NCBI GenBank assembly: GCA_017522105.1
Contig: JAFXAA010000031.1
Span: 32,890-96,889 of the forward strand
Origin: Bacteroidales bacterium
Lineage (GTDB): Bacteria; Bacteroidota; Bacteroidia; Bacteroidales; P3
Direction: 5' to 3'
Length of the DNA stretch: 64,000 nucleotides
The translations under genes were made by a program, and so were the position numbers. This document shows positions 1 through 64,000 of this stretch, piece by piece; within the stretch, counting starts at the first letter, position 1; each line of letters starts with the position of its first letter. The notes below the pieces were generated by a model that saw only the letters and a program-made list of their open reading frames with translations, was not told the origin of the DNA and made no database searches.

Positions 1-1255
1 CGAACACATGTCTTTCCACAGAGGCTGGTTGGGGTTGCGCCACAATGGGTTCGGTTGCCACCACAGCTTCCGGCACTATGACGCTTTCCGGCACGAAAAC
101 AGGCTCGGACACCGATGCTTTGGCATCATCGGCAGGACGATGGATGATAGACATTCCCTCCTCGTCAACCTTTGCTTCTGCCGGCTTTTCCTGGACAGTG
201 GCATCAGCATCCGAAGGAAGCTCATAACGCTTGGGTTGCGTCGGCACTTGTTTGGAGCCTTTCTCGAAACCCGTAGCAATAAGAATAACCTTGAGCTCAT
301 CGCCAAGGCTCTCATCGGTACCAGCACCCCATATAAAGTCGGCCGTGCCGTTGGTACGGTCGAGGATATAGTCCGTAATCTCGGCCTGCTCGTCCATAGT
401 GAGCTCATGCTCGGAGGAGTAGGAGAAATAGAGGAGGACGTTCTTGGCGCCGCTGATATCGCTGTCGTCAAGCAGGACTGACGTTGTAGCGGCAGTGATA
501 GCATCGATGGCGCGGTTCTCGCCACGGCCGCTGCCGGTGCCCATAAGGGCTGTGCCGCTGTTCTCCATTACGGTGTTGACATCCTGGAAATCAACAATGA
601 TATAGGCATTCTTGGTGATTATTTCCGCAATACCTTTGGCTGCTGTGAGCAACACGTCGTTAGCCAATCCAAAAGCCTCGGAAATACGCATATTCCCATA
701 GGAGCGCAGTTTGTCGTTATTAATAACGATGATGGAGTCAACATGCTTGCGAAGCTCCTCTATGCCTGCCTCTGCCTGCTCAAGGCGACGCTTGCCCTCA
801 AAGCTGAAAGGCTTGGTGACAATGGCGACAACAAGGATTTTCTTGTTTTCATCGTTGTCGAGGTCTATGCTCTTCGCGATCTCAGCAATGACAGGAGCCG
901 CACCTGTACCAGTGCCACCTCCCATGCCGGCGGTGATAAAGAGCATCTGCGTGTTATGTGAAATTGCCTCACGAATCTCGTCAGCCTTGTCCATGGCGGC
1001 CTTGCGAGCCCGCTCAGGCTTGTTGCCTGCTCCAAGACCAAGATCCCCGAGAGGTATCTTATTGGGGACAGGACTCGCATTGAGAGCCTTCATATCCGTG
1101 TTGCAAACGATGAAGTCCACACCCTCAATGCCCTTGTCGAACATGTGGTTCACCGCGTTGCCACCGCCACCACCTACACCAATAACCTTGATGTAAGACG
1201 ACTGACCCTTGGGGGAATCAAAGGTGAAGAGGGCAGAATTTGTGTTGTCTTCCAT
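1..1255 (-). CDS. ftsZ: Cell division protein FtsZ (3' end outside window)
   Basis: FtsZ is the tubulin-like GTPase that polymerises into the cytokinetic ring. About 418 codons are visible and the frame is still open at the window edge, so the C-terminal tail is missing. The tubulin signature GGGTGTGAAP lies near residues 111-120, preceded by GVGGGGNAVNHM near 26-37. NNDKLR and FQDVNTVM fall near 177 and 221. From about residue 330 the sequence becomes the Pro/Glu/Ala-rich linker typical of Bacteroidota FtsZ. The start ATG (complement of 1253-1255) precedes a short polar N-terminus. It is the last visible gene of the dcw cluster, 148 bp after ftsA. That gap contains TATCTTTA (complement of 1282-1289), a possible own promoter. 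Confidence 0.97.
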   Translation of the reverse strand, partial: MEDNTNSALFTFDSPKGQSSYIKVIGVGGGGGNAVNHMFDKGIEGVDFIVCNTDMKALNASPVPNKIPLGDLGLGAGNKPERARKAAMDKADEIREAISHNTQMLFITAGMGGGTGTGAAPVIAEIAKSIDLDNDENKKILVVAIVTKPFSFEGKRRLEQAEAGIEELRKHVDSIIVINNDKLRSYGNMRISEAFGLANDVLLTAAKGIAEIITKNAYIIVDFQDVNTVMENSGTALMGTGSGRGENRAIDAITAATTSVLLDDSDISGAKNVLLYFSYSSEHELTMDEQAEITDYILDRTNGTADFIWGAGTDESLGDELKVILIATGFEKGSKQVPTQPKRYELPSDADATVQEKPAEAKVDEEGMSIIHRPADDAKASVSEPVFVPESVIVPEAVVATEPIVAQPQPASVERHVF

Positions 1256-1403
1256 GTGCTTGTATGTGTTTATCTCGTTGATAAAGATATCGTTATTCAG
1301 TTATCGCCTATAACTTTGGCAGTGTAAAATTACTCGTTTTTTACGAAATATCGGAAGCGTATAGATATTAGTTATCAACAGGTTGTGTACAATAACTTTT
1401 CAT

Positions 1404-2774
1404 CTACTCATCAATGTCCTCATTGAAGATATTGTTGAGAAAACGTCCAAGAACATCATCGAACTTCCCTTTTCCTTTAACTTTCTTGTCCTTACCTTTG
1501 GACTGCTCGGCAGGTTGCGGAGCAGGTTCAGCAGGAGCTTCTGCACCCATGTCGGCGAAAATGTCCACGTGTGCATTACCACGCTTCTCCTCCTCATCTA
1601 CTTGGGGTGCCTCAGTCTTCTCAAGTCCATAAAGAACAAGGCCAATACCTGTAGCATACATGGGATGCGCAAGGTCGGCAAAGGCAACGCTCTCGGGGTC
1701 GAGGTGCTCGTTGGGAACACCTATGCGAGTGTCTGTGGTGGTCATAAGCTCGCAGAGGTCTTTTATGTTCTTCAGTTGAGCACCGCCTCCAGTGAGAACA
1801 ACACCGGCAATTAGTTTCTTGTGATAACCGGAAAGCTTTATCTCATAATCCACCTGCTCCATTATCATCTTGGCGCGAGCATTGATAATGCCGGCGAGAG
1901 TTTTGACGTAAATCTCGCGCGGAGCCTGGCTACGGATGCCGGGGATCGAAATGACATCATTCTCACTCACAGCCTGCACAAGGCACGAGCCAAACTTAAC
2001 CTTCAGATTCTCGGCTTGGCGTTTAAGAATATTGCACCCTTCCCTGATATCATTCGTAATGGCATTGCCGGCCAGCGGCAACACTGATGTATGGCGGATG
2101 ATGCCATCGTGGAAAATTGCAATGTCCGTGGTCCCACCACCAATATCCACCATGGCCACACCGGCATCTCTATCACTGTCATCGAGAACAGCTTTTGCCG
2201 ATGCTATGGGCTCAAGGACCACTCCTTTTATCTTAAGACCTGCACGCTCCACAGCATACTTGATGTATTGCAGATTCTGCACATTGGCAGTCACCATGTG
2301 AAAATCTGCCTCAAGACTCTTTCCTGCAACACCAACTGGCGGTATATCACGACTCAGCGGTTCACGGTCAACAATATACTGTTGCGGAAAAACATGGATA
2401 ATTTCCTCGCCAGGCGGGAGCTGTATATTGTACTGCTCATCAATCAAGCGGTCAACATCCTCCTGCTCTATGAGAGTGTGCTCGGCTGGAATCATTATGC
2501 TGCCATGGCTTGGATTGGACTTGATGTGCTGACCGGCAATGCCAACCCACACCTCGTCGATATCCACATTGGCCTGGTCGGCAGCCTCGTTCACGGCTTT
2601 GGTGATGGAATCTGCCGTCTGCGTAATGCCCTTCACAACGCCATGCTCCACACCGATGGACTCTGTCTTGCCGAAGCCAAGGATCTTCACCTTGCCATTT
2701 TCGCCTCTCATACCGACGAAGCATGCAATCTTCGTGGTGCCGATATCGAGGCCTACAATTATTTCATTTGCCAT
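1404..2774 (-). CDS. ftsA: Cell division protein FtsA
   Basis: FtsA is an actin-family ATPase that tethers FtsZ filaments to the inner membrane. The 456-residue protein shows the phosphate-1 motif GLDIGTTKIACFVG at the N-terminus, the phosphate-2 motif DIGGGTTDIAIF near residue 210, and the adenosine motif LTGGGAQL near 325. After the core comes a Pro/Ala/Gln/Lys-rich linker. The C-terminal segment FDDVLGRFLNNIFNED fits the amphipathic membrane-targeting helix of the family. It starts 18 bp after the ftsQ stop, as part of the dcw transcription unit. Confidence 0.97.
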   Translation of the reverse strand: MANEIIVGLDIGTTKIACFVGMRGENGKVKILGFGKTESIGVEHGVVKGITQTADSITKAVNEAADQANVDIDEVWVGIAGQHIKSNPSHGSIMIPAEHTLIEQEDVDRLIDEQYNIQLPPGEEIIHVFPQQYIVDREPLSRDIPPVGVAGKSLEADFHMVTANVQNLQYIKYAVERAGLKIKGVVLEPIASAKAVLDDSDRDAGVAMVDIGGGTTDIAIFHDGIIRHTSVLPLAGNAITNDIREGCNILKRQAENLKVKFGSCLVQAVSENDVISIPGIRSQAPREIYVKTLAGIINARAKMIMEQVDYEIKLSGYHKKLIAGVVLTGGGAQLKNIKDLCELMTTTDTRIGVPNEHLDPESVAFADLAHPMYATGIGLVLYGLEKTEAPQVDEEEKRGNAHVDIFADMGAEAPAEPAPQPAEQSKGKDKKVKGKGKFDDVLGRFLNNIFNEDIDE

Positions 2775-2792
2775 AATACGTATTGTTTTTGT

Positions 2793-3551
2793 TTATTTCT
2801 TCTCTTTTGTACATACCACCTGGTTGCGGAATTTGAGGCTTATCTTCGTGTAGGTGTTCCACCCCGCCCGAGGCATGCCCTTACGGTAAAATGTCATCAA
2901 GTTGGCGAACTTGTTGTCAAGATCTTCCGCCGGACCAAGCTCTATGACATGGTCGCCAAGCTTAGGCACCATTATCATGTCGCCGTCACGCTCTATATAT
3001 ACCTGATCCACCAGCCCCTTATATTGATGTTTGTCATCAAGGAACCTTGCAACAGTCAGCAGCGACTGCATCTGATTATTCAAACTGTCTACCCGCAATG
3101 GTTCCACAAAGTCCCCACCAGTCACCAGCACATCACAGTCTCCCACTTTACTCACTGGCATAATCGCTCCTTCTTCATCAAAATACAGCTCGTTTGCACC
3201 ATAGAAAAGTCGCGCTATCGGCCTACGTTGTGTGGCTCTTACCACCACCTTGCCGCTGACGCTCACCGATGCCGAAACATCCTTCAAGTACGGCACTCGC
3301 GAAGCAGCATCCGCGACCATTGCTCGATCAACATCCTTCACCAACACGGCATAAATTGTGGGAATGGCCGCAGTAATACTGTCGACTACGGTCTGGCCAT
3401 CGATGATTTTAGGTGCAGAACCGTAACGGATGTTCACCTCTATGCCTTGTACATGTCGACGAGACCGGTTGACATTGGCCACAATGACCAATATTGCCAC
3501 CACTACGGTGCCAAGGAGGATGAACAGTATTCTATACGGTTTTTTTATCAC
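2793..3551 (-). CDS. ftsQ: Cell division protein FtsQ/DivIB
   Basis: FtsQ is a bitopic membrane protein that links the FtsL/FtsB complex and septal synthases to the divisome. The 252-residue protein has a short basic cytoplasmic N-terminus, one transmembrane helix (about residues 8-25), and a periplasmic region. The family's POTRA-like segment begins around VQGIEVNIRYG. Primary sequence is poorly conserved in this family, so the call rests on topology, size and position between murC and ftsA, the canonical Bacteroidota order. It is 18 bp from both neighbours. Confidence 0.9.
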   Translation of the reverse strand: MIKKPYRILFILLGTVVVAILVIVANVNRSRRHVQGIEVNIRYGSAPKIIDGQTVVDSITAAIPTIYAVLVKDVDRAMVADAASRVPYLKDVSASVSVSGKVVVRATQRRPIARLFYGANELYFDEEGAIMPVSKVGDCDVLVTGGDFVEPLRVDSLNNQMQSLLTVARFLDDKHQYKGLVDQVYIERDGDMIMVPKLGDHVIELGPAEDLDNKFANLMTFYRKGMPRAGWNTYTKISLKFRNQVVCTKEKK

Positions 3552-3569
3552 TGCTGTTCTCTTTGATGT

Positions 3570-4985
3570 TTATAACATTTGTTCCCTCAATGTAGATTCA
3601 AGCCGTGGCACAAGACGGTCGATATCTCCGGCGCCAAGCGTTAGCACAACATCGGGACATAGCGCCGGCACGAGCTCCAGCACTTGATCCGGCGTACACA
3701 GGTACTTTGACATACTCTCCATCTTTCGCAACACCATACTTGATGTAACACCCTGAATAGGTCTCTCGCGAGCCGGGTATATTGGCATCATCACCACCTC
3801 ATCAAGCTCCTGAAGGACCTTGGCAAACTCATCGGCAAAGTCACGCGTACGTGTATACAGATGTGGCTGGAATACGCCTACGACACGTTTGCCCGGATAA
3901 AGGAACCGGATAGATTCAATTGTAGAAGCAATCTCTTTGGGATGATGTGCATAGTCATCAACATACACCAAGTTTTTCTCCCTTATCCTATAATCAAAGC
4001 GCCTCTGCACACCGGCAAAGCTTTTCAGACCGCTACGGAGCTGATACTGGTCAAGACCACAGGTGAGGGCCACTGCAGATGCCGCAACAGCGTTCTCCAC
4101 ATTGAACAGGGCAGTGCCATCAAGCTCAAGGTCGTACATCACACCGTCAGGGGTGCGCATATCAAAGAATATGTTGCCATTATACGCCCGTACATTTATT
4201 GCATAATAATCGGCCTCCACACCGTGCGCTGTATAGGTGCTATATGGCCTGTCAATAAAATCGTACTGACCATGGTCATGATTATCATGATCATCGTGGT
4301 CTTCATGGTGCCCAAACATTTCGCCATCAGCTGTGGTAAAGACACCATGTTTGAGGAACAGACACCCATCAACATCTACCTGGTTCGCAAACTGGGCATA
4401 TGCTTCAAGCATTGCTTCATGTGTGCCATACACATCCAAATGGTCGGGGTCAGTGGCCGTAATAACAGCATAGTGTGGATGCAGCTGCAAAAATGAACGG
4501 TCAAACTCATCAGCCTCCACCACCACATACTCACTCTTGTTGTCCACATGCAAATTACTGCCAAAATTTTTGCTGATTCCGCCAAGGAAAGCACTACAGC
4601 CATAATCCGCATTGCTGAGCAAATGCGCGATAAGAGTTGTTGTAGTGGTTTTACCATGGCTACCAGCTACAGCTATGCATTTCTTCCCCCTCGTTAGTTC
4701 GCCAAGTACTTGGGAACGCTTCTCCATACGTACACCTCTTTCTTTTAGCGCCACAAACTCGTGCAGCTCCTGCGGCACGGCAGGGGTGTATATAACCATA
4801 TCGACATCGGATGGTATCAACTCGGGATTATCCTCATAGTGAATACATATGCCTTCGCGTTCTAATTCTTCTGTCAGCGGTGACGGCGTACGGTCATAGC
4901 CACTGACCCTGTCGCCTCTCTGGTTGAAGAAACGTGCCAAGGCACTCATGCCTATCCCGCCTATACCCAAAAAAAAGTAATTCAT
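3570..4985 (-). CDS. murC: UDP-N-acetylmuramate--L-alanine ligase MurC
   Basis: MurC is a cytoplasmic ATP-dependent ligase that adds L-alanine to UDP-MurNAc, the first peptide step of peptidoglycan precursor synthesis. The N-terminal UDP-binding loop GIGGIGMSALARF and the P-loop AGSHGKTTTT (about residues 107-116) are clear. The carbamylated-lysine/central region and C-terminal domain follow, for 471 residues in all. An unusual His/Asp-rich loop, HHEDHDDHDNHDH, occupies residues 226-238 of the central domain. It is encoded by a trinucleotide-like stretch and looks like an insertion in a variable surface loop. The gene overlaps murG by 4 bp (ATGA), indicating translational coupling. Confidence 0.97.
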   Translation of the reverse strand: MNYFFLGIGGIGMSALARFFNQRGDRVSGYDRTPSPLTEELEREGICIHYEDNPELIPSDVDMVIYTPAVPQELHEFVALKERGVRMEKRSQVLGELTRGKKCIAVAGSHGKTTTTTLIAHLLSNADYGCSAFLGGISKNFGSNLHVDNKSEYVVVEADEFDRSFLQLHPHYAVITATDPDHLDVYGTHEAMLEAYAQFANQVDVDGCLFLKHGVFTTADGEMFGHHEDHDDHDNHDHGQYDFIDRPYSTYTAHGVEADYYAINVRAYNGNIFFDMRTPDGVMYDLELDGTALFNVENAVAASAVALTCGLDQYQLRSGLKSFAGVQRRFDYRIREKNLVYVDDYAHHPKEIASTIESIRFLYPGKRVVGVFQPHLYTRTRDFADEFAKVLQELDEVVMMPIYPARERPIQGVTSSMVLRKMESMSKYLCTPDQVLELVPALCPDVVLTLGAGDIDRLVPRLESTLREQML

Positions 4986-6088
4986 CCCACAATTCTTTCT
5001 ATCTGATCCACAATTTTATCTGCAGCACCGTACACCGCCATTTTCTTGATAGCTGCACTCATAGCTTCGCGATGGGCTGTGTTCTCAAACAATTCCTGCA
5101 CCTGCGGTAGGCACAGGGCATCGCACTCAACGTCACGCACCATGACGGCAGCGCCCCTGTCCACGAGGGCAAGTGCATTCTTAGTCTGATGGTCTTCGGC
5201 CACATTGGGCGATGGTATCAGTACCACTGGCTTCCCCACTATACAGAGCTCAGAGATGGCTATTGCACCAGCACGCGACATAACGACATCTGCGGCAGCA
5301 TAGGCCATATCCATCCTGCTGATAAACTGGTGCACCTTAACCCATTCCTCAACGTTGGCCTTCTTGACCGCGGACACGGCTTCGTCATACATCCAACGTC
5401 CAGTCTGCCATATCAACTGAATACGGTTTTCCTTGAAGAAATGCAGATGCCCCATAATCATCTGGTTTATACTACGTGCGCCAAGACTCCCTCCTACAGA
5501 CAGCAGCACCCGCCCATCGGCTTTGAGACCAAACGTTGAACAGCCTTCTTCACGTGTGGCATTCATCTTCTCTATATCTCCTCGCACCGGATTGCCTGTG
5601 AAAACAATCTTGTCTTTGGGGAAGAAGCGTTCCATACCCTCATAGGCCACACATATCTTTCTGGCACTTCTCGCAAGCATTTTGTTGGTCAGACCAGCAT
5701 ATGAATTCTGCTCTTGGAGCAATGTTGGGTATCCCATATCCGCTGCAGCTTTAAGGGTCGGTTCGCTGGCAAAGCCACCTACTCCAACAACGATGTCCGG
5801 GGCAAAGTCACTGATAATGCTTCTCACCTTTCTGCGGCTCTTAGCCATCTTGAACGGAAGCTGAAGATTCTTTACAATATTTTCAAGTGTCAGCTTACGC
5901 TGCAATCCGGCTATAGGCAACCCTTCTATTCTGTAGCCCGCAGCAGGCACTTTCTCCATCTCCATACGTCCTTCGGCTCCTACAAAAAGGATATCAGCAT
6001 CTGGATGACGACGCTTCAACGCTCCTGCAATGGCCACGGCGGGGAATATGTGTCCTCCGCTTCCTCCTCCACTGATTATTGCTTTCAT
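4982..6088 (-). CDS. murG: UDP-GlcNAc:lipid I N-acetylglucosaminyltransferase MurG
   Basis: MurG is a GT-B fold glycosyltransferase at the inner face of the cytoplasmic membrane. It converts lipid I to lipid II with UDP-GlcNAc. The 368-residue protein begins with the glycine-rich loop SGGGSGGHIFPAVAIA. It also has the second-domain glycine motif GGSLGARSIN, and the donor-site SRAGAIAISEL followed by EDHQTKNA, all hallmarks of MurG. It lies 10 bp after ftsW and overlaps murC by 4 bp. Confidence 0.98.
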   Translation of the reverse strand: MKAIISGGGSGGHIFPAVAIAGALKRRHPDADILFVGAEGRMEMEKVPAAGYRIEGLPIAGLQRKLTLENIVKNLQLPFKMAKSRRKVRSIISDFAPDIVVGVGGFASEPTLKAAADMGYPTLLQEQNSYAGLTNKMLARSARKICVAYEGMERFFPKDKIVFTGNPVRGDIEKMNATREEGCSTFGLKADGRVLLSVGGSLGARSINQMIMGHLHFFKENRIQLIWQTGRWMYDEAVSAVKKANVEEWVKVHQFISRMDMAYAAADVVMSRAGAIAISELCIVGKPVVLIPSPNVAEDHQTKNALALVDRGAAVMVRDVECDALCLPQVQELFENTAHREAMSAAIKKMAVYGAADKIVDQIERIVG

Positions 6089-6098
6089 ATCCTGATAT

Positions 6099-7313
6099 TC
6101 ATTTTTCTGTTTTACTTTCTTCTATCTGTTCGGGGTCCACATCCGGCTGCGGTTCGTCCCCAGCCTTCTCGTGTACTTCAACATCTGCTGCCACCGACTG
6201 TATCACCCCCAACGCACACCCAAGGAAAAGGTATGCCGTTCCTCCATAGCTGATAAAAGGCAATGTCTGTCCGGTTACAGGCAACACGCCTACAGCAACA
6301 CTCATATTCACCAATGCTTGCAGGTAGATAACGGTACCAAGCCCCGCCACAGTGAGTGCGCCAAAACGGCCCTTGCATCTACGTGCTACACGAATGCATC
6401 GGAAAAAGAACACACTATAGAGTGCAAACACTAACAAACCGCCAATCATGCCAGACTCTTCAATAATTATAGCATATATGAAATCGTTGTGAGCCTGTGT
6501 CATCAAGCGGGCGTGCACCGTAGTACCCACCCCGAGGCGGGCAAAGCCGCCACGTGCTATAGCCATCCTGGCCATATTTTCTTGCGTCAACTCATCAGGT
6601 TCGGGGTTTATCCACGAGTACACACGGTGCCCCCAAGTCTCTTGACGCTCCATAACCATTTCTGTCTCCTCACCCGTCTGGCCCAATGATTTCTCATATT
6701 TATAGTAGCTCACTGCCAAAAATCCCACAACCAACACCACTCCGACAAGGAACAGACGCCACCAGTAGGTCTTATTCACCCCGCCGAAATACATCACAAG
6801 GTATGCCGACAGGAATATCAGCGCCGCCGTGGAAAAGTTTTCGGGAAGCACAAGAAGCACCACAGCAGCAATATATATCAGCAGCATCAGGAATGTTCCG
6901 AGTTCTCCGACATGTTCTTTCTTCAGGGCGAGAAGTCTTGCCACAAAGATTATCAGCACAACCTTGGCAATCTCCGACGGCTGGAACTGGCCTATCACAG
7001 GTATGTGGAACCAGCGTCCGCGGTTTAGAGCCAGCAGCACCACAAGCAGCACAATAGCAGCCCAGTATCCGAGAACTGCAAAGCGAGAGAAGTACCTGTA
7101 GTTCACATGCGACAATGCTGCCACTACAACGTATGTCACTACTACTATAAGCAGGTGGCGCAGGAACAGGCTCGTCGGAGTCTTGCTGGCAAAGGCCGAA
7201 TAGGCATACAGCCCTATGGAGCTATACACCGCCAGCAACGAGATAATGCTGAGCAGGAAGAACACCACCCAGATTGTCTTGTCGCCTTTGAAAATCCTCG
7301 CCAGTTTCATCAT
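6099..7313 (-). CDS. ftsW: Septal peptidoglycan polymerase FtsW (SEDS family)
   Basis: FtsW is a polytopic SEDS glycosyltransferase that polymerises lipid II at the septum together with FtsI. The 404-residue protein has about ten hydrophobic segments. It carries the conserved FQPSEIAKVVLI, a large extracytoplasmic loop with ETWGHRVYSWINPEPDE, AHNDFIYAIIIEESG, and LPFISYGGTA near the C-terminus. A charged Glu/Asp/Pro tail ends the protein. Its place between the murD position and murG, rather than beside mrdA, distinguishes it from RodA, which is at 44.9-46.1 kb. Confidence 0.95.
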   Translation of the reverse strand: MMKLARIFKGDKTIWVVFFLLSIISLLAVYSSIGLYAYSAFASKTPTSLFLRHLLIVVVTYVVVAALSHVNYRYFSRFAVLGYWAAIVLLVVLLALNRGRWFHIPVIGQFQPSEIAKVVLIIFVARLLALKKEHVGELGTFLMLLIYIAAVVLLVLPENFSTAALIFLSAYLVMYFGGVNKTYWWRLFLVGVVLVVGFLAVSYYKYEKSLGQTGEETEMVMERQETWGHRVYSWINPEPDELTQENMARMAIARGGFARLGVGTTVHARLMTQAHNDFIYAIIIEESGMIGGLLVFALYSVFFFRCIRVARRCKGRFGALTVAGLGTVIYLQALVNMSVAVGVLPVTGQTLPFISYGGTAYLFLGCALGVIQSVAADVEVHEKAGDEPQPDVDPEQIEESKTEK

Positions 7314-7323
7314 TTATATATCT

Positions 7324-7854
7324 TTACAGTTCATTCACCTCGTTGCGGAAAGCTTCGCCCAGCGCGTTCGTAGGGGTTCCGTCATTGCACGCCGGCGAAA
7401 AGAGCACTTTCACGTCGGTGGAGTCATACAGATATGCCCTGTGCAGTGCTTCCGACATCGATTGGCACTCCACAATCGAAGGCACAACACCCGCAAACGC
7501 CTTGGTCAACTGGCCAGAAGGCCCTATCACAAGCATCATGCGCACCTTGCGCAACGCCACTGGCACCAGTTTGCTGTAGTCGGTCTCCGCTGCCGTTCCA
7601 CAAACTATCCATACAATTCCTCCTTGCAGGCTCTCAAGAGCATACCATGTGGCATTGACGTTTCTCGCTCCGGCATCGTTGATATATTCCCGACCCAGTA
7701 TGCGACCCACAAACTCAAGCCTGTAACGGGTGTCCTCCAGTCTGTTGAAACAGGATCTCAGCATGGCATTGCGCATGGCTTTCAGTCGTGCAGTGTCTAT
7801 GCCGGCCAATCCGGTGTGGGGTGTGCCTTGTTTGGCAAGTGTCTCTATAGTCAT
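7324..7854 (-). CDS. MurD-like protein reduced to a degenerate C-terminal ligase domain
   Basis: This 176-residue protein occupies the exact murD slot of the dcw cluster (4 bp after mraY, 10 bp before ftsW) but lacks the UDP-binding and ATPase domains. Its sequence matches the MurD C-terminal domain: RLEFV, GREYINDAGARNVNATWYALESL and VLFSPAC align with RLE-V, YINDSKATNVNS-WYALQSM and VLLSPAC of full enzymes. Positions known to bind D-Glu or act in catalysis in E. coli MurD are replaced when I align by eye. Thr321 of KATN becomes Arg, Lys348 of GGDGK becomes Ala, Ser415 becomes Asp, and Phe422 is lost. The frame is intact and tightly spaced, so it looks maintained rather than decaying. It cannot be a complete MurD ligase. 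A regulatory or scaffold role is only a guess. Confidence 0.8.
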   Translation of the reverse strand: MTIETLAKQGTPHTGLAGIDTARLKAMRNAMLRSCFNRLEDTRYRLEFVGRILGREYINDAGARNVNATWYALESLQGGIVWIVCGTAAETDYSKLVPVALRKVRMMLVIGPSGQLTKAFAGVVPSIVECQSMSEALHRAYLYDSTDVKVLFSPACNDGTPTNALGEAFRNEVNEL

Positions 7855-7858
7855 GTTT

Positions 7859-9037
7859 TTATCTTAGTTTCAGTGTTGACAATGTGAATATAGCCAGCAG
7901 TATGGCAATGATTACAAAGCGCATCACCACTTTCTCCTCCGCGATGCCCTTCTTCTGGTAATGATGGTGCAGCGGCGACATGAGGAACGGCCTCTTTTCA
8001 ACAGGTACCGGCACTCCGGCAGGCAACTTGTGCTTGCGGCGATAGCGCTTGCATCCCGTAGTCTGTATTATTACCGACAGGTCCTCTATCAAGTATATAC
8101 CGCAGAGCAACGGCAACAGCAGCTCCTTGCGGATGAGCACCGCGAAGACAGCAATGATGCCACCGATGGCCAGCGACCCGGTGTCGCCCATGAATATCTC
8201 GGCCGGATGGGTGTTGTACCATAGGAAGCCTAACGTGGCACCGACAAATGCTGTGCTGAATACCGCCAGCTCGCCAATGTTGGGCAGATATACTATATTA
8301 AGGTATGACGACATGATAACGTTGCCGCTCACCCACGCCAACAGCGCCAGGGCGCCACCATTGACAGCGGCCACACCTGTGGCAATGCCGTCTATGCCGT
8401 CGGTCAGGTTGGAGGCATTACTCACGGCTGTAACAATGAATATCACAATGACGACATATATCACCCATGCGTAATCCACAGCCCAGTCACCCATCCACGA
8501 CACCAGCCATGTATAGTCGAACTCATTGTTCTTCACAAAAGGTATCGTGGTCTTCAACGGCTCGTTGATGTCGGGGTGGAACGTTATCAGCAAGCCAACG
8601 GCAAGCCCGAGAAGCACCTGGCCTATGACCTTGTACTTGCCCGGCAATCCAGCTTTACCGCGAGTTTTCTTGAGATAGTCGTCCAGGAAGCCCACCATAC
8701 CCATCCACAGTGTGGTGCCAAGCATGATAAGCACATAGATGTTGTCCAGTTTGGCAAAGAGCAGTGTCGGCACAACGACGGCCGTCAGGATCAGCAGCCC
8801 GCCCATCGTGGGGGTCTTGGCTTTCTGCTCTGCACCCTCCAGGCCCAGCTCAGTACGTACCTCGTCCATCATCCCCAGCTTGTTCTTCATCCACTTGATG
8901 AAGGGCTTGCCAAGCACAAGCATGATAAACAACGATGTTACTATGCTCGCCGCAGCCCTGAACGAGATGTACTGGAACACTCCCGCTCCGGGAAAGTCAA
9001 ACACTCTATCCAACCAATCGAATAAATAGTATAGCAT
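7859..9037 (-). CDS. mraY: Phospho-N-acetylmuramoyl-pentapeptide-transferase MraY
   Basis: MraY is a polytopic inner-membrane enzyme that transfers phospho-MurNAc-pentapeptide to undecaprenyl phosphate, forming lipid I. The 392-residue protein shows GFLDDYLKK (first aspartate motif), NASNLTDGIDGIATG (the nucleophilic region), GDTGSLAIGG, and the C-terminal histidine motif PLHHHYQKKG. It has about ten hydrophobic helices. It sits 11 bp after murE, and the MurD-like remnant follows after 4 bp. Confidence 0.98.
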   Translation of the reverse strand: MLYYLFDWLDRVFDFPGAGVFQYISFRAAASIVTSLFIMLVLGKPFIKWMKNKLGMMDEVRTELGLEGAEQKAKTPTMGGLLILTAVVVPTLLFAKLDNIYVLIMLGTTLWMGMVGFLDDYLKKTRGKAGLPGKYKVIGQVLLGLAVGLLITFHPDINEPLKTTIPFVKNNEFDYTWLVSWMGDWAVDYAWVIYVVIVIFIVTAVSNASNLTDGIDGIATGVAAVNGGALALLAWVSGNVIMSSYLNIVYLPNIGELAVFSTAFVGATLGFLWYNTHPAEIFMGDTGSLAIGGIIAVFAVLIRKELLLPLLCGIYLIEDLSVIIQTTGCKRYRRKHKLPAGVPVPVEKRPFLMSPLHHHYQKKGIAEEKVVMRFVIIAILLAIFTLSTLKLR

Positions 9038-9040
9038 ATC

Positions 9041-9071
9041 TTTAACTCTTAATTCTTAACTCCTAACTCTC
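9041..9071. repeat. 7-bp tandem array overlapping the murE stop codon
   Basis: Degenerate heptamers of the type TTAACTC, TTAATTC, TTAACTC, CTAACTC run from the mraY-murE spacer into the last codons of murE. The murE stop (complement of 9049-9051) lies inside the array. It belongs to the class of 7-bp arrays also seen at 13.3, 14.0, 38.0, 54.7 and 59.7 kb. Confidence 0.7.
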
Positions 9072-10500
9072 TCTCCAGTTCCTCCACATCGTCGAAGTGA
9101 TGCCGCACTCCGTTCACTTCCTGGTATGTCTCATGCCCCTTGCCTGCCACAAGCACTATGTCACCCTCTTTGGCCATCATGCAGGCCGTGCGAATGGCCT
9201 GGTGGCGGTCGGTGATACGGACCGTACGACACAACTGCTGCGGAGTGAGGCCCGCCTCCATCTCGTCGAGAATGGCTTCGGGTTTCTCCGTGCGCGGATT
9301 GTCGCTTGTGAGCACCACCTTGTCGCTGCCCTCGACGGCTATCTTGGCCATCTCGGGACGCTTGGTGCGGTCGCGGTCGCCACCACAGCCCACAACAGTG
9401 ATGAGCTGCTGTGTCTGACGACGTATTTCGTCGATGGTGGAGATGACATTCTGCAAAGCATCGGGAGTGTGGGCATAGTCCACGATACCGGTAATGCCAC
9501 GTCCGCTGACATACTGGAAGCGGCCAGGGGCTGCCTCCAGCATGCTGAGTATCCTCAGCACTTCATCTTTTTCAGCACCACACAGCACCGCGGCACCGTA
9601 TATCGCCAGCAGATTGTAGGCATTGAACCGACCGACAAGCCTGCACCACATCTCCTTGCCGTCAACCCTAAGGTGCATACCCTCAAAGGTGTTCTCCATT
9701 ATCTTGCAGCGAAAGTCGGCATCGTGTTGCAGACCGTAAGTATGCACTTCGGCTTTCGTGTTCTGCACCATCACGCGCCCGTTCTTGTCGTCCACGTTCA
9801 CAAGCGCCCACGCATCCTTGTCAAGACCGTCGAAGAAGCCTTTCTTGGCTGCTATATAGTTGGCCATGGTCTTGTGGAAGTCCAGGTGATCGTGCGTAAT
9901 ATTGCTGAATATGGCGCCAGCAAAACGCACTCCGGCTATACGGTGCTGCACCACAGCATGGCTGCTCACCTCCATGAAAGCATACTTGCAGCCCGCATCC
10001 ACCATACGGCGCAACAGGGCGTTGAGCTCCAATGCGTCGGGGGTGGTGTGGCCTGTAGCTATTTCCTCCTCGTCTATCTTGTTGACTATGGTAGAGACCA
10101 AGCCCACATGGTATCCCAGCTGGCGGAACATCCTGTGCAGCAGGGTCACCGTGGTCGTCTTGCCGTTGGTACCGGTGATGCCCACAAGGGTCAACTGTTT
10201 CGACGGATGTCCGTACCAGTTGTCGGCAATCAGTCCGAGAGCCTTGCTGCTGTCGGCCACTCTCACGTATGTCACGCCACACGCCATGTCGGCAGGCAAC
10301 TCCTCGCACACCACAGCCACGGCCCCCTGCTTTACGGCACCGCCAATGTAGCTGTGGCCGTCCACCTTGGTGCCTCGCTGTGCCACAAAGAGCGTACCTT
10401 CCGACACACGACGCGAGTCAAACTGAATGTCTTTCACCTCAACATCCATCGCGCCACGCACATCGGCATCAATACCTTTTATTATATCTTTCAGTATCAT
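9049..10500 (-). CDS. murE: UDP-MurNAc-tripeptide synthetase MurE
   Basis: MurE is a cytoplasmic Mur ligase that adds the third residue to UDP-MurNAc-L-Ala-D-Glu. The 483-residue protein has the P-loop GITGTNGKTTTVTLL and a full three-domain length. Its C-terminal DNPRTEKP matches the DNPR motif that in characterised MurE enzymes reads meso-diaminopimelate rather than lysine, so the product is inferred to be the meso-DAP tripeptide. The last residues (LGVKN) and the stop are encoded by a heptamer repeat array. It lies 18 bp after ftsI. Confidence 0.97.
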   Translation of the reverse strand: MILKDIIKGIDADVRGAMDVEVKDIQFDSRRVSEGTLFVAQRGTKVDGHSYIGGAVKQGAVAVVCEELPADMACGVTYVRVADSSKALGLIADNWYGHPSKQLTLVGITGTNGKTTTVTLLHRMFRQLGYHVGLVSTIVNKIDEEEIATGHTTPDALELNALLRRMVDAGCKYAFMEVSSHAVVQHRIAGVRFAGAIFSNITHDHLDFHKTMANYIAAKKGFFDGLDKDAWALVNVDDKNGRVMVQNTKAEVHTYGLQHDADFRCKIMENTFEGMHLRVDGKEMWCRLVGRFNAYNLLAIYGAAVLCGAEKDEVLRILSMLEAAPGRFQYVSGRGITGIVDYAHTPDALQNVISTIDEIRRQTQQLITVVGCGGDRDRTKRPEMAKIAVEGSDKVVLTSDNPRTEKPEAILDEMEAGLTPQQLCRTVRITDRHQAIRTACMMAKEGDIVLVAGKGHETYQEVNGVRHHFDDVEELERELGVKN

Positions 10501-10518
10501 CTATTATATCTTTCTTGC

Positions 10519-12777
10519 CTATCTCAGTTCAAGCACCACCGTCACGCCCCTCTTGGCAGCATTATTTGCTTTGGGGTTCTGCGAGCGAACCTTGCCGTAT
10601 CCGTTCACCTTCACTTTGTATCCGTTCTCATGCAGCAGGGCTATGGCATCCTTGGCCGTCATGCCGTAGCAGTTGGGCACCCTGCCACCGACAGGCTCGT
10701 ATGCCACATAGCGTCCCTCTGCCGAATCGCTCGCCGCCACGTATGAGACCCACGTCCCAACGCTGTCGTCACAGGCAAAGGGCAGCTTGAAGCGCTTGTA
10801 GAGGTCGCGTATATCGTCGGCACGTCCCTTGGCGAGCGTCGGGCGCTGCTGCGCCATGGCACTGTCCTCCTCCAGACGCGGCCACACGCTCTTCACGGCA
10901 CCGTCACTCAACCCCTTGTCCACAGCCACCACACAGTCGCTGATGGTCTTGAAGACCACGGCAGCCTGACGTCCGTAAACAGGTATGTTCTCCAACATCA
11001 CCAAGCAGGTGTAGCGAGGGCTTTCCGAAGGGAAGAAGCCTGCAAAGGAAGCATTGTAACGTCTCTTGTTAGAGTAGCTGTGCACTGCCGTGCCTGTCTT
11101 GCCGGCAATGCCATAGGTGGTGTTCTTGATGTTGTTGCCCGTACCGTTTTCCACCACACCTTCCAGCATGTCGTGCATCAGCGCGGCCGCGCGGCGATTG
11201 CAGATGTGCTCGTTGAGCACCACAGGCTTAATTTCACTACGGCTGCCGTCGCTCTCTATGACAGCACGGCAGAAGAGTGGTTTGACCATGCGCCCGCCAG
11301 CCCCAAGGCCATTGTAGAAGGTGAGGAGCTGCAGGGCAGACACACGCGTGGAATAGCCGTAGCAGAAGTTCAGGAAGTCACGGTTGGAGGCATGCAGGTT
11401 GTTCACATAAGTCTTATACTCCGGCGCCTTGATGTCGGGGTTCAGCTTGCCGTAGGGGAACATCCGCTCCACCAACGCACGAAGGGTGTCGCGGCGGTTG
11501 TTGTAGAGACGCCAGCCCAGGTCGCTCATTCCCACGTTCGACGACTGCTCCATCACGCCCTTCAGCGTCAGCGAGTCCCAATCGCCATGGTCGTCCTTTA
11601 TTTCACCGTTCACGCCACCGAAGTTCTTATAGCGCGCCGGCAACATCATGGTGGTGTCTATCCTCACATTGGGGTCGTTGAGCATAGCCGTGAGGATGAC
11701 GGTCTTGAAGGTGGAGCCTGGCTCATAGACATCGCTCACCGCCACGTTGCGGTCGCGCACTTCAAGGTAGTCGTGCGCCGCCGTGTCAATGGCCAGGTTG
11801 ACGCAGGCCAGCATGTAGCCGGTACTCATCTCCATGAGCATGGCGCATCCCGCCGTGCCGCCATACATGTTGAGGGCTTTGCGGAGCGAGCTCTCGGCGA
11901 TATCCTGGTAGCGGGTGTCTATGGTGGAGACAATGCTGCGCCCGTCCACACGACGCTGCAGCACTATGGTGTCTATCGTTGCCGTGTCGGTGCGTTGCGC
12001 CACCTCCCTTGGGGCGTGAGGCTCGTCGGGCAGCCAGATGCCTTTGGTCAGGCGGCGGCAGTTGAGCAGACCGTCCTGACCGCGCAGGATGCTGTCGTAG
12101 TAGCCCTCCAGGCCCGTGTACGAACCGCTCTCCTTGCGGTTGCGGAAGCCTATGGTGTTGCCGGCCAGGTTGCCGTAGATGTGCGCGCGCACCTGGTGCA
12201 CCACGCTCTGGCCGTCCACCTGGCGCACCACGCCATGGCTCCACCCCGGCAGACGCGTAATCTGAAGCCACACCGAATAGGGCACACCCCGCTGCACGAG
12301 GAAGCAGCGCCGCGGACGCTCCTTGCAGCGCTCCACAGCTATGCGTTCGCGGTAATAGGAGACATCGTGTCCCGGCATGGCGTCGGCAAGCATGATGCAC
12401 AGGGTGTCAAGGTAAAGGTTGAAGCTGCTGTCCACTATGGGGCCCGTCTGCATCGGGCGACCCTGCTTGTCATACTTCGCGTTGCCTCGCTCGTCAAGTT
12501 CGGGCTTGTTGTGCAGGTCGAGGTACAGGTCGCACTCCGTCACCGTGGTGGCCAATATCTTGCCGTCACTGGAGTATATGTTGCCGCGGCGCGCGGGGTC
12601 GCTGCGCAGGCCGGCCTCGCGGCGCTCGCCGAGGGCGCGCCACTCGTCGCCGTGCACAAACTGGATGTTCACCATGGCCAGCGTGATGGCCAGGCCCACA
12701 CCCACCGTGAGCACAAGGTAAAGCACCATGAGCCCGCGCGACAGACGCCTGTCTTTGTTATCTTCCTTTTCCTTCAC
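10519..12777 (-). CDS. ftsI: Septal penicillin-binding protein FtsI/PBP3 with PASTA domain
   Basis: This is the septal D,D-transpeptidase partner of FtsW. The 752-residue protein has one N-terminal transmembrane helix (about 14-35) and a dimerisation/pedestal region. The penicillin-binding domain carries STFK (355-358, nucleophile Ser355), SSN (412-414) and KTGTA (560-564). A C-terminal PASTA domain lies around 694-751 (VPNCYGMTAKDAIALL). PASTA-bearing FtsI is usual for Bacteroidota. Cytoplasmic N-terminus and periplasmic catalytic domain are inferred from topology. Confidence 0.96.
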   Translation of the reverse strand: MKEKEDNKDRRLSRGLMVLYLVLTVGVGLAITLAMVNIQFVHGDEWRALGERREAGLRSDPARRGNIYSSDGKILATTVTECDLYLDLHNKPELDERGNAKYDKQGRPMQTGPIVDSSFNLYLDTLCIMLADAMPGHDVSYYRERIAVERCKERPRRCFLVQRGVPYSVWLQITRLPGWSHGVVRQVDGQSVVHQVRAHIYGNLAGNTIGFRNRKESGSYTGLEGYYDSILRGQDGLLNCRRLTKGIWLPDEPHAPREVAQRTDTATIDTIVLQRRVDGRSIVSTIDTRYQDIAESSLRKALNMYGGTAGCAMLMEMSTGYMLACVNLAIDTAAHDYLEVRDRNVAVSDVYEPGSTFKTVILTAMLNDPNVRIDTTMMLPARYKNFGGVNGEIKDDHGDWDSLTLKGVMEQSSNVGMSDLGWRLYNNRRDTLRALVERMFPYGKLNPDIKAPEYKTYVNNLHASNRDFLNFCYGYSTRVSALQLLTFYNGLGAGGRMVKPLFCRAVIESDGSRSEIKPVVLNEHICNRRAAALMHDMLEGVVENGTGNNIKNTTYGIAGKTGTAVHSYSNKRRYNASFAGFFPSESPRYTCLVMLENIPVYGRQAAVVFKTISDCVVAVDKGLSDGAVKSVWPRLEEDSAMAQQRPTLAKGRADDIRDLYKRFKLPFACDDSVGTWVSYVAASDSAEGRYVAYEPVGGRVPNCYGMTAKDAIALLHENGYKVKVNGYGKVRSQNPKANNAAKRGVTVVLELR

Positions 12778-12845
12778 AAATCCTTTCTATATTATATTGT
12801 ATGTCCTTTTATAGTATTGTCTTAACCTCTCATCTTCTGCACCCC

Positions 12846-13283
12846 TCACAACTCATACGGCGGCCCTGCCGTGATTCCCACGCCCGTCTCCTTCAGGTCC
12901 TCAGCTATCTGCGACATCTTGACGCTCTGCTGATACTGCTTCTGCATCTGTATGCGCTGCTCGCGCAGGTAGTTGATGCGCTCCTCGGTGGCAAGCTTTT
13001 CGCGGCTCATGCTCTCTATGCGGTAGCGGTTGCCGATAATCAGGAGCAGGTACAGCAAGCAGAGCAGCAGCAGCGGTATCTGGCGCAGCACCAGCTTGTC
13101 GGCCAGCAGGTCGCCCCCGAGCAGGCGCCCGAGGCCGCGTGCAGCCTTGTCGGCGCGCCCCTTCTTGCGGGGCTTTGCCTCCTCGGCGGCGACAGGCTCG
13201 GAGGCCACCGTCTCCACGACAGGTTCCTCGACCTTCGCCTTAGGCTCTTCCGCAGCCTGTTTCTCTCTGAACTTGTTGCCCAT
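12846..13283 (-). CDS. ftsL: FtsL-like divisome protein
   Basis: A small bitopic protein of 145 residues. It has a long charged Glu/Lys/Ala-rich cytoplasmic N-terminus and one transmembrane helix (about 68-83, IPLLLLCLLYLLLIIG). A periplasmic heptad-patterned coiled coil (about 85-135) contains EKLATEERINYLREQRIQMQ. The layout, and the position between rsmH and ftsI, match FtsL, which forms the FtsQLB complex. FtsL proteins share little sequence, so the identification is by architecture and synteny. Confidence 0.85.
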   Translation of the reverse strand: MGNKFREKQAAEEPKAKVEEPVVETVASEPVAAEEAKPRKKGRADKAARGLGRLLGGDLLADKLVLRQIPLLLLCLLYLLLIIGNRYRIESMSREKLATEERINYLREQRIQMQKQYQQSVKMSQIAEDLKETGVGITAGPPYEL

Positions 13284-13300
13284 ATATCAACTATCCGTTT

Positions 13301-13335
13301 TCAACTCTCCACTTTCAACTTTCCACTCTCTACTC
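13301..13335. repeat. 7-bp tandem array forming the 3' end of rsmH
   Basis: Five consecutive degenerate heptamers (TCAACTC, TCCACTT, TCAACTT, TCCACTC, TCTACTC on the plus strand) encode the last codons of rsmH. The TGA stop is the complement of the first three bases of the first unit. Confidence 0.85.
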
Positions 13336-14260
13336 GCTCCCCCACCCTGAGCCTCGCGCTGCGGGCGCGGCTGTTGGCGGCCACTTCCTCGGGCGATGCC
13401 GCAAGGCTCGCCAGCTGCTTCAGCGGCACCAACGGGTTGCCGTAAAAATCCTTCTCCACCACACCCTCGAAATTGCCGCTGCGCATGAAGTTCTTGACCA
13501 GGCGGTCTTCGAGCGAATGGTAGCTGATGACCACCAGGCGGCCGCCCGGCGGCAGCAGTTCCACAGCCTGCGACAGCATCTCGCGCAGGGCGTCAAGCTC
13601 GCCGTTCACCTCTATGCGCAGAGCCTGGAAGAGCATGGCCAGGTACTTGTTCTCCATGCCACGCGGCAGGTGGTGGCTCACAGCCTCCTTCAGGTCGGTG
13701 GTCGTCACGATGTCGCGACGCTCGCCGCCCGTCCTCCACCTCACTATGGCCCGTGCCATCTGCCTGGCGTTGGGCAGCTCGCCGTAGAGGCGCAGCACGC
13801 GTGCCAACTCCTCCTCGTCGGCACCGTTCACAAGGTCGCGCGCCGTGGTGGCGGCGCGGCGGTCCATGCGCAAGTCCAACGCACCCTCGAAACGAGTGGA
13901 AAAGCCGCGCTCGGCCACGTCGAACTGGTGGCTGCTCACCCCAAGGTCGGCCAGCAGGCCGTCGATGCGGCGCACACCGTGCAGCCGCAGGTAGCTCTTC
14001 AGGTAGCGGAAGTTCTCGCCGATGAAAGTAAAGCGTGCATCGCTCTCCACTCTCCACTCTCCACTTTCCACCCGCTTGGCGGCATCCTCGTCCTGGTCGA
14101 AAGCCACGAGGTGCCCCTCAGGACCCAGACGCTCCATGATGGCACGCGAATGGCCGCCGCCGCCGAAGGTGACGTCGACATAGGTGCCGTCGGGGCGGAT
14201 GTTCAAACCGTCCACCGCCTCGGCAAGCATCACGGGTCTATGGTACTCAAATTCTTGCAT
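13301..14260 (-). CDS. rsmH: 16S rRNA (cytosine1402-N4)-methyltransferase RsmH
   Basis: RsmH N4-methylates C1402 in the ribosomal P site using SAM. The start is set at the ATG giving MQEFEYHRPVMLAEAVDGL, which aligns with family N-termini; upstream in-frame sequence overlaps mraZ in another frame. The SAM loop is VDVTFGGGGHSRAIME and the C-terminal motif VISYHSLEDRLVKNF is present. Two stretches are made of 7-bp repeats. VESGEWRVES (about residues 64-73) interrupts the segment after DQDEDA, and the extreme C-terminus ERVESGKLKVES includes a stop codon supplied by the repeat. It overlaps mraZ by 14 bp. Confidence 0.96.
   Translation of the reverse strand: MQEFEYHRPVMLAEAVDGLNIRPDGTYVDVTFGGGGHSRAIMERLGPEGHLVAFDQDEDAAKRVESGEWRVESDARFTFIGENFRYLKSYLRLHGVRRIDGLLADLGVSSHQFDVAERGFSTRFEGALDLRMDRRAATTARDLVNGADEEELARVLRLYGELPNARQMARAIVRWRTGGERRDIVTTTDLKEAVSHHLPRGMENKYLAMLFQALRIEVNGELDALREMLSQAVELLPPGGRLVVISYHSLEDRLVKNFMRSGNFEGVVEKDFYGNPLVPLKQLASLAASPEEVAANSRARSARLRVGERVESGKLKVES
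14044..14071. repeat. 7-bp tandem array in frame inside rsmH
   Basis: Four heptamers (TCTCCAC three times, then TTTCCAC) lie in the rsmH coding sequence and encode the VESGEWRVES stretch on the minus strand. The motif is nearly the same as that of the array at the 3' end of the gene. Confidence 0.85.
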
Positions 14261-14741
14261 CGCTCTCGACTGGTCCTTTGCCCTCCGCGTCCACGCGGCG
14301 GCCCAGCAGCTCCTCTGCGCGCTCCGCATAGTCGCCGCCGGCTTCTTCCATCTTGTCGTAGGTCTTGCGGTCCCAGAGCTCGATGAACTTGCCAGTCGAT
14401 TGCAGCACCACCTCTTTGGCCTCGGCCACCACTGCTTTCTGCTCGGCGGGAATCAGGAGCCGGTCGTTGGTGTCCAGCTCGATGATGTTGCCCTCCGTCA
14501 GCTTGCGCAGCAAGTCGCGGTCTTCGCGGCGGTAAGGATTCAGGCGTTCCTGCAGTTTCTCCACTTCCTCCCTGAAACTGGCGTAAGTCCACAGCTCCAA
14601 ACACTCGGCATAGACACTGCGGCGGATGACGAAACGCCCGTCCTCGGTCTCCAGCTGCCTCTTCAGGGCAATTGGGAACTTGAAGCGACCGTTCGAGTCC
14701 ACCTTACAGTATTCTTTTCCAAGTATTAAGACCATTTCCAC
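14247..14741 (-). CDS. mraZ: Transcriptional regulator MraZ
   Basis: MraZ is the DNA-binding regulator encoded first in dcw clusters. The 164-residue protein has two SpoVT/AbrB-like halves: KVDSNGRFKFPIALKRQL near the N-terminus and ELDTNDRLLIPAEQKAV near the middle. A charged C-terminal extension of about 25 residues follows. Translation could start at M1 or at M3 (MVLILGKEY). As the first gene of the cluster it faces a 593-bp divergent spacer. I could not define the MraZ operator there, although TAATTTTA (complement of 14762-14769) is a possible -7 element. Confidence 0.95.
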   Translation of the reverse strand: MEMVLILGKEYCKVDSNGRFKFPIALKRQLETEDGRFVIRRSVYAECLELWTYASFREEVEKLQERLNPYRREDRDLLRKLTEGNIIELDTNDRLLIPAEQKAVVAEAKEVVLQSTGKFIELWDRKTYDKMEEAGGDYAERAEELLGRRVDAEGKGPVESDARI

Positions 14742-15081
14742 CTACTTTTTTTCAGGTTGTAAAATTACGAAGAAATTTCCAATTACTGCCTAAAAATTAC
14801 TTTTTTTGTTTTTTTTATCCTTTTTTTGTTGTTCATAACCCTTAACGCAACTTCGCCGAAAAAGTTTCACTTTGCCGAAAATTTATTTTTACAAGACTGT
14901 ATCACAGCTATTTGTATTGTCAAAAATCTTCCGCTCCGCTCGCGCCGCGCCGCCACCGGATGCTGTTGATAAAAAAACGCCCGCCAACCACCACTCCGTC
15001 ATCCCCTCGCCACCATCTCTTCTCCTCCTTTTCGCCTCCGCCTCCCGCCCTTTCCCCTACGGAGTCCCTACGGCCCCGCTA

Positions 15082-15181
15082 CGGCTGTTCTACGGTTGTT
15101 TAACGGTTGTTCTACGGTTGTTCTACGGTTTTAACCGTAGAACAACCGTAGAACAACCGTTAAACAACCGTAGAACAGCCG
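15082..15181. repeat. Perfect 49-bp inverted repeat built of 11-bp units
   Basis: Left arm 15082-15130 and right arm 15133-15181 are exact reverse complements, separated by 2 bp. Each arm is made of 11-bp units of two kinds, TTGTTCTACGG and TTGTTTAACGG, differing at two adjacent positions. Their order is mirrored exactly between arms. The flank 15054-15075 carries CCCCTACGGAGTCCCTACGG, shared with the 60.9 kb repeat. It sits in the 593-bp spacer between divergently transcribed mraZ and the S46 peptidase gene. No gene 3' end faces it, so it is not an ordinary terminator. The rest of the spacer holds AT-rich sequence and the peptidase promoter. Confidence 0.95.
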
Positions 15182-15256
15182 CACGGGAGTGATGGCAGCA
15201 GCATGGCTGCCGAAGCGGAAAACGAAACAAAAAGTGCGCCGAATGGCACTTTTTTC

Positions 15257-15287
15257 TTTGCCACATTGAGAAAAAGTCGTATCTTTG
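15257..15287 (+). promoter_or_regulatory. Bacteroidota-type promoter of the S46 peptidase operon
   Basis: TTTG (15257-15260) is followed after 19 bp by TATCTTTG (15280-15287), an exact match to the Bacteroidota -33/-7 consensus. It lies 47 bp upstream of the ATG. Confidence 0.85.
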
Positions 15288-15334
15288 CATTTTGTAAATA
15301 CACGGGCAAAACAACAATAAATAAAAATAATACA

Positions 15335-17494
15335 ATGAAAATTCGCACTTTAATCGTAACAATGGCCCTTGCGCTGATGCTGCCCACGGCAGCCCGCGCC
15401 GACGAGGGCATGTGGCTTCTGTCACTAATCGGAAAGAACTACAGCGACATGCAGAAGGCTGGCTTCAAGCTGACGCCCGAGGACATCTACAGCGTCAACC
15501 AGAGCTGCCTGAAGGATGCCATCGTGGGCCTCGGCCGCGAGGGGCGTCCCTTCAGCCACTTCTGCACGGGCGAGATCATCAGCAAGCAGGGCCTGGTGAG
15601 CACCAACCACCACTGCGGCTACGGCTACCTGCAGAGCCACTCCACCGTGGAGCACGACTACCTGCGCGACGGCTTCTGGGCCTACACCCTGGACCAGGAG
15701 CTGCCCAACCCGGGCCTCACGGCCTCGGTGCTGGTGCGCATGGAGGATGTCACCGACAAGGTGAAGGAAGCCCTGAGCGACGACATGAGCGAGGGCGACC
15801 GCGAGGCGGCCATCAACAAGGTGTGTGACGAGATTGCCGACGCCGCACGCGAGGGCAAGGGCATCGACGCCAAGGTGATACCGATGTTCAACGGCAACCA
15901 GTTCTTCCTCTTCGTGCACAAAATCTACAAGGACGTGCGCCTCGTGGGCGCTCCCCCATCGTCGATGGGCAAGTTCGGCGGCGACACCGACAACTGGTCG
16001 TGGCCCCGTCACACCTGCGACTTCAGCATGTTCCGCATCTACACCGACAAGGATGGCAACCCCGCCCCCTACAGCAAGGAGAACATACCCCTGCAGCCTA
16101 AGCACCACCTGCCCGTGAGCGCAGGCGAGCTGAAAGACGGCGACTTCGCCATGGTCATGGGCTTCCCCGGCACCACCGACCACTTCCTCACCAGCTACGG
16201 TCTGGAGGAGACGATGAACATCACCAACAAGCTGCGCTACGAGATACGCACCGTGAAGATCAACATCCTGCGCGAGGAGATGGCCGCCAGCCAGCAGACG
16301 CGCATCAAATACGCTTCGAAGTACGCCAGCTGCTCCAACTACTGGAAGTACAGCAACGAGCAGAACAAGGCTCTGAAGGCCCTGAACACCATGGGGCTGA
16401 AGAAAGAGGTGGAGAAGGAGTACAGCGAGTGGGCACGCAGCCACGCCCCCAAATACGGCCGCGCCCTTGGCCTCATAGAGAAAGGCTACGCCGACCGCGC
16501 CAAGGTGGAGGAAGCCAACCAGTATGTGCTGGAAGGCCTGCTGACGGGCCCCGAGGCCCCGATGATGGCAGCACGCCTGGGTTCCAGCTTCATGAAAGAC
16601 CTTGAGAAAGACAAGAACGCCGACCTGGGCCGCTACGAGAACTATGTGGCGGGCTTCTTCAAGGACTATGACGAACAGGTGGACCGCCGCCTGACGGCAG
16701 CCCTCTTCGGCTATGTCTACGCCCACATCAATCCCGAAATCTGCCCCGAGTTCCTCAAGACCGCCCAAAAGAAATACAAGGGCGACTGGGAGAAGTACAC
16801 CAACGACCTCTACGGCAAGAGTATCTTCGCCAACGAGGAGACCGTGGGACGCTTCATGAACAAGCCCAACCTCAAGCAGCTGCAGAAAGACCCCCTGTTT
16901 GCCGCCGGCAAGGAGGCCCTGGAGCTCTACTTCAGCCTTGACGACCAAGTGTCGCAGGAGAGCAAGGACGGCCTGCAGCGCGGCATACGCGACTTCACCG
17001 ACGGTGTGCTGCAGATGAACGAGGGCAAGAAGCTCATGTCGCCCGACGCCAACAGCACCATACGCCTCACCTACGGCAACGTGATGAGCTACGAGCCCAA
17101 GGACGGCGTCACCTACCACCACTACACCACCATGAAGGGCGTCATAGAGAAGGAAGACCCGACGAGCAGCGAGTTCGCCGTGCCGGAGCGTCTGAAGAAG
17201 CTCTACAATGCCAAGGAGTTCGGCCCCTACACCAACAAGAAGGGCGAGATGCCCACATGCTTCATCACCAACAACGACATCACCGGCGGCAACAGCGGCT
17301 CGCCCGTCATCAACGCCAATGGCGTGCTGATAGGCCTGGCCTTCGACGGCAACAGCGAGGCCATGAGCGGCGACATCGACTTCGAGGAGAACCTGCAGCG
17401 CTGCATCTGCCTCGACAGCCGCTACATGCTCTGGGTCATCGACGTCTATGCCGGCGCCAAGAACCTCATCGAGGAGATGGACATCGTCAGATAA
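15335..17494 (+). CDS. S46 family dipeptidyl peptidase (DPP7/DPP11 type)
   Basis: A periplasmic serine exopeptidase that releases dipeptides, feeding peptide-fermenting Bacteroidota. The 719-residue protein starts with a signal peptide (MKIRTLIVTMALALMLPTAARA). The start is chosen because the promoter lies between it and upstream in-frame ATGs. The catalytic His region is STNHHCGYGYL (about 89-99) and the Ser region is TGGNSGSPV. Eighteen residues after the catalytic serine there is Gly (FDGN). In characterised enzymes this position separates DPP7 (Gly, hydrophobic P1) from DPP11 (Arg, acidic P1), so DPP7-like specificity is inferred. The rpoN-M23 frame starts 7 bp downstream. Confidence 0.95.
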   Translation: MKIRTLIVTMALALMLPTAARADEGMWLLSLIGKNYSDMQKAGFKLTPEDIYSVNQSCLKDAIVGLGREGRPFSHFCTGEIISKQGLVSTNHHCGYGYLQSHSTVEHDYLRDGFWAYTLDQELPNPGLTASVLVRMEDVTDKVKEALSDDMSEGDREAAINKVCDEIADAAREGKGIDAKVIPMFNGNQFFLFVHKIYKDVRLVGAPPSSMGKFGGDTDNWSWPRHTCDFSMFRIYTDKDGNPAPYSKENIPLQPKHHLPVSAGELKDGDFAMVMGFPGTTDHFLTSYGLEETMNITNKLRYEIRTVKINILREEMAASQQTRIKYASKYASCSNYWKYSNEQNKALKALNTMGLKKEVEKEYSEWARSHAPKYGRALGLIEKGYADRAKVEEANQYVLEGLLTGPEAPMMAARLGSSFMKDLEKDKNADLGRYENYVAGFFKDYDEQVDRRLTAALFGYVYAHINPEICPEFLKTAQKKYKGDWEKYTNDLYGKSIFANEETVGRFMNKPNLKQLQKDPLFAAGKEALELYFSLDDQVSQESKDGLQRGIRDFTDGVLQMNEGKKLMSPDANSTIRLTYGNVMSYEPKDGVTYHHYTTMKGVIEKEDPTSSEFAVPERLKKLYNAKEFGPYTNKKGEMPTCFITNNDITGGNSGSPVINANGVLIGLAFDGNSEAMSGDIDFEENLQRCICLDSRYMLWVIDVYAGAKNLIEEMDIVR

Positions 17495-17501
17495 AGAAGG
17501 C

Positions 17502-19790
17502 ATGAAACAAATCCAGCGACAGCAACTGCAGCAGAAACTATCGCCTCAGCAGATACAGCTGATGCGGCTGCTGCAGTTGCCTGTCACCGAGCTGGAGCAG
17601 GCCATCAAGGAGGAGGTGGAGAAAAACCCCCTGCTGGAGGCCGAAGTGCAAGACGAGACGCCCCTGCCACAGTCCGACAACCGCTCGGATTGGGACAGCG
17701 ACGAGGACGAGGACTACGAGTACGACTACCACGAACATCAGGAAGGCGACCCCAACGAAACGCGCCGCGAGTTCGTGGTGAGCGACAGCCAGACGGCATC
17801 GGAGCGCCTCATGCAGCAGCTCTCATTGCGCCACATGACCGAACGCCAGGAGAAGATAGCCACCGAGCTGGTGGGCACCCTCGACGATGCCGGCTACCTG
17901 GGGCGCGACCTGGCACTAATCACCAACGACCTGGCATTCCGCCAAGGCATAGACGCCACGCAGGAAGAAGTGGAGGAGGTGCTGCACATCATACAGAGCC
18001 TCGACCCCGCAGGCATAGGAGCCCGCAGCCTGCAGGAATGCCTGTTGCTGCAGATGGAACGCCAGCATCCGGCAGACAGCACGCGGCAGACGGCCATAGC
18101 CGTGCTGCGCGACCACTTCGACGACTTCGCCAACCACCGCTACGAACACATCTGCCAAGCCCTCGGCATAGGCAACGACGAGATGGAGGCCGCCGCCAAC
18201 GCCATCCGGAACCTCAACCCCAAGCCCCTGGGTTCGGACAGCGAGGACAACGACACCGCGGCCTACGTCATACCAGACATAGTGCTCACACAGCACGAAG
18301 GACAACTCAGCTTCTACGTCAACGACAGCTACCTGCCACGGCTGAGCCTCAACACCTACTACACCGACATGCTTGCCGCCATGGAGAAGAACGGCGGCGA
18401 CCGCGAGACGGTGCGCTTCCTGCGCTCCAAACAAGGCGACGCGCAAGGCTTCATAGACATGCTGCAACAACGCCACGACACCATCGTACGTGTGATGCAC
18501 TATATTGTGAAGCACCAACGCCGCTTCCTGCTCAGCGGCAACCCCGACCTGCTGGTGCCCATGCGCCAGCGCGAAGTGGCCGAAGCCACCGGACTCGACA
18601 TCAGCACGGTGAGCCGCATGGCCAACAGCAAGTACCTGCAGACAGACTTTGGCACCATCCCCCTCAAGGAATGCTTCTCGAAAGGCATGTCCACAGACGG
18701 TGGCGAAGAGGTGGCCGTTGAGACAATAAAGCAATACCTCTCCGACACCATTGCCGCCGAGGACAAGCACGCACCGCTGTCCGACGATGCCATCACCAAG
18801 CTCTTCAACGAGAAAGGCCTGCCCATAGCCCGCCGCACGGTGGCCAAATACCGCGAACAGCTGGGCATACCGGTGGCGCGCCTGCGCCGCACGCTGGTGC
18901 TGCTGCTGGCAATGCTGGCGTCCTATGGCGCACAAGGTCAGATGTCATACTATGACAGCATCATAGCCGCCCGCATGGAGAAGGCCGCCCGCATCGAAAG
19001 CGCCGTCAAGCCGCTACCGGCACCGAAAGCCGCCAAAGCTGCAGCGGCCAAGGCTGCACCGCAACCAAAAGCGGCGCCGCAGCGCCAACACGCAGAAAGC
19101 TCCGCCACCGAGACACCCTCACTGACGCCCATCGAGGCCTTCATGGTGCCGATGTGGTACGACGGTTTTCCGCGCAACCGCGTAAACCCGCACGGCAAGA
19201 CAATGGTCAGCATGCTGCCCGACGAGATTAACCTGGTGCTGATAAAAGACACCGCAGACTTCTGCTTCCCCGTGAAGAACACGAAGACCAGCCCCTACGG
19301 ATGGCGCTGGCGCCGCGGGCACCACGGCGTGGACATACGTCTGCGCACCGGCGACCCCATACACGCGGCCTTCGGCGGCACGGTGCGTGTGGCATCGCGC
19401 ATGGGCGGTTATGGCAACTGCGTGGTGCTGCGCCACCCCAACGGACTTGAGACGCTCTACGGACACCTCTCAAAAATCAACGTCAAACACGGCCAGCAGG
19501 TGGCCGCTGGCGACGTGATAGGCCTCGGCGGCAGCACCGGCAACAGCACCGGCCCGCACCTGCACTTCGAGTGCCGCTTCCTCTACCAGACTTTCGACCC
19601 AGAATGGATACTGGACTTCAGCAACTATTCCCTGCGCACGCGACGCCTGCACCTCGACAAAAGCTACTTCGGCATCCGCCAGCCCCGCAAGGGCGAGGAG
19701 CTGCAATACAAGGCCGACAACAGCATCATACGCGAGAGCAAGAAGAACCGCAAGGCACAGGCAACAACCATCAACCCAAAAGACTTTTAA
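17502..19790 (+). CDS. rpoN: RNA polymerase sigma-54 factor fused in frame to a secreted M23 peptidase
   Basis: One open frame of 762 codons holds two proteins. Residues 1-456 are a complete sigma-54. The Gln-rich activator region (KLSPQQIQLMRLLQ) is followed by an acidic region II, a core-binding part, the HTH near 355-380 (REVAEATGLDISTVSRMANS), and the RpoN box ARRTVAKYRE at 443-452. Directly after the normal sigma-54 end comes RRTLVLLLAMLASYGAQGQ (about 462-480), which looks like a signal peptide. An Ala/Pro/Lys linker (about 500-540) and an M23/LytM domain (about 590-695) follow. The M23 zinc/active residues are visible: H607-D611 (HHGVD), H655 (YGHL), H686 and H688 (HLH). An in-frame GTG at 18873 (V458) would give a free-standing preprotein MARLRRTLVLLLAML..., so separate products from one frame are possible. 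A true fusion would be a membrane-anchored sigma factor. Confidence 0.9.
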   Translation: MKQIQRQQLQQKLSPQQIQLMRLLQLPVTELEQAIKEEVEKNPLLEAEVQDETPLPQSDNRSDWDSDEDEDYEYDYHEHQEGDPNETRREFVVSDSQTASERLMQQLSLRHMTERQEKIATELVGTLDDAGYLGRDLALITNDLAFRQGIDATQEEVEEVLHIIQSLDPAGIGARSLQECLLLQMERQHPADSTRQTAIAVLRDHFDDFANHRYEHICQALGIGNDEMEAAANAIRNLNPKPLGSDSEDNDTAAYVIPDIVLTQHEGQLSFYVNDSYLPRLSLNTYYTDMLAAMEKNGGDRETVRFLRSKQGDAQGFIDMLQQRHDTIVRVMHYIVKHQRRFLLSGNPDLLVPMRQREVAEATGLDISTVSRMANSKYLQTDFGTIPLKECFSKGMSTDGGEEVAVETIKQYLSDTIAAEDKHAPLSDDAITKLFNEKGLPIARRTVAKYREQLGIPVARLRRTLVLLLAMLASYGAQGQMSYYDSIIAARMEKAARIESAVKPLPAPKAAKAAAAKAAPQPKAAPQRQHAESSATETPSLTPIEAFMVPMWYDGFPRNRVNPHGKTMVSMLPDEINLVLIKDTADFCFPVKNTKTSPYGWRWRRGHHGVDIRLRTGDPIHAAFGGTVRVASRMGGYGNCVVLRHPNGLETLYGHLSKINVKHGQQVAAGDVIGLGGSTGNSTGPHLHFECRFLYQTFDPEWILDFSNYSLRTRRLHLDKSYFGIRQPRKGEELQYKADNSIIRESKKNRKAQATTINPKDF

Positions 19791-19792
19791 GC

Positions 19793-20290
19793 ATGACCGA
19801 GAAGAAAACCAATCTCTCAGACTACAACCGCGACGCCGTGCCCGACGGCAGCAAATACCGCATAGGCGTCATAGCCGCCGAATGGAACCCCACTGTGACC
19901 GACGCCATGCTCAATGGCGCCGTGGAGACCCTCGCGGCCAACGGAGTGAAAGAGGAAAACATCATGGTGAAACGCGTGCCGGGCACCTTCGAGCTCAGCT
20001 CGGCAGCCGACATGATGCTGCGCCACTGCCTCCTTGACGCCGTGATATGCATAGGCTGCGTCATACAGGGCGAGACACGGCACTTTGAGTTCATCTGCCA
20101 GGCAGTGTCGCAGGGGCTCACCAACGTGGCTGTCAAACACGAGCGCCCAGTCATTTTCAGCGTCCTCACCACCGACACCATGCAGCAGGCCCTCGACCGC
20201 GCAGGCGGCAAACACGGCAACAAAGGCGTAGAAGGCGCCGTGACCGCACTGAAGATGTGCGCCTACAGAGAGTCGCTAAACAATAACTAA
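19793..20290 (+). CDS. ribH: 6,7-dimethyl-8-ribityllumazine synthase RibH
   Basis: RibH catalyses the penultimate step of riboflavin synthesis, condensing 5-amino-6-ribitylaminouracil with dihydroxybutanone phosphate. The enzyme usually forms 60-mer or pentameric shells. The 165-residue protein contains IGVIAAEWNP, VPGTFELSSAADMML, and CVIQGETRHFEFIC followed by the QG-T-V region. All are conserved active-site segments. The start ATG lies 2 bp after the previous stop, which excludes upstream in-frame codons that run through the M23 gene. Confidence 0.95.
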   Translation: MTEKKTNLSDYNRDAVPDGSKYRIGVIAAEWNPTVTDAMLNGAVETLAANGVKEENIMVKRVPGTFELSSAADMMLRHCLLDAVICIGCVIQGETRHFEFICQAVSQGLTNVAVKHERPVIFSVLTTDTMQQALDRAGGKHGNKGVEGAVTALKMCAYRESLNNN

Positions 20291-20300
20291 AACAAGCATC

Positions 20301-21245
20301 ATGCGCGTAGTGTTTTTTGGCACACCGGATTTCGCCGTGGAGAGCCTCGACGCCATCATGCAGTCAAGCCACGAGGTGGCCGCCGTTGTCACCGTGCCCG
20401 ACCGGCAGGCGGGGCGCGGCCAGAAGGTAATCCATAGCGCCGTGAAGGACTATGCCCTCGCCCACAACCTGCCCCTGCTGCAGCCCGAAAAGCTTCGCGA
20501 GCCAGCTTTCCTCGAAGCCCTGGCATCATACAGGGCCGACGTGTTCGTGGTCGTTGCCTTCCGCATGCTCCCCGAGGCCGTGTGGAACATGCCTCCCCGA
20601 GGCACCTTCAACCTGCACGCCTCGCTGCTGCCGCGCTACCGCGGCGCCGCGCCCATCAACTGGGCCATCATCAACGGCGAGAGCGAAACCGGCGTCACCA
20701 CATTCCTGCTCAACCACAACATCGACGAAGGAGCCATCCTCCTGCAGGAAAGCACGCCCATTGCCCCCGACGAGACCGCGGGTTCGCTGCACGACCGCCT
20801 GGCCGCCATGGGGCGCACGCTCGTGGTGCGCACGCTCGACGCCCTGGCCGACGGCACCGCAGCACCAAGGCCACAGCAAGGCACGCCATGCCCGGCACCC
20901 AAGATATTCAAGGAAGACTGCCGTATAGACTTCGGCCGCACCGCCGCAGAGGTAGACCGCTTTGTGCGCGGCCTCTCGCCCTACCCCGCCGCCACCATGA
21001 CCCTCCGCCCCCCAAAAGGCGACGAGGTCACATTCAAGGTATACTCCGTAAACCCCGTCGCAGAACCCCACGACACCCCTTGCAGCACACTGATTTGCGA
21101 TGGAAAAAAGGTCCTAAAACTCGCAACAGCAGACGGTTTTGTACAAATTTTGGAACTGCAAATGGCTGGAAAAAAGAGAAATTGCGTCGAAGACTTTCTT
21201 CGCGGCAATTCGCTAACCAACTGGAAATCAACACAGGCCGACTGA
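20301..21245 (+). CDS. fmt: Methionyl-tRNA formyltransferase Fmt
   Basis: Fmt formylates initiator Met-tRNA using 10-formyl-tetrahydrofolate. The 314-residue protein has the N-terminal FFGTPDFAVESLDAI. The formyl-transferase active-site block NLHASLLPRYRGAAPINWAIINGE and GVTTFLLN-DEGAIL follow, and the C-terminal tRNA-binding domain ends in FLRGNSLTNWKS. It follows ribH by 10 bp. Base composition drops in its last 150 bp before the HU promoter. Confidence 0.97.
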   Translation: MRVVFFGTPDFAVESLDAIMQSSHEVAAVVTVPDRQAGRGQKVIHSAVKDYALAHNLPLLQPEKLREPAFLEALASYRADVFVVVAFRMLPEAVWNMPPRGTFNLHASLLPRYRGAAPINWAIINGESETGVTTFLLNHNIDEGAILLQESTPIAPDETAGSLHDRLAAMGRTLVVRTLDALADGTAAPRPQQGTPCPAPKIFKEDCRIDFGRTAAEVDRFVRGLSPYPAATMTLRPPKGDEVTFKVYSVNPVAEPHDTPCSTLICDGKKVLKLATADGFVQILELQMAGKKRNCVEDFLRGNSLTNWKSTQAD

Positions 21246-21280
21246 CGGTTGAAAAAAGTTAGAAAAAAAGCAAAAAAAAA

Positions 21281-21313
21281 TTTGGTGTGTATCAAAAAAA
21301 ATACATACATTTG
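21281..21313 (+). promoter_or_regulatory. Promoter of the HU gene
   Basis: TTTG (21281-21284), 21-bp spacer, TACATTTG (21306-21313). It is followed by an A-rich leader to the ATG at 21363. Confidence 0.8.
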
Positions 21314-21362
21314 CAGCGAAAAACAAAAGGCAATCATTATTAACCCATTAACAAAAAACATT

Positions 21363-21659
21363 ATGAACAAAACCGAACTTGTTAACGCAATGGCCGAGAA
21401 AACCGGCATGACCAAAGTTGCCGCCAAGGCCGCCATGAACGCCTGCTTCGCCACCATTCAGGAGCAGCTTAACAAAGGTCAGAAGGTCAGCCTCATCGGC
21501 TTCGGCACCTTCAGCGTTGTCGAGCGCAAGGCCCGCACCGCCAAGAACCCCCAGACCGGCGAGAAAGTGAAAGTGCCCGCCAAGAAGGTCGCCAAATTCA
21601 AGGCTGGCAGCAGCATGCTCGCCAAGAAAGGTGCCAAGAAAGTCGCCAAGAAGAAATAA
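21363..21659 (+). CDS. HU-family histone-like DNA-binding protein
   Basis: A 98-residue HU/IHF protein that bends and compacts DNA as a dimer. MNKTELVNAMAEKTGMTKVAAKAAMNACF is the N-terminal helical body. GFGTFSVVERKARTAKNPQTGEK is the beta-arm with the conserved R-A-R-NPQTGE, and a Lys-rich tail (AKKGAKKVAKKK) follows. The start is chosen at MNKTEL because upstream in-frame codons precede or overlap the promoter. It is monocistronic: its own promoter lies upstream and a strong terminator downstream. Confidence 0.95.
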   Translation: MNKTELVNAMAEKTGMTKVAAKAAMNACFATIQEQLNKGQKVSLIGFGTFSVVERKARTAKNPQTGEKVKVPAKKVAKFKAGSSMLAKKGAKKVAKKK

Positions 21660-21683
21660 GACTTTCTGCACAAACCAACCATG

Positions 21684-21716
21684 AAGAGGGCGTCCCGATC
21701 GGGACGCCCTCTTTGC
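21684..21716 (+). terminator. Rho-independent terminator after the HU gene
   Basis: A 14-bp GC-rich stem (arms 21684-21697 and 21700-21713) ends in CTCTTTGCTTT, 24 bp after the HU stop codon. Confidence 0.85.
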
Positions 21717-21793
21717 TTTGCTCCTCCCGAACAGGCTTTCCGAACAGCACCGCCACGGACTCCCTATGGGACCCCCGCGGCTGTTTTACGGCT

Positions 21794-21831
21794 TTCCACT
21801 GAAGAACGGCCGTAGGGACTCCGTAGGGGCT
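21794..21831. repeat. 38-bp dispersed repeat, copy 1 (CCGTAGGG family)
   Basis: These 38 bp are an exact reverse-complement copy of 60894-60931. They lie in a CCGTAGGG-rich stretch (about 21755-21845) containing several TACGG/CCGTA units like those flanking the long hairpins. The rest of the 309-bp HU-gpsA spacer holds only the HU terminator and the gpsA promoter. Confidence 0.9.
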
Positions 21832-21913
21832 CCGTAGGGGCTCGGGGAAACGACAGAGGGGTGTATTATGGATTTTTAACACAAAAATGTTATAAAGTGT
21901 GAAATAAAACTTA

Positions 21914-21921
21914 TATCTTTG
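21914..21921 (+). promoter_or_regulatory. Promoter -7 element of gpsA
   Basis: TATCTTTG at 21914-21921 matches the Bacteroidota -7 consensus. No clear TTTG is visible 19-22 bp upstream. It leaves a short leader before the chosen gpsA start. Confidence 0.6.
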
Positions 21922-21968
21922 CATGTCGTTTTGCGTTTGACATGGGCAATGCCAACCAACGGCAAGCA

Positions 21969-22976
21969 ATGATACAGAACATGATAGGAATTATAGGCAG
22001 TGGCAGCTGGGCCACTGCAATAGTCAAAATACTGCTCGAAAGGAGCTCCCGGAAGGTGAATTGGTGGGTGCGCAGCGAGGAGACTCGTGAAAAAATAGCC
22101 CGTGACGGACGCAACCCGCGCCACCTGCCCGAAGCCGTGCTCGACGCCGGACGCATACAAGTATCGACCGACCTGCGTGGAGTGATTGCCGACAGCACAC
22201 ACCTGCTGCTCGCCATCCCGTCGGCCTACCTGCACCAGGTGCTCGACCCGCTACCCGAGACCGCCTTTGCCGGCAAGAAAATCATTTCGGCCATCAAGGG
22301 CAGTGTGCCGGACTGCGTGACGAGCGTGTCAGTATACATGCAGCAACGCTTCGGCGTCAGCCACGACGACATTTGCGTCGTCAGCGGTCCCTCGCACGCC
22401 GAGGAGGTGTGCCGCGAGATGCCGACGTTTCTCACTGTGGCGTCGGCCAACATAGCGCTGGCCGACGAGGTGGCCGCCATGCTTCGCTGCCGCTACCTGC
22501 ACACGCGCACCACAGCAGACATCGACGGAGTGGAGCGCTGCGGGCTGGCCAAGAACATCTACGCCATAGCCGCCGGCATCTGCCAAGGGCTTGACTACGG
22601 CGACAACCTCAACGCCGTGCTCACAGCAGCAGCCATGCGCGAGATACACAACCTGCTGGATCACAATCTGCCGTTTCCCGACCGCAATATCTACGACAGC
22701 TACTACATGGGCGACCTGGTGGTGACGTGCTGGTCACGCCACAGCCGCAACCGCGCCCTCGGCGAGGCCGTGGCCAAGGGCGAGAAACCCGCCGAGGTCT
22801 TTGCCCGCACGGGGTCGGTGGCCGAGGGCTACTATTCAGTGAAAAACCTTCACCAGCTCGCTACGGCACAGGGGATGCTGGACAAGGTGCCGATTGCCGA
22901 GACGGTGTACCGCATCCTCTACGAGGACGCAGAGCCCCGGGCCGCCATGGAATACCTTATAGACAACGTTTTCTGA
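21969..22976 (+). CDS. gpsA: NAD(P)-dependent glycerol-3-phosphate dehydrogenase GpsA
   Basis: GpsA reduces dihydroxyacetone phosphate to sn-glycerol-3-phosphate, the backbone for phospholipids. The nucleotide-binding loop MIGIIGSGSWATAIVKIL is at the N-terminus. KNIYAIAAGICQGLDYGDN carries the catalytic Lys region, and the helical C-terminal domain is complete. ATGs at 21942, 21969 and 21981 are all in frame. I prefer 21969 (MIQNMIGIIG) because 21942 would leave a very short leader. Its stop overlaps the start of the downstream acyltransferase (TGATG), fitting a two-gene glycerolipid operon. Confidence 0.96.
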   Translation: MIQNMIGIIGSGSWATAIVKILLERSSRKVNWWVRSEETREKIARDGRNPRHLPEAVLDAGRIQVSTDLRGVIADSTHLLLAIPSAYLHQVLDPLPETAFAGKKIISAIKGSVPDCVTSVSVYMQQRFGVSHDDICVVSGPSHAEEVCREMPTFLTVASANIALADEVAAMLRCRYLHTRTTADIDGVERCGLAKNIYAIAAGICQGLDYGDNLNAVLTAAAMREIHNLLDHNLPFPDRNIYDSYYMGDLVVTCWSRHSRNRALGEAVAKGEKPAEVFARTGSVAEGYYSVKNLHQLATAQGMLDKVPIAETVYRILYEDAEPRAAMEYLIDNVF

Positions 22977-24082
22977 TGCCGGACTTCGACGACATAAGGC
23001 CTTACACCGACGCCGAGATTCCGGCGGCAATGCAGCAGATAGCGGACTGGGAGCTTTTCCCACAGATAATACGCTTCATCTATCCCGACGGCGACATCGG
23101 CGAGGCTCGACGGAGGCTGCTCGCAACCACGAGCATACACCAGTTCCAGGCCACATTCATGAACGACGCCATAAAACGCATCGTCAAAGAGACCACGGAC
23201 GGTTTCACCTTCAGCGGACTGCACCACCTGCGCCGCGGCATGCCCTATCTCTTCGTGAGCAACCACCGCGACATAAGCCTCGACGCTTTCCTGCTTCAAC
23301 ACCTGCTCATAGAGCACCACGGCACCACATCGCACATAGTCTTCGGCGAGAACCTCCTCGCCATGCCGATTATGGAGGTGCTCTTCCGCAGCAACAAACT
23401 CATCCGCATGGAGCGCGGCGGCACGCCACGGGCCTTCTACAACAGCCTGCAACACCTCTCCGACTACCTCAACCACCTCGTTGTGGAGCAACGGCAGTCG
23501 GTATGGATTGCGCAGAAAAACGGGCGCGCCAAGGACGGTCGCGACATCACGGCACCGGCTGTGATAAAGATGCTCACCCTCGGCGGTAAGGGCAACGCAC
23601 AGCAGACGCTGGCCAACCTGCACATAGTGCCCATGGCCATCAGCTACGAGTGGGACCCCTGCGACACCATGAAAGCCAATGAGCTGATGCTCAGCCAAAG
23701 CGGCACCTATACCAAAGCACCTGACGAAGACCTGCGCTCCGTGGTGAGCGGCATCATAGGGCAAAAAGGACACGTACACCTCGCCATAGGCAAACCCCTT
23801 GCCGCCCGCGAGCTGCTGCCTCCAGCAGGCACCGACATTGCAGAGCACGCGGCCGCCATCCTCGACCAGCGCATACAGCGCTCGTACCGCCTCATGCCCA
23901 GCAACTACGCTGCCTACAGCCTGCTCTACGGGGCTTCCGCACCCATGCACTACACGCAGCGCACCCTCGACACCCTCAAGGCACGCACCGCAGGGCTTCA
24001 TCCCGAAGCACGACGCATTCTCTACGAGACCTATGCCAACCCCGTGGTGGCGGCACGAGGGCAAGGGAACACACAAATATAG
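22976..24082 (+). CDS. PlsC/PlsB-superfamily glycerophosphate acyltransferase
   Basis: A predicted membrane-associated acyltransferase of 368 residues. It carries the acyltransferase blocks VSNHRDISLDAFLL (His-Asp motif), LIRMERGGTPRAFYN (glycerol-phosphate binding block) and VWIAQKNGRAKDG, followed by PMAISYEWDPCD. In the first block the Asp spacing differs from the textbook HX4D: Asp residues are at +2 and +6. I have seen this form in Bacteroidota homologues. Translational coupling to gpsA, whose product is the expected acceptor, supports a role in phosphatidic acid synthesis. Whether it acylates sn-1 or sn-2 is not determinable here. It converges on the helicase gene with a 3-bp gap. Confidence 0.85.
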   Translation: MPDFDDIRPYTDAEIPAAMQQIADWELFPQIIRFIYPDGDIGEARRRLLATTSIHQFQATFMNDAIKRIVKETTDGFTFSGLHHLRRGMPYLFVSNHRDISLDAFLLQHLLIEHHGTTSHIVFGENLLAMPIMEVLFRSNKLIRMERGGTPRAFYNSLQHLSDYLNHLVVEQRQSVWIAQKNGRAKDGRDITAPAVIKMLTLGGKGNAQQTLANLHIVPMAISYEWDPCDTMKANELMLSQSGTYTKAPDEDLRSVVSGIIGQKGHVHLAIGKPLAARELLPPAGTDIAEHAAAILDQRIQRSYRLMPSNYAAYSLLYGASAPMHYTQRTLDTLKARTAGLHPEARRILYETYANPVVAARGQGNTQI

Positions 24083-24085
24083 GAG

Positions 24086-25516
24086 TCAGGCAAAGAAGCG
24101 CCCGTCGAAGCCCAGAAGGTACACCTTATCCGTGGCACGCGTGAACGCAGTGTATAGCCACCGCAGGTAGTCGCGCCCCAGAGGCTGGTCCGGAGGCAGA
24201 AAACCCTGGTCAATAATGACGGTGCTCCACTGGCCGCCCTGGGTCTTATGGCAGGTCAGCGCGTAGGCGAACTTCACCTGCAAAGCATTGTAGTACGGAT
24301 TTTGGCGCATTTCGCGCAGGCGATCGGCCTTGTTGGGAAGGTCAGCATAGTCCTCCATGACGGCGCTGTACAGGCGGCCCTGCTCGTCAGAAGTGAGAGA
24401 CGGCGACTCGCTATACAGTGTAGAAAGCAACAGCTTGCAGTCGCGCGGCTGCTCGTCGGGATAGTCTACAAAGCGCAACGTGGCGTCGGCAAAGCGGAAA
24501 CCATACAGTTCCTGCACATTGCGCACACCGAGCACTTCAACGATATCACCGTTTGCAATGAAACCGATCTCACTGTCGTCGTCGAGCCAATAGTAGTTGT
24601 TCTTCACCACCATAAGAAAGTCGCCCGCATTGACCTCCTGCTCGCGGTAGAGGACACTGTTGCGAATCCCCTGGTTGAAGAGGTTGGCGCGCTTGTTGCT
24701 GCGCGTGACGACAACGACCTCTTCGAGATTGTGCGCGTCGTATTCGCCGTATAGAGTCTCCATGAGGTCTGCCCCACCGAGGTTGACAACGTCCGGCGCT
24801 TCGCTGAAGAGTGGCAACGAAGCCTCGTCGTCGCCGGCCATGGAAGCTATCTGGCCTCGCAAGGCCGTGGCATTGGCGAGGATGCCTGAGAGACTCTGCT
24901 GGCGCACCACCTCGGTGAGCTCGCATGTAGTGACACTCAAAGCATAGGCGGCAGCGAGGCAGTGCTCATCGAGGGCCGGGCTTTCGCTCTGGCCCACAGG
25001 AGGCAGCTGGGCGGTATCGCCGATAAGCATCAAGCGGCAGTGGTTACCGTCGTAGACATAGTCCACGAGGTCTTCGAGCAGGCTGTGTCCACTCGAAGAG
25101 GGTTCAACGCCAATCATGGAGGCTTCATCGACGATGAAAAGAGTATAGCTGTGTTTGTTGATGGCCTTGACAGTGCGCACGGCGCCAGACGCGTCGGTGG
25201 CAGTCATGTAAATCTTCTTGTGTATAGTGTAGGCTTGACGTCCAGAATAGCCGGAGAGGACCTTGGCAGCGCGACCTGTTGGCGCAAGCAGGACACAATT
25301 CACACGCAGCTGGGGCAGTGTCTGGATGAGGGCCGAAACAAGCGATGTCTTGCCGGTACCGGCATAGCCACGCAGCAGCATAGCCGAACGTGGATCTGCG
25401 TCATAGAGGAAACGCGACATCATGGCACAAGCAACCCGCTGCCCGTCGGTTGGTCTGTGCGGGAAGCGGGATAGAATGAGCGCTGTGACAGATTGCTCTA
25501 CGCTGCTGGCAGCCAC
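24086..25516 (-). CDS. SF1B DNA helicase (RecD/Dda-like AAA ATPase)
   Basis: A 476-residue ATP-dependent helicase without RecBC partners nearby. Motif I is LLRGYAGTGKTSLV, motif II FIVDEASM, and motif III LIGDTAQLPPVG. An SH3-like/2B region sits around GDIVEVLGVRNV, then motif V YALTCHKTQGGQW and motif VI WLYTAFTRATDKVYLLG. This layout matches the short RecD2/Dda-type helicases widespread in Bacteroidota, translocating 5' to 3' in characterised members. It converges with the acyltransferase gene, and secG is encoded just upstream. Confidence 0.9.
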   Translation of the reverse strand: MAASSVEQSVTALILSRFPHRPTDGQRVACAMMSRFLYDADPRSAMLLRGYAGTGKTSLVSALIQTLPQLRVNCVLLAPTGRAAKVLSGYSGRQAYTIHKKIYMTATDASGAVRTVKAINKHSYTLFIVDEASMIGVEPSSSGHSLLEDLVDYVYDGNHCRLMLIGDTAQLPPVGQSESPALDEHCLAAAYALSVTTCELTEVVRQQSLSGILANATALRGQIASMAGDDEASLPLFSEAPDVVNLGGADLMETLYGEYDAHNLEEVVVVTRSNKRANLFNQGIRNSVLYREQEVNAGDFLMVVKNNYYWLDDDSEIGFIANGDIVEVLGVRNVQELYGFRFADATLRFVDYPDEQPRDCKLLLSTLYSESPSLTSDEQGRLYSAVMEDYADLPNKADRLREMRQNPYYNALQVKFAYALTCHKTQGGQWSTVIIDQGFLPPDQPLGRDYLRWLYTAFTRATDKVYLLGFDGRFFA

Positions 25517-25521
25517 GGCTT

Positions 25522-25851
25522 TTATTCAGCGACAGGAGTGGCTGCGGGAGCGGCGTTCTGCTGCACAGGGCTGTAGTCGGTAGCAGTGGAGACCTCGGTC
25601 TTCATGGGGTCGGCAGCACCGCCACGCGTCGTGGAGATGGAGATGGTGGCGGCAAGGCAGAGCACCACGAGGATGCCGGCGAGCCACCAGGTGGCCTTCT
25701 CTATGAAGTCGGCCGACTGACGGGCGCCGAGCACCTGTGTCGGAGCCGAGAAGTTGGCAGCCAGGCCGCCGCCTTTGGAGTTCTGTACCAGTACGACCAG
25801 TGCAAGGAGCACGCAGACAATCAGGATAAGAATTACGAGAAACGTGTACAT
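25522..25851 (-). CDS. secG: Preprotein translocase subunit SecG
   Basis: A small 109-residue membrane subunit of the SecYEG channel. It has two hydrophobic helices (about 3-22 and 56-76) flanking the conserved VQNSKGGGLAANFSAP loop. A low-complexity Thr/Ala/Pro tail follows, longer than in E. coli SecG. It is in a unit with the upstream TPR-like gene (25-bp gap). Confidence 0.95.
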   Translation of the reverse strand: MYTFLVILILIVCVLLALVVLVQNSKGGGLAANFSAPTQVLGARQSADFIEKATWWLAGILVVLCLAATISISTTRGGAADPMKTEVSTATDYSPVQQNAAPAATPVAE

Positions 25852-25876
25852 CTTACTTCTATTTGTTATTGTTTTC

Positions 25877-26458
25877 TTACTTTTTCAAAAGCGCTTCGAG
25901 GCGTTTGATTTGGGGTGCAAAATTACTACTTTTTTCGGGATTGTGCGCCATTAAATTTTTATAAACAGACAACGCCTGCTCGACATTCCCCTGCTGTTCA
26001 AGGATAACAGCAAGTGTTTCAGTGCCTAATATATCATCCGGCAAAAGGCTTTTTTTGTCGTCGTGCGTGCTTGCCGGAGTGGCAGACTCTACCCTTTTCA
26101 CCTCCTCGGCCGGGCCGGCCTGAAGGAAATTGGAGAGGATGACGCTCTTCGGAGCCGTCTTGAACGAGACTTCCTGAAAGGTGTTTATCTCGCTGAATAT
26201 GTCGTAGGATGCATTGTCGGTGGCATTCTGCGCACGCTTGAGCATGGTGTCGAGACGCTCGCTGTCACACATGGCCAGTGTCACTGCGCGGCGTTGTTCA
26301 GGTGTGTCGAACCCATAGGCATGGTCGGCCAGGAGCGCAAGCACGGCAATCACCGACGAGTGTGGGTAGCGTGCCTGCACGGCACGAAGCCATCCGCGGT
26401 CCTGCGCGCTGAACTTCTCGTGGTTGCCAACCATACCGATAAACTGATTTTTGTCCAT
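25877..26458 (-). CDS. Hypothetical protein with C-terminal TPR-like repeat
   Basis: A 193-residue soluble protein with no signal peptide. Only the C-terminus is recognisable: ETLAVILEQQGNVEQALSVYKNLMAHNPEK fits one TPR unit, followed by a short helix (IKRLEALLKK). Homologous TPR-ended proteins sit next to secG in other Bacteroidales, in my recollection. Function is unknown, and I only infer co-expression with secG. Confidence 0.75.
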   Translation of the reverse strand: MDKNQFIGMVGNHEKFSAQDRGWLRAVQARYPHSSVIAVLALLADHAYGFDTPEQRRAVTLAMCDSERLDTMLKRAQNATDNASYDIFSEINTFQEVSFKTAPKSVILSNFLQAGPAEEVKRVESATPASTHDDKKSLLPDDILGTETLAVILEQQGNVEQALSVYKNLMAHNPEKSSNFAPQIKRLEALLKK

Positions 26459-26556
26459 AATCCTTTCCCTTGAAACTAAAATGTCGTTTTCTTACCGTTT
26501 TCTATGCTTCTCTATCAAGCTCAATTAACACTTTTTTACTCTTAAAATTGGAAATG

Positions 26557-26587
26557 CAAATGTACAAATTATTTTTTAAACAGCAAA
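26557..26587 (-). promoter_or_regulatory. Promoter of the TPR-secG unit
   Basis: On the minus strand TTTG (complement of 26584-26587), 19-bp spacer, TACATTTG (complement of 26557-26564). The 307-bp divergent spacer to rpmH holds this, the rpmH promoter and AT-rich sequence. Unlike the longer divergent spacers it has no hairpin repeat. Confidence 0.75.
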
Positions 26588-26664
26588 ACAAGAATTTATT
26601 TCATCTCGGTTAAACACTAAAATACAGTATATTGTATAGAAAAAAGATTTTTTTTAGAACATTT

Positions 26665-26698
26665 TTTGTTCACAATTCAAAAAAAATGTGTACTTTTG
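26665..26698 (+). promoter_or_regulatory. Promoter of rpmH
   Basis: TTTG (26665-26668), 22-bp spacer, TACTTTTG (26691-26698), 67 bp ahead of the rpmH ATG. Confidence 0.75.
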
Positions 26699-26765
26699 CA
26701 AACTCAAATTTGCGGCAGGAAAGCAGTCGCGACTTTGCAAAAAAGAACAAAAAAATATTGATGAT

Positions 26766-26912
26766 ATGAAGAGAACATTCCAACCCTCGCTGAGAAAAAG
26801 AGCCAACAAGCACGGTTTCCGCAAGAGAATGTCCACCGCCAACGGTAGGAAAGTGCTGGCCGCCCGTCGCCGCAAAGGCAGAAAGAGACTGACCGTTTCT
26901 GACGAACGATAG
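26766..26912 (+). CDS. rpmH: 50S ribosomal protein L34
   Basis: A 48-residue, highly basic large-subunit protein. It opens with the invariant [21 protein letters not shown], continues with [20 protein letters not shown], and matches L34 over its full length. Upstream in-frame ATGs lie before or inside the promoter and are rejected. It is a single-gene unit with its own promoter and terminator. Confidence 0.97.
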
Positions 26913-26937
26913 TCTTGCCGCACAGGGCTGAAACGCT

Positions 26938-26975
26938 AACGAGGCGCAACGCAATATGTGTTGCGCCTCGTTTTA
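26938..26975 (+). terminator. Terminator after rpmH
   Basis: A 13-bp stem (arms 26938-26950 and 26960-26972) with a 9-nt loop and a following TTTTA tract, 25 bp after the rpmH stop. Confidence 0.85.
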
Positions 26976-27131
26976 TTTTGCATCGACAACCTGCACGCCC
27001 CTATTCTCATGCAACTCTGGCGCCGGTGAGCCCAGGCAAAGCCAGCAAATAGGGAGAGTCTTTTTTCTACTCACACATAATATTTTACGTTTTTCAGCGT
27101 TTTGGGATGCAAACAACAACGACAGAACGCA

Positions 27132-28550
27132 ATGGGAAGAAAAAACAAGGAACTACCTCTGCTTGAGCGAGTGGAGATTACAGATGCAGGCGCCGAAGGG
27201 ATGTCCATAGCCAAGGTGGACGGATTGGTGGTTTTCGTGCCTTTCGTGGTGCCGGGCGATGTGGCAGACATCCAGCTGTACCGCAAGAAGAAAAACTATG
27301 CTGAAGGACGCGCCATACGATTCCACCGGCTGTCGGAGTTGCGCGTTGAAGCCGCATGCCCACACTTCGGCGTCTGTGGCGGATGCAAGTGGCAGACAAT
27401 GAAGTACGAGGCACAACTCGAGGCCAAGCAGCGCCAGGTACGCGATAATCTGGAGCGACTCGGCGGAGTAAACTGCGACGGCATGCGACCCATCTGCGGC
27501 TCGGAAAGCATATATCATTACCGCAACAAGCTGGAATACACATTCTCCTCACGGGCATGGCTCACCGACCCCGCCGCACGCCAAGAGAATATCTGGGGGG
27601 CACTGGGTTTCCACATCCCGCAACTGTTTGACAAGGTGCTGCCTATCGAGCGTTGTGTCCTACAACCCGAACCGAGCAATGACATACGGCTGGCCATCAG
27701 GAACTACGCCATTGAGCACGGCCTCGAATGCTACGACATACGCCAGCACACAGGCTACTTGCGCAACATCGTGATCCGCAATACATCGCTGGGGCACTGG
27801 ATGGTCATCGTGGTTATTGCAGACGAGGACACGTCGCGCCTCTTCCCGCTACTTGATATGCTGCGAGAGCGCTTCCCGCAGATTACGTCGCTACAGTATA
27901 TCATCAACACAAAGCTGAACGATTCGTACTCCGACCTTGACGTGCACACCTACGCCGGCACAGACCACATCGAAGAGGAGATGGAGGGATGGAACGGAGG
28001 CAAGGCGCTGCGCTACATTATAAACCCCAAATCGTTCTACCAGACCAACTCGGCGCAAGCACGACGGCTGTACGGATTTGTGGCCGAGCTCGCCGAGTTA
28101 CAACCCACGGACACCCTATACGACCTTTACACTGGCACGGGCACCATAGCGCTGTTCCTTGCCTCGCAGGCAAAAAAAGTGGTAGGCATAGAATATGTGG
28201 AGGAGGCTATTGCCGACGCAAAGATCAACGCGCAGCGCAACGGCTTCGACAACACGGTGTTCTACGCTGGCGACATGGCCAAGGTGCTCACCGCCGAATT
28301 CATCAAGCAGAACGGACGCCCCGACGTTGTAGTCACCGACCCGCCACGGGCCGGCATGCACGAGCGTGTCGTGGCGCAACTACTTGATGCCGCCCCGCGC
28401 AAGATAGTGTATGTCAGCTGCAACCCCGCCACACAGGCCCGCGACTTGAAGCTGCTCGCCGAACGCTACGAGGTACGCCGCATACAACCTGTAGATATGT
28501 TCCCCCACACACAGCATGTGGAGAACGTGGCAGAGCTTGTCCTGCGGTAA
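27132..28550 (+). CDS. rlmD: 23S rRNA (uracil-C5)-methyltransferase, RlmD/TrmA family
   Basis: A SAM-dependent m5U methyltransferase of 472 residues. The N-terminal TRAM domain (about 10-70) precedes an iron-sulfur cysteine set CPHFGVCGGCKW (CX5CX2C), with a fourth Cys later (PIERCVLQ). The methyltransferase core shows LYDLYTGTGTIALFLA (SAM binding), VVTDPPRAGMHERV and the catalytic VSCNPATQARDL. RlmD targets U1939 in E. coli, but Bacteroidota often have several paralogues, so the exact uridine is not certain. The start is MGRKNKELPLLERV; 10 upstream in-frame codons are less likely. Confidence 0.92.
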   Translation: MGRKNKELPLLERVEITDAGAEGMSIAKVDGLVVFVPFVVPGDVADIQLYRKKKNYAEGRAIRFHRLSELRVEAACPHFGVCGGCKWQTMKYEAQLEAKQRQVRDNLERLGGVNCDGMRPICGSESIYHYRNKLEYTFSSRAWLTDPAARQENIWGALGFHIPQLFDKVLPIERCVLQPEPSNDIRLAIRNYAIEHGLECYDIRQHTGYLRNIVIRNTSLGHWMVIVVIADEDTSRLFPLLDMLRERFPQITSLQYIINTKLNDSYSDLDVHTYAGTDHIEEEMEGWNGGKALRYIINPKSFYQTNSAQARRLYGFVAELAELQPTDTLYDLYTGTGTIALFLASQAKKVVGIEYVEEAIADAKINAQRNGFDNTVFYAGDMAKVLTAEFIKQNGRPDVVVTDPPRAGMHERVVAQLLDAAPRKIVYVSCNPATQARDLKLLAERYEVRRIQPVDMFPHTQHVENVAELVLR

Positions 28551-28627
28551 CAGACATGCCAATAAGTTAAAATATTGCAAAAACACTTTTTTTTAAACAA
28601 AAAGTCCACTATAATAAAAAAAAGTGT

Positions 28628-28635
28628 TATCTTTG
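28628..28635 (+). promoter_or_regulatory. Promoter -7 element upstream of the 28.7 kb T9SS gene
   Basis: TATCTTTG at 28628-28635, 104 bp before the ATG. The leader contains a small inverted repeat (GGCACTC-AAA-GTGCC) and an A-rich stretch. Confidence 0.65.
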
Positions 28636-28739
28636 CACGTTGTACATGTTGACGCGCGGTGGCACTCAAAGTGCCACAACGAGCTACACGACAACATAAT
28701 AACAAAAGATAATAATAATAAAAAATACAAACCAACAAG

Positions 28740-31025
28740 ATGAAAAAAGCATTATTAAGTCTATTTTTGGCTTTCACTTGCATGCCTGTATTCGCACAGA
28801 CTAAATCTGTCGTCGTAGAGCACATCAACCTTGTACGGTGCACCCCTTTCTTCTGGAGCATCACAGATAGCACCTACAGCGAGAGTACAGTTGTAACCGT
28901 GACACGACCAGACACAGTATATGTCTTAGACCTCACCATTGACCCCGATGGAATCATAAGAGACACCGTAAATGTGACTGCCAACTGCACCTATATCTGG
29001 CGAGACAGCCTGACATTCCACACCTCCGGTCTTGATTCTGCCAGAGTTCTTGCCACCAGCGGATGTGACAGCATTCACTACTTCAACCTGACCATAAATG
29101 GAGACTTTGATACGTTAATGCTTGACACCACAGTGTGTGGCTACTATATGGCACCTTGGGGAGAAAGACTTACCCATGACACAATAATTGATACCAACTA
29201 TACCACCGAAGCTGGATGCCAGCGCCGCGACAGTCTTATTCTCAAAGTAAACCCCACCTACAACATGCCACCCGTCATCAAAGAGGCTGATTGTAGTTAT
29301 ACATGGCGTGCGGCCAACGATCTCGTCATCACCGACACCATGATACACTCGTTCAAGACCAGAGGCACCAATGCCGGATGCGACAGCATAATAAACATCA
29401 AAGTCAATATGTCTTTCCACATAGATACAACTTATGACACTGTAGTATGCGACAAATATATTGCCCCATGGGATAACATCTACACAGCTACTGGCACACA
29501 TGTGCATCGCGACACATCGGCCACTGGCTGTATCACCACGACCACCGTAGAGCTCACTGTCAACAACAGCTTTACCGACACCGCATGGGCACTTAACAAT
29601 ACTATTGACACCACCATTGGCTGCTACCTTACGTGGGGCGACACAACCATAAAAAACATTACCGCCGACACCGTGCTGCGCAGACTCAGCAATGTCGCTG
29701 TCAACGGCTGCGACAGCGTGGCCGCAGTGCATGTAATAGCCCTTTCTCACATGGAAGATGTAGATACCACTGTCACTCCATGTTTCCACCCATATAGGTG
29801 GCATCCCTACACCGGCAAAGTACACTCCCTTAGTAATAGCGGCGTTTATCGTGACACAAACATAACAGGTACCGGGGAAAACACATGTACAACCCATTAT
29901 ACACTCAACCTCAACTTCGGTGATTCCATCAGCAACAAGTATGCCAAACGTAAACTCCGCTGCGAGTTTGACAGCCTAAAGATTGGCACGCCGCGCTACT
30001 CGTTCCGCATTGAAAACGGCGATACCGTTGTACGCAAATATGCCAATAACAATATGACAATTGTAGACATAGATAGTATTTTCACATACAACTCATCCAA
30101 AAAGTGTACCACATACTTCAAGATAGGCCTAAACATAATGCAACCCATAGACACAACCAGGACCAACACCAAAGTTGCCTGCGACAAATATCAGGATCTG
30201 ACATTTAACCATGTATTTACAAAAAGTATAGACACTTCCATTGTTCACAAAGGAAGACCCGATATCAATTCATATAGTGACCTTAATGTGGATATTCCTC
30301 ATGAGGCAGCAGCATGCTACAACAGAATATATACGCTAAACCTTACAATAAACAACAGCGATACTTTGAGAAGGGCGAGTGACACTGTGACGAGCTGCGA
30401 TAAATATGTGTGGCCATTCAATGACTCAACATATATAAGAACAACTAACATTTATCGCAAAACAAAAGACACAACTATTCATGGATGTGCAGTATATTGC
30501 AACCTGAACCTGACTATCAACAACACCCCGTTATCATATATTACGGGCGATTGGATGCTTGCTCCCGACGGCAGTACAACCCTGCATGCTGTGAGCCAGG
30601 ACAACAACCTCACCTACGCATGGTACGAGAACGGCACCTATGCAGCTGATGGCGATACCTATGAGGTGACCGACCGCAACAACCACGAGAATATTGACAT
30701 CCTTCTCACCGCCAGCAACGGCAACGGCTGCCCCGACAGCAACTGGCTGACCATCGTCTTCGCCCCCATTGGCATCGACGACGTTGATGGTGTTGACGTG
30801 AGCATCTTCCCCAACCCCGCCACGCGTTTTGTCAACCTGCGCACCTCCGAGGCCATCAGCACCGTTAGCGTGTTCAACGCCATCGGCCAGCAGGTGATGT
30901 TGCGCCAGGGCGACGGCGAGGACATGCAGATAGACCTCACCGGCCTTGCCAGCGGACACTACACCATGCGCATCCGCACCATTGAAGGCCATGAAGCAAT
31001 CCGCAAATTTATCGTCAACAAATAA
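28740..31025 (+). CDS. Secreted Cys-repeat protein with T9SS type A sorting domain
   Basis: A 761-residue secreted protein of unknown function. The signal peptide is MKKALLSLFLAFTCMPVFA. The body is a series of diverged 90-100-residue units with paired motifs of the form C-x-Y-x-W and GCDSxxxxxLTIN, related to the repeats of the 61-64 kb protein. The C-terminal part, VSIFPNPATRFVNLRTSE to HEAIRKFIVNK, is a T9SS type A domain, so outer-membrane export and surface anchoring are inferred. The repeat body (to about 30,540) is markedly AT-richer than the last ~480 bp, suggesting a composite origin. Its terminator lies inside the next gene. Confidence 0.85.
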   Translation: MKKALLSLFLAFTCMPVFAQTKSVVVEHINLVRCTPFFWSITDSTYSESTVVTVTRPDTVYVLDLTIDPDGIIRDTVNVTANCTYIWRDSLTFHTSGLDSARVLATSGCDSIHYFNLTINGDFDTLMLDTTVCGYYMAPWGERLTHDTIIDTNYTTEAGCQRRDSLILKVNPTYNMPPVIKEADCSYTWRAANDLVITDTMIHSFKTRGTNAGCDSIINIKVNMSFHIDTTYDTVVCDKYIAPWDNIYTATGTHVHRDTSATGCITTTTVELTVNNSFTDTAWALNNTIDTTIGCYLTWGDTTIKNITADTVLRRLSNVAVNGCDSVAAVHVIALSHMEDVDTTVTPCFHPYRWHPYTGKVHSLSNSGVYRDTNITGTGENTCTTHYTLNLNFGDSISNKYAKRKLRCEFDSLKIGTPRYSFRIENGDTVVRKYANNNMTIVDIDSIFTYNSSKKCTTYFKIGLNIMQPIDTTRTNTKVACDKYQDLTFNHVFTKSIDTSIVHKGRPDINSYSDLNVDIPHEAAACYNRIYTLNLTINNSDTLRRASDTVTSCDKYVWPFNDSTYIRTTNIYRKTKDTTIHGCAVYCNLNLTINNTPLSYITGDWMLAPDGSTTLHAVSQDNNLTYAWYENGTYAADGDTYEVTDRNNHENIDILLTASNGNGCPDSNWLTIVFAPIGIDDVDGVDVSIFPNPATRFVNLRTSEAISTVSVFNAIGQQVMLRQGDGEDMQIDLTGLASGHYTMRIRTIEGHEAIRKFIVNK

Positions 31026-32060
31026 ATGACCACCACGGTAAACACAAAAAGCGTTCGGCACCGCCGTGCCGGACGCTTTTTTTTGTGCCTTGCAGCGCTT
31101 CTCAGCGCCTCCTGCGGGCAGATGCACATACAGTTCGGCGGAGAGGCACAAGGCACATATTACAGCATCAGCTACTATGACCGGCATGGCCGCAACCTGC
31201 AGCACCAAGTGGACTCGCTGCTGCAGGCCTTCGACCAGTCGGCATCCCTCTGGGTGGACAGCTCGCTCCTGCGGCGCCTCAACGCCAACGCCACAGACAG
31301 TATGGACGACATTCTAACCCAGCTGCTGACCTACTCGCAAAGAATAAGCGACTACACCGGCGGTGCCTTCGACCCGCGCATAGGGCGCATCGTGCAGGCT
31401 TGGGGCTTCAGCTTCCGCCAACAGAAGGAACCAGACAGTGCGAGCCTGCAAGAGATGCTCGCAGCAGCACGCGGCAGCGTGGCCGCAACCGACGGTCGCC
31501 TGGTAAAGGAATGCCCCGGCACAGAACTTGACTTCAACGCCATAGCGCAAGGCTATTCCGTAGACCTCATAGCGGCAATGTTCGACAGCCTCGGCATCGG
31601 CAACTATATAATAGACGTGGGCGGCGAAGTGATAGCACGTGGCAGCAAGCCCGGCGGCATGCCTTGGAGAGTCGGCGTGGAGCGCCCCGCCAGCGACAGC
31701 ATTGCCGCGCCGGTGGTGCACTCCATCGTAGCACTGCGCGACGCTGCCCTTGTCACCTCAGGCAGCTACCGCAAGTACTACGAGCGCGACGGCATACGCT
31801 ACTCCCACACCATAGACCCCGCCACGGGACGTCCCGTGCAGCACTCACTCCTCAGCGTCTCCGTCGTCGACAGCACGGCATGGCTTGCCGACGCCATGGC
31901 CACAGCCTACATGGTCATGGGCCTCGACAGCGCCCGCCGCTTCATTGCCACACACCCCGATGGCCCAGGCACAGCGGCGGCACTCTTCATCTACGACTCA
32001 TGCGGCACCCTGTGCACCTATGCCACACCAGCCTTTGAAACGATAACCCTTAAACAATAA
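31026..32060 (+). CDS. apbE: FAD:protein FMN transferase ApbE (lipoprotein)
   Basis: ApbE covalently attaches FMN to threonines of Na+-NQR/Rnf subunits and related flavoproteins in the periplasm. The 344-residue protein has a lipoprotein signal ending LLSASC-G. The ApbE blocks are GTYYSISYY, YTGGAFDPRIGRIVQAWGF, DFNAIAQGYSVDLIAAM, NYIIDVGGEVIARGSKPGG and SHTIDPATGRPVQ. The start codon directly abuts the previous stop. A Rho-independent-like hairpin lies over codons 7-19, so expression may depend on read-through or on ribosomes already translating this region. A later start would remove the lipobox. Confidence 0.93.
   Translation: MTTTVNTKSVRHRRAGRFFLCLAALLSASCGQMHIQFGGEAQGTYYSISYYDRHGRNLQHQVDSLLQAFDQSASLWVDSSLLRRLNANATDSMDDILTQLLTYSQRISDYTGGAFDPRIGRIVQAWGFSFRQQKEPDSASLQEMLAAARGSVAATDGRLVKECPGTELDFNAIAQGYSVDLIAAMFDSLGIGNYIIDVGGEVIARGSKPGGMPWRVGVERPASDSIAAPVVHSIVALRDAALVTSGSYRKYYERDGIRYSHTIDPATGRPVQHSLLSVSVVDSTAWLADAMATAYMVMGLDSARRFIATHPDGPGTAAALFIYDSCGTLCTYATPAFETITLKQ
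31046..31084 (+). terminator. Rho-independent terminator inside the apbE start region
   Basis: 16-bp arms (31046-31061 and 31066-31081, one G-U wobble) with a 4-nt loop, then a run of T's. It lies 20 bp after the T9SS gene stop, and its sequence encodes part of the ApbE signal peptide. Confidence 0.85.
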
Positions 32061-32063
32061 CCC

Positions 32064-32924
32064 ATGAAATCAATGACAGGATACGCCAAAGTGCAGAGCA
32101 CCGTTGGCGACAAGAAGCTGAACATAGAGATAAAAACCCTCAACAGCAAGCAGCTCGACCTCATCGTCAAACTCCCCGCTGTCTACCGCAGCCGCGAGCT
32201 TGACATCCGCGCCCTGCTGGCGCCCCTGGAGCGCGGCAAGGTGGAGTTTGTGATGACCGAGGAGAGCGGCGGCAGCGTGGCCGTCCTCAACGAGAGCCTG
32301 CTCACGTCACGCTACGAGGCCTTGCAGGGCATTGCCGCACGCCTTGGTGCCGACACCGGGCACCTCCTCGCCAGCCTGGCCGCCAGCAACGACATCTGGA
32401 ACAGCGACGCCGACCAAGATTCCGACGACACACAATGGGCCACACTGGAGGCCGACATACGGCGCGCTGTGGAACTCACCGACCAGTTCCGCAAGCATGA
32501 AGGCGACGTGCTGGAGCGCGACTTCCATCGCCATGTGGACCTCATAGAGCAGCTCCTGGGCCAGATACCGCCCTACGAGGCCGAGCGCATAGAGACCGCC
32601 AAGGACCGCATACGGCACTATATGGCCGACGCTGCCGTCAAGGAGGTGGACCAGAACCGCTTCGAGCAGGAGCTCATCTACTATCTTGAGAAGCTCGACA
32701 TCACCGAAGAGAAGGTGCGCCTGCAGAAACACATAGACTATTTCCGCCACACCATGGCCACAGAACCCTCCTGCGGCAAGAAGCTCGGCTTCGTGGCGCA
32801 GGAGATGGGGCGCGAGATAAACACCACCGGCAGCAAAGCCAACCACGTAGAGATACAGCGCATAGTGGTGGCCATGAAGGACGAGCTGGAGAAAATAAAA
32901 GAGCAGCTGGGCAACGTACTGTAA
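32064..32924 (+). CDS. YicC/YloC-family endoribonuclease
   Basis: A 286-residue YicC-family protein. It has the N-terminal MKSMTGYAKVQ and LNSKQLDLIVKLP, and a helical middle. The conserved C-terminus contains DYFRHTMATEPSCGKKLGFVAQEMGREINTTGSKAN. E. coli YicC is reported as an RNase that affects small-RNA turnover, and the same activity is inferred here. It follows apbE by 3 bp. The guanylate kinase gene that often neighbours it is not present. Confidence 0.93.
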   Translation: MKSMTGYAKVQSTVGDKKLNIEIKTLNSKQLDLIVKLPAVYRSRELDIRALLAPLERGKVEFVMTEESGGSVAVLNESLLTSRYEALQGIAARLGADTGHLLASLAASNDIWNSDADQDSDDTQWATLEADIRRAVELTDQFRKHEGDVLERDFHRHVDLIEQLLGQIPPYEAERIETAKDRIRHYMADAAVKEVDQNRFEQELIYYLEKLDITEEKVRLQKHIDYFRHTMATEPSCGKKLGFVAQEMGREINTTGSKANHVEIQRIVVAMKDELEKIKEQLGNVL

Positions 32925-32934
32925 TTCTCATAAG

Positions 32935-32991
32935 AAGTTAAGGAGTTAAGACAATACCGCGTCTGGCACATTTGTCTTAACTTCTTAACTT
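32935..32991. repeat. Inverted repeat of AAGTTAAG-type units after yicC
   Basis: 20-bp arms (32935-32954 and 32972-32991, one mismatch) composed of 8-9-bp AAGTTAAG units, separated by 17 bp. It lies just after the yicC stop and upstream of the shared terminator. It resembles the 59.7 kb element in design. Confidence 0.8.
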
Positions 32992-33007
32992 TCCCCCCAT
33001 GAACAAC

Positions 33008-33041
33008 AAAAAAGAACTCCCCGTTTGGGGAGTTCTTTTTT
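33008..33041. terminator. Bidirectional terminator between yicC and the 33-36 kb T9SS gene
   Basis: 15-bp arms (33008-33022 and 33027-33041) with A and T tracts on the outer sides, so it can stop transcription from both converging genes. Confidence 0.9.
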
Positions 33042-33060
33042 GTTATCGTGTCGCTAAAGC

Positions 33061-35835
33061 TTAGCGGACGATGAGCTTCTCAACCTTGCTGAACTTGTCG
33101 TTGGTGACGCGCACGAAGTAGGCGCCGGCAGCGATGTTGCTCAGGTCGACAGTGTGGCTGCTCTCAGCGTTGATGGTGCGGGAGTAGACCACGCGGCCGC
33201 TCATGTCGATGATGCTGCAGTCAACCATACCGGTGACACCGCGCATGTTGATGGACACAGTGCTGGTGGCGGGGTTGGGCTGGAGGCCAAGAGCCACGTT
33301 GACAGCTTCGCTCTCGATGCCGAGGTTGAAGGGATATGCATGGCCGACGGCGCTGACGGAGTGGTCACCAGTAATGTTGGTGAACGTCACGATGTACACA
33401 TCACGTCTGAGCAATACATTGCCATCAGCATCGCGGAGTGCCTCGGGCTGGGCAGTGATAGAATATTCGTCGGTGATGAAGTTGTCCTCATCGGTGACAC
33501 TGATGGTCTGGCCGTCAATAATAATGGCATCGATAACACCAGGATGGGCATAGCTGCTGTCGCCGTGACCCCACACATAGACAGTGGCATCGCCGCCTTC
33601 GAAGGTGGTGAGGGTATCGCCGCAGGCGTTATGATACATGTTGCTCTCCACATTGTAAATCTCATAGTTGGTATCGGTCTCAGAGCAGGTGACGGTGAGC
33701 TGGTGCTCGGCAATCTCCATGCGGGGGCCAACGATGAGGCGAATCATGGGATAGTAGGCATAGTAATCGCCACCAGAGAAACCGGTCACGCCACCATCGG
33801 CAACATAGACATCATGATACTCGGGAGTAAACTGGCGGTAGTAGGGCATACCAAGGTCAGGATCCTCACTGTAGCGGGTACCGGTGCCGGCAGCATCATA
33901 GTAGCCATAGAGGTGACGGGCAACGCCAAAGTAACCATTCTCTGCCAAAGAGTAGCCGAAATAGTAGGCAGTGTTGGGTCTCAGCTCAGGCTGACCATAG
34001 AACTGGATATTGACGGCATTGTAGTTCTCACCGGGACGGATGACGCCGTTGTTTTGGTCAAACTGGGGGTTGACGTCATTAGCGGTAACAGTGTAGGTGT
34101 ACTCATCAGACAGGCCGGTGAACTCGCTGCCCATGAGGTAGCGGCTGTAGTAGATACGGCCGTCGGAAGAGTCGGTGAACGTGATGCTATAGACCCTCGG
34201 CATGATGACAGAGCCAACCTGGGCGGAAGCGGTGGTGTCGGTACGCGGAACAATCTCCATACCACGGATGACCCAAGGGTTGCCCTCGTCGTCGGTGGGG
34301 ATTTCATCAGGTGTAGAGATACGGGTTGTCACCGTGTAACCTGCCGTGTTGAATGTCTCACTGCTAGTAGTATAGTAACGGTTCTCACCTTCCACATAGT
34401 AGCCGAAACGGAAGCTTGAGCGCGAGGGGATGATGCCGTTGTCGTGAGCCAGGCGGAAACCTTCGAGGAGGTTGGTGTTGCCACCACCAGTGGCGCCGAC
34501 CACGCGGTAGCCGATAGTGTCGTACTCAATGGTGTCGTAGTTGGCACCAGCGGTGCCGGTGACAGTAATCTGGTTGAGACCGATTTGGTCGGTGGGCAGA
34601 CCGACGCGCGTGTAGTGGGCGGGCAGGAGATCGGAAGTGGTGTCCCACACCGGGCCGAGGTTGTACATACCGGTGGTTCTGATGCTGTCGAAGAAACCAC
34701 GCTCGTTGAGGGTGATGTACTGGAGGGCAGAGATAGCAGGAATCAGGCTGTCAGCGGTTTTGGAGGTGATGGGGGTCTTGACGCCGGAGGGGCTGATGTG
34801 CCAGGCAGTGGCCTTGGCATTCGTGATGGTCTGAGCACCATCGTTGAAGACCTGACCGTACCAAGCCAGAGGGATGTTCATGCCGTAGGGGATGGTGGCA
34901 TAGGCACCGTCGACAAACTGGTGCTGCGCGCCATACCAATGCTCACTCACAGCAGGCACGATGGCGATGTCGTCAAGAGCATAGTAGAAACCATAGACAT
35001 TGCTGCTGGTGGACGTCTGCACGCGGAAGCGAAGCTGCAGGTTGGGCTGCTGGGCAAACTCGACAGGCATGGTGAGGCCCTTCTTGATAGAGACCCAGCT
35101 CTGCATCGAGGCATCAATACCGACAACATTGTACTCGACAGAATACCACTCGTTGCCAACCTTGAACTCCACAAACTCCTGGTCATACCACTTCATACAG
35201 TCCTGAGTGATGCGAACCTCGTAGAGGCCGTTAGTGTTGGGGTTGGTGATGGCGGGAAGCTGCACATAGCAGTCATGCTGCTGAGAGGATGTGTGGACAG
35301 CACCACCAAAATAGATGAACATCGTGTTGTTGACGTGCGAGGCAGCACCGGTGCCATCGTTGTAGTACAACAGGTTGTTGTTAATCCAGTTTACATCGTA
35401 GCCAAACTGAGCCAACGAACCGCCGGAATAGGTGCTGGCATTCGTGCGCAGGTAGTTGGTGTCAGGAATCAGCATGAAGAATGCGGCATCGCCACTGAGG
35501 TTGTGGGCAGGGATGCTCACAGTGGTCCATCGGTAGTTGCTGTCGGGGTTCTGCATCTTGACGCTCTGGTTGGCACCAACAGCACCACTCGTGCCGTAGA
35601 CAACATTCGTCGTGTTGTTGAAGTCCCAGAAACCGTCAATCAGAGTGTCACCGATGCCGTTGCCACGCTGTTTGGTGAAGATGGAAGCCTTGTAGTCGAC
35701 AGACTTGTTCTGCACAACACCGGTTTCCACATTGCGAGTGCCCCGGCCGTCAAGCATGCTGGTGCAATCGTTGGTCTGTGCCGTTGCCATGGTGGCGAAC
35801 AGGGCCAAACCGAGAACCATTAATGTTTTTTTCAT
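33061..35835 (-). CDS. Secreted T9SS type A sorting domain protein
   Basis: A 924-residue secreted protein of unknown function. The start at MKKTLMVLGLALFATMATAQ gives a clean signal peptide and lies after the promoter, unlike an in-frame ATG 69 bp upstream. The middle is rich in Tyr/Asn/Thr and beta-strand-like, with no domain I can name. The C-terminus (LGLQPNPATSTVSINM to GAYFVRVTNDKFSKVEKLIVR) is a typical T9SS type A domain, indicating export through PorKLMN-type machinery and surface retention or release. It is monocistronic and shares a terminator with yicC. Confidence 0.88.
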   Translation of the reverse strand: MKKTLMVLGLALFATMATAQTNDCTSMLDGRGTRNVETGVVQNKSVDYKASIFTKQRGNGIGDTLIDGFWDFNNTTNVVYGTSGAVGANQSVKMQNPDSNYRWTTVSIPAHNLSGDAAFFMLIPDTNYLRTNASTYSGGSLAQFGYDVNWINNNLLYYNDGTGAASHVNNTMFIYFGGAVHTSSQQHDCYVQLPAITNPNTNGLYEVRITQDCMKWYDQEFVEFKVGNEWYSVEYNVVGIDASMQSWVSIKKGLTMPVEFAQQPNLQLRFRVQTSTSSNVYGFYYALDDIAIVPAVSEHWYGAQHQFVDGAYATIPYGMNIPLAWYGQVFNDGAQTITNAKATAWHISPSGVKTPITSKTADSLIPAISALQYITLNERGFFDSIRTTGMYNLGPVWDTTSDLLPAHYTRVGLPTDQIGLNQITVTGTAGANYDTIEYDTIGYRVVGATGGGNTNLLEGFRLAHDNGIIPSRSSFRFGYYVEGENRYYTTSSETFNTAGYTVTTRISTPDEIPTDDEGNPWVIRGMEIVPRTDTTASAQVGSVIMPRVYSITFTDSSDGRIYYSRYLMGSEFTGLSDEYTYTVTANDVNPQFDQNNGVIRPGENYNAVNIQFYGQPELRPNTAYYFGYSLAENGYFGVARHLYGYYDAAGTGTRYSEDPDLGMPYYRQFTPEYHDVYVADGGVTGFSGGDYYAYYPMIRLIVGPRMEIAEHQLTVTCSETDTNYEIYNVESNMYHNACGDTLTTFEGGDATVYVWGHGDSSYAHPGVIDAIIIDGQTISVTDEDNFITDEYSITAQPEALRDADGNVLLRRDVYIVTFTNITGDHSVSAVGHAYPFNLGIESEAVNVALGLQPNPATSTVSINMRGVTGMVDCSIIDMSGRVVYSRTINAESSHTVDLSNIAAGAYFVRVTNDKFSKVEKLIVR

Positions 35836-35947
35836 GTTGTTTGATTTTTGGTGATTAATATTTTCCTTTTCATTTTCCAGCCCAACACACACGCCTGTAA
35901 GCATTTGCAGCGGTATACGGGCACTTTTTCAGTTTTCAATTCAAATG

Positions 35948-35978
35948 CAAATATAGTCATTTTTTTTCATACGCCAAG
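35948..35978 (-). promoter_or_regulatory. Promoter of the 33-36 kb T9SS gene
   Basis: On the minus strand CTTG (complement of 35975-35978), 19-bp spacer, TATATTTG (complement of 35948-35955), 112 bp before the ATG. Confidence 0.7.
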
Positions 35979-36111
35979 CATTTTATGTTTTTTTTTGATT
36001 TTACTTTCGGCCCGACGCCCGGCATGCAGTGCCGCCGGAGGGGTCGGGGTTGAAGGTTTAGTACCGCATGGAGGCGTTTTATTGCAGCCCCTCCCCTACG
36101 GCATTTCTACG

Positions 36112-36195
36112 GCTGTTCTACGGTTGTTCTACGGTTGTTTAACGGTTGTTCTACGGTTTTAACCGTTAAACAACCGTAGAACAACCGTTAAACAG
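36112..36195. repeat. Imperfect hairpin of 11-bp units (second site)
   Basis: The same 11-bp TTGTTCTACGG/TTGTTTAACGG units as at 15.1 kb, four on the left and three on the right of a TT centre (36159-36160). Over the innermost 35 bp, 28 positions pair. The mismatches fall almost only at the two positions that distinguish the unit types. It lies in the 559-bp divergent spacer between the T9SS gene and the TPR lipoprotein gene. That spacer also holds the T9SS promoter, an AT-rich tract and the 8-bp array that follows. Confidence 0.9.
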
Positions 36196-36216
36196 GCGGG
36201 GCGATAGAGTGGTTAA

Positions 36217-36300
36217 GAAGTCAAAAAGTCAAAGAGTCAAAAAGTCAAGAGTCAAAGAGTCAAAAAGCCAAAGAGCCAAAGAGTCAAAGAGTCAAAGAGT
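36217..36300. repeat. 8-bp tandem array (AAGTCAAA type)
   Basis: About ten degenerate units AAGTCAAA/GAGTCAAA/GAGCCAAA, with one 7-bp unit, directly after the second hairpin. It is non-coding and upstream of the TPR lipoprotein gene. Confidence 0.85.
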
Positions 36301-36394
36301 ATAAAGGTCAAAACAATGGCAGAGGGTACAGGGCGTTGGCGTGAATGTGAGGGGCGGCACAATAAAAGGACGGATATGGCGTTATCAAGGGGTG

Positions 36395-38038
36395 ATGAAA
36401 ATGAATAAATATATACTATATTTGACGCTCTGCGCGGCGACGCTGGCTGGCTGCGGAGGCAGCCGGAAGGCCGACGCCGGCGACGGGCGCTACCGCCGCG
36501 AGCCCATCCGCGAGGTGGGCGAGGAGGCCTTGAAGGCCGACGCGGCGCTCATCGACGCCCTGGCGCTGCAGGAGAGCGGACGCACGGAGGAGGCCCTGGA
36601 GGCCTACGCCGCCCTGACGCGGACGACGCCGCGCTGCGGGGCGGCATGGTACGGCATGAGCCGCCTGCTGCTGCAGCGCGGATGGACGGACAGCGCGCAG
36701 GCCTGCATAGGCCGCGCCGTGGCCCTGGCGGACACCAACCGGTGGTACCTGTTGCAGCAGGCCGAGGTGCAGCGCGCCCGCCGCGACGCCAAGGGGCTGG
36801 CGGCCACCTGGGAGCGCCTGGTGGCCCTCAACCCCGAGCGGCTGGAGTACTACTACGAGCTGAGCAACGCCCACCTGGCGGCGGGCGACGTGGAGGGCGC
36901 CGTGGGCGCGCTGAACCGCGTGGAGAAGAAGATCGGTGTGACGGAGCCCGTGTCGCTGCAGAAGCAGCGCCTATGGGCCGCCGCGGGCAAGGCCGACAAG
37001 GCGGAGCGCGAGCTTGAGGCCCTGGCGGAAGCCATGCCGCAGGAGAAGCGCTACCAGGCCATGCTGGCCGAGGCCAACATGGGGCGCAAACGCTACTCGA
37101 AGGCCAAGCAGTACTACGACCGCGTGCTGGCCGCCGACCCGGAGGACGAGTACATACACATACAGCTGGCCGAGTATTGGAAGACCGTGGGCAAGACCGC
37201 CGAGGCCGACCGCGAGCTGGGGCTGGCCTTCGACAACCCGAAGCTGGACTGCCGCACGAAGGTGCAGCTGCTGACGTCGTTCTACACGGCCGAGGAGTTC
37301 TACGGCTCGCGGAGCCAGGCGGCCTACGCCCTGCTGGACAAGGTGATGGCCACGTGCGACGACACGGCACAGTACGCGCTGCTCTACGGCGACGTGCTGA
37401 TGCGCCAGCGCAAGTACGCCGAGGCGGCGCGATGGCTGGAGGTGAGCCTGCGCAGCGACTCGAGCCGCTACGAGGTGTGGGAGGGGCTGCTGATATGCCT
37501 GACGGAGGTGCCGGAGCGCGAAGCCGACCTGACGGCACGGGCGGCACGGGCGGCGCGCCTTTTCCCCATGCACACGCTGCCGCACTACCTGCTGGCCCTG
37601 CACGCCGTGCAGCAGGAGCGCTACGACGAGGCCCTGGAGCACATGGGGCGCGCCGAGAAGTGGGGCTTCAACAACGGATACCTGGAGGCCGAGAGCTACG
37701 GCCTGATGGCCGAGGCGTACTACCGCACGGGCCGCTACGACAAGGCGTGGCGCTGCTTCGAGCGGTGCCTGGAGCTGAAGCCCGAGGACTGGATGACGAT
37801 GAACAACTACGCCTACTACCTCGCCGAGCAGGGCACGGAGCTGGAGAAGGCCCTGGCCTTGAGCCGCCGCACCATAGAGGCGGAGCCTGACAACGCCAAC
37901 AGCCTGGACACCTACGCGTGGCTGCTGCACCTGCTGGGACGCGACGCCGAGGGGCTGCCCTACATGCGCAAGGCACTGAAGCTGGACCCGCAAAGCGAGA
38001 CGCTGAAGGAGCACATGAAAGCGATGGGCGGGAAATGA
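36395..38038 (+). CDS. Tetratricopeptide-repeat lipoprotein
   Basis: A 547-residue lipoprotein with MKMNKYILYLTLCAATLAGC; lipobox Cys follows LAG. Many TPR-like helical pairs span the protein, for example QESGRTEEALEAYAALTR, QKRYSKAKQYYDRVLAADPEDEY and TGRYDKAWRCFERCLELKPEDW. Similar TPR lipoproteins precede DUF4292 proteins in Bacteroidales envelopes, but the function is not established. The stop codon (38036-38038) is inside a 7-bp repeat array. The coding sequence is strongly GC-rich. Confidence 0.88.
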   Translation: MKMNKYILYLTLCAATLAGCGGSRKADAGDGRYRREPIREVGEEALKADAALIDALALQESGRTEEALEAYAALTRTTPRCGAAWYGMSRLLLQRGWTDSAQACIGRAVALADTNRWYLLQQAEVQRARRDAKGLAATWERLVALNPERLEYYYELSNAHLAAGDVEGAVGALNRVEKKIGVTEPVSLQKQRLWAAAGKADKAERELEALAEAMPQEKRYQAMLAEANMGRKRYSKAKQYYDRVLAADPEDEYIHIQLAEYWKTVGKTAEADRELGLAFDNPKLDCRTKVQLLTSFYTAEEFYGSRSQAAYALLDKVMATCDDTAQYALLYGDVLMRQRKYAEAARWLEVSLRSDSSRYEVWEGLLICLTEVPEREADLTARAARAARLFPMHTLPHYLLALHAVQQERYDEALEHMGRAEKWGFNNGYLEAESYGLMAEAYYRTGRYDKAWRCFERCLELKPEDWMTMNNYAYYLAEQGTELEKALALSRRTIEAEPDNANSLDTYAWLLHLLGRDAEGLPYMRKALKLDPQSETLKEHMKAMGGK

Positions 38039-38089
38039 GAAATGAGAAATGAGAAAGGAGAAATGGGAAATGAGAAATGATAAATGGGC
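38034..38089. repeat. 7-bp tandem array covering the TPR gene stop codon
   Basis: Eight consecutive heptamers of the type AATGAGA (variants AAGGAGA, AATGGGA, AATGATA, AATGGGC) from 38034 to 38089. The first unit supplies the TGA stop of the upstream gene. Confidence 0.9.
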
Positions 38090-38107
38090 GGGAAATTGGG
38101 AGTCTTT

Positions 38108-38626
38108 ATGAGGAGTACATATATACTAATCGCGGCGGCGATGCTGTTGCTGGCTGGATGCCGGAGCACGCGGCAGGCCGCCACTGCGCCACAGGGAACC
38201 GCCACGGCGGTGGCGGCACCGCAGCAGCCACGGCGCACGCTGACGGTGACGACGTTCACGGTCGTCGTGGACGGCATCAGCGCCACAGGGCAGCTGCGCG
38301 TGGCCGAGGACAGCGTGGTGTGGCTCAGCGTCACCAAGCTCGTGGAGCTGGGGCGCGGCCTGGCCACCAAGGACTCGGTGTGGGTCAGCGTGCCGCTGGC
38401 CGACCGGCAGTTTGCAGGCACCTACGCCGACCTGCAGAGGCTGGCGAAGCGGAAGCTGGACTACGCCACCCTTGAAAGGCTGGCCACCGAGGACGACGGA
38501 CAGCAGATAGAAGCCTTGGCGCGGAGCCTGGGCTACGAGGCCAAGGTGTACATCACCGGCCGCCGCAAGGTGGAACGCCTCAGCTTCCCCTTCAGGAAAT
38601 GGAAACCACAATCCAAAAAGCCATGA
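38108..38626 (+). CDS. DUF4292-like lipoprotein (short form)
   Basis: A 172-residue lipoprotein with MRSTYILIAAAMLLLAGC. The body has LTVTTFTVVVDGISATGQLRVAEDSVVWLSVTKLVELGRGL, resembling the beta-rich N-terminal half of DUF4292 (LolB/LolA-like) proteins. Family members I recall are longer (about 250 residues). Position after a TPR lipoprotein agrees with the usual pairing. An in-frame ATG 24 bp upstream is less likely. It overlaps the next gene by 4 bp (ATGA). Confidence 0.65.
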   Translation: MRSTYILIAAAMLLLAGCRSTRQAATAPQGTATAVAAPQQPRRTLTVTTFTVVVDGISATGQLRVAEDSVVWLSVTKLVELGRGLATKDSVWVSVPLADRQFAGTYADLQRLAKRKLDYATLERLATEDDGQQIEALARSLGYEAKVYITGRRKVERLSFPFRKWKPQSKKP

Positions 38627-39366
38627 GACATACCTTCACACTGACACTTCTGCTGGCCCTGCTGCCTCTGGCGCCACGGGCACAGCAGAGCGACGACACA
38701 GCGGCACGCATTGTGGACCGCTATGTGGCGCTGCTGGGCACAGAGCGCCTGCCGCAGGACAGCATGCTGACCATGGTGACGACCATCACCATGACCGGTT
38801 CGGCGGACACATTCATCATGAAGCGGTGGCACGTGCCGCCACTGATGATGCGCGTGGAGGTGTGGCTCAAGGACACCCTGCAGACCGCCCTATGCACCAA
38901 CGGCAAGGACCGCTACCGCATCTACAGCCCGCAGAAAGGCTACTGGGAGGACAAGGCGGACTACCGCTTCTATGAAGAAATGGATGGCTACGACTTCCGC
39001 GGCCCACTGCACAACTGGCGCAGCAAAGGGTTGACGCTGCACTACAAGGGCATCACCCGCGCCAAGGACAGCCACGAGCTGCAGACGGTGACCGTGGAGG
39101 GGCCAAAGATGTTCACGCGGCACTACATGTTCGAGGCCTCGGGGCTGCTGGCGGTGATCATAGAGACCGACGAGATAGACACCACCGAATACCGCAGCGA
39201 CGGCCAGCCGCACACGGAATGGAAGATAATGCACGAGTACATGCCGGTGGGCCCTGGCAGCCTGCTGCCCAAGGTGGAGAGCTTCATGCGCGACGGGACG
39301 CTCACGGTGATGCAGACCGAGGCATGGCTTGAGCCGAAGCAGACACTGCTGTTCAACAAAGACTGA
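38623..39366 (+). CDS. Secreted protein, possibly LolA/LppX-like
   Basis: A 247-residue exported protein with signal peptide MRHTFTLTLLLALLPLAPRA. The body is beta-rich: WHVPPLMMRVEVWLKDTLQTALCTNGKDRY, then PLHNWRSKGLTLHYKG. This is reminiscent of outer-membrane lipoprotein-sorting folds that bind lipid acyl chains in a half barrel. I cannot confirm the family by motif. Four-base overlap with the DUF4292-like gene suggests a joint envelope role. Confidence 0.6.
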   Translation: MRHTFTLTLLLALLPLAPRAQQSDDTAARIVDRYVALLGTERLPQDSMLTMVTTITMTGSADTFIMKRWHVPPLMMRVEVWLKDTLQTALCTNGKDRYRIYSPQKGYWEDKADYRFYEEMDGYDFRGPLHNWRSKGLTLHYKGITRAKDSHELQTVTVEGPKMFTRHYMFEASGLLAVIIETDEIDTTEYRSDGQPHTEWKIMHEYMPVGPGSLLPKVESFMRDGTLTVMQTEAWLEPKQTLLFNKD

Positions 39367-39377
39367 GAGGAGGGGAT

Positions 39378-39842
39378 ATGGATGACATCCATGGCGGCAT
39401 CGGCACCACAAACGAGGACGAGCTCTACATGCGCCAGGCGCTGCGCGAGGCCCGCGCCGCCGAGGCCGAGGGCGAAGTGCCCATAGGGGCCGTGGTGGTG
39501 ATGGGCGGCACCGTGATAGCCCGCGCGCACAACCAGACCGAACGGCTGTGCGACGCCACAGCGCACGCCGAGATGCTGGCCTTCACGGCGGCGGCGGAGC
39601 ATGTGGGCGGCAAATACCTTCAGGAGTGCACGCTCTACGTCACCGTGGAGCCCTGCCCGATGTGCGCCGGCGCGGCAGGATGGACGCAGGTGGGGCGCAT
39701 AGTCTACGGCGCCGCCGACCCTAAGCGTGGCTACCGCCTGCTGACGGGGCCTGTGCTGCACCCAAAGACCGAGGTCACGGGCGGCGTGCTGGCCGAGGAG
39801 TGCGGCACGCTGGTGCGCGAGTTTTTCAGAAAGAAGCGTTGA
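39378..39842 (+). CDS. tadA: tRNA-specific adenosine deaminase TadA
   Basis: TadA deaminates A34 to inosine in tRNA-Arg(ACG). The 154-residue deaminase shows the zinc/catalytic motifs DATAHAEMLAF (HAE) and EPCPMCAGAAGW (PCxxC). A purine-rich ribosome-binding-like GAGAGGAGGGG precedes the ATG. It overlaps the convergent miaA gene by 17 bp. Confidence 0.93.
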   Translation: MDDIHGGIGTTNEDELYMRQALREARAAEAEGEVPIGAVVVMGGTVIARAHNQTERLCDATAHAEMLAFTAAAEHVGGKYLQECTLYVTVEPCPMCAGAAGWTQVGRIVYGAADPKRGYRLLTGPVLHPKTEVTGGVLAEECGTLVREFFRKKR

Positions 39843-40737
39843 TTACGGCCTCCACCTTGGCCTCCAAGGGCAGCGAGCCGTCAATCCACCGTATGGGCAC
39901 TCCGTTGCGCTCCATGCGGCGGAACCATGTCATCTGCCGTTTGGCGAAACGCCGTATGTCGGTGAAGAGGTCGCGGAAGAGTTCCTCCTGCGTGCAGAGG
40001 CCGAGGAGGTGACGCGTGACGTGGCGGTACTCAAGGCCGAAGCGCATGAGGCGTTCCGGCGGGATGCCGTCGTCGAGGAGGCGCTGCACCTCGGCGGTCA
40101 TGCCTTCGGCAAGACGCTGGCGCAGGCGGGCCTCTATGCGGTCGATGATGACCTGCCGCGGGAAGCTGATGCCGAAGACGCGGTGTTCCATGGGCGGGAG
40201 CTGGAGGTAGGCGTCGGGGTGGCTGCGGGCAAACTCCTGTATTTCGAGGGCACGGACGAGACGGTCGCGGGTCTCGGTGTCGGTGTGGTTGTGCAGGCTT
40301 ATGTATGAGGCCAGGCGGGCGGTGAGTTCCTCGTCGCTGTAGGGCTCCAGCGAGGCGCGGTAGGCAGGGTCTACGGGGGCGTCAGGCAGATGATAGCCAC
40401 GGATGACGGCGTCGAGGTAGAGGCCTGTGCCGCCACAGAGGATGGGCTGGCGGCCACGCGCGGTGATGTCGGCGAAAGCCGCGCGAAAGTCGCCCATGAA
40501 GCGGTAGGCATTGTACTCCTCCAGCGGCGAACAGATGTCGATGAGATGGTAGGGAATATGCGTGCCGTGGATGGCATAGTCGGCCAGGTCTTTGCCGGTG
40601 CCGAGGTCCATGCCCCGGAACACCTGACGCGAGTCGGCGCTGACGACCTCGCCTCCGCACCTATAGGCCACCTCGGCGGCCAGGGCCGTTTTGCCCGTGG
40701 CCGTGGGGCCAAGAATGGTAATCAGCAAACTACTCAT
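39826..40737 (-). CDS. miaA: tRNA dimethylallyltransferase MiaA
   Basis: MiaA transfers a dimethylallyl group to N6 of A37 in tRNAs reading UNN codons. The P-loop ITILGPTATGKTALAAEV, VVSADSRQVFRGMDLGTGK, and ILCGGTGLYLDAVIRG are canonical. The start MSSLLITILGPT is chosen because earlier in-frame codons overlap the upstream gene and read as Ser/Thr-rich noise. It is 303 residues, overlapping the upstream PorE-like gene by 8 bp and convergent tadA by 17 bp. Confidence 0.95.
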   Translation of the reverse strand: MSSLLITILGPTATGKTALAAEVAYRCGGEVVSADSRQVFRGMDLGTGKDLADYAIHGTHIPYHLIDICSPLEEYNAYRFMGDFRAAFADITARGRQPILCGGTGLYLDAVIRGYHLPDAPVDPAYRASLEPYSDEELTARLASYISLHNHTDTETRDRLVRALEIQEFARSHPDAYLQLPPMEHRVFGISFPRQVIIDRIEARLRQRLAEGMTAEVQRLLDDGIPPERLMRFGLEYRHVTRHLLGLCTQEELFRDLFTDIRRFAKRQMTWFRRMERNGVPIRWIDGSLPLEAKVEAVINASF

Positions 40738-43486
40738 CAAAGAAGATGAGCTTGGAGCGCTGCTTGTCGAACTCGTAGTCGCCAAACTGGCGCAGGCCGG
40801 TGCGGTTGATGATGAACTTGTAGTCCACATTCTTCACCACCACCACCTCCACGTTCTCGCGGCGCTGGTCGCCAATCTGCATGTTCTTGAAGATGACAAT
40901 CTCCTTGTCGATGATGTTGCCCTCGGCGTCGAAGGAGAGGTCGCGGCGCGGGAAGTCATCCTTGGTGATGCGGCCCTGATAGAGGAAGTTCATGGCTTCT
41001 TCCCAGGAGATGGCCACCGGCTCCATGAAGCGCTCGTCGATGAGCATTGGCACCTGCGAACCGTTGACGATGCAGGGCACCTCGCCGCGAGTGGAGTTGA
41101 CCATGACGACGGGCACCACGCTCTCGTCGTGCACAATGGCAGGCTTCTTCTCGTCGAAGTCGTCGGCATCGGCAGGGCGGTTCACGAGGTCAATGACTTT
41201 GCCGTCCTCCGTCTGCTTGGCCACCGGCGTGGCAGAAGCGATATTTTCAACGAGGCGGCGCGACACGTAGTCGGTGCGCAGTATAAGGAATTCAAGACGG
41301 CGGTTGAGGGAGTGGGCGGCCTGCTGGCGCTCGGGGTCGAGGGTGGCTATGTAGTCGCACTCCAGGACGGTACCCGCCGAGAAGGGGTATTGCTTGCCGT
41401 TGTAGGTCACGACGACATCCTCGTCGAGGGTGCGCGGCACACGGTCGGCATAGCCTTTGGCCACGAGGCGGTCACGCTCGATGCCGCGGCTGACGAGATA
41501 GTCCACCACCGTCTGGGCGCGGCGCTGGCTGAGGGTGTCGTTGGTGAGGCCTATGTAAGGCTGGCAGTCAGTATGGGAACGGATCTCGACGACGATGTTG
41601 GGGTTGTTCTCCATGACGATGTAGAGGTCCATCAGGGAGTCCATAAACTCGCCCTTGAGCTCGGTGCGGGCAAGGTCAAAGCGTATCTCGGGCAGTACCA
41701 CAGGGCGCATAGGTACTGGCTCCATGCGGAAGTCATGCACGAGGGTCTTGTTGGTGGTGTAGCCCTTGGTGCTCTCCGAACCCTCGATGCTGAAGTAGTC
41801 CTTCTTGGAGAGGTACATCTTGTATACCACGTCTCGGCGCACCTGCGTGCTGTCGAACTTGTAATAGCCCTTCTTGTCGGTGCGGGTCTCATATTCTGTG
41901 CCGTTGGAGCCCACCATCTTGATGCGTACCCCCTCAAGGAGCTGCATGGACTTCTCGCTGCGCACGGTGCCTTCAATGGCGTAGTTGAGGCCGGGAAGAG
42001 CGAAGTAGAAGATGTCGTTGTTGATGGGGGGAGTTTGAGTTTTGGACTGGTTGGCGAGCTTGCGGTTGTGGGGGTCGGCAAAGGGGCGGTTGGAGGAGAA
42101 ATAGCCGCGCTCAACAAGGTTGGACGGTGTCGCCTCCTCGGGATAGAAAACTATGGACATTTCGTCGTAGGACGAGTTAATCGGGATGCCAAGGTTCTCG
42201 GGCTGGCTCCATTTGCCGTTGCGCTGTAGGGCACTCTTGAAGAGGTCGTATCCGCCGACACCGGGATGACCGTCGGAGGAGAAGTACATCAGAGAGTCAT
42301 TGCGAAGTATGGGGAAGACTTCACGGCCACGGGTGTTGATGATGGAGGTGAGGTTCACCGGGCGCCCGAAGTCGTCGGCGGTGCTCTTTCGGGTGGCCTT
42401 CCACAGGTCATAGTCGCCAAAGCCGCCCGGCATGTCGCTGGAGAAATAGAGCGTCAGCCCATCGCTGCTGATGGCAGGATATAGGTAGTTGTAGATTGTG
42501 TCGCCAAGGATGAGCGCCACCGGTTCGTTCCAGTCGCCTGGCCTCACCTCGTTGGCTTCGGCCACAGCCTCGGCTATGTTCTGCGCCATACCCCATGGGG
42601 TTGCGTTCGAGTGTTTCTTCTTGCTCTTCTTGTTGGTGCTCTTCTTGGATTTCTTGTCCTTCACCTCCTCGGGCTTCTTGGTAGACATGTAGATTCGGCA
42701 GCCCTGCGTTTCGTTGTCATAGATGTCGCAACGCGAGAAATAGATCGTGTTGCCATCGGGAGAGAAGACAGCCTCACCCTCATTGACGTCGGTATTAATC
42801 CTGCCACTCACGTCCCAAAGCTCCGGGGTGGAGTTCCAGTTGCCGTTGCGGTCCTGATAGACATAGTAAAGTTCGGAATAAGCCTGGTTGGTCCAGGGGT
42901 CGCTGTCGAAGGCATACTCGCCGAAACGAGAAGAAGTGAAGATCAGCTTGGTGGTATCGTTGCCGAGGAAGCGCGGCGCCCAGTCGTTGTAGTCGGTGCA
43001 CCAATCGCTCATCTTGCTGATTTCATGGCGTGTGCGGTCATTGGAAAGCTGGTTGGCATATATCAGGGACTGCTTGCGTTTGGCGGCGTAGCTGTCCGTC
43101 GGCTCCATCTCAAGGTACTTCTGGTAGAAGTCATCGGCCTCGTCAAACTTCTCCTCGAAGCGGCACATCTCGGCCAGATAGAAGTACAGTTTGCGCTCAC
43201 TCTCTTGGTAGCCGTCATTGGCCAGGCGCTTGTATATGCGCTCTGCACGTGGGTAGTCATACATCAAGCGGTAGCATTCAGCCAGCTGAAAGTACACACG
43301 GTTCTTTTCGGCCTTGTTGTCCTTGATTTTCTCGTAGGCCTTCTCATACTCCTTGGCGGCATCGTAGAAGCGGTACTGGTCGAAGAGATCGTCGGCCTTC
43401 TTAGCGATGCTCTTCTGAGCATAGGCACCGGAAGCCAAAAACAATGCCGAAACGAGCAGTACAAGACCTTTTTTGAGCGTTTTCAT
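40730..43486 (-). CDS. PorE-like TPR/PD40/OmpA protein with C-terminal retropepsin-like domain
   Basis: A 918-residue envelope protein with signal peptide ending SGAYA. Residues about 25-145 are TPR-like. About 165-470 contain PD40/WD40-like strands (NEGEAVFSPDGNTIYFS, YPAISSDGLTLYFSSDMPG). About 500-560 form a carboxypeptidase-regulatory-like fold, and about 600-740 the OmpA peptidoglycan-binding domain (NDTLSQRRAQTVVDYL). This is the layout of PorE, a T9SS-associated peptidoglycan anchor. Beyond it, residues about 789-918 resemble clan AA aspartic proteases. VPCIVNGSQVPMLIDERF sits where family members have a DTGAS motif, and ISWEEAMNFLYQGRITKDDF and FIINRTGLRQFGDYEFD match later blocks. 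Only the Asp of DTG remains, so it is probably inactive. A Lys-rich insert lies at about 276-292. Confidence 0.88.
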   Translation of the reverse strand: MKTLKKGLVLLVSALFLASGAYAQKSIAKKADDLFDQYRFYDAAKEYEKAYEKIKDNKAEKNRVYFQLAECYRLMYDYPRAERIYKRLANDGYQESERKLYFYLAEMCRFEEKFDEADDFYQKYLEMEPTDSYAAKRKQSLIYANQLSNDRTRHEISKMSDWCTDYNDWAPRFLGNDTTKLIFTSSRFGEYAFDSDPWTNQAYSELYYVYQDRNGNWNSTPELWDVSGRINTDVNEGEAVFSPDGNTIYFSRCDIYDNETQGCRIYMSTKKPEEVKDKKSKKSTNKKSKKKHSNATPWGMAQNIAEAVAEANEVRPGDWNEPVALILGDTIYNYLYPAISSDGLTLYFSSDMPGGFGDYDLWKATRKSTADDFGRPVNLTSIINTRGREVFPILRNDSLMYFSSDGHPGVGGYDLFKSALQRNGKWSQPENLGIPINSSYDEMSIVFYPEEATPSNLVERGYFSSNRPFADPHNRKLANQSKTQTPPINNDIFYFALPGLNYAIEGTVRSEKSMQLLEGVRIKMVGSNGTEYETRTDKKGYYKFDSTQVRRDVVYKMYLSKKDYFSIEGSESTKGYTTNKTLVHDFRMEPVPMRPVVLPEIRFDLARTELKGEFMDSLMDLYIVMENNPNIVVEIRSHTDCQPYIGLTNDTLSQRRAQTVVDYLVSRGIERDRLVAKGYADRVPRTLDEDVVVTYNGKQYPFSAGTVLECDYIATLDPERQQAAHSLNRRLEFLILRTDYVSRRLVENIASATPVAKQTEDGKVIDLVNRPADADDFDEKKPAIVHDESVVPVVMVNSTRGEVPCIVNGSQVPMLIDERFMEPVAISWEEAMNFLYQGRITKDDFPRRDLSFDAEGNIIDKEIVIFKNMQIGDQRRENVEVVVVKNVDYKFIINRTGLRQFGDYEFDKQRSKLIFFDE

Positions 43487-43581
43487 ATATATGAGTCTAT
43501 TTCTCTTTGTTGTTATATCAATATCACAATCAACTCATTGCACGGCCTTTCACCACCGCCACAATGTGTCTGTTCAACGTG

Positions 43582-43613
43582 CTAAATTACAACTTTTTTT
43601 TATACTGACCAAA
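43582..43613 (-). promoter_or_regulatory. Possible promoter of the PorE-like gene
   Basis: On the minus strand TTTG (complement of 43610-43613), 20-bp spacer, TAATTTAG (complement of 43582-43589). This is one base off the -7 consensus. Confidence 0.5.
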
Positions 43614-43621
43614 AAAAGTTT

Positions 43622-44869
<1,248 letters not shown>

Positions 44870-46126
44870 TTACAACAGTTGGTTTTTAGAGGCGTCTTGC
44901 CTGATGAATATGAACAGCAGGATGGTGAACGCCAGCATCGACGAACCACCGTAGCTGAAGAAGGGCAGCGGTATGCCTATGACGGGCACCAGGCCCAGCA
45001 CCATGCCCACGTTGACAAACAGATGTATGAACAGCACGCTGGCCACCGAGTAGCCATAGAAGCGGGCGAAACGGCTGCGCTGCCGCTCGGCCATGTTCAC
45101 CAGCCTCACCAGCAGCCACACGTAGGCTGCCACGAGGATGCTGCTCCCCAGCCACCCCCACTCCTCGCCCACGGTGCAGAAGATAAAGTCCGTGTGCTGC
45201 TCCGGCACAAAGTCGGCCTTGGTCACCGTGCCGCGCAGGAACCCCTTGCCGAAGAAGCCTCCGCTTCCGATGGCAATCTTGGACTGGTGCACATTGTAGC
45301 CAGCCCCCTGCAGGTCCTCGCTCTTGCCGAGCAGCACATTGATGCGCTCGCTCTGGTGGGCTTCAAGCACATGGTTGAACACGAAGTCCACAGAGAAGAC
45401 GAAAGCCACGCAGCACACCAGCACGGCGCCGGCACGCAGCCAATCGCGCGTGGTGCGCTTGTTGAGCCACACAAACAGGTAGGCTGCCGCCAGCAGCACC
45501 AGGGCGCCAATCAGTATGTACTTGTTGACAAGCAGCGCCAACACAAAGAGCGCTATGGCCGCCACTCCCGTCACCAATATGGCCCCCGACAGCCCTTCGC
45601 GGAACAGGGGGAAGACGAAAGCAAGGAAAACCAGCGCCGAACCCGTGTCGTGCTGCAGGAAGACCAGCGCCGCCGGCACGGCAATGAGGAGCAGCGCCAC
45701 CACCTTGGTGTGCGCCTGCCGCCACTCCACATCTATGCCGCTCATGAACTTCGCCAGGGCCAGAGCCGTGGCGAACTTGGCGAACTCCGAGGGCTGGAGC
45801 CTGAAGAAGCCCAGGTCTATCCACGACTTGCCGCCGTGCGACACCGTGGCTATGAACAGCGTCACCACCAGAAGCGCCAGCACCAAGGCATAGATGATGT
45901 AGGCTCCGTTGGAGAAGAAACGCGGCTCGGTGAACATCACCACCAGCGCCACCAGCGCCGCCGCCGCTATCCATAGCAGCTGCTTGCCGTGGAAAGTGGC
46001 CATGTCGAACACACCGGCCTGGTCGCCGTTATAGGTGGCGGCGTAGATGTTCACCCACCCAAAGAGGGCCAGGAAGAGCCACAGCCCCACCGTCGTCCAG
46101 TCTATTTTCAGTTTTTCTTGGTACAT
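44870..46126 (-). CDS. rodA: Rod-shape peptidoglycan polymerase RodA (SEDS family)
   Basis: RodA is a polytopic SEDS glycosyltransferase for lateral wall elongation, partnered with PBP2. The 418-residue protein has FFRLQPSEFAKFATALALAKF, HDTGSALVFLAF, AIGSGGFFGKGFLRGT, EQHTDFIFCTVGEEWGWLG and IPLPFFSYGGSSML. It lies 3 bp after mrdA, as expected for the pair. mreBCD, which commonly complete this cluster, are not in the window. Confidence 0.96.
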   Translation of the reverse strand: MYQEKLKIDWTTVGLWLFLALFGWVNIYAATYNGDQAGVFDMATFHGKQLLWIAAAALVALVVMFTEPRFFSNGAYIIYALVLALLVVTLFIATVSHGGKSWIDLGFFRLQPSEFAKFATALALAKFMSGIDVEWRQAHTKVVALLLIAVPAALVFLQHDTGSALVFLAFVFPLFREGLSGAILVTGVAAIALFVLALLVNKYILIGALVLLAAAYLFVWLNKRTTRDWLRAGAVLVCCVAFVFSVDFVFNHVLEAHQSERINVLLGKSEDLQGAGYNVHQSKIAIGSGGFFGKGFLRGTVTKADFVPEQHTDFIFCTVGEEWGWLGSSILVAAYVWLLVRLVNMAERQRSRFARFYGYSVASVLFIHLFVNVGMVLGLVPVIGIPLPFFSYGGSSMLAFTILLFIFIRQDASKNQLL

Positions 46127-46129
46127 GGC

Positions 46130-47986
46130 TCACTTCTTTTTCTTCTTCACCCTGCGCGTCAGCGGAAGCTTCTGGCAAGGCTCAGCCTCGCGGTACATCT
46201 TCTCCACGTCCTTGCGCTTCACCTCGCCGTTGAGGTACTTCTCCACCAGCAAACCCGCTATGGGGGCCGCCCAGGTGCCGCCGCCGCCCTGCGCGTTCTC
46301 CACATACACGGCCATGGCTATCTTCGGGTCGTTCTTGGGCGCGAAGCAGATGAACACCGAGTGGTCGTTGCCGTAGTTCTCCGCCGTGCCCGTCTTGCCG
46401 CACACGTCGAGCCCGTCCACACGCGCCCTGCGCGCCGTGCCTCCGGCCACATGCACCACGTCGTACATGCCGGCGGCCGCTATGTCGAAGTACTCGCGCT
46501 TGATGCCCGTCTCGTGCCGTTCGTTGTACTCCTCGCGGCGCAGCGAGTCGGGTCCGTAGAAGCGCACCACATGCGGCGTTATGTAGTAGCCGCGGTTGGC
46601 CACGATGGCCGCCAGGTTGGCCATCTGTATGGGCACCACGGTGACCTCGCCCTGCCCTATGGAGTTGCTGTATATCGTAGAGAAAGCCCACCGCTCCTTG
46701 CCGTACCAGCGGTTGTAGTAGGCCGTGTCCGGTATGTTGCCTTTCTGCACCCCGTTCATGGGCAGGTCTATGGGCAGCTTCTGCCCGAAGCCGAAGCGCA
46801 GCATGTACTCGCGCCACACCGTCAGTCCGTACTGCGAGTCCTTGTAGATGCTCTTGTACTTGCCCTGCTGAATCACACGGCGGTATACCTGGTAGAAGTA
46901 GGGGTTGCAGCTCATCTTGATGGCTTCCTGCACCGACTGCGCCGAGGGGTGGTTGTGGCAGCCCACGAGGCTCTTGTCGCACACAAAGCCGCTCCCTGGG
47001 GTTATCACACCCAGGTCCAGCGCCACCATGCTCTGCGCCACCTTGAAGATGCTCCCCGGCGGATACTGCCCCATCAGGGCCCGGTTGAGCATCGGCTTGG
47101 CGATGTCGGCGTTGAGCTTCTTGTAGTTCTCGCCGCGTATGCGCCCCACCAGCAGGTTGGGGTCGTAGCACGGCGCGCTGACCATGGCCAGCACCTCGCC
47201 GGTCGAAGGCTCCAGGGCCACCACGCAGCCGCGCTTGTTGGCCATCAGCTCCTCGGCATACTGCTGCAGGTCGGCGTCAATCGACGTGTACAGGTTCCAT
47301 CCCTCCACAGGTAGCGTGTCGTAGACGCCGCCGGCATAGGGGCCTATCTCGCGGTTGTGCACGTCCACGTGCATCACCCTCTTGCCCTTCACGCCACGCA
47401 GCACTTCCTCGTAGCTCTTCTCCAGCCCGCTCTTGCCTATGTAGTCGCCCTGCTTGTAGTAGGGGTCGCGGTCCAGGTCCCCCTGGTCCACCTCGCCCAC
47501 ATAGCCCAGCACCTGCGCCGCTATAGGGCGGTCGTAGATGCGCAGCGTGCGCTGCGAGATGTAGAACCCCTTGAAGCGGAACATCTTGTTCTCGAACTTG
47601 GCATACTCCTCCTTGGAAATCTGCTTCATGAATATCGAGGCCGAATAAGGCGAGTACTTGCGTGCCTTCTGCATGCGCTGGTCGAAATCGTCGCGCGTGA
47701 TGCCCAGGCTCTGGCAGAAATAGGCCGTGTCCAGATCCTTCACCATGCGCGGTATGACCATCAGGTCGTAGACCGCCTCGTTGTGCACCAGCAGGCGCCC
47801 CTTGCGGTCGTAGATGAAGCCGCGTGCCGGATACTGCGTCACGTTCCTCAGCGCCTGCTGGTCGGCCAGCTGGCGGTACTTGGGGTCGAAGAGCTGCAGC
47901 ATGGCCAGGCGCCCCACGAAAAGGACACCCACCACGATGAAAACCAGCTTCACCACACGGCTGCGATCAGAATACCTGTCCGACAT
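46130..47986 (-). CDS. mrdA: Penicillin-binding protein 2 (MrdA)
   Basis: PBP2 is the D,D-transpeptidase for cell elongation, anchored by an N-terminal transmembrane helix (about 12-30). The 618-residue protein shows ARGFIYDRKGRLLVHN at the pedestal. Active-site motifs are SIFK (in PPGSIFKVAQ), SCN (in KMSCNPYFYQ) and KTGTAEN. The C-terminus ends with a basic Lys run. It is the first gene of mrdA-rodA-clpX and diverges from nrdJ across a 441-bp spacer containing the third hairpin repeat. Confidence 0.96.
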   Translation of the reverse strand: MSDRYSDRSRVVKLVFIVVGVLFVGRLAMLQLFDPKYRQLADQQALRNVTQYPARGFIYDRKGRLLVHNEAVYDLMVIPRMVKDLDTAYFCQSLGITRDDFDQRMQKARKYSPYSASIFMKQISKEEYAKFENKMFRFKGFYISQRTLRIYDRPIAAQVLGYVGEVDQGDLDRDPYYKQGDYIGKSGLEKSYEEVLRGVKGKRVMHVDVHNREIGPYAGGVYDTLPVEGWNLYTSIDADLQQYAEELMANKRGCVVALEPSTGEVLAMVSAPCYDPNLLVGRIRGENYKKLNADIAKPMLNRALMGQYPPGSIFKVAQSMVALDLGVITPGSGFVCDKSLVGCHNHPSAQSVQEAIKMSCNPYFYQVYRRVIQQGKYKSIYKDSQYGLTVWREYMLRFGFGQKLPIDLPMNGVQKGNIPDTAYYNRWYGKERWAFSTIYSNSIGQGEVTVVPIQMANLAAIVANRGYYITPHVVRFYGPDSLRREEYNERHETGIKREYFDIAAAGMYDVVHVAGGTARRARVDGLDVCGKTGTAENYGNDHSVFICFAPKNDPKIAMAVYVENAQGGGGTWAAPIAGLLVEKYLNGEVKRKDVEKMYREAEPCQKLPLTRRVKKKKK

Positions 47987-48065
47987 AATCTAACGGTTTT
48001 CCAAACGCCAAGGGGGCGGTTTTATTGTGCGCCGCGGCAAAATTTATTTCCCTGCGCCGCAGCAC

Positions 48066-48165
48066 CGGCTGTTCTACGGTTGTTTAACGGTTGTTCTACG
48101 GTTGTTTAACGGTCAAAACCGTAGAACAACCGTAGAACAACCGTTAAACAACCGTAGAACAGCCG
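48066..48165. repeat. Near-perfect 48-bp hairpin of 11-bp units (third site)
   Basis: Arms 48066-48113 and 48118-48165 are separated by 4 bp. They pair except for two positions in the innermost unit, where the left has TTGTTTAACGG and the right the TTCTACGG form. The right arm is the same as that at 15.1 kb over 48 bp. It sits in the 441-bp divergent mrdA-nrdJ spacer. Downstream are CCGTAGGA/CCGTAGGG motifs, a GC-rich tract, and an AT-rich nrdJ leader with TAATTTAG (48350-48357) as a weak promoter candidate. Confidence 0.93.
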
Positions 48166-48427
48166 TAGGAGTGCCGTAGGGAATCGGGCGGCGGCGAGGG
48201 GTGACGCAGAGGATGGGGCGCCCCTCCCCCACCCCCTTTGCCGGGGGCACCGACTTATCAACCTGCCAACCACTGAACCTGTCAATATTTTAGGCGGGAC
48301 GGTTGGTTTTTTGTTGATAACTTGTTTCCCGCAGGTCGCTTTTTCTGTCTAATTTAGCAAACGGAAAAAGGGCGCCACAAATGGCGCAAACAACAGAAAA
48401 CGTATAATTTGCAATAATCACGAAGTC

Positions 48428-51013
48428 ATGCAAGGCGACTTGTTTTCAGAAATTGCCCCCAGGGAGGAGCACGCAGAGGAACGTCAGGAGCAGAAGACAT
48501 ATACACCGGAGGAGATTATGCGCTCGTCGGTGGAGTATTTCAACGGCGACGAGCTGGCCGCCAACGTGTGGATGAACAAGTACGCGTTGCGCGACGACGA
48601 CCGCATCTTCGAGCTGAACCCCGACATGATGCACCGGCGCCTGGCGCGCGAATACGCACGCATAGAGCGAAAATACCCCAACCCCTTGGAGGAGGAGGAT
48701 ATCTATCAACTACTTAAGGATTTCAAATATATAGTGCCGCAGGGAAGCCCGATGAGCGGCATTGGCAACAACTTCCAGGTGGTGAGCCTGAGCAACTGCT
48801 TCGTCATCGGCAACCAGGGCAACAGCGACAGCTACGGCGGCATCATGAAGATAGACCAGGAGCAGGTGCAGCTGATGAAGCGGCGCGGCGGCGTGGGCCA
48901 CGACCTGAGCCACATACGCCCCGGCGGCAGCCCCGTGAAGAACGCGGCGCTGACCTCGACGGGCATAGTGCCCTTCATGGAGCGCTACAGCAACACCACG
49001 CGCGAGGTGGCGCAGGGCGGCCGTCGCGGCGCCCTGATGCTCAGCATCAGCATCAAGCACCCCGACGCCGAGAGCTTCATCGACGCCAAGCTGGAGCAGG
49101 GCAAGGTGACCGGCGCCAACGTGAGCGTCAAGGTCACCGACGAGTTCATGCGCTGCGCCATGGAGGGCAAACCCTTCGTGCAGCAGTACCCCATCGACTC
49201 GCCCAACCCCCAGTACACCAAGACCATCGACGCCCGCGCCTTGTGGAACAAGATAATAGCCAACGCATGGCAGAGCGCCGAACCAGGCGTCCTCTTCTGG
49301 GACACCATACTCCGCGAGAGCGTGCCCGACTGCTACGCCGACTACGGCTACCGCACGGTGAGCACCAACCCCTGCGGCGAGATACCGCTCTGCCCCTACG
49401 ACAGCTGCCGCCTGCAGGCCATCAACCTCTACTCCTACGTCGACAAGCCCTTCACCAAGGAAGCCTCGTTCAACTTCGACCTCTTCCGCGAGCACGTCAT
49501 GAAGGGACAGCGCCTGATGGACGACCTGATAGACCTGGAGCTGGAGAAGGTGGAGCAGATACTGCGCAAGATTGAGGCCGACCCCGAGAGCGACGAGATC
49601 AAGCAGGTGGAGCACAACCTGTGGCTGAACATCAAGATGAAGTGCCTCGAAGGGCGCCGCTCGGGCTTCGGCATCACCGCCGAGGGCGACATGCTGGCGG
49701 CACTGGGGCTGCAGTACGGCAGCGACGAGGCCACGGCCTTCGCCGTGCGCGTGCAGCAGACGCTCTGCTGCGCGGCCTACGCGTCGAGCGTGCAGATGGC
49801 CAAGGAGCGCGGTGCTTTCCCCATCTACAGCGCCAAGCGCGAGGAGCACAACCCCTTCATCAGCCGCATTCGCGAGGCCGACCCGAAGCTCTACGAGGAG
49901 ATGACCAAATACGGCCGACGCAACATAGCGCTGCTCACCATAGCCCCCACGGGCACCGTGAGCATCTGCACGCAGACAACCAGCGGCATAGAGCCGGTGT
50001 TCCTCGTCAGCTACAAGCGCCGCAAGAAGATCAACCCCAACGACAAGGACAACAGCAAGCAGAACATCATCAAGGACGAGAACGGCGACTACTTCGAGGA
50101 GTACAATGTGTTCCACCCGAAGTTCCTCGACTGGGCACGCATCAACGGCTACGACGTGGAGGAGGTGAAGCACATGGACGACGCCAGCCTGCAGAAACTC
50201 ATAGAGCAGAGCCCCTACTACCACGCCACGAGCGCCGACATCGACTGGGTGGCGAAGGTGAAGATGCAGGGCGCCATACAGAAGTGGGTGGACCACAGCA
50301 TCTCGGTGACGGTTAACATACCCAAGGACACCACCAAGGAGGTGGTGAGCAAGATATACGAGACGGCGTGGGAGAGCGGCTGCAAGGGCTGCACCATCTA
50401 CCGCGACGGGTCGCGCACCGGCGTGCTGGTGAGCAACAACGACGGCAAGAAGGACAACCCCTGCTTCGGCGAGAGCAAAGCCCCCAAGCGCCCCAAGAAA
50501 CTGGAGGCCGAGGTGGTGCGTTTCAAGAACGAGAAGGAGGACTGGGTCGCCGTGGTGGGCATGTACGAAGGACGCCCCTACGAGATATTCACCGGCCGCG
50601 CCGAGAGTTTCCTGCTGCCGAAGAACGTGGAGAAGGGCTGGGTGATCCGCGTCAAGGAGAAAGGACAGGAGCACGCACGCTACGATTTCCAGTTCTGCGA
50701 CCAGGACGGCTACCACATCACCATCGAGGGTCTCTCGCGCATGTTCCGCAAGGAGTACTGGAACTACGCCAAGCTCATCTCCGGCATCCTGCGCCACGGC
50801 ATGCCCATAGCCAACGTCGTGGAGCTCATCGGCAAGCTCACCTTCGACACCGACAGCATCACCACGTGGAGCAACGGTGTGGCACGCGCCTTGAAACGCT
50901 ACATCAAGGACGGCACCGAGACCGACGAGGTGTGCCCCGACTGCGGCAGCAAGCTCGTCTACAACAACGGCTGCAAGAGCTGCCCCGACTGCGGATGGAG
51001 CAAATGCAGCTAA
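48428..51013 (+). CDS. nrdJ: Adenosylcobalamin-dependent (class II) ribonucleotide reductase NrdJ
   Basis: NrdJ reduces ribonucleotides to deoxyribonucleotides using an adenosylcobalamin-generated thiyl radical, independent of oxygen. The 861-residue protein shows the reductase core: SLSNCFVIGNQGNSDSYGGI, KRRGGVGHDLSHIRP, STNPCGEIPLCPYDSCRLQ (active-site Cys with Asn/Glu), and LLTIAPTGTVSICTQTTSG. It ends in a zinc-ribbon-like CPDCGSKLVYNNGCKSCPDCGW. No cobalamin riboswitch consensus was seen upstream. Confidence 0.95.
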   Translation: MQGDLFSEIAPREEHAEERQEQKTYTPEEIMRSSVEYFNGDELAANVWMNKYALRDDDRIFELNPDMMHRRLAREYARIERKYPNPLEEEDIYQLLKDFKYIVPQGSPMSGIGNNFQVVSLSNCFVIGNQGNSDSYGGIMKIDQEQVQLMKRRGGVGHDLSHIRPGGSPVKNAALTSTGIVPFMERYSNTTREVAQGGRRGALMLSISIKHPDAESFIDAKLEQGKVTGANVSVKVTDEFMRCAMEGKPFVQQYPIDSPNPQYTKTIDARALWNKIIANAWQSAEPGVLFWDTILRESVPDCYADYGYRTVSTNPCGEIPLCPYDSCRLQAINLYSYVDKPFTKEASFNFDLFREHVMKGQRLMDDLIDLELEKVEQILRKIEADPESDEIKQVEHNLWLNIKMKCLEGRRSGFGITAEGDMLAALGLQYGSDEATAFAVRVQQTLCCAAYASSVQMAKERGAFPIYSAKREEHNPFISRIREADPKLYEEMTKYGRRNIALLTIAPTGTVSICTQTTSGIEPVFLVSYKRRKKINPNDKDNSKQNIIKDENGDYFEEYNVFHPKFLDWARINGYDVEEVKHMDDASLQKLIEQSPYYHATSADIDWVAKVKMQGAIQKWVDHSISVTVNIPKDTTKEVVSKIYETAWESGCKGCTIYRDGSRTGVLVSNNDGKKDNPCFGESKAPKRPKKLEAEVVRFKNEKEDWVAVVGMYEGRPYEIFTGRAESFLLPKNVEKGWVIRVKEKGQEHARYDFQFCDQDGYHITIEGLSRMFRKEYWNYAKLISGILRHGMPIANVVELIGKLTFDTDSITTWSNGVARALKRYIKDGTETDEVCPDCGSKLVYNNGCKSCPDCGWSKCS

Positions 51014-51068
51014 CCCGACAAGACACTCGACAAGCAAATCTTTTTCTTAGCAAGCACATATCACCCGG

Positions 51069-51094
51069 AAGGGGAGCCCACAGGGACTCCCCTT
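51069..51094 (+). terminator. Probable terminator between nrdJ and pcrA
   Basis: 8-bp outer stem AAGGGGAG/CTCCCCTT (51069-51076, 51087-51094) with partial pairing inside and a short T tract (TTTT). Confidence 0.6.
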
Positions 51095-51113
51095 TTGACT
51101 AAAAGAGACAACA

Positions 51114-53387
51114 GTGAGCGAACTATTAGCACAACTGAACGAACCGCAGCGCGAGGCGGCGGAATGCACGGAAGGGCCTGTGATGATTATCGCCGGCGCC
51201 GGCAGCGGCAAGACACGCACGCTGACCTACCGCATAGCGCACCTGATAGAGAAGGGCGTGGACCCCTTCCGCATACTGGCACTGACCTTCACCAACAAGG
51301 CGGCAGGCGAGATGAAGGAGCGCATCATCAAGCTGGTGGGCCCCGAGGCACGCAACATCTGGATGGGCACCTTCCACTCGGTCTTCGCCCGCGTGCTGCG
51401 CGCCGACGGCGACAAGCTGGGCTACACCAACAGCTTCACCATCTACGACACCGACGACCAGAAGGCGGCCATCAAGCAGATAGTGAAACAGCTGAACCTC
51501 GACCCCAAGGCCTATAAGCCCAGCTACGTGTTGGGGCGCATCTCGATGGCCAAGAGCAACCTCATAGGGCCCAAGGACTACATGGAGAACCCGGAAATAT
51601 ACCAGACCGACCAGGACGCCAAGCGGCCCGCCGTGGGGCAGATCTACACCATGTATGACCAGCGGCTGCACAACAGTAACGCCATGGACTTCGACGACCT
51701 GCTGTTCAACATGAACGTGCTGCTGAGGGACTTCCCCGACGTGCTGCTCAAATACCAGCAGCGGTTCAGCCACATCATGGTTGACGAGTACCAGGACACG
51801 AACTATGCGCAGTATCTCATCGTCAAGAAATTGGCTGCCAGACACCAAAACATCTGCGTGGTGGGCGACGACGCGCAGAGCATCTACGCCTTCCGCGGAG
51901 CCAACATACAGAACATCTTCAACTTCAAGCGCGACTACCCGCAGATGAAGCTCTTCAAGCTGGAGCAGAACTACCGCTCCACGAAGACCATCGTGAACGC
52001 CGCCAACAGCATCATAGGCCACAACCGCGACCAGATACAGAAGGAGCTGTGGAGCGACAACGACGAGGGCAGCCGCATACGCCTGATGCGCTGCGACGAC
52101 GAGCGCGACGAGGGCAACCGCGTGGCAGACTCGATACAGGACATACACATAGGGCAGGACGCCGAATACCGCGACTTCGCCATCCTCTACCGCCAGAACT
52201 CGCTGTCGCGCGCTGTGGAGGACTCGCTGCGCCGCAGCAACATACCGTACCGCATATACCAGGGCATCTCGTTCTACGGCCGCAAGGAGGTGAAGGACGC
52301 GCTGAGCTACATGCGCCTGGCTGTGAACCCCCACGACGACGAGAGCCTGGTGCGCATCATCAACTTCCCCGCACGCGGCATCGGCCAGACGACGATGGAC
52401 AAGATACGCGTGGCGGCGGCAGACAACGACATCAGCATCTGGACGGTGCTGGAGAACATACAGGACTTCGGCCTCGGCCTCAACAGCGGACTGATACAGA
52501 AAATCGTGGACTTCGTGTTCATGATAAAGCGCTTCGAGGCACAGGTGCCCACGGTGGACGCCTTCACGCTGGCCAAGCAGATTGTCTATGCCAGCGGCAT
52601 CATCAAGGCGCTGCGCGAAGCCGACGAGCCCGACATGGCGGAGCGCATAGAGAACATCGACGAGCTGCTCAACGGCGTGCAGGAGTTCTGCGAGAGCGAG
52701 GAAGAGAGCCCCGAGCCCGACGGAACAGAGAAGAAAGGGATGCGCACCCTCGACGAGTTCCTGCAGCAGGTGCTGCTCTACACCAGCGAGGACAAAGACA
52801 AGGACAAAGACGCCGACAAGGTGAGCCTGATGACCATACACGCGGCCAAGGGGCTGGAGTTCCCCTACGTCTTCGTGGTGGGCATGGAGGAGCAGCTGTT
52901 CCCGTCGTTTCTGGCCTCGTCGAGGGCCGAGCTGGAGGAGGAAAGGAGGCTGTTCTACGTGGCGGTGACGAGGGCCGAGAAGCAGGTGACGCTGAGCTAC
53001 GCACAGACACGCTTCAACAACGGACAGCGCATGGGAGGCGAGGTGAGCCGCTTTGTGGAGGAGATCGACGAACGCTACATCGAGACACCGCGCCGCCAGA
53101 AGCCGACCATGCCCAGCAGCCTGTGGAACATCGGCAAACCGCAGCCTGTGAAGAAGACGGTGAAGCCGGTGTTCGTGCAGCGTGGCCCAGCGGTGCCCAA
53201 CAATCCGGCACAGATAGGCAGCATAATGCCCGGCATGAAGGTGCAGCACGACAAGTTCGGCATCGGCAAGGTGATAGCCGTGGAGGGCAACGCCGACTCG
53301 CGCAAGGCGACGGTGTTCTTCGAGGGCGGCGTGGGCAACAAGCAGCTGATGCTCAAGTTCGCCAAACTGACAATAATAGAGCCATGA
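51114..53387 (+). CDS. pcrA: UvrD/PcrA-family DNA helicase
   Basis: A 3'-5' SF1A helicase for repair and replication-conflict resolution, 757 residues. The start is GTG at 51114 (MSELLAQLNEPQREA), the natural family N-terminus with the Q motif. Motif I is IIAGAGSGKTRTLTYR, motif II VDEYQDTNYAQY, motif III VGDDAQSIYAFRGA, motif IV EQNYRSTKTI, motif V TIHAAKGLEFPYVF and motif VI FYVAVTRAEKQVTL. A C-terminal Tudor-like segment (VQHDKFGIGKVIAVEG) is typical of PcrA. The stop overlaps dtd by 4 bp. Confidence 0.95.
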   Translation: MSELLAQLNEPQREAAECTEGPVMIIAGAGSGKTRTLTYRIAHLIEKGVDPFRILALTFTNKAAGEMKERIIKLVGPEARNIWMGTFHSVFARVLRADGDKLGYTNSFTIYDTDDQKAAIKQIVKQLNLDPKAYKPSYVLGRISMAKSNLIGPKDYMENPEIYQTDQDAKRPAVGQIYTMYDQRLHNSNAMDFDDLLFNMNVLLRDFPDVLLKYQQRFSHIMVDEYQDTNYAQYLIVKKLAARHQNICVVGDDAQSIYAFRGANIQNIFNFKRDYPQMKLFKLEQNYRSTKTIVNAANSIIGHNRDQIQKELWSDNDEGSRIRLMRCDDERDEGNRVADSIQDIHIGQDAEYRDFAILYRQNSLSRAVEDSLRRSNIPYRIYQGISFYGRKEVKDALSYMRLAVNPHDDESLVRIINFPARGIGQTTMDKIRVAAADNDISIWTVLENIQDFGLGLNSGLIQKIVDFVFMIKRFEAQVPTVDAFTLAKQIVYASGIIKALREADEPDMAERIENIDELLNGVQEFCESEEESPEPDGTEKKGMRTLDEFLQQVLLYTSEDKDKDKDADKVSLMTIHAAKGLEFPYVFVVGMEEQLFPSFLASSRAELEEERRLFYVAVTRAEKQVTLSYAQTRFNNGQRMGGEVSRFVEEIDERYIETPRRQKPTMPSSLWNIGKPQPVKKTVKPVFVQRGPAVPNNPAQIGSIMPGMKVQHDKFGIGKVIAVEGNADSRKATVFFEGGVGNKQLMLKFAKLTIIEP

Positions 53388-53845
53388 GGATAGTCGTACA
53401 ACGTGTGCTGCAGGTGGCGGTGGACATCGCCGGACAGCGCAAGAGCGAGATCGGGCAGGGGCTGCTGATACTGGTGGGCGTCTGCGACGAGGACACCGAC
53501 GAGGACATAGAGTACCTGTGTCAGAAAGTGGTGAAGCTGCGTATCTTCGACGACAGCGAGGGGGTGATGAACCTGCCTGTGACAGAAGTGGCGGGGAGCG
53601 GCATCCTGGTGGTGAGCCAGTTTACTCTCATGGCTTCGACCAAGAAGGGCAACCGCCCCAGCTATATCCACGCCTCAAAGCCCGACTTCGCGGTGCCGAT
53701 GTACGAGAAGTTCGTCGCCAAACTGCAGTCGCTCTACGGCAAAGAGATACAGACGGGCACGTTCGGTGCCGACATGCAGGTGACACTAGTCAACGACGGG
53801 CCTGTGACCATCATCATGGACTCGCAGCTGCGCGAGCGGTTTTAG
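53384..53845 (+). CDS. dtd: D-aminoacyl-tRNA deacylase Dtd
   Basis: Dtd hydrolyses D-aminoacyl-tRNA, recycling tRNA and keeping D-amino acids out of proteins. The 153-residue protein has the N-terminal MRIVVQRVLQVAV, the catalytic-site SQFTLMASTKKGNRPSY and the cross-subunit NDGPVTIIMDS (GP motif). ATGA overlap with pcrA suggests coupling. The 3' end overlaps convergent yccF by 4 bp. Confidence 0.95.
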   Translation: MRIVVQRVLQVAVDIAGQRKSEIGQGLLILVGVCDEDTDEDIEYLCQKVVKLRIFDDSEGVMNLPVTEVAGSGILVVSQFTLMASTKKGNRPSYIHASKPDFAVPMYEKFVAKLQSLYGKEIQTGTFGADMQVTLVNDGPVTIIMDSQLRERF

Positions 53846-54210
53846 ACAATCTCGCGGCCGAAAGGCGTCAGGGCGATGTGGGCCAGTTTGAAGTGTTGCT
53901 TGCCGAAGGGGATGCCCACTATGGTGATGTAGAACAGCACCCCAAGGAAGAAGTGCGACAGTACAATGCCTATGCCGCCGAAGATGAACCACAGCACGTT
54001 CATCAAAGTGTTGAGGCATCCATTTTTACCCTCCATTTTGTTCACATTATGTCCAAAAGGCCACAGTGCCAGCAGACCCAGCTTGAAGATTTGCAGTCCG
54101 AAGGGAATGCCGATGATGGTGAGGCACAGCGCGACACCTGAGACAATGTAACCCAGCGCCAGTTCGAGGCCTCCGAAGAGGACCCAGATGATGTTTCCGA
54201 TTGTTTTCAT
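53842..54210 (-). CDS. YccF domain-containing inner membrane protein
   Basis: A 122-residue membrane protein with two related halves. Each contains a hydrophobic stretch followed by a conserved turn: TIIGIPFGLQIFKLGLLALWPFG and TIVGIPFGKQHFKLAHIALTPFG. This duplication defines the YccF family, whose function is unknown. It overlaps prmC by 4 bp, so it is co-translated with it. Confidence 0.9.
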   Translation of the reverse strand: MKTIGNIIWVLFGGLELALGYIVSGVALCLTIIGIPFGLQIFKLGLLALWPFGHNVNKMEGKNGCLNTLMNVLWFIFGGIGIVLSHFFLGVLFYITIVGIPFGKQHFKLAHIALTPFGREIV

Positions 54211-55100
54211 TGTATGTGGGTGTGAAAAGTTGCTGCTATCCAGCGGTGCTTGCCGCGGAAGTCGTCGTGAATGGTGGGGCTGAAGCCACAGGCACGGAAC
54301 AGCGCCGCCGTCTCGTCGGCCAGCGCCTCGTTGATCTCCACCACCAGCAGACCGTCCGCGGCCAGGTGCTCCTTGGCGATAGCGGCTATTGCCTTGTAGA
54401 AGCGCAGCGGGTCGTCGTCGGGCACGAAGAGGGCCAGCGCGGGGTCGTAGTCGAGCACGTTGGGCTGCATCTGCACCCGTTCCTTTTCCATAACGTAGGG
54501 CGGGTTGCTCACAATAAGCCCATAAGACCCATTAAACCCATTCACCCCATCAAGCACATCCCCCTCAACAAAGTGCACTTCCGCGCCGTTGTTTTTGGCG
54601 TTCTGCCGCGCAATCTCCAGCGCCGCGGGCGAGACATCCACCGCCGTCACGTCGGCCGCAGGAAAGGCCTTTTTCAGCGCGATGGCGATGCAGCCGCTGC
54701 CGGTGCACAAATCAAGGATGTTGAATGATGAATGATGAATGTTGAATGTTGAAATAATCCATTGGACCATCTCTTCCGTCTCGGGCCGAGGTATCAGCAC
54801 GTCGGGGCTCACCGCGATCCTGCAGCCGCAGAACCCCACAAAGCCGATGATATGCTGTATGGGGCGGTATCGTTTAAGGTCTTCGAGCGCCCAGTGGAAG
54901 CGCAGCAGGTCGCTCTGGTCGATGGTCTGCTCCCGCGAGGTCAGCAGCCGCACGCGGTCCCAGCCAAGGAAAGCCTCGAAAAGCATCTCGCCGAAGGCCA
55001 ACACCTCGCCGGAGCCGTACATGCCGTCCAGCTCCTCGTGATAGAGAGCGAGGATGTCGCGGACGCGGTTGCTGCGGAAACGTAGGTTGCGTGTGTTCAT
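54207..55100 (-). CDS. prmC: Peptide chain release factor N5-glutamine methyltransferase PrmC
   Basis: PrmC methylates the GGQ glutamine of release factors. The 297-residue protein has an N-terminal helical domain, PIQHIIG, PDVLIPRPETEEMV, the SAM motif LDLCTGSGCIAIAL, and catalytic VSNPPYV. Two in-frame repeat tracts lie in the methyltransferase domain. STFNIHHSSFN, just before the SAM motif, is encoded by 7-bp units. GVNGFNGSYG, before VSNPPYV, is encoded by 9-bp units. The conserved motifs on both sides are intact, so the enzyme probably tolerates them as loops. Confidence 0.94.
   Translation of the reverse strand: MNTRNLRFRSNRVRDILALYHEELDGMYGSGEVLAFGEMLFEAFLGWDRVRLLTSREQTIDQSDLLRFHWALEDLKRYRPIQHIIGFVGFCGCRIAVSPDVLIPRPETEEMVQWIISTFNIHHSSFNILDLCTGSGCIAIALKKAFPAADVTAVDVSPAALEIARQNAKNNGAEVHFVEGDVLDGVNGFNGSYGLIVSNPPYVMEKERVQMQPNVLDYDPALALFVPDDDPLRFYKAIAAIAKEHLAADGLLVVEINEALADETAALFRACGFSPTIHDDFRGKHRWIAATFHTHIQ
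54519..54550. repeat. 9-bp tandem array (CCCATNNNN) in frame in prmC
   Basis: CCCAT occurs at 54519, 54528, 54537 and 54546, an exact 9-bp period. On the coding strand this gives a repeated Asn-Gly pattern just before the catalytic motif. Confidence 0.85.
54721..54755. repeat. 7-bp tandem array in frame in prmC
   Basis: Five heptamers (TTGAATG, ATGAATG, ATGAATG, TTGAATG, TTGAAAT) inside the prmC coding sequence, encoding the STFNIHHSSFN tract. Confidence 0.9.
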
Positions 55101-55113
55101 CGTTCTATAACAT

Positions 55114-55791
55114 CTAACCTTTCCTCCCGAAGTCCGCCGGTATCTCGCCCCAGCGGTCGGTGTCCCACTTGCGTATCTCGGTGGTGTAGGTGTTGGTGCG
55201 CAGCCACTGCTCGGCGCGGTGGATGTAGTCCCACAGTTCGGCGGTCGAGGCGTCCTCGGGCAGCTTGCTTTTGCACACCTTCTGCCGCACCCAGCTGATG
55301 GCGTTGACGGAGTCGCTGTAGATAATCTGGTTGAGGCGGTGCTTCTTGAGGTAGCTGAGGCCGTGCACGATGGCCAGGAACTCGCCGATGTTGTTGGTGC
55401 CCTTCTCGGCGCGATAGTGGAAGACGCGGGTGCGCGTGGGGATATATATGCCCTGGTACTCCATCACACCGGGGTTGCCGCTGCAGGCGGCATCGACGGC
55501 CAGCGCGTCGAGGACGGGCGGGTTGGCGGTGCCGGGCTTCACGGCGGTCATGCCGTTCTCGTCAATGACGAGAACACTAGAAGCACTAGATTCTCTAGAT
55601 ATTCTAGTGTTGCTGGCGACCACACTATTATACGGCAGCTTGATGGCCGCCTCGGCCTCGGCCATGCTGTCGAAGCCCTTGTACTGCGCTCCCTGCACAC
55701 CCTGCACCTGCGCCTTGCAGGCGTCCCAGTCCGTGTAGATGCCGGGCTGCTTGCCCTGCCACACCACATAGTATTTCTGCTTCTTTGCCAT
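55114..55791 (-). CDS. rnhA: Ribonuclease H with N-terminal viroplasmin domain
   Basis: An RNase H1-type enzyme that cleaves RNA in RNA-DNA hybrids, 225 residues. The N-terminal viroplasmin/RHBD-like domain (KKQKYYVVWQGKQPGIYTDW ... YKGFDSMAEAEAAI) binds hybrid. The catalytic domain starts at about residue 92 with VDAACSGNPG (Asp), NNIGEFLAIVHGL (Glu), IYSDSVNAISWV (Asp) and WGEIPADFG near the end. The linker NTRISRESSASSVLVID is encoded by a CTAG-N5 9-bp repeat. It is transcribed from an adjacent divergent promoter. Confidence 0.93.
   Translation of the reverse strand: MAKKQKYYVVWQGKQPGIYTDWDACKAQVQGVQGAQYKGFDSMAEAEAAIKLPYNSVVASNTRISRESSASSVLVIDENGMTAVKPGTANPPVLDALAVDAACSGNPGVMEYQGIYIPTRTRVFHYRAEKGTNNIGEFLAIVHGLSYLKKHRLNQIIYSDSVNAISWVRQKVCKSKLPEDASTAELWDYIHRAEQWLRTNTYTTEIRKWDTDRWGEIPADFGRKG
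55577..55607. repeat. CTAG-N5 9-bp tandem array in the rnhA linker
   Basis: CTAG at 55577, 55586, 55595 and 55604, exactly every 9 bp, in frame (three codons). The outer flanks AACACTAG and CTAGTGTT form an inverted repeat. The same array type lies at 58633-58681. Confidence 0.9.
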
Positions 55792-55805
55792 ATCCTTTCG
55801 GCGTG

Positions 55806-55851
55806 CAAAGATACGAAAGTTTTTCTATATGGCGAAATATTCGTATTTTTG
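55806..55851. promoter_or_regulatory. Back-to-back promoters for rnhA (minus) and the radical-SAM gene (plus)
   Basis: TATCTTTG on the minus strand (complement of 55806-55813) lies 14 bp from the rnhA ATG. TATTTTTG on the plus strand (55844-55851) lies 9 bp from the radical-SAM ATG. The 69-bp spacer leaves nearly no 5' UTR for either gene, and their upstream elements must overlap. Confidence 0.7.
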
Positions 55852-55860
55852 CACCCGATT

Positions 55861-56472
55861 ATGGAGGCAGTACCGTTCATAGGCATCGACCGGCACCGAC
55901 TGGGGGTGGACGGCGTGGGTGTGACCACGCTGGCGGCCTTCCACGGCTGTCCGCTGCGCTGCAAGTACTGCCTCAACCGCCGCTGCCTGGAGCCGCCGGA
56001 GGGGTTGCAACGCTACACGCCACAGCAGCTCTACGACCACGTAGGCATCGACAACCTCTACTTCATCGCCACCGGTGGCGGCGTCTGCTTCGGCGGCGGC
56101 GAACCGCTGCTGCGCATCGACTTCATCGAGGCGTTCCGCGCCCTGTGCGGCAAGAGCTGGAACCTCACCGCCGAGACCTCGCTGCAGGTGCCTGCTGAGA
56201 GCGTGCGCCGCGCCTGCGCGGTGGTGGGCGATTTTATCGTCGACATAAAAGAAAGCGACCCCGACATCTACCGCGCCTACACCGGCGGCGACGCCAGGCG
56301 CGCGTGGGACAACCTGCGGCTGCTACTCTCGCTCGTCGGGCCGGAGCACGTCACCGTCCGCGTCCCCCTCATCCCCTCCTTCAACACCGAGGCCGACACC
56401 GACCGCACCGCCGACCGCCTCGCCGCCCTCGGCGTCACCCGCCTCGACCGCTTCACCTACCGCGTACAATAA
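55861..56472 (+). CDS. Small radical-SAM protein (activating-enzyme-like)
   Basis: A 203-residue radical-SAM protein. The 4Fe-4S motif CPLRCKYC (CX3CX2C) is at about residues 29-36. VCFGGGEPLLRIDFI corresponds to the GGE SAM-binding motif, and FIVDIKESDPDIYRAYTGG matches the DIK block of pyruvate formate-lyase/anaerobic RNR activases. It ends at the conserved VTVRVPLIPSFNTEADTD block without an extra cluster domain. No glycyl-radical enzyme gene is nearby, and its substrate is unknown. It lies 30 bp upstream of a Cys-motif/TonB protein, which may share its transcript. Confidence 0.88.
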   Translation: MEAVPFIGIDRHRLGVDGVGVTTLAAFHGCPLRCKYCLNRRCLEPPEGLQRYTPQQLYDHVGIDNLYFIATGGGVCFGGGEPLLRIDFIEAFRALCGKSWNLTAETSLQVPAESVRRACAVVGDFIVDIKESDPDIYRAYTGGDARRAWDNLRLLLSLVGPEHVTVRVPLIPSFNTEADTDRTADRLAALGVTRLDRFTYRVQ

Positions 56473-56502
56473 ATTCAGCATAACCGCGTTATTATCATCG
56501 CT

Positions 56503-57276
56503 ATGACACACGGAAAGAACATCTGCAACCAATTAAAGGAGGTCCGCAAGCGCATTGCGGAGGAAAATGACATACCTCTGGAGATAGAGGAGTGCACGTA
56601 CAAGGGCGAGTGCCGCGGCACCTGTCCGCGCTGCGAGGCCGAGGTGCGCTACCTGGAGAACGCCCTGGCCGACCGCCTGCGGCTGGGCAAGGTGGCCACC
56701 GTCGCCGGCCTCGCCCTGGGCCTCGCCGCCACCACGGCGCAGGCGCAAACTCCAGTGCAATCCACTCCAATATCAGACAGTATAACTCATCGTGAAATTT
56801 TAGAAGAAGGAGGAATTGATGACGACTTTATCTTCGTACACGTTGACGAAGAGCCCGAGTTCCCCGGCGGAATGGAGGCCTTGCAAAAGTTTATTGAGGA
56901 CAATATGCAGTACCCGCGAATAGCGGCGGAAAACGGTATATATGGCAAGGTGTATATCACCTTCGCCATTGACACCGACGGCACGGTGCAGCACCCTTAC
57001 CTCCTCCGCGATATTGGTGGTGGCTGTGGTGCCGAGGCGATACGCATTGTCAAATCGATGCCGAAATGGAAACCCGGCAAGCAAAACGGAAAGCCTATGA
57101 GAGTGCAGTACAATCTACCTGTTGTTTTCGACAAGAAACACTGCATTCCGCTTATTGAAGGGCAGGCCCCTGTTCAGGGGATGCCCATCCAAGACGTGGA
57201 AGGTCCAGATTTGATAGGTCCGAACGGCTCTACACAAGAAATGGAGGTTGAGGGCGTGAAGGTCATCGTGCGGTAG
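56503..57276 (+). CDS. Energy-transducer-TonB-like protein with N-terminal Cys motif
   Basis: A 257-residue protein with an unusual order of parts. Residues 1-50 contain ICNQLKEVRKRIAEENDIPL then ECTYKGECRGTCPRCEAE (four Cys, probable metal or Fe-S site), a module I recall at the N-terminus of various small Bacteroidota proteins. A hydrophobic segment (about 64-80) follows, then a TonB C-terminal-like domain (about 105-205: FPGGMEALQKFIEDNMQYPRIA, GKVYITFAIDTDGTVQHP, MPKWKPGKQNGKPMRVQYNLPV). The Cys motif would face the cytoplasm if the hydrophobic segment spans the membrane. The C-terminal 45 residues are unrecognised. Confidence 0.82.
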   Translation: MTHGKNICNQLKEVRKRIAEENDIPLEIEECTYKGECRGTCPRCEAEVRYLENALADRLRLGKVATVAGLALGLAATTAQAQTPVQSTPISDSITHREILEEGGIDDDFIFVHVDEEPEFPGGMEALQKFIEDNMQYPRIAAENGIYGKVYITFAIDTDGTVQHPYLLRDIGGGCGAEAIRIVKSMPKWKPGKQNGKPMRVQYNLPVVFDKKHCIPLIEGQAPVQGMPIQDVEGPDLIGPNGSTQEMEVEGVKVIVR

Positions 57277-57304
57277 CCTGTCACAGTACAAACAATGTCC
57301 CGCG

Positions 57305-57559
57305 CACCGGTGCGGAGGGCATTGGTGGGTGTGAAAATGCACCGCGCTCATGTGCGGGATGTTGAAACAGTGCATACAATACGCCCCGCACATGAGCGAG
57401 GTCTATTTTTTGACGGAAAGTGCTCCCCGCACATGTGCGAGGTCTATTTTCGGCCGGAAAGTGCGTCCCGCACGTGAGCGAGGTCTGTTTTCAATGAAAA
57501 AGCGATGCCCGCTCATGAGCGCGGTGATATTGCACAAAAATGACGAAAGCGCGCCCCTG
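57305..57559. repeat. Tandem array of 41-42-bp units centred on palindromes
   Basis: About seven units. Palindromic cores such as GCACATGTGC, GCTCATGAGC and GCACGTGAGC recur at 57349, 57391, 57432, 57473 and 57514, spaced 42, 41, 41, 41. They are followed by a semi-conserved GCGAGGTCTATTTT and a variable stretch. The 41-bp period breaks reading frames, so it is non-coding. It fills the 327-bp convergent spacer between the TonB-like gene and tsf, ending in a terminator. Confidence 0.85.
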
Positions 57560-57574
57560 TGCGGGGCGCGCTTT
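57546..57574. terminator. Bidirectional terminator between the TonB-like gene and tsf
   Basis: 12-bp arms (57546-57557 and 57563-57574: AAAGCGCGCCCC and its complement) with a 5-nt loop. It serves converging transcripts and is fused to the last unit of the palindromic array. Confidence 0.85.
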
Positions 57575-57603
57575 CTGTGATTAATCTTGCCTATGCAATG
57601 GGC

Positions 57604-58590
57604 TTAGGCGCCGAGTTCGAGGCGCTTGAAGCCGGTGCACTTGAGGTCCTTGTCGGCCTTGGCGATGAAGTCTTTGACCTTCACCTTGCTCTCCATGATG
57701 TACTCCTGCTCCATAAGGGTGTTCTCCTGGAAGAACTTGTTGAGGCGGCCGTTGGCAATCTGGTTGATCTGCTGTTCGCTGAGCTGGGCCATCTTATCGG
57801 CGGCGACTTTCTCCTTGATTTCGCGGGCCTGGTTGACCTGCTCCTCGGTGATCCAGCCTTTGCCCATGTTGGAGGCCATGTGCTCCTCGCTGTCCACGTG
57901 GGCGGGGTTGATGCCGGCCTTCTTGAGGGCGGCGTCGACGGCCTTACCGACGAGCTCTTCCTTGGTCTTCTCGACGGCCACGCGGAGCTCCTGGTCCTTG
58001 ATTTCCTGGGGCACGCTCTCGGCGTCGAGGGCCACGGGACGCATGGCGACGACCTGCATGGCGATGTCGTGACCGACCTGGTCGTAACCGGCCTTGTTCA
58101 GTCCGACGATGGAGGCCATGCGGTTGCCCGGGTGGATGTAGGCGTAGACCTTCTCGGCCTCGATGGTCTCGAAGTGGGCCAGCTCGATCTTCTCGCCGAT
58201 CTTGGCGATCTGGTCGGTGATGGCGTCGCTGACCTTGGCACCGTTGAGGTCCATGTTCAGAACCTCGTCCTTGGTGGTGAGGTGCTGGGCCATGGCGGTG
58301 TCGAGGATGCTGGTGGTGAAGTCGACGAAGCCGGCGTTGGTGGCCACGAAGTCGGTCTCGCAGCTCACCATGATGATGGCGCCGTAGTTGCCCATGGTCT
58401 TGGCCAGGACGCAACCCTCGTTGGCGTCGCGGTCGGCGCGTTTGGCGGCCATCTTCTGGCCTTTCTGGCGCAGCAGCTCGATGGCTTTCTGCATGTCGCC
58501 GTCGGTCTCGACGAGGGCTTTCTTGCAGTCCATCATGCCGACGCCGGTGAGTTTGCGGAGCTCGTTAACCTGTGAAGCGGTAATTGCCAT
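57604..58590 (-). CDS. tsf: Translation elongation factor Ts
   Basis: EF-Ts is the guanine nucleotide exchange factor for EF-Tu. The 328-residue protein has the N-terminal UBA-like VNELRKLTGVGMMDCKKALVETDGDMQKAIELLR, the EF-Tu contact region GGN-like YGAIIMVSCETDFVATN, then core domains and the conserved C-terminal VKDFIAKAD. It is last in the rplM-rpsI-rpsB-tsf order typical of Bacteroidota. Confidence 0.97.
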   Translation of the reverse strand: MAITASQVNELRKLTGVGMMDCKKALVETDGDMQKAIELLRQKGQKMAAKRADRDANEGCVLAKTMGNYGAIIMVSCETDFVATNAGFVDFTTSILDTAMAQHLTTKDEVLNMDLNGAKVSDAITDQIAKIGEKIELAHFETIEAEKVYAYIHPGNRMASIVGLNKAGYDQVGHDIAMQVVAMRPVALDAESVPQEIKDQELRVAVEKTKEELVGKAVDAALKKAGINPAHVDSEEHMASNMGKGWITEEQVNQAREIKEKVAADKMAQLSEQQINQIANGRLNKFFQENTLMEQEYIMESKVKVKDFIAKADKDLKCTGFKRLELGA

Positions 58591-58632
58591 ATTATTGTTC
58601 CTTTCTATTGTTTTCTTGTTTAATTAAAAAAT

Positions 58633-58681
58633 CTAGTTTTACTAGTAGAACTAGTTGGACTAGTCTGGCTAGTAAAACTAG
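58633..58681. repeat. CTAG-N5 9-bp tandem array between rpsB and tsf
   Basis: CTAG at 58633, 58642, 58651, 58660, 58669 and 58678, exactly every 9 bp. The two ends (TCTAGTTTTACTAG and CTAGTAAAACTAGA) are a perfect 14-bp inverted repeat, so the spacer can fold as a hairpin in the rpsB-tsf transcript. Confidence 0.92.
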
Positions 58682-58696
58682 AAAACTACTTATTCT

Positions 58697-59548
58697 TTAC
58701 TCAGCCTTCGGGGCTTCCTCGGCCTTGGGTTCCTCAGCCTTCTCGGCCTTGGGCTCACCGGTGCGGGGACGGCGGGCGCGGGTCTTGCGCTCGGCGGGGC
58801 GCTGCTCGTCATTGTTCTCGACGGGGGCGGCCTCTTCCTCCTGCTGGGCGTCCTTGTCGAGGGCGCGCTCGTTCAAGCCTTCCTGGATGGCCTCGCACAT
58901 GTGTTTGAGGATGCAGGCAATCGACTTCGACGCATCATCGTTAGCGGGAATCGGGAAGTCGATGAGCTCGGGGTTGGTGTTGGTGTCCACGAGGGCGAAG
59001 GTGGGGATGTTCAAGCGGCGTGCCTCGGCGACGGCGATGTGCTCCTTGTTGATGTCGATGACAAACAGGGCGCTGGGCAGACGGGTGAGGTCGGCGATGG
59101 AGCCAAGGTTCTTGTCGAGCTTGGCGCGCTCGCGCTGCACCTGGAGGCGCTCACGCTTGGAGATATTGTTGAAATCCTTGTCGTGCATCAAGGCGTCGAG
59201 GCTGTTCATCTTCTTGACAGCCTTGCGGATGGTGGTGAAGTTGGTCAGCATACCGCCCGGCCAGCGCTCGGTGACGAAGGGCATGTCCACGCTCTTGGCC
59301 ATCTCGGCGACGACCTCTTTGGCCTGCTTCTTGGTGGCCACGAAGAGGACCTTCTTGCCGCTGCGGGCCATCTGCTTCAGGGCAGCCGCGGCCTCGTCGG
59401 CCTTGGCGATGGTCTTCTGCAGGTCGATGACGTGCACGCCGTTGTGCTCCTTGAAGATATAAGGAGCCATTTTGGGATTCCATTTACGCTTGAGGTGACC
59501 GAAGTGGCAACCAGCATCAAGCAGTTCTTCGAATTTGAGTTCGTTCAT
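58697..59548 (-). CDS. rpsB: 30S ribosomal protein S2
   Basis: A small-subunit protein needed for S1 binding and initiation. The 283-residue protein has LLDAGCHFGHLKRKWNPKMAPYIF at the N-terminus. It also has ERWPGGMLTNFTTIRKAV, LPSALFVIDINKEHIAVAEA, and PTFALVDTNTNPELIDFPIPANDD. The last ~60 residues are a Glu/Lys/Ala/Arg-rich low-complexity tail common in Bacteroidota S2. tsf follows after the CTAG array. Confidence 0.97.
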   Translation of the reverse strand: MNELKFEELLDAGCHFGHLKRKWNPKMAPYIFKEHNGVHVIDLQKTIAKADEAAAALKQMARSGKKVLFVATKKQAKEVVAEMAKSVDMPFVTERWPGGMLTNFTTIRKAVKKMNSLDALMHDKDFNNISKRERLQVQRERAKLDKNLGSIADLTRLPSALFVIDINKEHIAVAEARRLNIPTFALVDTNTNPELIDFPIPANDDASKSIACILKHMCEAIQEGLNERALDKDAQQEEEAAPVENNDEQRPAERKTRARRPRTGEPKAEKAEEPKAEEAPKAE

Positions 59549-59688
59549 TGTTTACTTTCCTTTTGTTGTTTTACTTTTACCAACCGTCCGTGAGTCCTTC
59601 AGGCTGCATTTAGTGGCCTTTCTATGCGGCTCGCTGTGTCAATGCAGCGGAGCATTCGGGCAGTTTGGATACTAAACTTTCTATTATA

Positions 59689-59773
59689 GTTTTAAGTTTT
59701 AAGCTGTGAGTTTTAAGTGAAGACACAACCGCGCCAGCACACTTAAAACTTAGAGCTCTCAGCTTACAGCTAA
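59689..59773. repeat. Inverted pair of 7-bp arrays between rpsI and rpsB
   Basis: AGTTTTA-type heptamers (59689-59720) face ACTTAAA/GCTTACA-type heptamers (about 59740-59773). The inner ends pair (AGTTTTAAGTG with CACTTAAAACT). It sits 2 bp after the rpsI stop, so it may act as a weak processing or attenuation hairpin in the operon. The remaining 140 bp to rpsB hold no recognised element. Confidence 0.75.
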
Positions 59774-59775
59774 CA

Positions 59776-60165
59776 TTAACGCTTGCTGAACTGGAAGCGC
59801 TTGCGGGCTTTGGGCTGACCGGGTTTCTTACGCTCGACCATACGCGGGTCGCGCATCAGGAAGCCTTCCTTCTTGAGGGCGGGGCGATCCTCGATGTTGT
59901 TCTCGCAGAGGGCGCGGGCGATGGCCATACGCAGGGCCTGGGCCTGGCCGGTGATGCCGCCACCGTCGAGGTTGGCTTTGACATCCCACTTGCCTTCGGC
60001 GTTAGCCACGGCGAAAGCCTGGTTGACGATGTACTGCAGCGGACCGGTGGGGAAATACTCCTTGTAGTCGCGGCCGTTGACCTTGATGGTGCCATTGCCG
60101 GTGGTCATATACACGCGGGCCACGGCGGTCTTTCTTCTACCAATGGTATTGATAACTTCTGCCAT
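59776..60165 (-). CDS. rpsI: 30S ribosomal protein S9
   Basis: A 129-residue small-subunit protein whose C-terminal tail reaches the P site. It shows GRRKTAVARVYMTTGNGTIKVNGRDYKEYFP, VNLDGGGITGQAQALRMAIARAL in slightly varied form, and DPRMVERKKPGQPKARKRFQFSKR at the end. It follows rplM by 8 bp. Confidence 0.98.
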   Translation of the reverse strand: MAEVINTIGRRKTAVARVYMTTGNGTIKVNGRDYKEYFPTGPLQYIVNQAFAVANAEGKWDVKANLDGGGITGQAQALRMAIARALCENNIEDRPALKKEGFLMRDPRMVERKKPGQPKARKRFQFSKR

Positions 60166-60173
60166 ATCTTTTC

Positions 60174-60629
60174 TTATCTAACTTCGTTGATGTTGATAGC
60201 TTTGGGGTTCTGGCCCTGATGGGGATGCTCGCTGCCGGCATACACATAGAGGTTGCGGTAGAGGGCGTCGCCGAGGCGGTTCTTCGGGAGCATGCCGCGG
60301 ATGGCGTGTTCGAGGATACGCTCGGGGTGCGTGGCGCGCACCTTGGCAGGGGTGGTCTCGCGCTGGCCGCCGGGATAGCCGGTGTAGCGCTGGTAGATCT
60401 TGTCGGTCTCCTTCTTGCCGCTGAAGACAACCTTCTCGGCATTGATGATGATGACATTGTCGCCGCAGTCGACGTGCGGGGTGAACGAGGGCTTCGTCTT
60501 GCCGCGCAGGATGTTGGCCACGCGGGTTGCCAGACGGCCTACGGTCTGTCCTTCGGCATCAACCAGCACCCATTCCTTCTGGACGGTCTGCTTGTTGGCT
60601 GATACGGTTTTGTAGCTTAACGTACTCAT
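60174..60629 (-). CDS. rplM: 50S ribosomal protein L13
   Basis: An early-assembly large-subunit protein of 151 residues. It has WVLVDAEGQTVGRLATRVANILRGK, FTPHVDCGDNVIIINAEKV, YQRYTGYPGG and the conserved PERILEHAIRGMLPKNRLG. It is first in the rplM-rpsI-rpsB-tsf unit, with a consensus promoter upstream. Confidence 0.98.
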   Translation of the reverse strand: MSTLSYKTVSANKQTVQKEWVLVDAEGQTVGRLATRVANILRGKTKPSFTPHVDCGDNVIIINAEKVVFSGKKETDKIYQRYTGYPGGQRETTPAKVRATHPERILEHAIRGMLPKNRLGDALYRNLYVYAGSEHPHQGQNPKAININEVR

Positions 60630-60797
60630 TTTTTATTTTTACTAACGATGATGTTTTTCCTTTTTTTCTTGTCGTTTTCTCCTCCGATTGCATCACATTT
60701 CGGCCGCCGACGGATAGTTGGCTTCCATGCTTATCAACCTGGAAATGCGCACCTTGAACGGGTAGACAAGGCACAACATCCCCATTTTTGGAGAGTG

Positions 60798-60828
60798 CAA
60801 AGTTACGAACATTTTTTCAACCGGCAAA
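60798..60828 (-). promoter_or_regulatory. Promoter of the rplM ribosomal operon
   Basis: On the minus strand TTTG (complement of 60825-60828), 19-bp spacer, TAACTTTG (complement of 60798-60805). The leader to rplM is about 160 nt. The 417-bp gap to the next gene holds this, the 38-bp repeat and a terminator. Confidence 0.8.
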
Positions 60829-60893
60829 ATTATTTTCACATTTTTTTCTTTTTATAATTGGTGTGCCGGGTTTGAGGGGCTCATTTGGGGTGG

Positions 60894-60931
60894 AGCCCCT
60901 ACGGAGTCCCTACGGCCGTTCTTCAGTGGAA
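60894..60931. repeat. 38-bp dispersed repeat, copy 2 (CCGTAGGG family)
   Basis: An exact reverse complement of 21794-21831. It is flanked by CCGTAGGGG motifs up to about 60965, giving a partial hairpin. Its outer half (CCCCTACGGAGTCCCTACGG) also flanks the 15.1 kb hairpin. Confidence 0.9.
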
Positions 60932-60998
60932 GTCCGTAGGGGAGCCGGTGCGGGGCCGTAGGGGTTCCAGGGGCGCCAAGGGCACCAGGGCGCAAAAA

Positions 60999-61026
60999 AA
61001 GGAGGCTCCCGCGCGGGAGCCTCCTT
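60999..61026 (-). terminator. Terminator after the Cys-repeat T9SS gene
   Basis: 13-bp arms forming AAGGAGGCTCCCG and its complement around a CG centre. On the minus strand it is followed by a run of T's (complement of 60994-61000), 21 bp after the gene's stop. Confidence 0.9.
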
Positions 61027-61046
61027 GTCACAGAGTTACTATGTGG

Positions 61047-64000
61047 TTAGCGGACCACGATGACACGCTTGGCGGGTGCGTTGCCAGCCTTGACGAGGAT
61101 CACGCCTGTGGTCTCCACGGCGAAGGTCTCGGTGTCGGCGGCGTTGGCACGGCGGGCCATGCAGCGTCCGTTGACGTCATAGAGGTAGATGGTCATGCCC
61201 TCGGCACCCTTCACGTAGACCTTGCTGTCGGCGCTGTAGATGCTGATGTGGCTGTAGTCGGCTGTGGCTATACCCACGTTGGGGGCGAACTCGGCCACGA
61301 GGGTGGTGTCGCACGTCACGGTGAAGATATAGACGCTGTCGGTGACGCCGTTGCTCCAGCTGACGAAGTGGTGGCCGGGCTTGGAGACAGCGATGAGCGT
61401 TACGACAGAGCCTTCAACATACTGGCCGGCGCCGACGACGGTACCCATGTTGGTGTCGTTGGCAGCGGCATTGACGGTCAGGTAGGGCGACGGCTCAGCC
61501 TCGAAGGCGGCCACGACGTTGAAGGTCATGCCGGCCATGGCGGGCAGGATGTCGATGCTGACAGTGTTGTCGGTGCTCATGGTGTCGCCGTCCACCACCC
61601 AACCGGCGAACAGGTAGCCCTGGTTGGCCGTGGCTGTGGCCGAGGCGGTCTGGCCGGGATAGAAGCGGTAGGTGCCGGCAGCGGGAGTGGTGGTGCCCAT
61701 GGCAGCGTCGTTGACGCTCAGCACCACGGTGACGCTGTCATAGTGGTTGACGGTGAGCGTGAGGGTGACGATGCTGTCGCAGCCGTCGGCGTTGGTGGTG
61801 GTGTAGGTGTAGACACCGCTCTCGGTGTAGACGTTGCCGTGCCACTCAAAGCTGTCGTAGGCGGTGGCGGCGGTGTCGCCATAGGTGCTCTGGTTGACGG
61901 TGAGGTTGAGAGTGACGGTGCTGTCGCAGCCGGCGGCGTTCTCAAGGACGAAGGTCGGAGCCACAGCGGGCGTGGAGATGTAGGTGACGCCGTGCCAGGT
62001 GAAGCTGTTGCAGACCTCGGCGATGGTGTCGCTCACGGTGCTGTGGTTGATGGTGAGCACGAGGGTGTCGGTGCCGACGACGTATTCGCCGCTGGCGTTG
62101 TAGGTGTTGCCCATCCAGGTGTAGCTGTCGCAGGCGGTGATGGTGGTGGTGCCGCACTGCTCTATGGTGAGGTGCAGTGTGACAACGCTGTCGCAGCCGG
62201 CGGCGTTGGTGCCGGTGTAGGTGGGCTCATTGGTGCTGGCGGTGTACTCGACGCCGTGCCACACGTAGCGGTTGCAGGCGGTGACCTCCTCGACGGCCGT
62301 GGTGCTGTGGTTCACGGTGAGGTTGAGGGTCACGGTGCTGTCGCATCCGGCGGCGTTGACGGTGGTGTAGGTAGCCGTGTTGTTGGAGGCGTAGTACATG
62401 GCGCCGTGCCATTCGATGCTGTCGCAGGCGGTGAGCTCTTCAACGCCGGTTGTGGCGCTGTTGAGGGTGAGCTGCAGGGTGACGACGCTGTCGCAGCCGA
62501 CGGCGTTGACGAGGGTCATCGTCGGGGCCTCGGCGGGCACCTCGGTGTAGGTGACGCCGTTCCAGGTGTAGCTGTCGCAGGCGGTGACGAACTCATCGGC
62601 AGCCGTGCTGTAGTTGACGGTGAGGATGAGGGTGTCGGTGCCTTCGATGTACTCGCCGCTCTGGGTGTAGGTCTCGCCGCTGACGGGCCAGGTGTAGCTG
62701 TCGCAGACGGTGAGCTCCGTGGTGGCGCACTGCTCGATGGTGAGGTGCAGGGTGACGGTGCTGTCGCATCCGGCGGCGTTGACGGTGGTGTAGGTAGGCT
62801 CGTTGGTGCTGGCGGTGTACTCAGTGCCATGCCACACGAAGCTGTTGCAGGCGGTGACCGTCTCGACGGCGGTGGTGCTGTGGTTCACCGTGAGGAGGAG
62901 TGTCACCACGCTGTCGCAACCGGCGGCGTTGGTGAGGGTCATCGTCGGAGCCTCGGCAGGCGTCTCGCTGTAGGCCACGCCGTTCCAGGTGAAGCTGTCG
63001 CAAGCCACGGCAACGGTGTCGACGGCATCGCTGTGATTGACGGTGAGGACGAGGGTGGTGGTGCTGTCGCAGCCGTTCACATCGGTGGTGGTGTAGCTGA
63101 GCTCACCGCTCTCGGTATAGGTCTCGCCGTTCCAGAGGTAGCTGTCGCAGGCGGTCTCGGCGGCCAGAGCCACGCTCTGACTGTTGTTGATGGTCAGCAT
63201 CACGGTGGTGGTGCTGTCGCAGCCGTTGACGTCGGCGGTGGTGTAGCTGAGCAGACCGCTCTCGCTGTAGGTCTCGCCGTTCCACTCGTAGCTGTCGCAG
63301 GCGGTCACGGCGGTCAGCTCCACGCTCTGGCTGTTGTTGATGGTCAGGGTCAGGGTCACGGTGCTGTCGCAGCCGGCGGCATTGGTGAAGACATGCGTCG
63401 GGGTGGCGCTCTCGGTATAGGTCACGCCGTACCACTCGAAGCTGTCGCAAGCCACGGCGGCGGTGTCGCCGGTGTTGCTGTAGTTGACGGTGAGGGTGAG
63501 GGTGACGGTGCTGTCGCAACCGGCGGCGTTGGTGAAGACATGCTGCACGGTCTGGCTCTCGGTGAGGCCGGTGTGCTCATACCAGTCGAAGCTGTTGCAA
63601 GCCACGGCGGCGGTGTCGCCGGTATTGCTGTAGTTGACGGTGAGGGCGAGGGTGACGGTGCTGTCGCATCCGGCGGCGTTGGTGAAGACATGCGTCGGGG
63701 TGGCGCTCTCGGTGTAGGTCACGCCGTACCACTCGAAGCTGTCGCAAGCCACGGCGGCGGTGTCGCCGGTGTTGCTGTAGTTGACAGTGAGCATCACGGT
63801 GGTGGTGCTGTCGCAGCCGTTGACGTCGGCGGTGGTGTAGCTGAGCAGGCCGCTCTCGGTGTAGGTCTCGCCGTTCCACTCGTAGCTGTCGCAGGCGGTC
63901 ACGGCGGTCAGCTCCACGCTCTGGCTGTTGTTGATGGTCAGGGCCAGGGTGACGGTGCTGTCGCAGCCGGCGGCGTTAGTAAAGACATGCGTCGGGGTGG
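61047..64000 (-). CDS. Large secreted Cys-repeat protein with T9SS-like C-terminus (5' end outside window)
   Basis: At least 984 residues; the frame is open at the window edge, so signal peptide and start are not seen. About 15 full and one partial units of 40-51 residues follow each other. Each starts with CDSYxWNGxxYTESG-like sequence and contains AAGCDSTVTLTLTVN. Two units (SGEYIEGTDTLILTVN and SGEYVVGTDTLVLTIN) lack the second Cys half, and the last starts YDS rather than CDS. Two InlB/Flg_new-like segments follow (FAGWVVDGDTMS; HHFVSWSNGVTDS), then a terminal domain ending APAKRVIVVR that resembles a T9SS sorting domain. A surface-exposed adhesive role is only a guess. The 28.7 kb protein is a diverged relative. 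Confidence 0.88.
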   Translation of the reverse strand, partial: TPTHVFTNAAGCDSTVTLALTINNSQSVELTAVTACDSYEWNGETYTESGLLSYTTADVNGCDSTTTVMLTVNYSNTGDTAAVACDSFEWYGVTYTESATPTHVFTNAAGCDSTVTLALTVNYSNTGDTAAVACNSFDWYEHTGLTESQTVQHVFTNAAGCDSTVTLTLTVNYSNTGDTAAVACDSFEWYGVTYTESATPTHVFTNAAGCDSTVTLTLTINNSQSVELTAVTACDSYEWNGETYSESGLLSYTTADVNGCDSTTTVMLTINNSQSVALAAETACDSYLWNGETYTESGELSYTTTDVNGCDSTTTLVLTVNHSDAVDTVAVACDSFTWNGVAYSETPAEAPTMTLTNAAGCDSVVTLLLTVNHSTTAVETVTACNSFVWHGTEYTASTNEPTYTTVNAAGCDSTVTLHLTIEQCATTELTVCDSYTWPVSGETYTQSGEYIEGTDTLILTVNYSTAADEFVTACDSYTWNGVTYTEVPAEAPTMTLVNAVGCDSVVTLQLTLNSATTGVEELTACDSIEWHGAMYYASNNTATYTTVNAAGCDSTVTLNLTVNHSTTAVEEVTACNRYVWHGVEYTASTNEPTYTGTNAAGCDSVVTLHLTIEQCGTTTITACDSYTWMGNTYNASGEYVVGTDTLVLTINHSTVSDTIAEVCNSFTWHGVTYISTPAVAPTFVLENAAGCDSTVTLNLTVNQSTYGDTAATAYDSFEWHGNVYTESGVYTYTTTNADGCDSIVTLTLTVNHYDSVTVVLSVNDAAMGTTTPAAGTYRFYPGQTASATATANQGYLFAGWVVDGDTMSTDNTVSIDILPAMAGMTFNVVAAFEAEPSPYLTVNAAANDTNMGTVVGAGQYVEGSVVTLIAVSKPGHHFVSWSNGVTDSVYIFTVTCDTTLVAEFAPNVGIATADYSHISIYSADSKVYVKGAEGMTIYLYDVNGRCMARRANAADTETFAVETTGVILVKAGNAPAKRVIVVR
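61745..64000. repeat. DNA-level tandem repeats (~140-155 bp) within the Cys-repeat gene
   Basis: The protein units correspond to direct DNA repeats. Some copies, such as those around 63360-63460 and 63660-63760, differ at only a few positions over 100 bp. This indicates recent duplication or gene conversion and potential for copy-number change. Confidence 0.85.

Follow-up and report, generated by a model that had tools for sequence, protein, structure and literature searches.

Sigma-54 (RpoN) is usually regarded as a soluble subunit that is switched on solely through AAA+ activators. A single gene that yields two proteins by way of an internal signal sequence is known from the cytochrome b/c1 polyprotein FbcH of Bradyrhizobium. 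Sigma factors joined to a membrane segment have been described among the ECF factors. In both ECF52 (SCO4117, Streptomyces) and IutY (ECF243, Pseudomonas putida) the sigma factor stands first on the chain, followed by a membrane segment and an extension at the C-terminus; ECF52 includes a Pro-rich stretch and, outside, a carbohydrate-binding domain, and IutY is released by Prc and RseP (PMC8999054, PMC5826349). Bacillus subtilis makes pro-sigmaK as a precursor bound to the membrane, from which an S2P protease releases the sigma factor (PMC11486902). RseP of E. coli clears signal-peptide remnants; leader peptidase acts first, and the S2P protease then cuts the remnant, which is of type II (N-in, C-out) (PMC8144685).

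The gene analyzed here resembles ECF52 and IutY in that one chain carries an N-terminal sigma factor, a membrane-type segment and a C-terminal extension. Both of those belong to the ECF (sigma-70-type) factors and include an anti-sigma or zinc-finger part, whereas the present fusion is a sigma-54 in which no anti-sigma domain was found. Its outer part, moreover, is an enzyme and its membrane segment is of the cleavable signal-peptide type. Pro-sigmaK differs in its N-terminal pro-sequence and in not being fused to a secreted protein; for the RpoN studied here, release by S2P is only proposed. The order of events in RseP clearance is the order proposed below for freeing RpoN, but the E. coli remnant is a short peptide and here it would be a whole sigma factor. 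FbcH shares the internal signal sequence and the two proteins per gene; its products are respiratory-chain subunits, whereas here they would be a transcription factor and an enzyme. The fusion may work like ECF52, IutY or pro-sigmaK, and is not a member of these groups, the sigma-70-type core and the anti-sigma part being absent. The open literature searched, from which subscription journals are mostly excluded, yielded no sigma-54 joined to an M23 domain or a membrane segment. In each of 85 related genomes, the only RpoN found here is followed in the same frame by a signal-type segment and a secreted peptidoglycan hydrolase. Such a fusion could tie gene control to protein export.

A complete sigma-54 factor in frame with an M23 peptidase

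The following features were recognized in the window, that is, the whole stretch of 64,000 nucleotides that was analyzed:

17502..19790, + strand: rpoN::M23 fusion gene, a single open frame of 762 amino acids plus stop
17502..18899, + strand: complete RpoN part, residues 1-466 (full TIGR02395 model; alignment to a solved RpoN)
18828..18857, + strand: RpoN box ARRTVAKYRE, residues 443-452
18873..18875, + strand: GTG, codon of V458, at which an internal start was proposed earlier; the codon is GTG or ATG in just 50/85 fused genes
18891..18938, + strand: hydrophobic signal-peptide-like segment, residues 464-479, with a signal-peptidase-type site at its end
18999..19145, + strand: Ala/Pro/Lys-rich linker, about residues 500-548 (from the sequence; mostly low confidence in the structural model)
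19317..19601, + strand: Peptidase_M23 domain, residues 606-700, with H607, D611, H686 and H688
19793..20290, + strand: ribH (PF00885), two bases after the fusion gene

The original prediction described an RpoN without a stop codon that runs into a signal-like segment, an Ala/Pro/Lys linker and an M23 domain with its zinc motifs, and both the frame and the profile scans agree with this description. The translated frame extends from the ATG at 17502 to the TAA ending at 19790 with no internal stop. PF00309, PF04963, PF04552 and TIGR02395 all score above their cut-offs, and thus all three sigma-54 domains are present: the activator-interacting domain (Sigma54_AID, 2-46), the core-binding domain (CBD, 92-287) and the DNA-binding domain (DBD, 306-463). 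The TIGR02395 match pairs residues 7-463 with positions 1-434 of the 434-position model, and residues 8-466 align with residues 10-477 of the solved RpoN chain 9mse_M, which has 477 residues and is therefore covered to its very end. The hydrophobic run from residue 464 onward reads TLVLLLAMLASYGA, and a signal-peptidase-type site lies at A477|Q478 or G479|Q480. The M23 domain is well supported (PF01551, 110.5 bits against a cut-off of 28.7); H607, D611, H686 and H688, the residues of the zinc-ligand motifs, are invariant across 83 aligned fusions. No anti-sigma domain was found in the fusion protein by Pfam and NCBIfam scans.

An AlphaFold2 model of the fusion, built with 83 alignment rows, reached a mean pLDDT of 76.6 and a pTM of 0.47. 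It contains a helix over the RpoN box (444-454), a following helix (459-476) and the M23 strands, with a linker that is mostly of low confidence.

The ribH gene is the conserved right neighbor of M23 and is also the next gene in L034, L037 and L168. At 10519-14741 on the - strand lie frames resembling ftsI, mraW and mraZ, a division and cell-wall cluster that points away from the rpoN::M23 operon; these labels were given by eye from the translations and are presumptive.

Distribution and origin of the fusion

A search of 120 genomes of the genus detected RpoN in 116, and the DNA of all 116 loci was compared. A locus was counted as fused when the RpoN and M23 matches lay inside one stop-free frame. 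By this definition 85 are fused, 29 have separate rpoN and M23 genes, and two have rpoN without a neighboring M23. No stop codon occurs between the two domains in any of the 85 fused genes (0/85). The in-frame fusion is real and conserved. The original prediction had counted a stop behind the RpoN box in relatives as evidence against a single chain; such relatives do exist in the form of the 29 separate-gene genomes, yet they fall outside the fused group on a tree of RpoN plus M23.

Each of the 85 fused genomes has one RpoN match, and in the source genome the fusion is the sole RpoN; a second, free RpoN was found in none of the 120 genomes. Neither RpoN nor a close M23 match was detected in four of the 120 (G003, G032, G062 and G143), which may reflect assembly gaps. 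In L125 (G120), rpoN lies in two frame-shifted pieces, for which a sequencing error or a broken gene could account.

Within the fused set, identity to the RpoN of the window drops to about 37%, which indicates that the fusion is old. In a second collection, which overlaps the first, 45 of 67 related loci are fused; the record titles there refer to uncultured Bacteroidales or Bacteroidetes, with the rumen or gut of ruminants as a frequent source, and the titled members are metagenome-assembled genomes (MAGs). Outside the genus the picture is different. Among the matches listed from 393 genomes of the order (388 of them outside the family), only the window's own genome and G198 reach M23, and in G198 a TAA separates the two parts. 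No RpoN frame longer than 594 amino acids was found in 24 genomes of other families.

Gene order records how such a fusion could have come about. The Bacteroidales outgroup L168 has the order asnS, rpoN, membrane protein gene, M23, ribH, fmt, and in the 29 separate-gene genomes rpoN and M23 are mostly directly adjacent. A 223-aa membrane protein gene stands between rpoN and M23 in one member of the genus (L094, G076), as does one of 208 aa in L168; it is likely a relic of the older gene order. In the sister genus, the rpoN of L246 (G198, - strand, about 2341) ends in TAA and is followed by the ATG of M23 with zero bases between them and in the same frame: two genes one stop codon short of fusion.

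On the RpoN plus M23 tree (57 rows, rooted with the outgroup), the fused rows require one change (SH-aLRT 68). On the RpoN-only tree (115 rows) the fused group requires 5 changes, a number that falls to 3 when the two rpoN-only rows are dropped; the starred branches force at least 2. A single origin thus appears likely from these trees, though weakly supported and not proven. The two rpoN-only loci, L038 (G013) and L121 (G077), have lost M23 and carry an rpoN with an ordinary stop followed by ribH; both group with the fused genes in the RpoN tree. As their rpoN has an ordinary stop, a sigma-54 can evidently be retained without the tail. With separate-gene and fused relatives in one genus, the passage from operon to polyprotein becomes open to dating and testing.

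Selection and probable retention of sigma-54 function

Both halves of the gene are under purifying selection. Across 14 close pairs, in which some dS values exceed 1, dN/dS was 0.038-0.171 for RpoN, 0-0.155 for M23 (13 defined) and 0.062-0.609 for the signal segment plus linker (12 defined).

Candidate partners and target sites of sigma-54 are also present. The source genome has one strong sigma-54 activator with GAFTGA, and a strong activator match is present in 109/119 genomes. Six perfect TGGCAC-N5-TTGCW sites occur in the source genome against none for the reversed pattern. The -24/-12 pattern was counted 540 times in 84 fused genomes against 179 for the reversed pattern (threefold), and 114 times against 64 controls in the 29 separate-gene genomes; six further genomes of the 119 searched were omitted from this comparison. 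Near the fusion gene itself there is no enrichment of sigma-54 sites in the window (45 near-matches against 48.6 expected).

One -24/-12 site lies 64 bases before htpG. An upstream site (at least 9/11, within 300 bases) was found in 14/16 fused and 8/10 separate-gene genomes against 59/1040 shuffled stretches, in a survey of the 26 genomes out of 30 that have htpG, where the L229 site at -264 may be due to chance and L222 has no clear start. The enriched -24/-12 sites, together with those before htpG, suggest that RpoN still seems to reach promoters in fused genomes. Two of the perfect sites are at G000:C37:18525-18540, before htpG, and at G000:C34:9635-9650, before a frame that looks by eye like, and is presumed to be, an outer-membrane efflux protein.

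The joint and the probable fate of the chain

The original prediction proposed a comparison of the junction in related genomes, and the same joint was found in all 85 fused genes. From the ARR of the RpoN box to the RLR[R/K]-type end there are exactly 21 residues in 85/85; the end motif is RLRR in 72, RLRK in 8 and different in the other five, and the net charge of the flank is +3 or +4 in 85/85. An [A/G/S]|Q site follows 14-29 residues beyond this end in every fused gene, with A (83), G (1) or S (1) at position -1 and Q (85) at +1. Because this site was chosen by that very motif, the frequency of AQ in windows served as control: AQ occurs in 83/85 junction windows and in 5.7% of 14312 windows taken from the rest of these proteins. 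At position -3 Leu is commonest (36), followed by Ala (13), Val (11), Ser (9) and others, so that only the -1 position is strict.

Unfused M23 relatives carry [A/G/S]Q in the signal peptides of 28/29. Their median hydropathy is 2.62 for the best 12 residues and 1.85 for 19 residues, against 2.73 and 1.68 in the fused genes; the fused segment has thus not been lengthened into a stronger membrane anchor. This match and the make-up of the joint indicate that the complete C-terminus of RpoN stands where an ordinary signal peptide has its n-region. At the sequence level, an internal signal segment with a cleavage-type site is present, and sigma factor and hydrophobic segment share a single chain whose insertion into the membrane is predicted.

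The chain is probably a Sec-exported polyprotein that signal peptidase I cuts into a periplasmic M23 enzyme and an RpoN with a hydrophobic tail. The ribosome would complete RpoN, and the hydrophobic segment would emerge directly after its last residues (RLRR) and, acting as an internal signal peptide (N-in, C-out), would engage the Sec translocon. Cutting by signal peptidase I at [A/G/S]|Q would let the peptidoglycan hydrolase enter the periplasm with an N-terminal Gln. RpoN would remain cytoplasmic, at first held in the membrane by its hydrophobic C-terminal tail. Its release for work with the AAA+ activator at -24/-12 promoters may fall to S2P, as a protease that clears signal-peptide remnants, or to another protease. 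The source genome encodes both signal peptidase I and an S2P protease. What points to the polyprotein is the conserved single frame, the kept cleavage-site motif and the constraint on both domains, along with the missing conserved internal start and second RpoN, the retained activator and the enriched promoter sites, all of them read from genomes; translocation, cleavage, tethering, release and any regulatory link of export or wall state to sigma-54 we infer.

Some points count against the polyprotein. It is unusual for a signal peptide to follow about 463 residues of folded cytoplasmic domain, the codon most often found at V458 is GTG, and L038 and L121 retain an rpoN without the tail. If synthesis and cutting proceed as proposed, sigma-54 would have to be counted among the membrane-borne sigma factors, so far ECF factors and pro-sigmaK in the literature examined, and the export of a wall enzyme would be coupled in fixed ratio to the supply of sigma-54. 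A stronger form, in which every RpoN is born attached to the hydrolase, is pulled to the membrane with it and becomes usable only after the signal peptidase I cut and clipping of the tail by S2P, is rather doubtful. Under it, sigma-54 output would report Sec export and the state of the envelope, with one sigma factor per exported hydrolase.

The polyprotein may also carry no regulatory meaning. Two operon neighbors would simply be read together, cutting would be constitutive and the tail of RpoN would be tolerated or trimmed; we give this reading nearly an even chance. The ancestral order of rpoN, the membrane gene, M23, ribH and fmt fits it, as do the single change that removes a stop where the genes are in frame, as in L246 (TAA then ATG), and the loss of M23, once or twice, with rpoN unharmed. 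Against it, a fixed joint in 85 genomes without a secondary stop argues, at the least, for stable maintenance of the fused form. That argument does not tell the two readings apart; harmless read-together is the plain version of the polyprotein.

Less probable is a pair of nested products, in which RpoN-M23 is made and most periplasmic M23 arises from an internal start (the GTG at 18873 here) as a preprotein of VARLRR, signal core and M23. From V458 on, the make-up is indeed that of a normal signal peptide, and the codon is GTG in 48 and ATG in 2 of the 85 fused genes. In the remaining 35 it is GTC, GTA, GTT or a codon for I, P, T, S or E, and a conserved start at this position is not supported. 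Some ATG, GTG or TTG lies between the RpoN box and the hydrophobic core in 82/85 genes, a count that includes L046, whose list of start codons is inflated by a wrongly set site; L029, L052 and L122 have none, and no start position is common to all. The GTG share among valines at V458 is 0.72 against a gene mean of 0.52 (1975/3791), which is only the 6th of 24 valine columns, and synonymous positions in residues 452-475 are conserved to the gene average or less. RpoN would, moreover, still carry the tail. GTG may serve as a start in individual species, that of the window included, as may other codons or species-specific starts. An RNA or frameshift element concealed in the junction was rejected, as residues 452-475 show no excess of synonymous conservation.

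Quite unlikely is an uncut type II membrane protein, with RpoN permanently at the membrane and still joined to a periplasmic M23 that would sense peptidoglycan or act upon it while sigma-54 works at the membrane. Its topology fits the single conserved frame and the positively charged RLRR flank, but the signal-peptidase-type site is kept in 85/85 genes and the core is no more hydrophobic than in cleaved-type signal peptides. Since the tail begins about 11 residues after the RpoN box, DNA bound by an uncut chain would have to lie against the membrane. An assembly or sequencing artefact, such as a stop or frameshift missed in the one MAG from which the window comes, is refuted by the identical in-frame fusion in 85/116 genomes and in 45/67 loci of the overlapping collection. 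The interpretation first placed on this gene is thus partly supported: of its three options, proteolysis between the domains fits best, the permanently tethered bifunctional chain looks less likely than a processed one given the site in 85/85 and the 5.7% AQ control, and the internal GTG fares worst.

Elsewhere in the window, two large proteins with Por_Secre_tail domains (28740-31025 and 33061-35904) point to type IX secretion. An inverted repeat, TGGCACTCAAAGTGCC(A), at 28660-28676 matches both strands and could form a hairpin.
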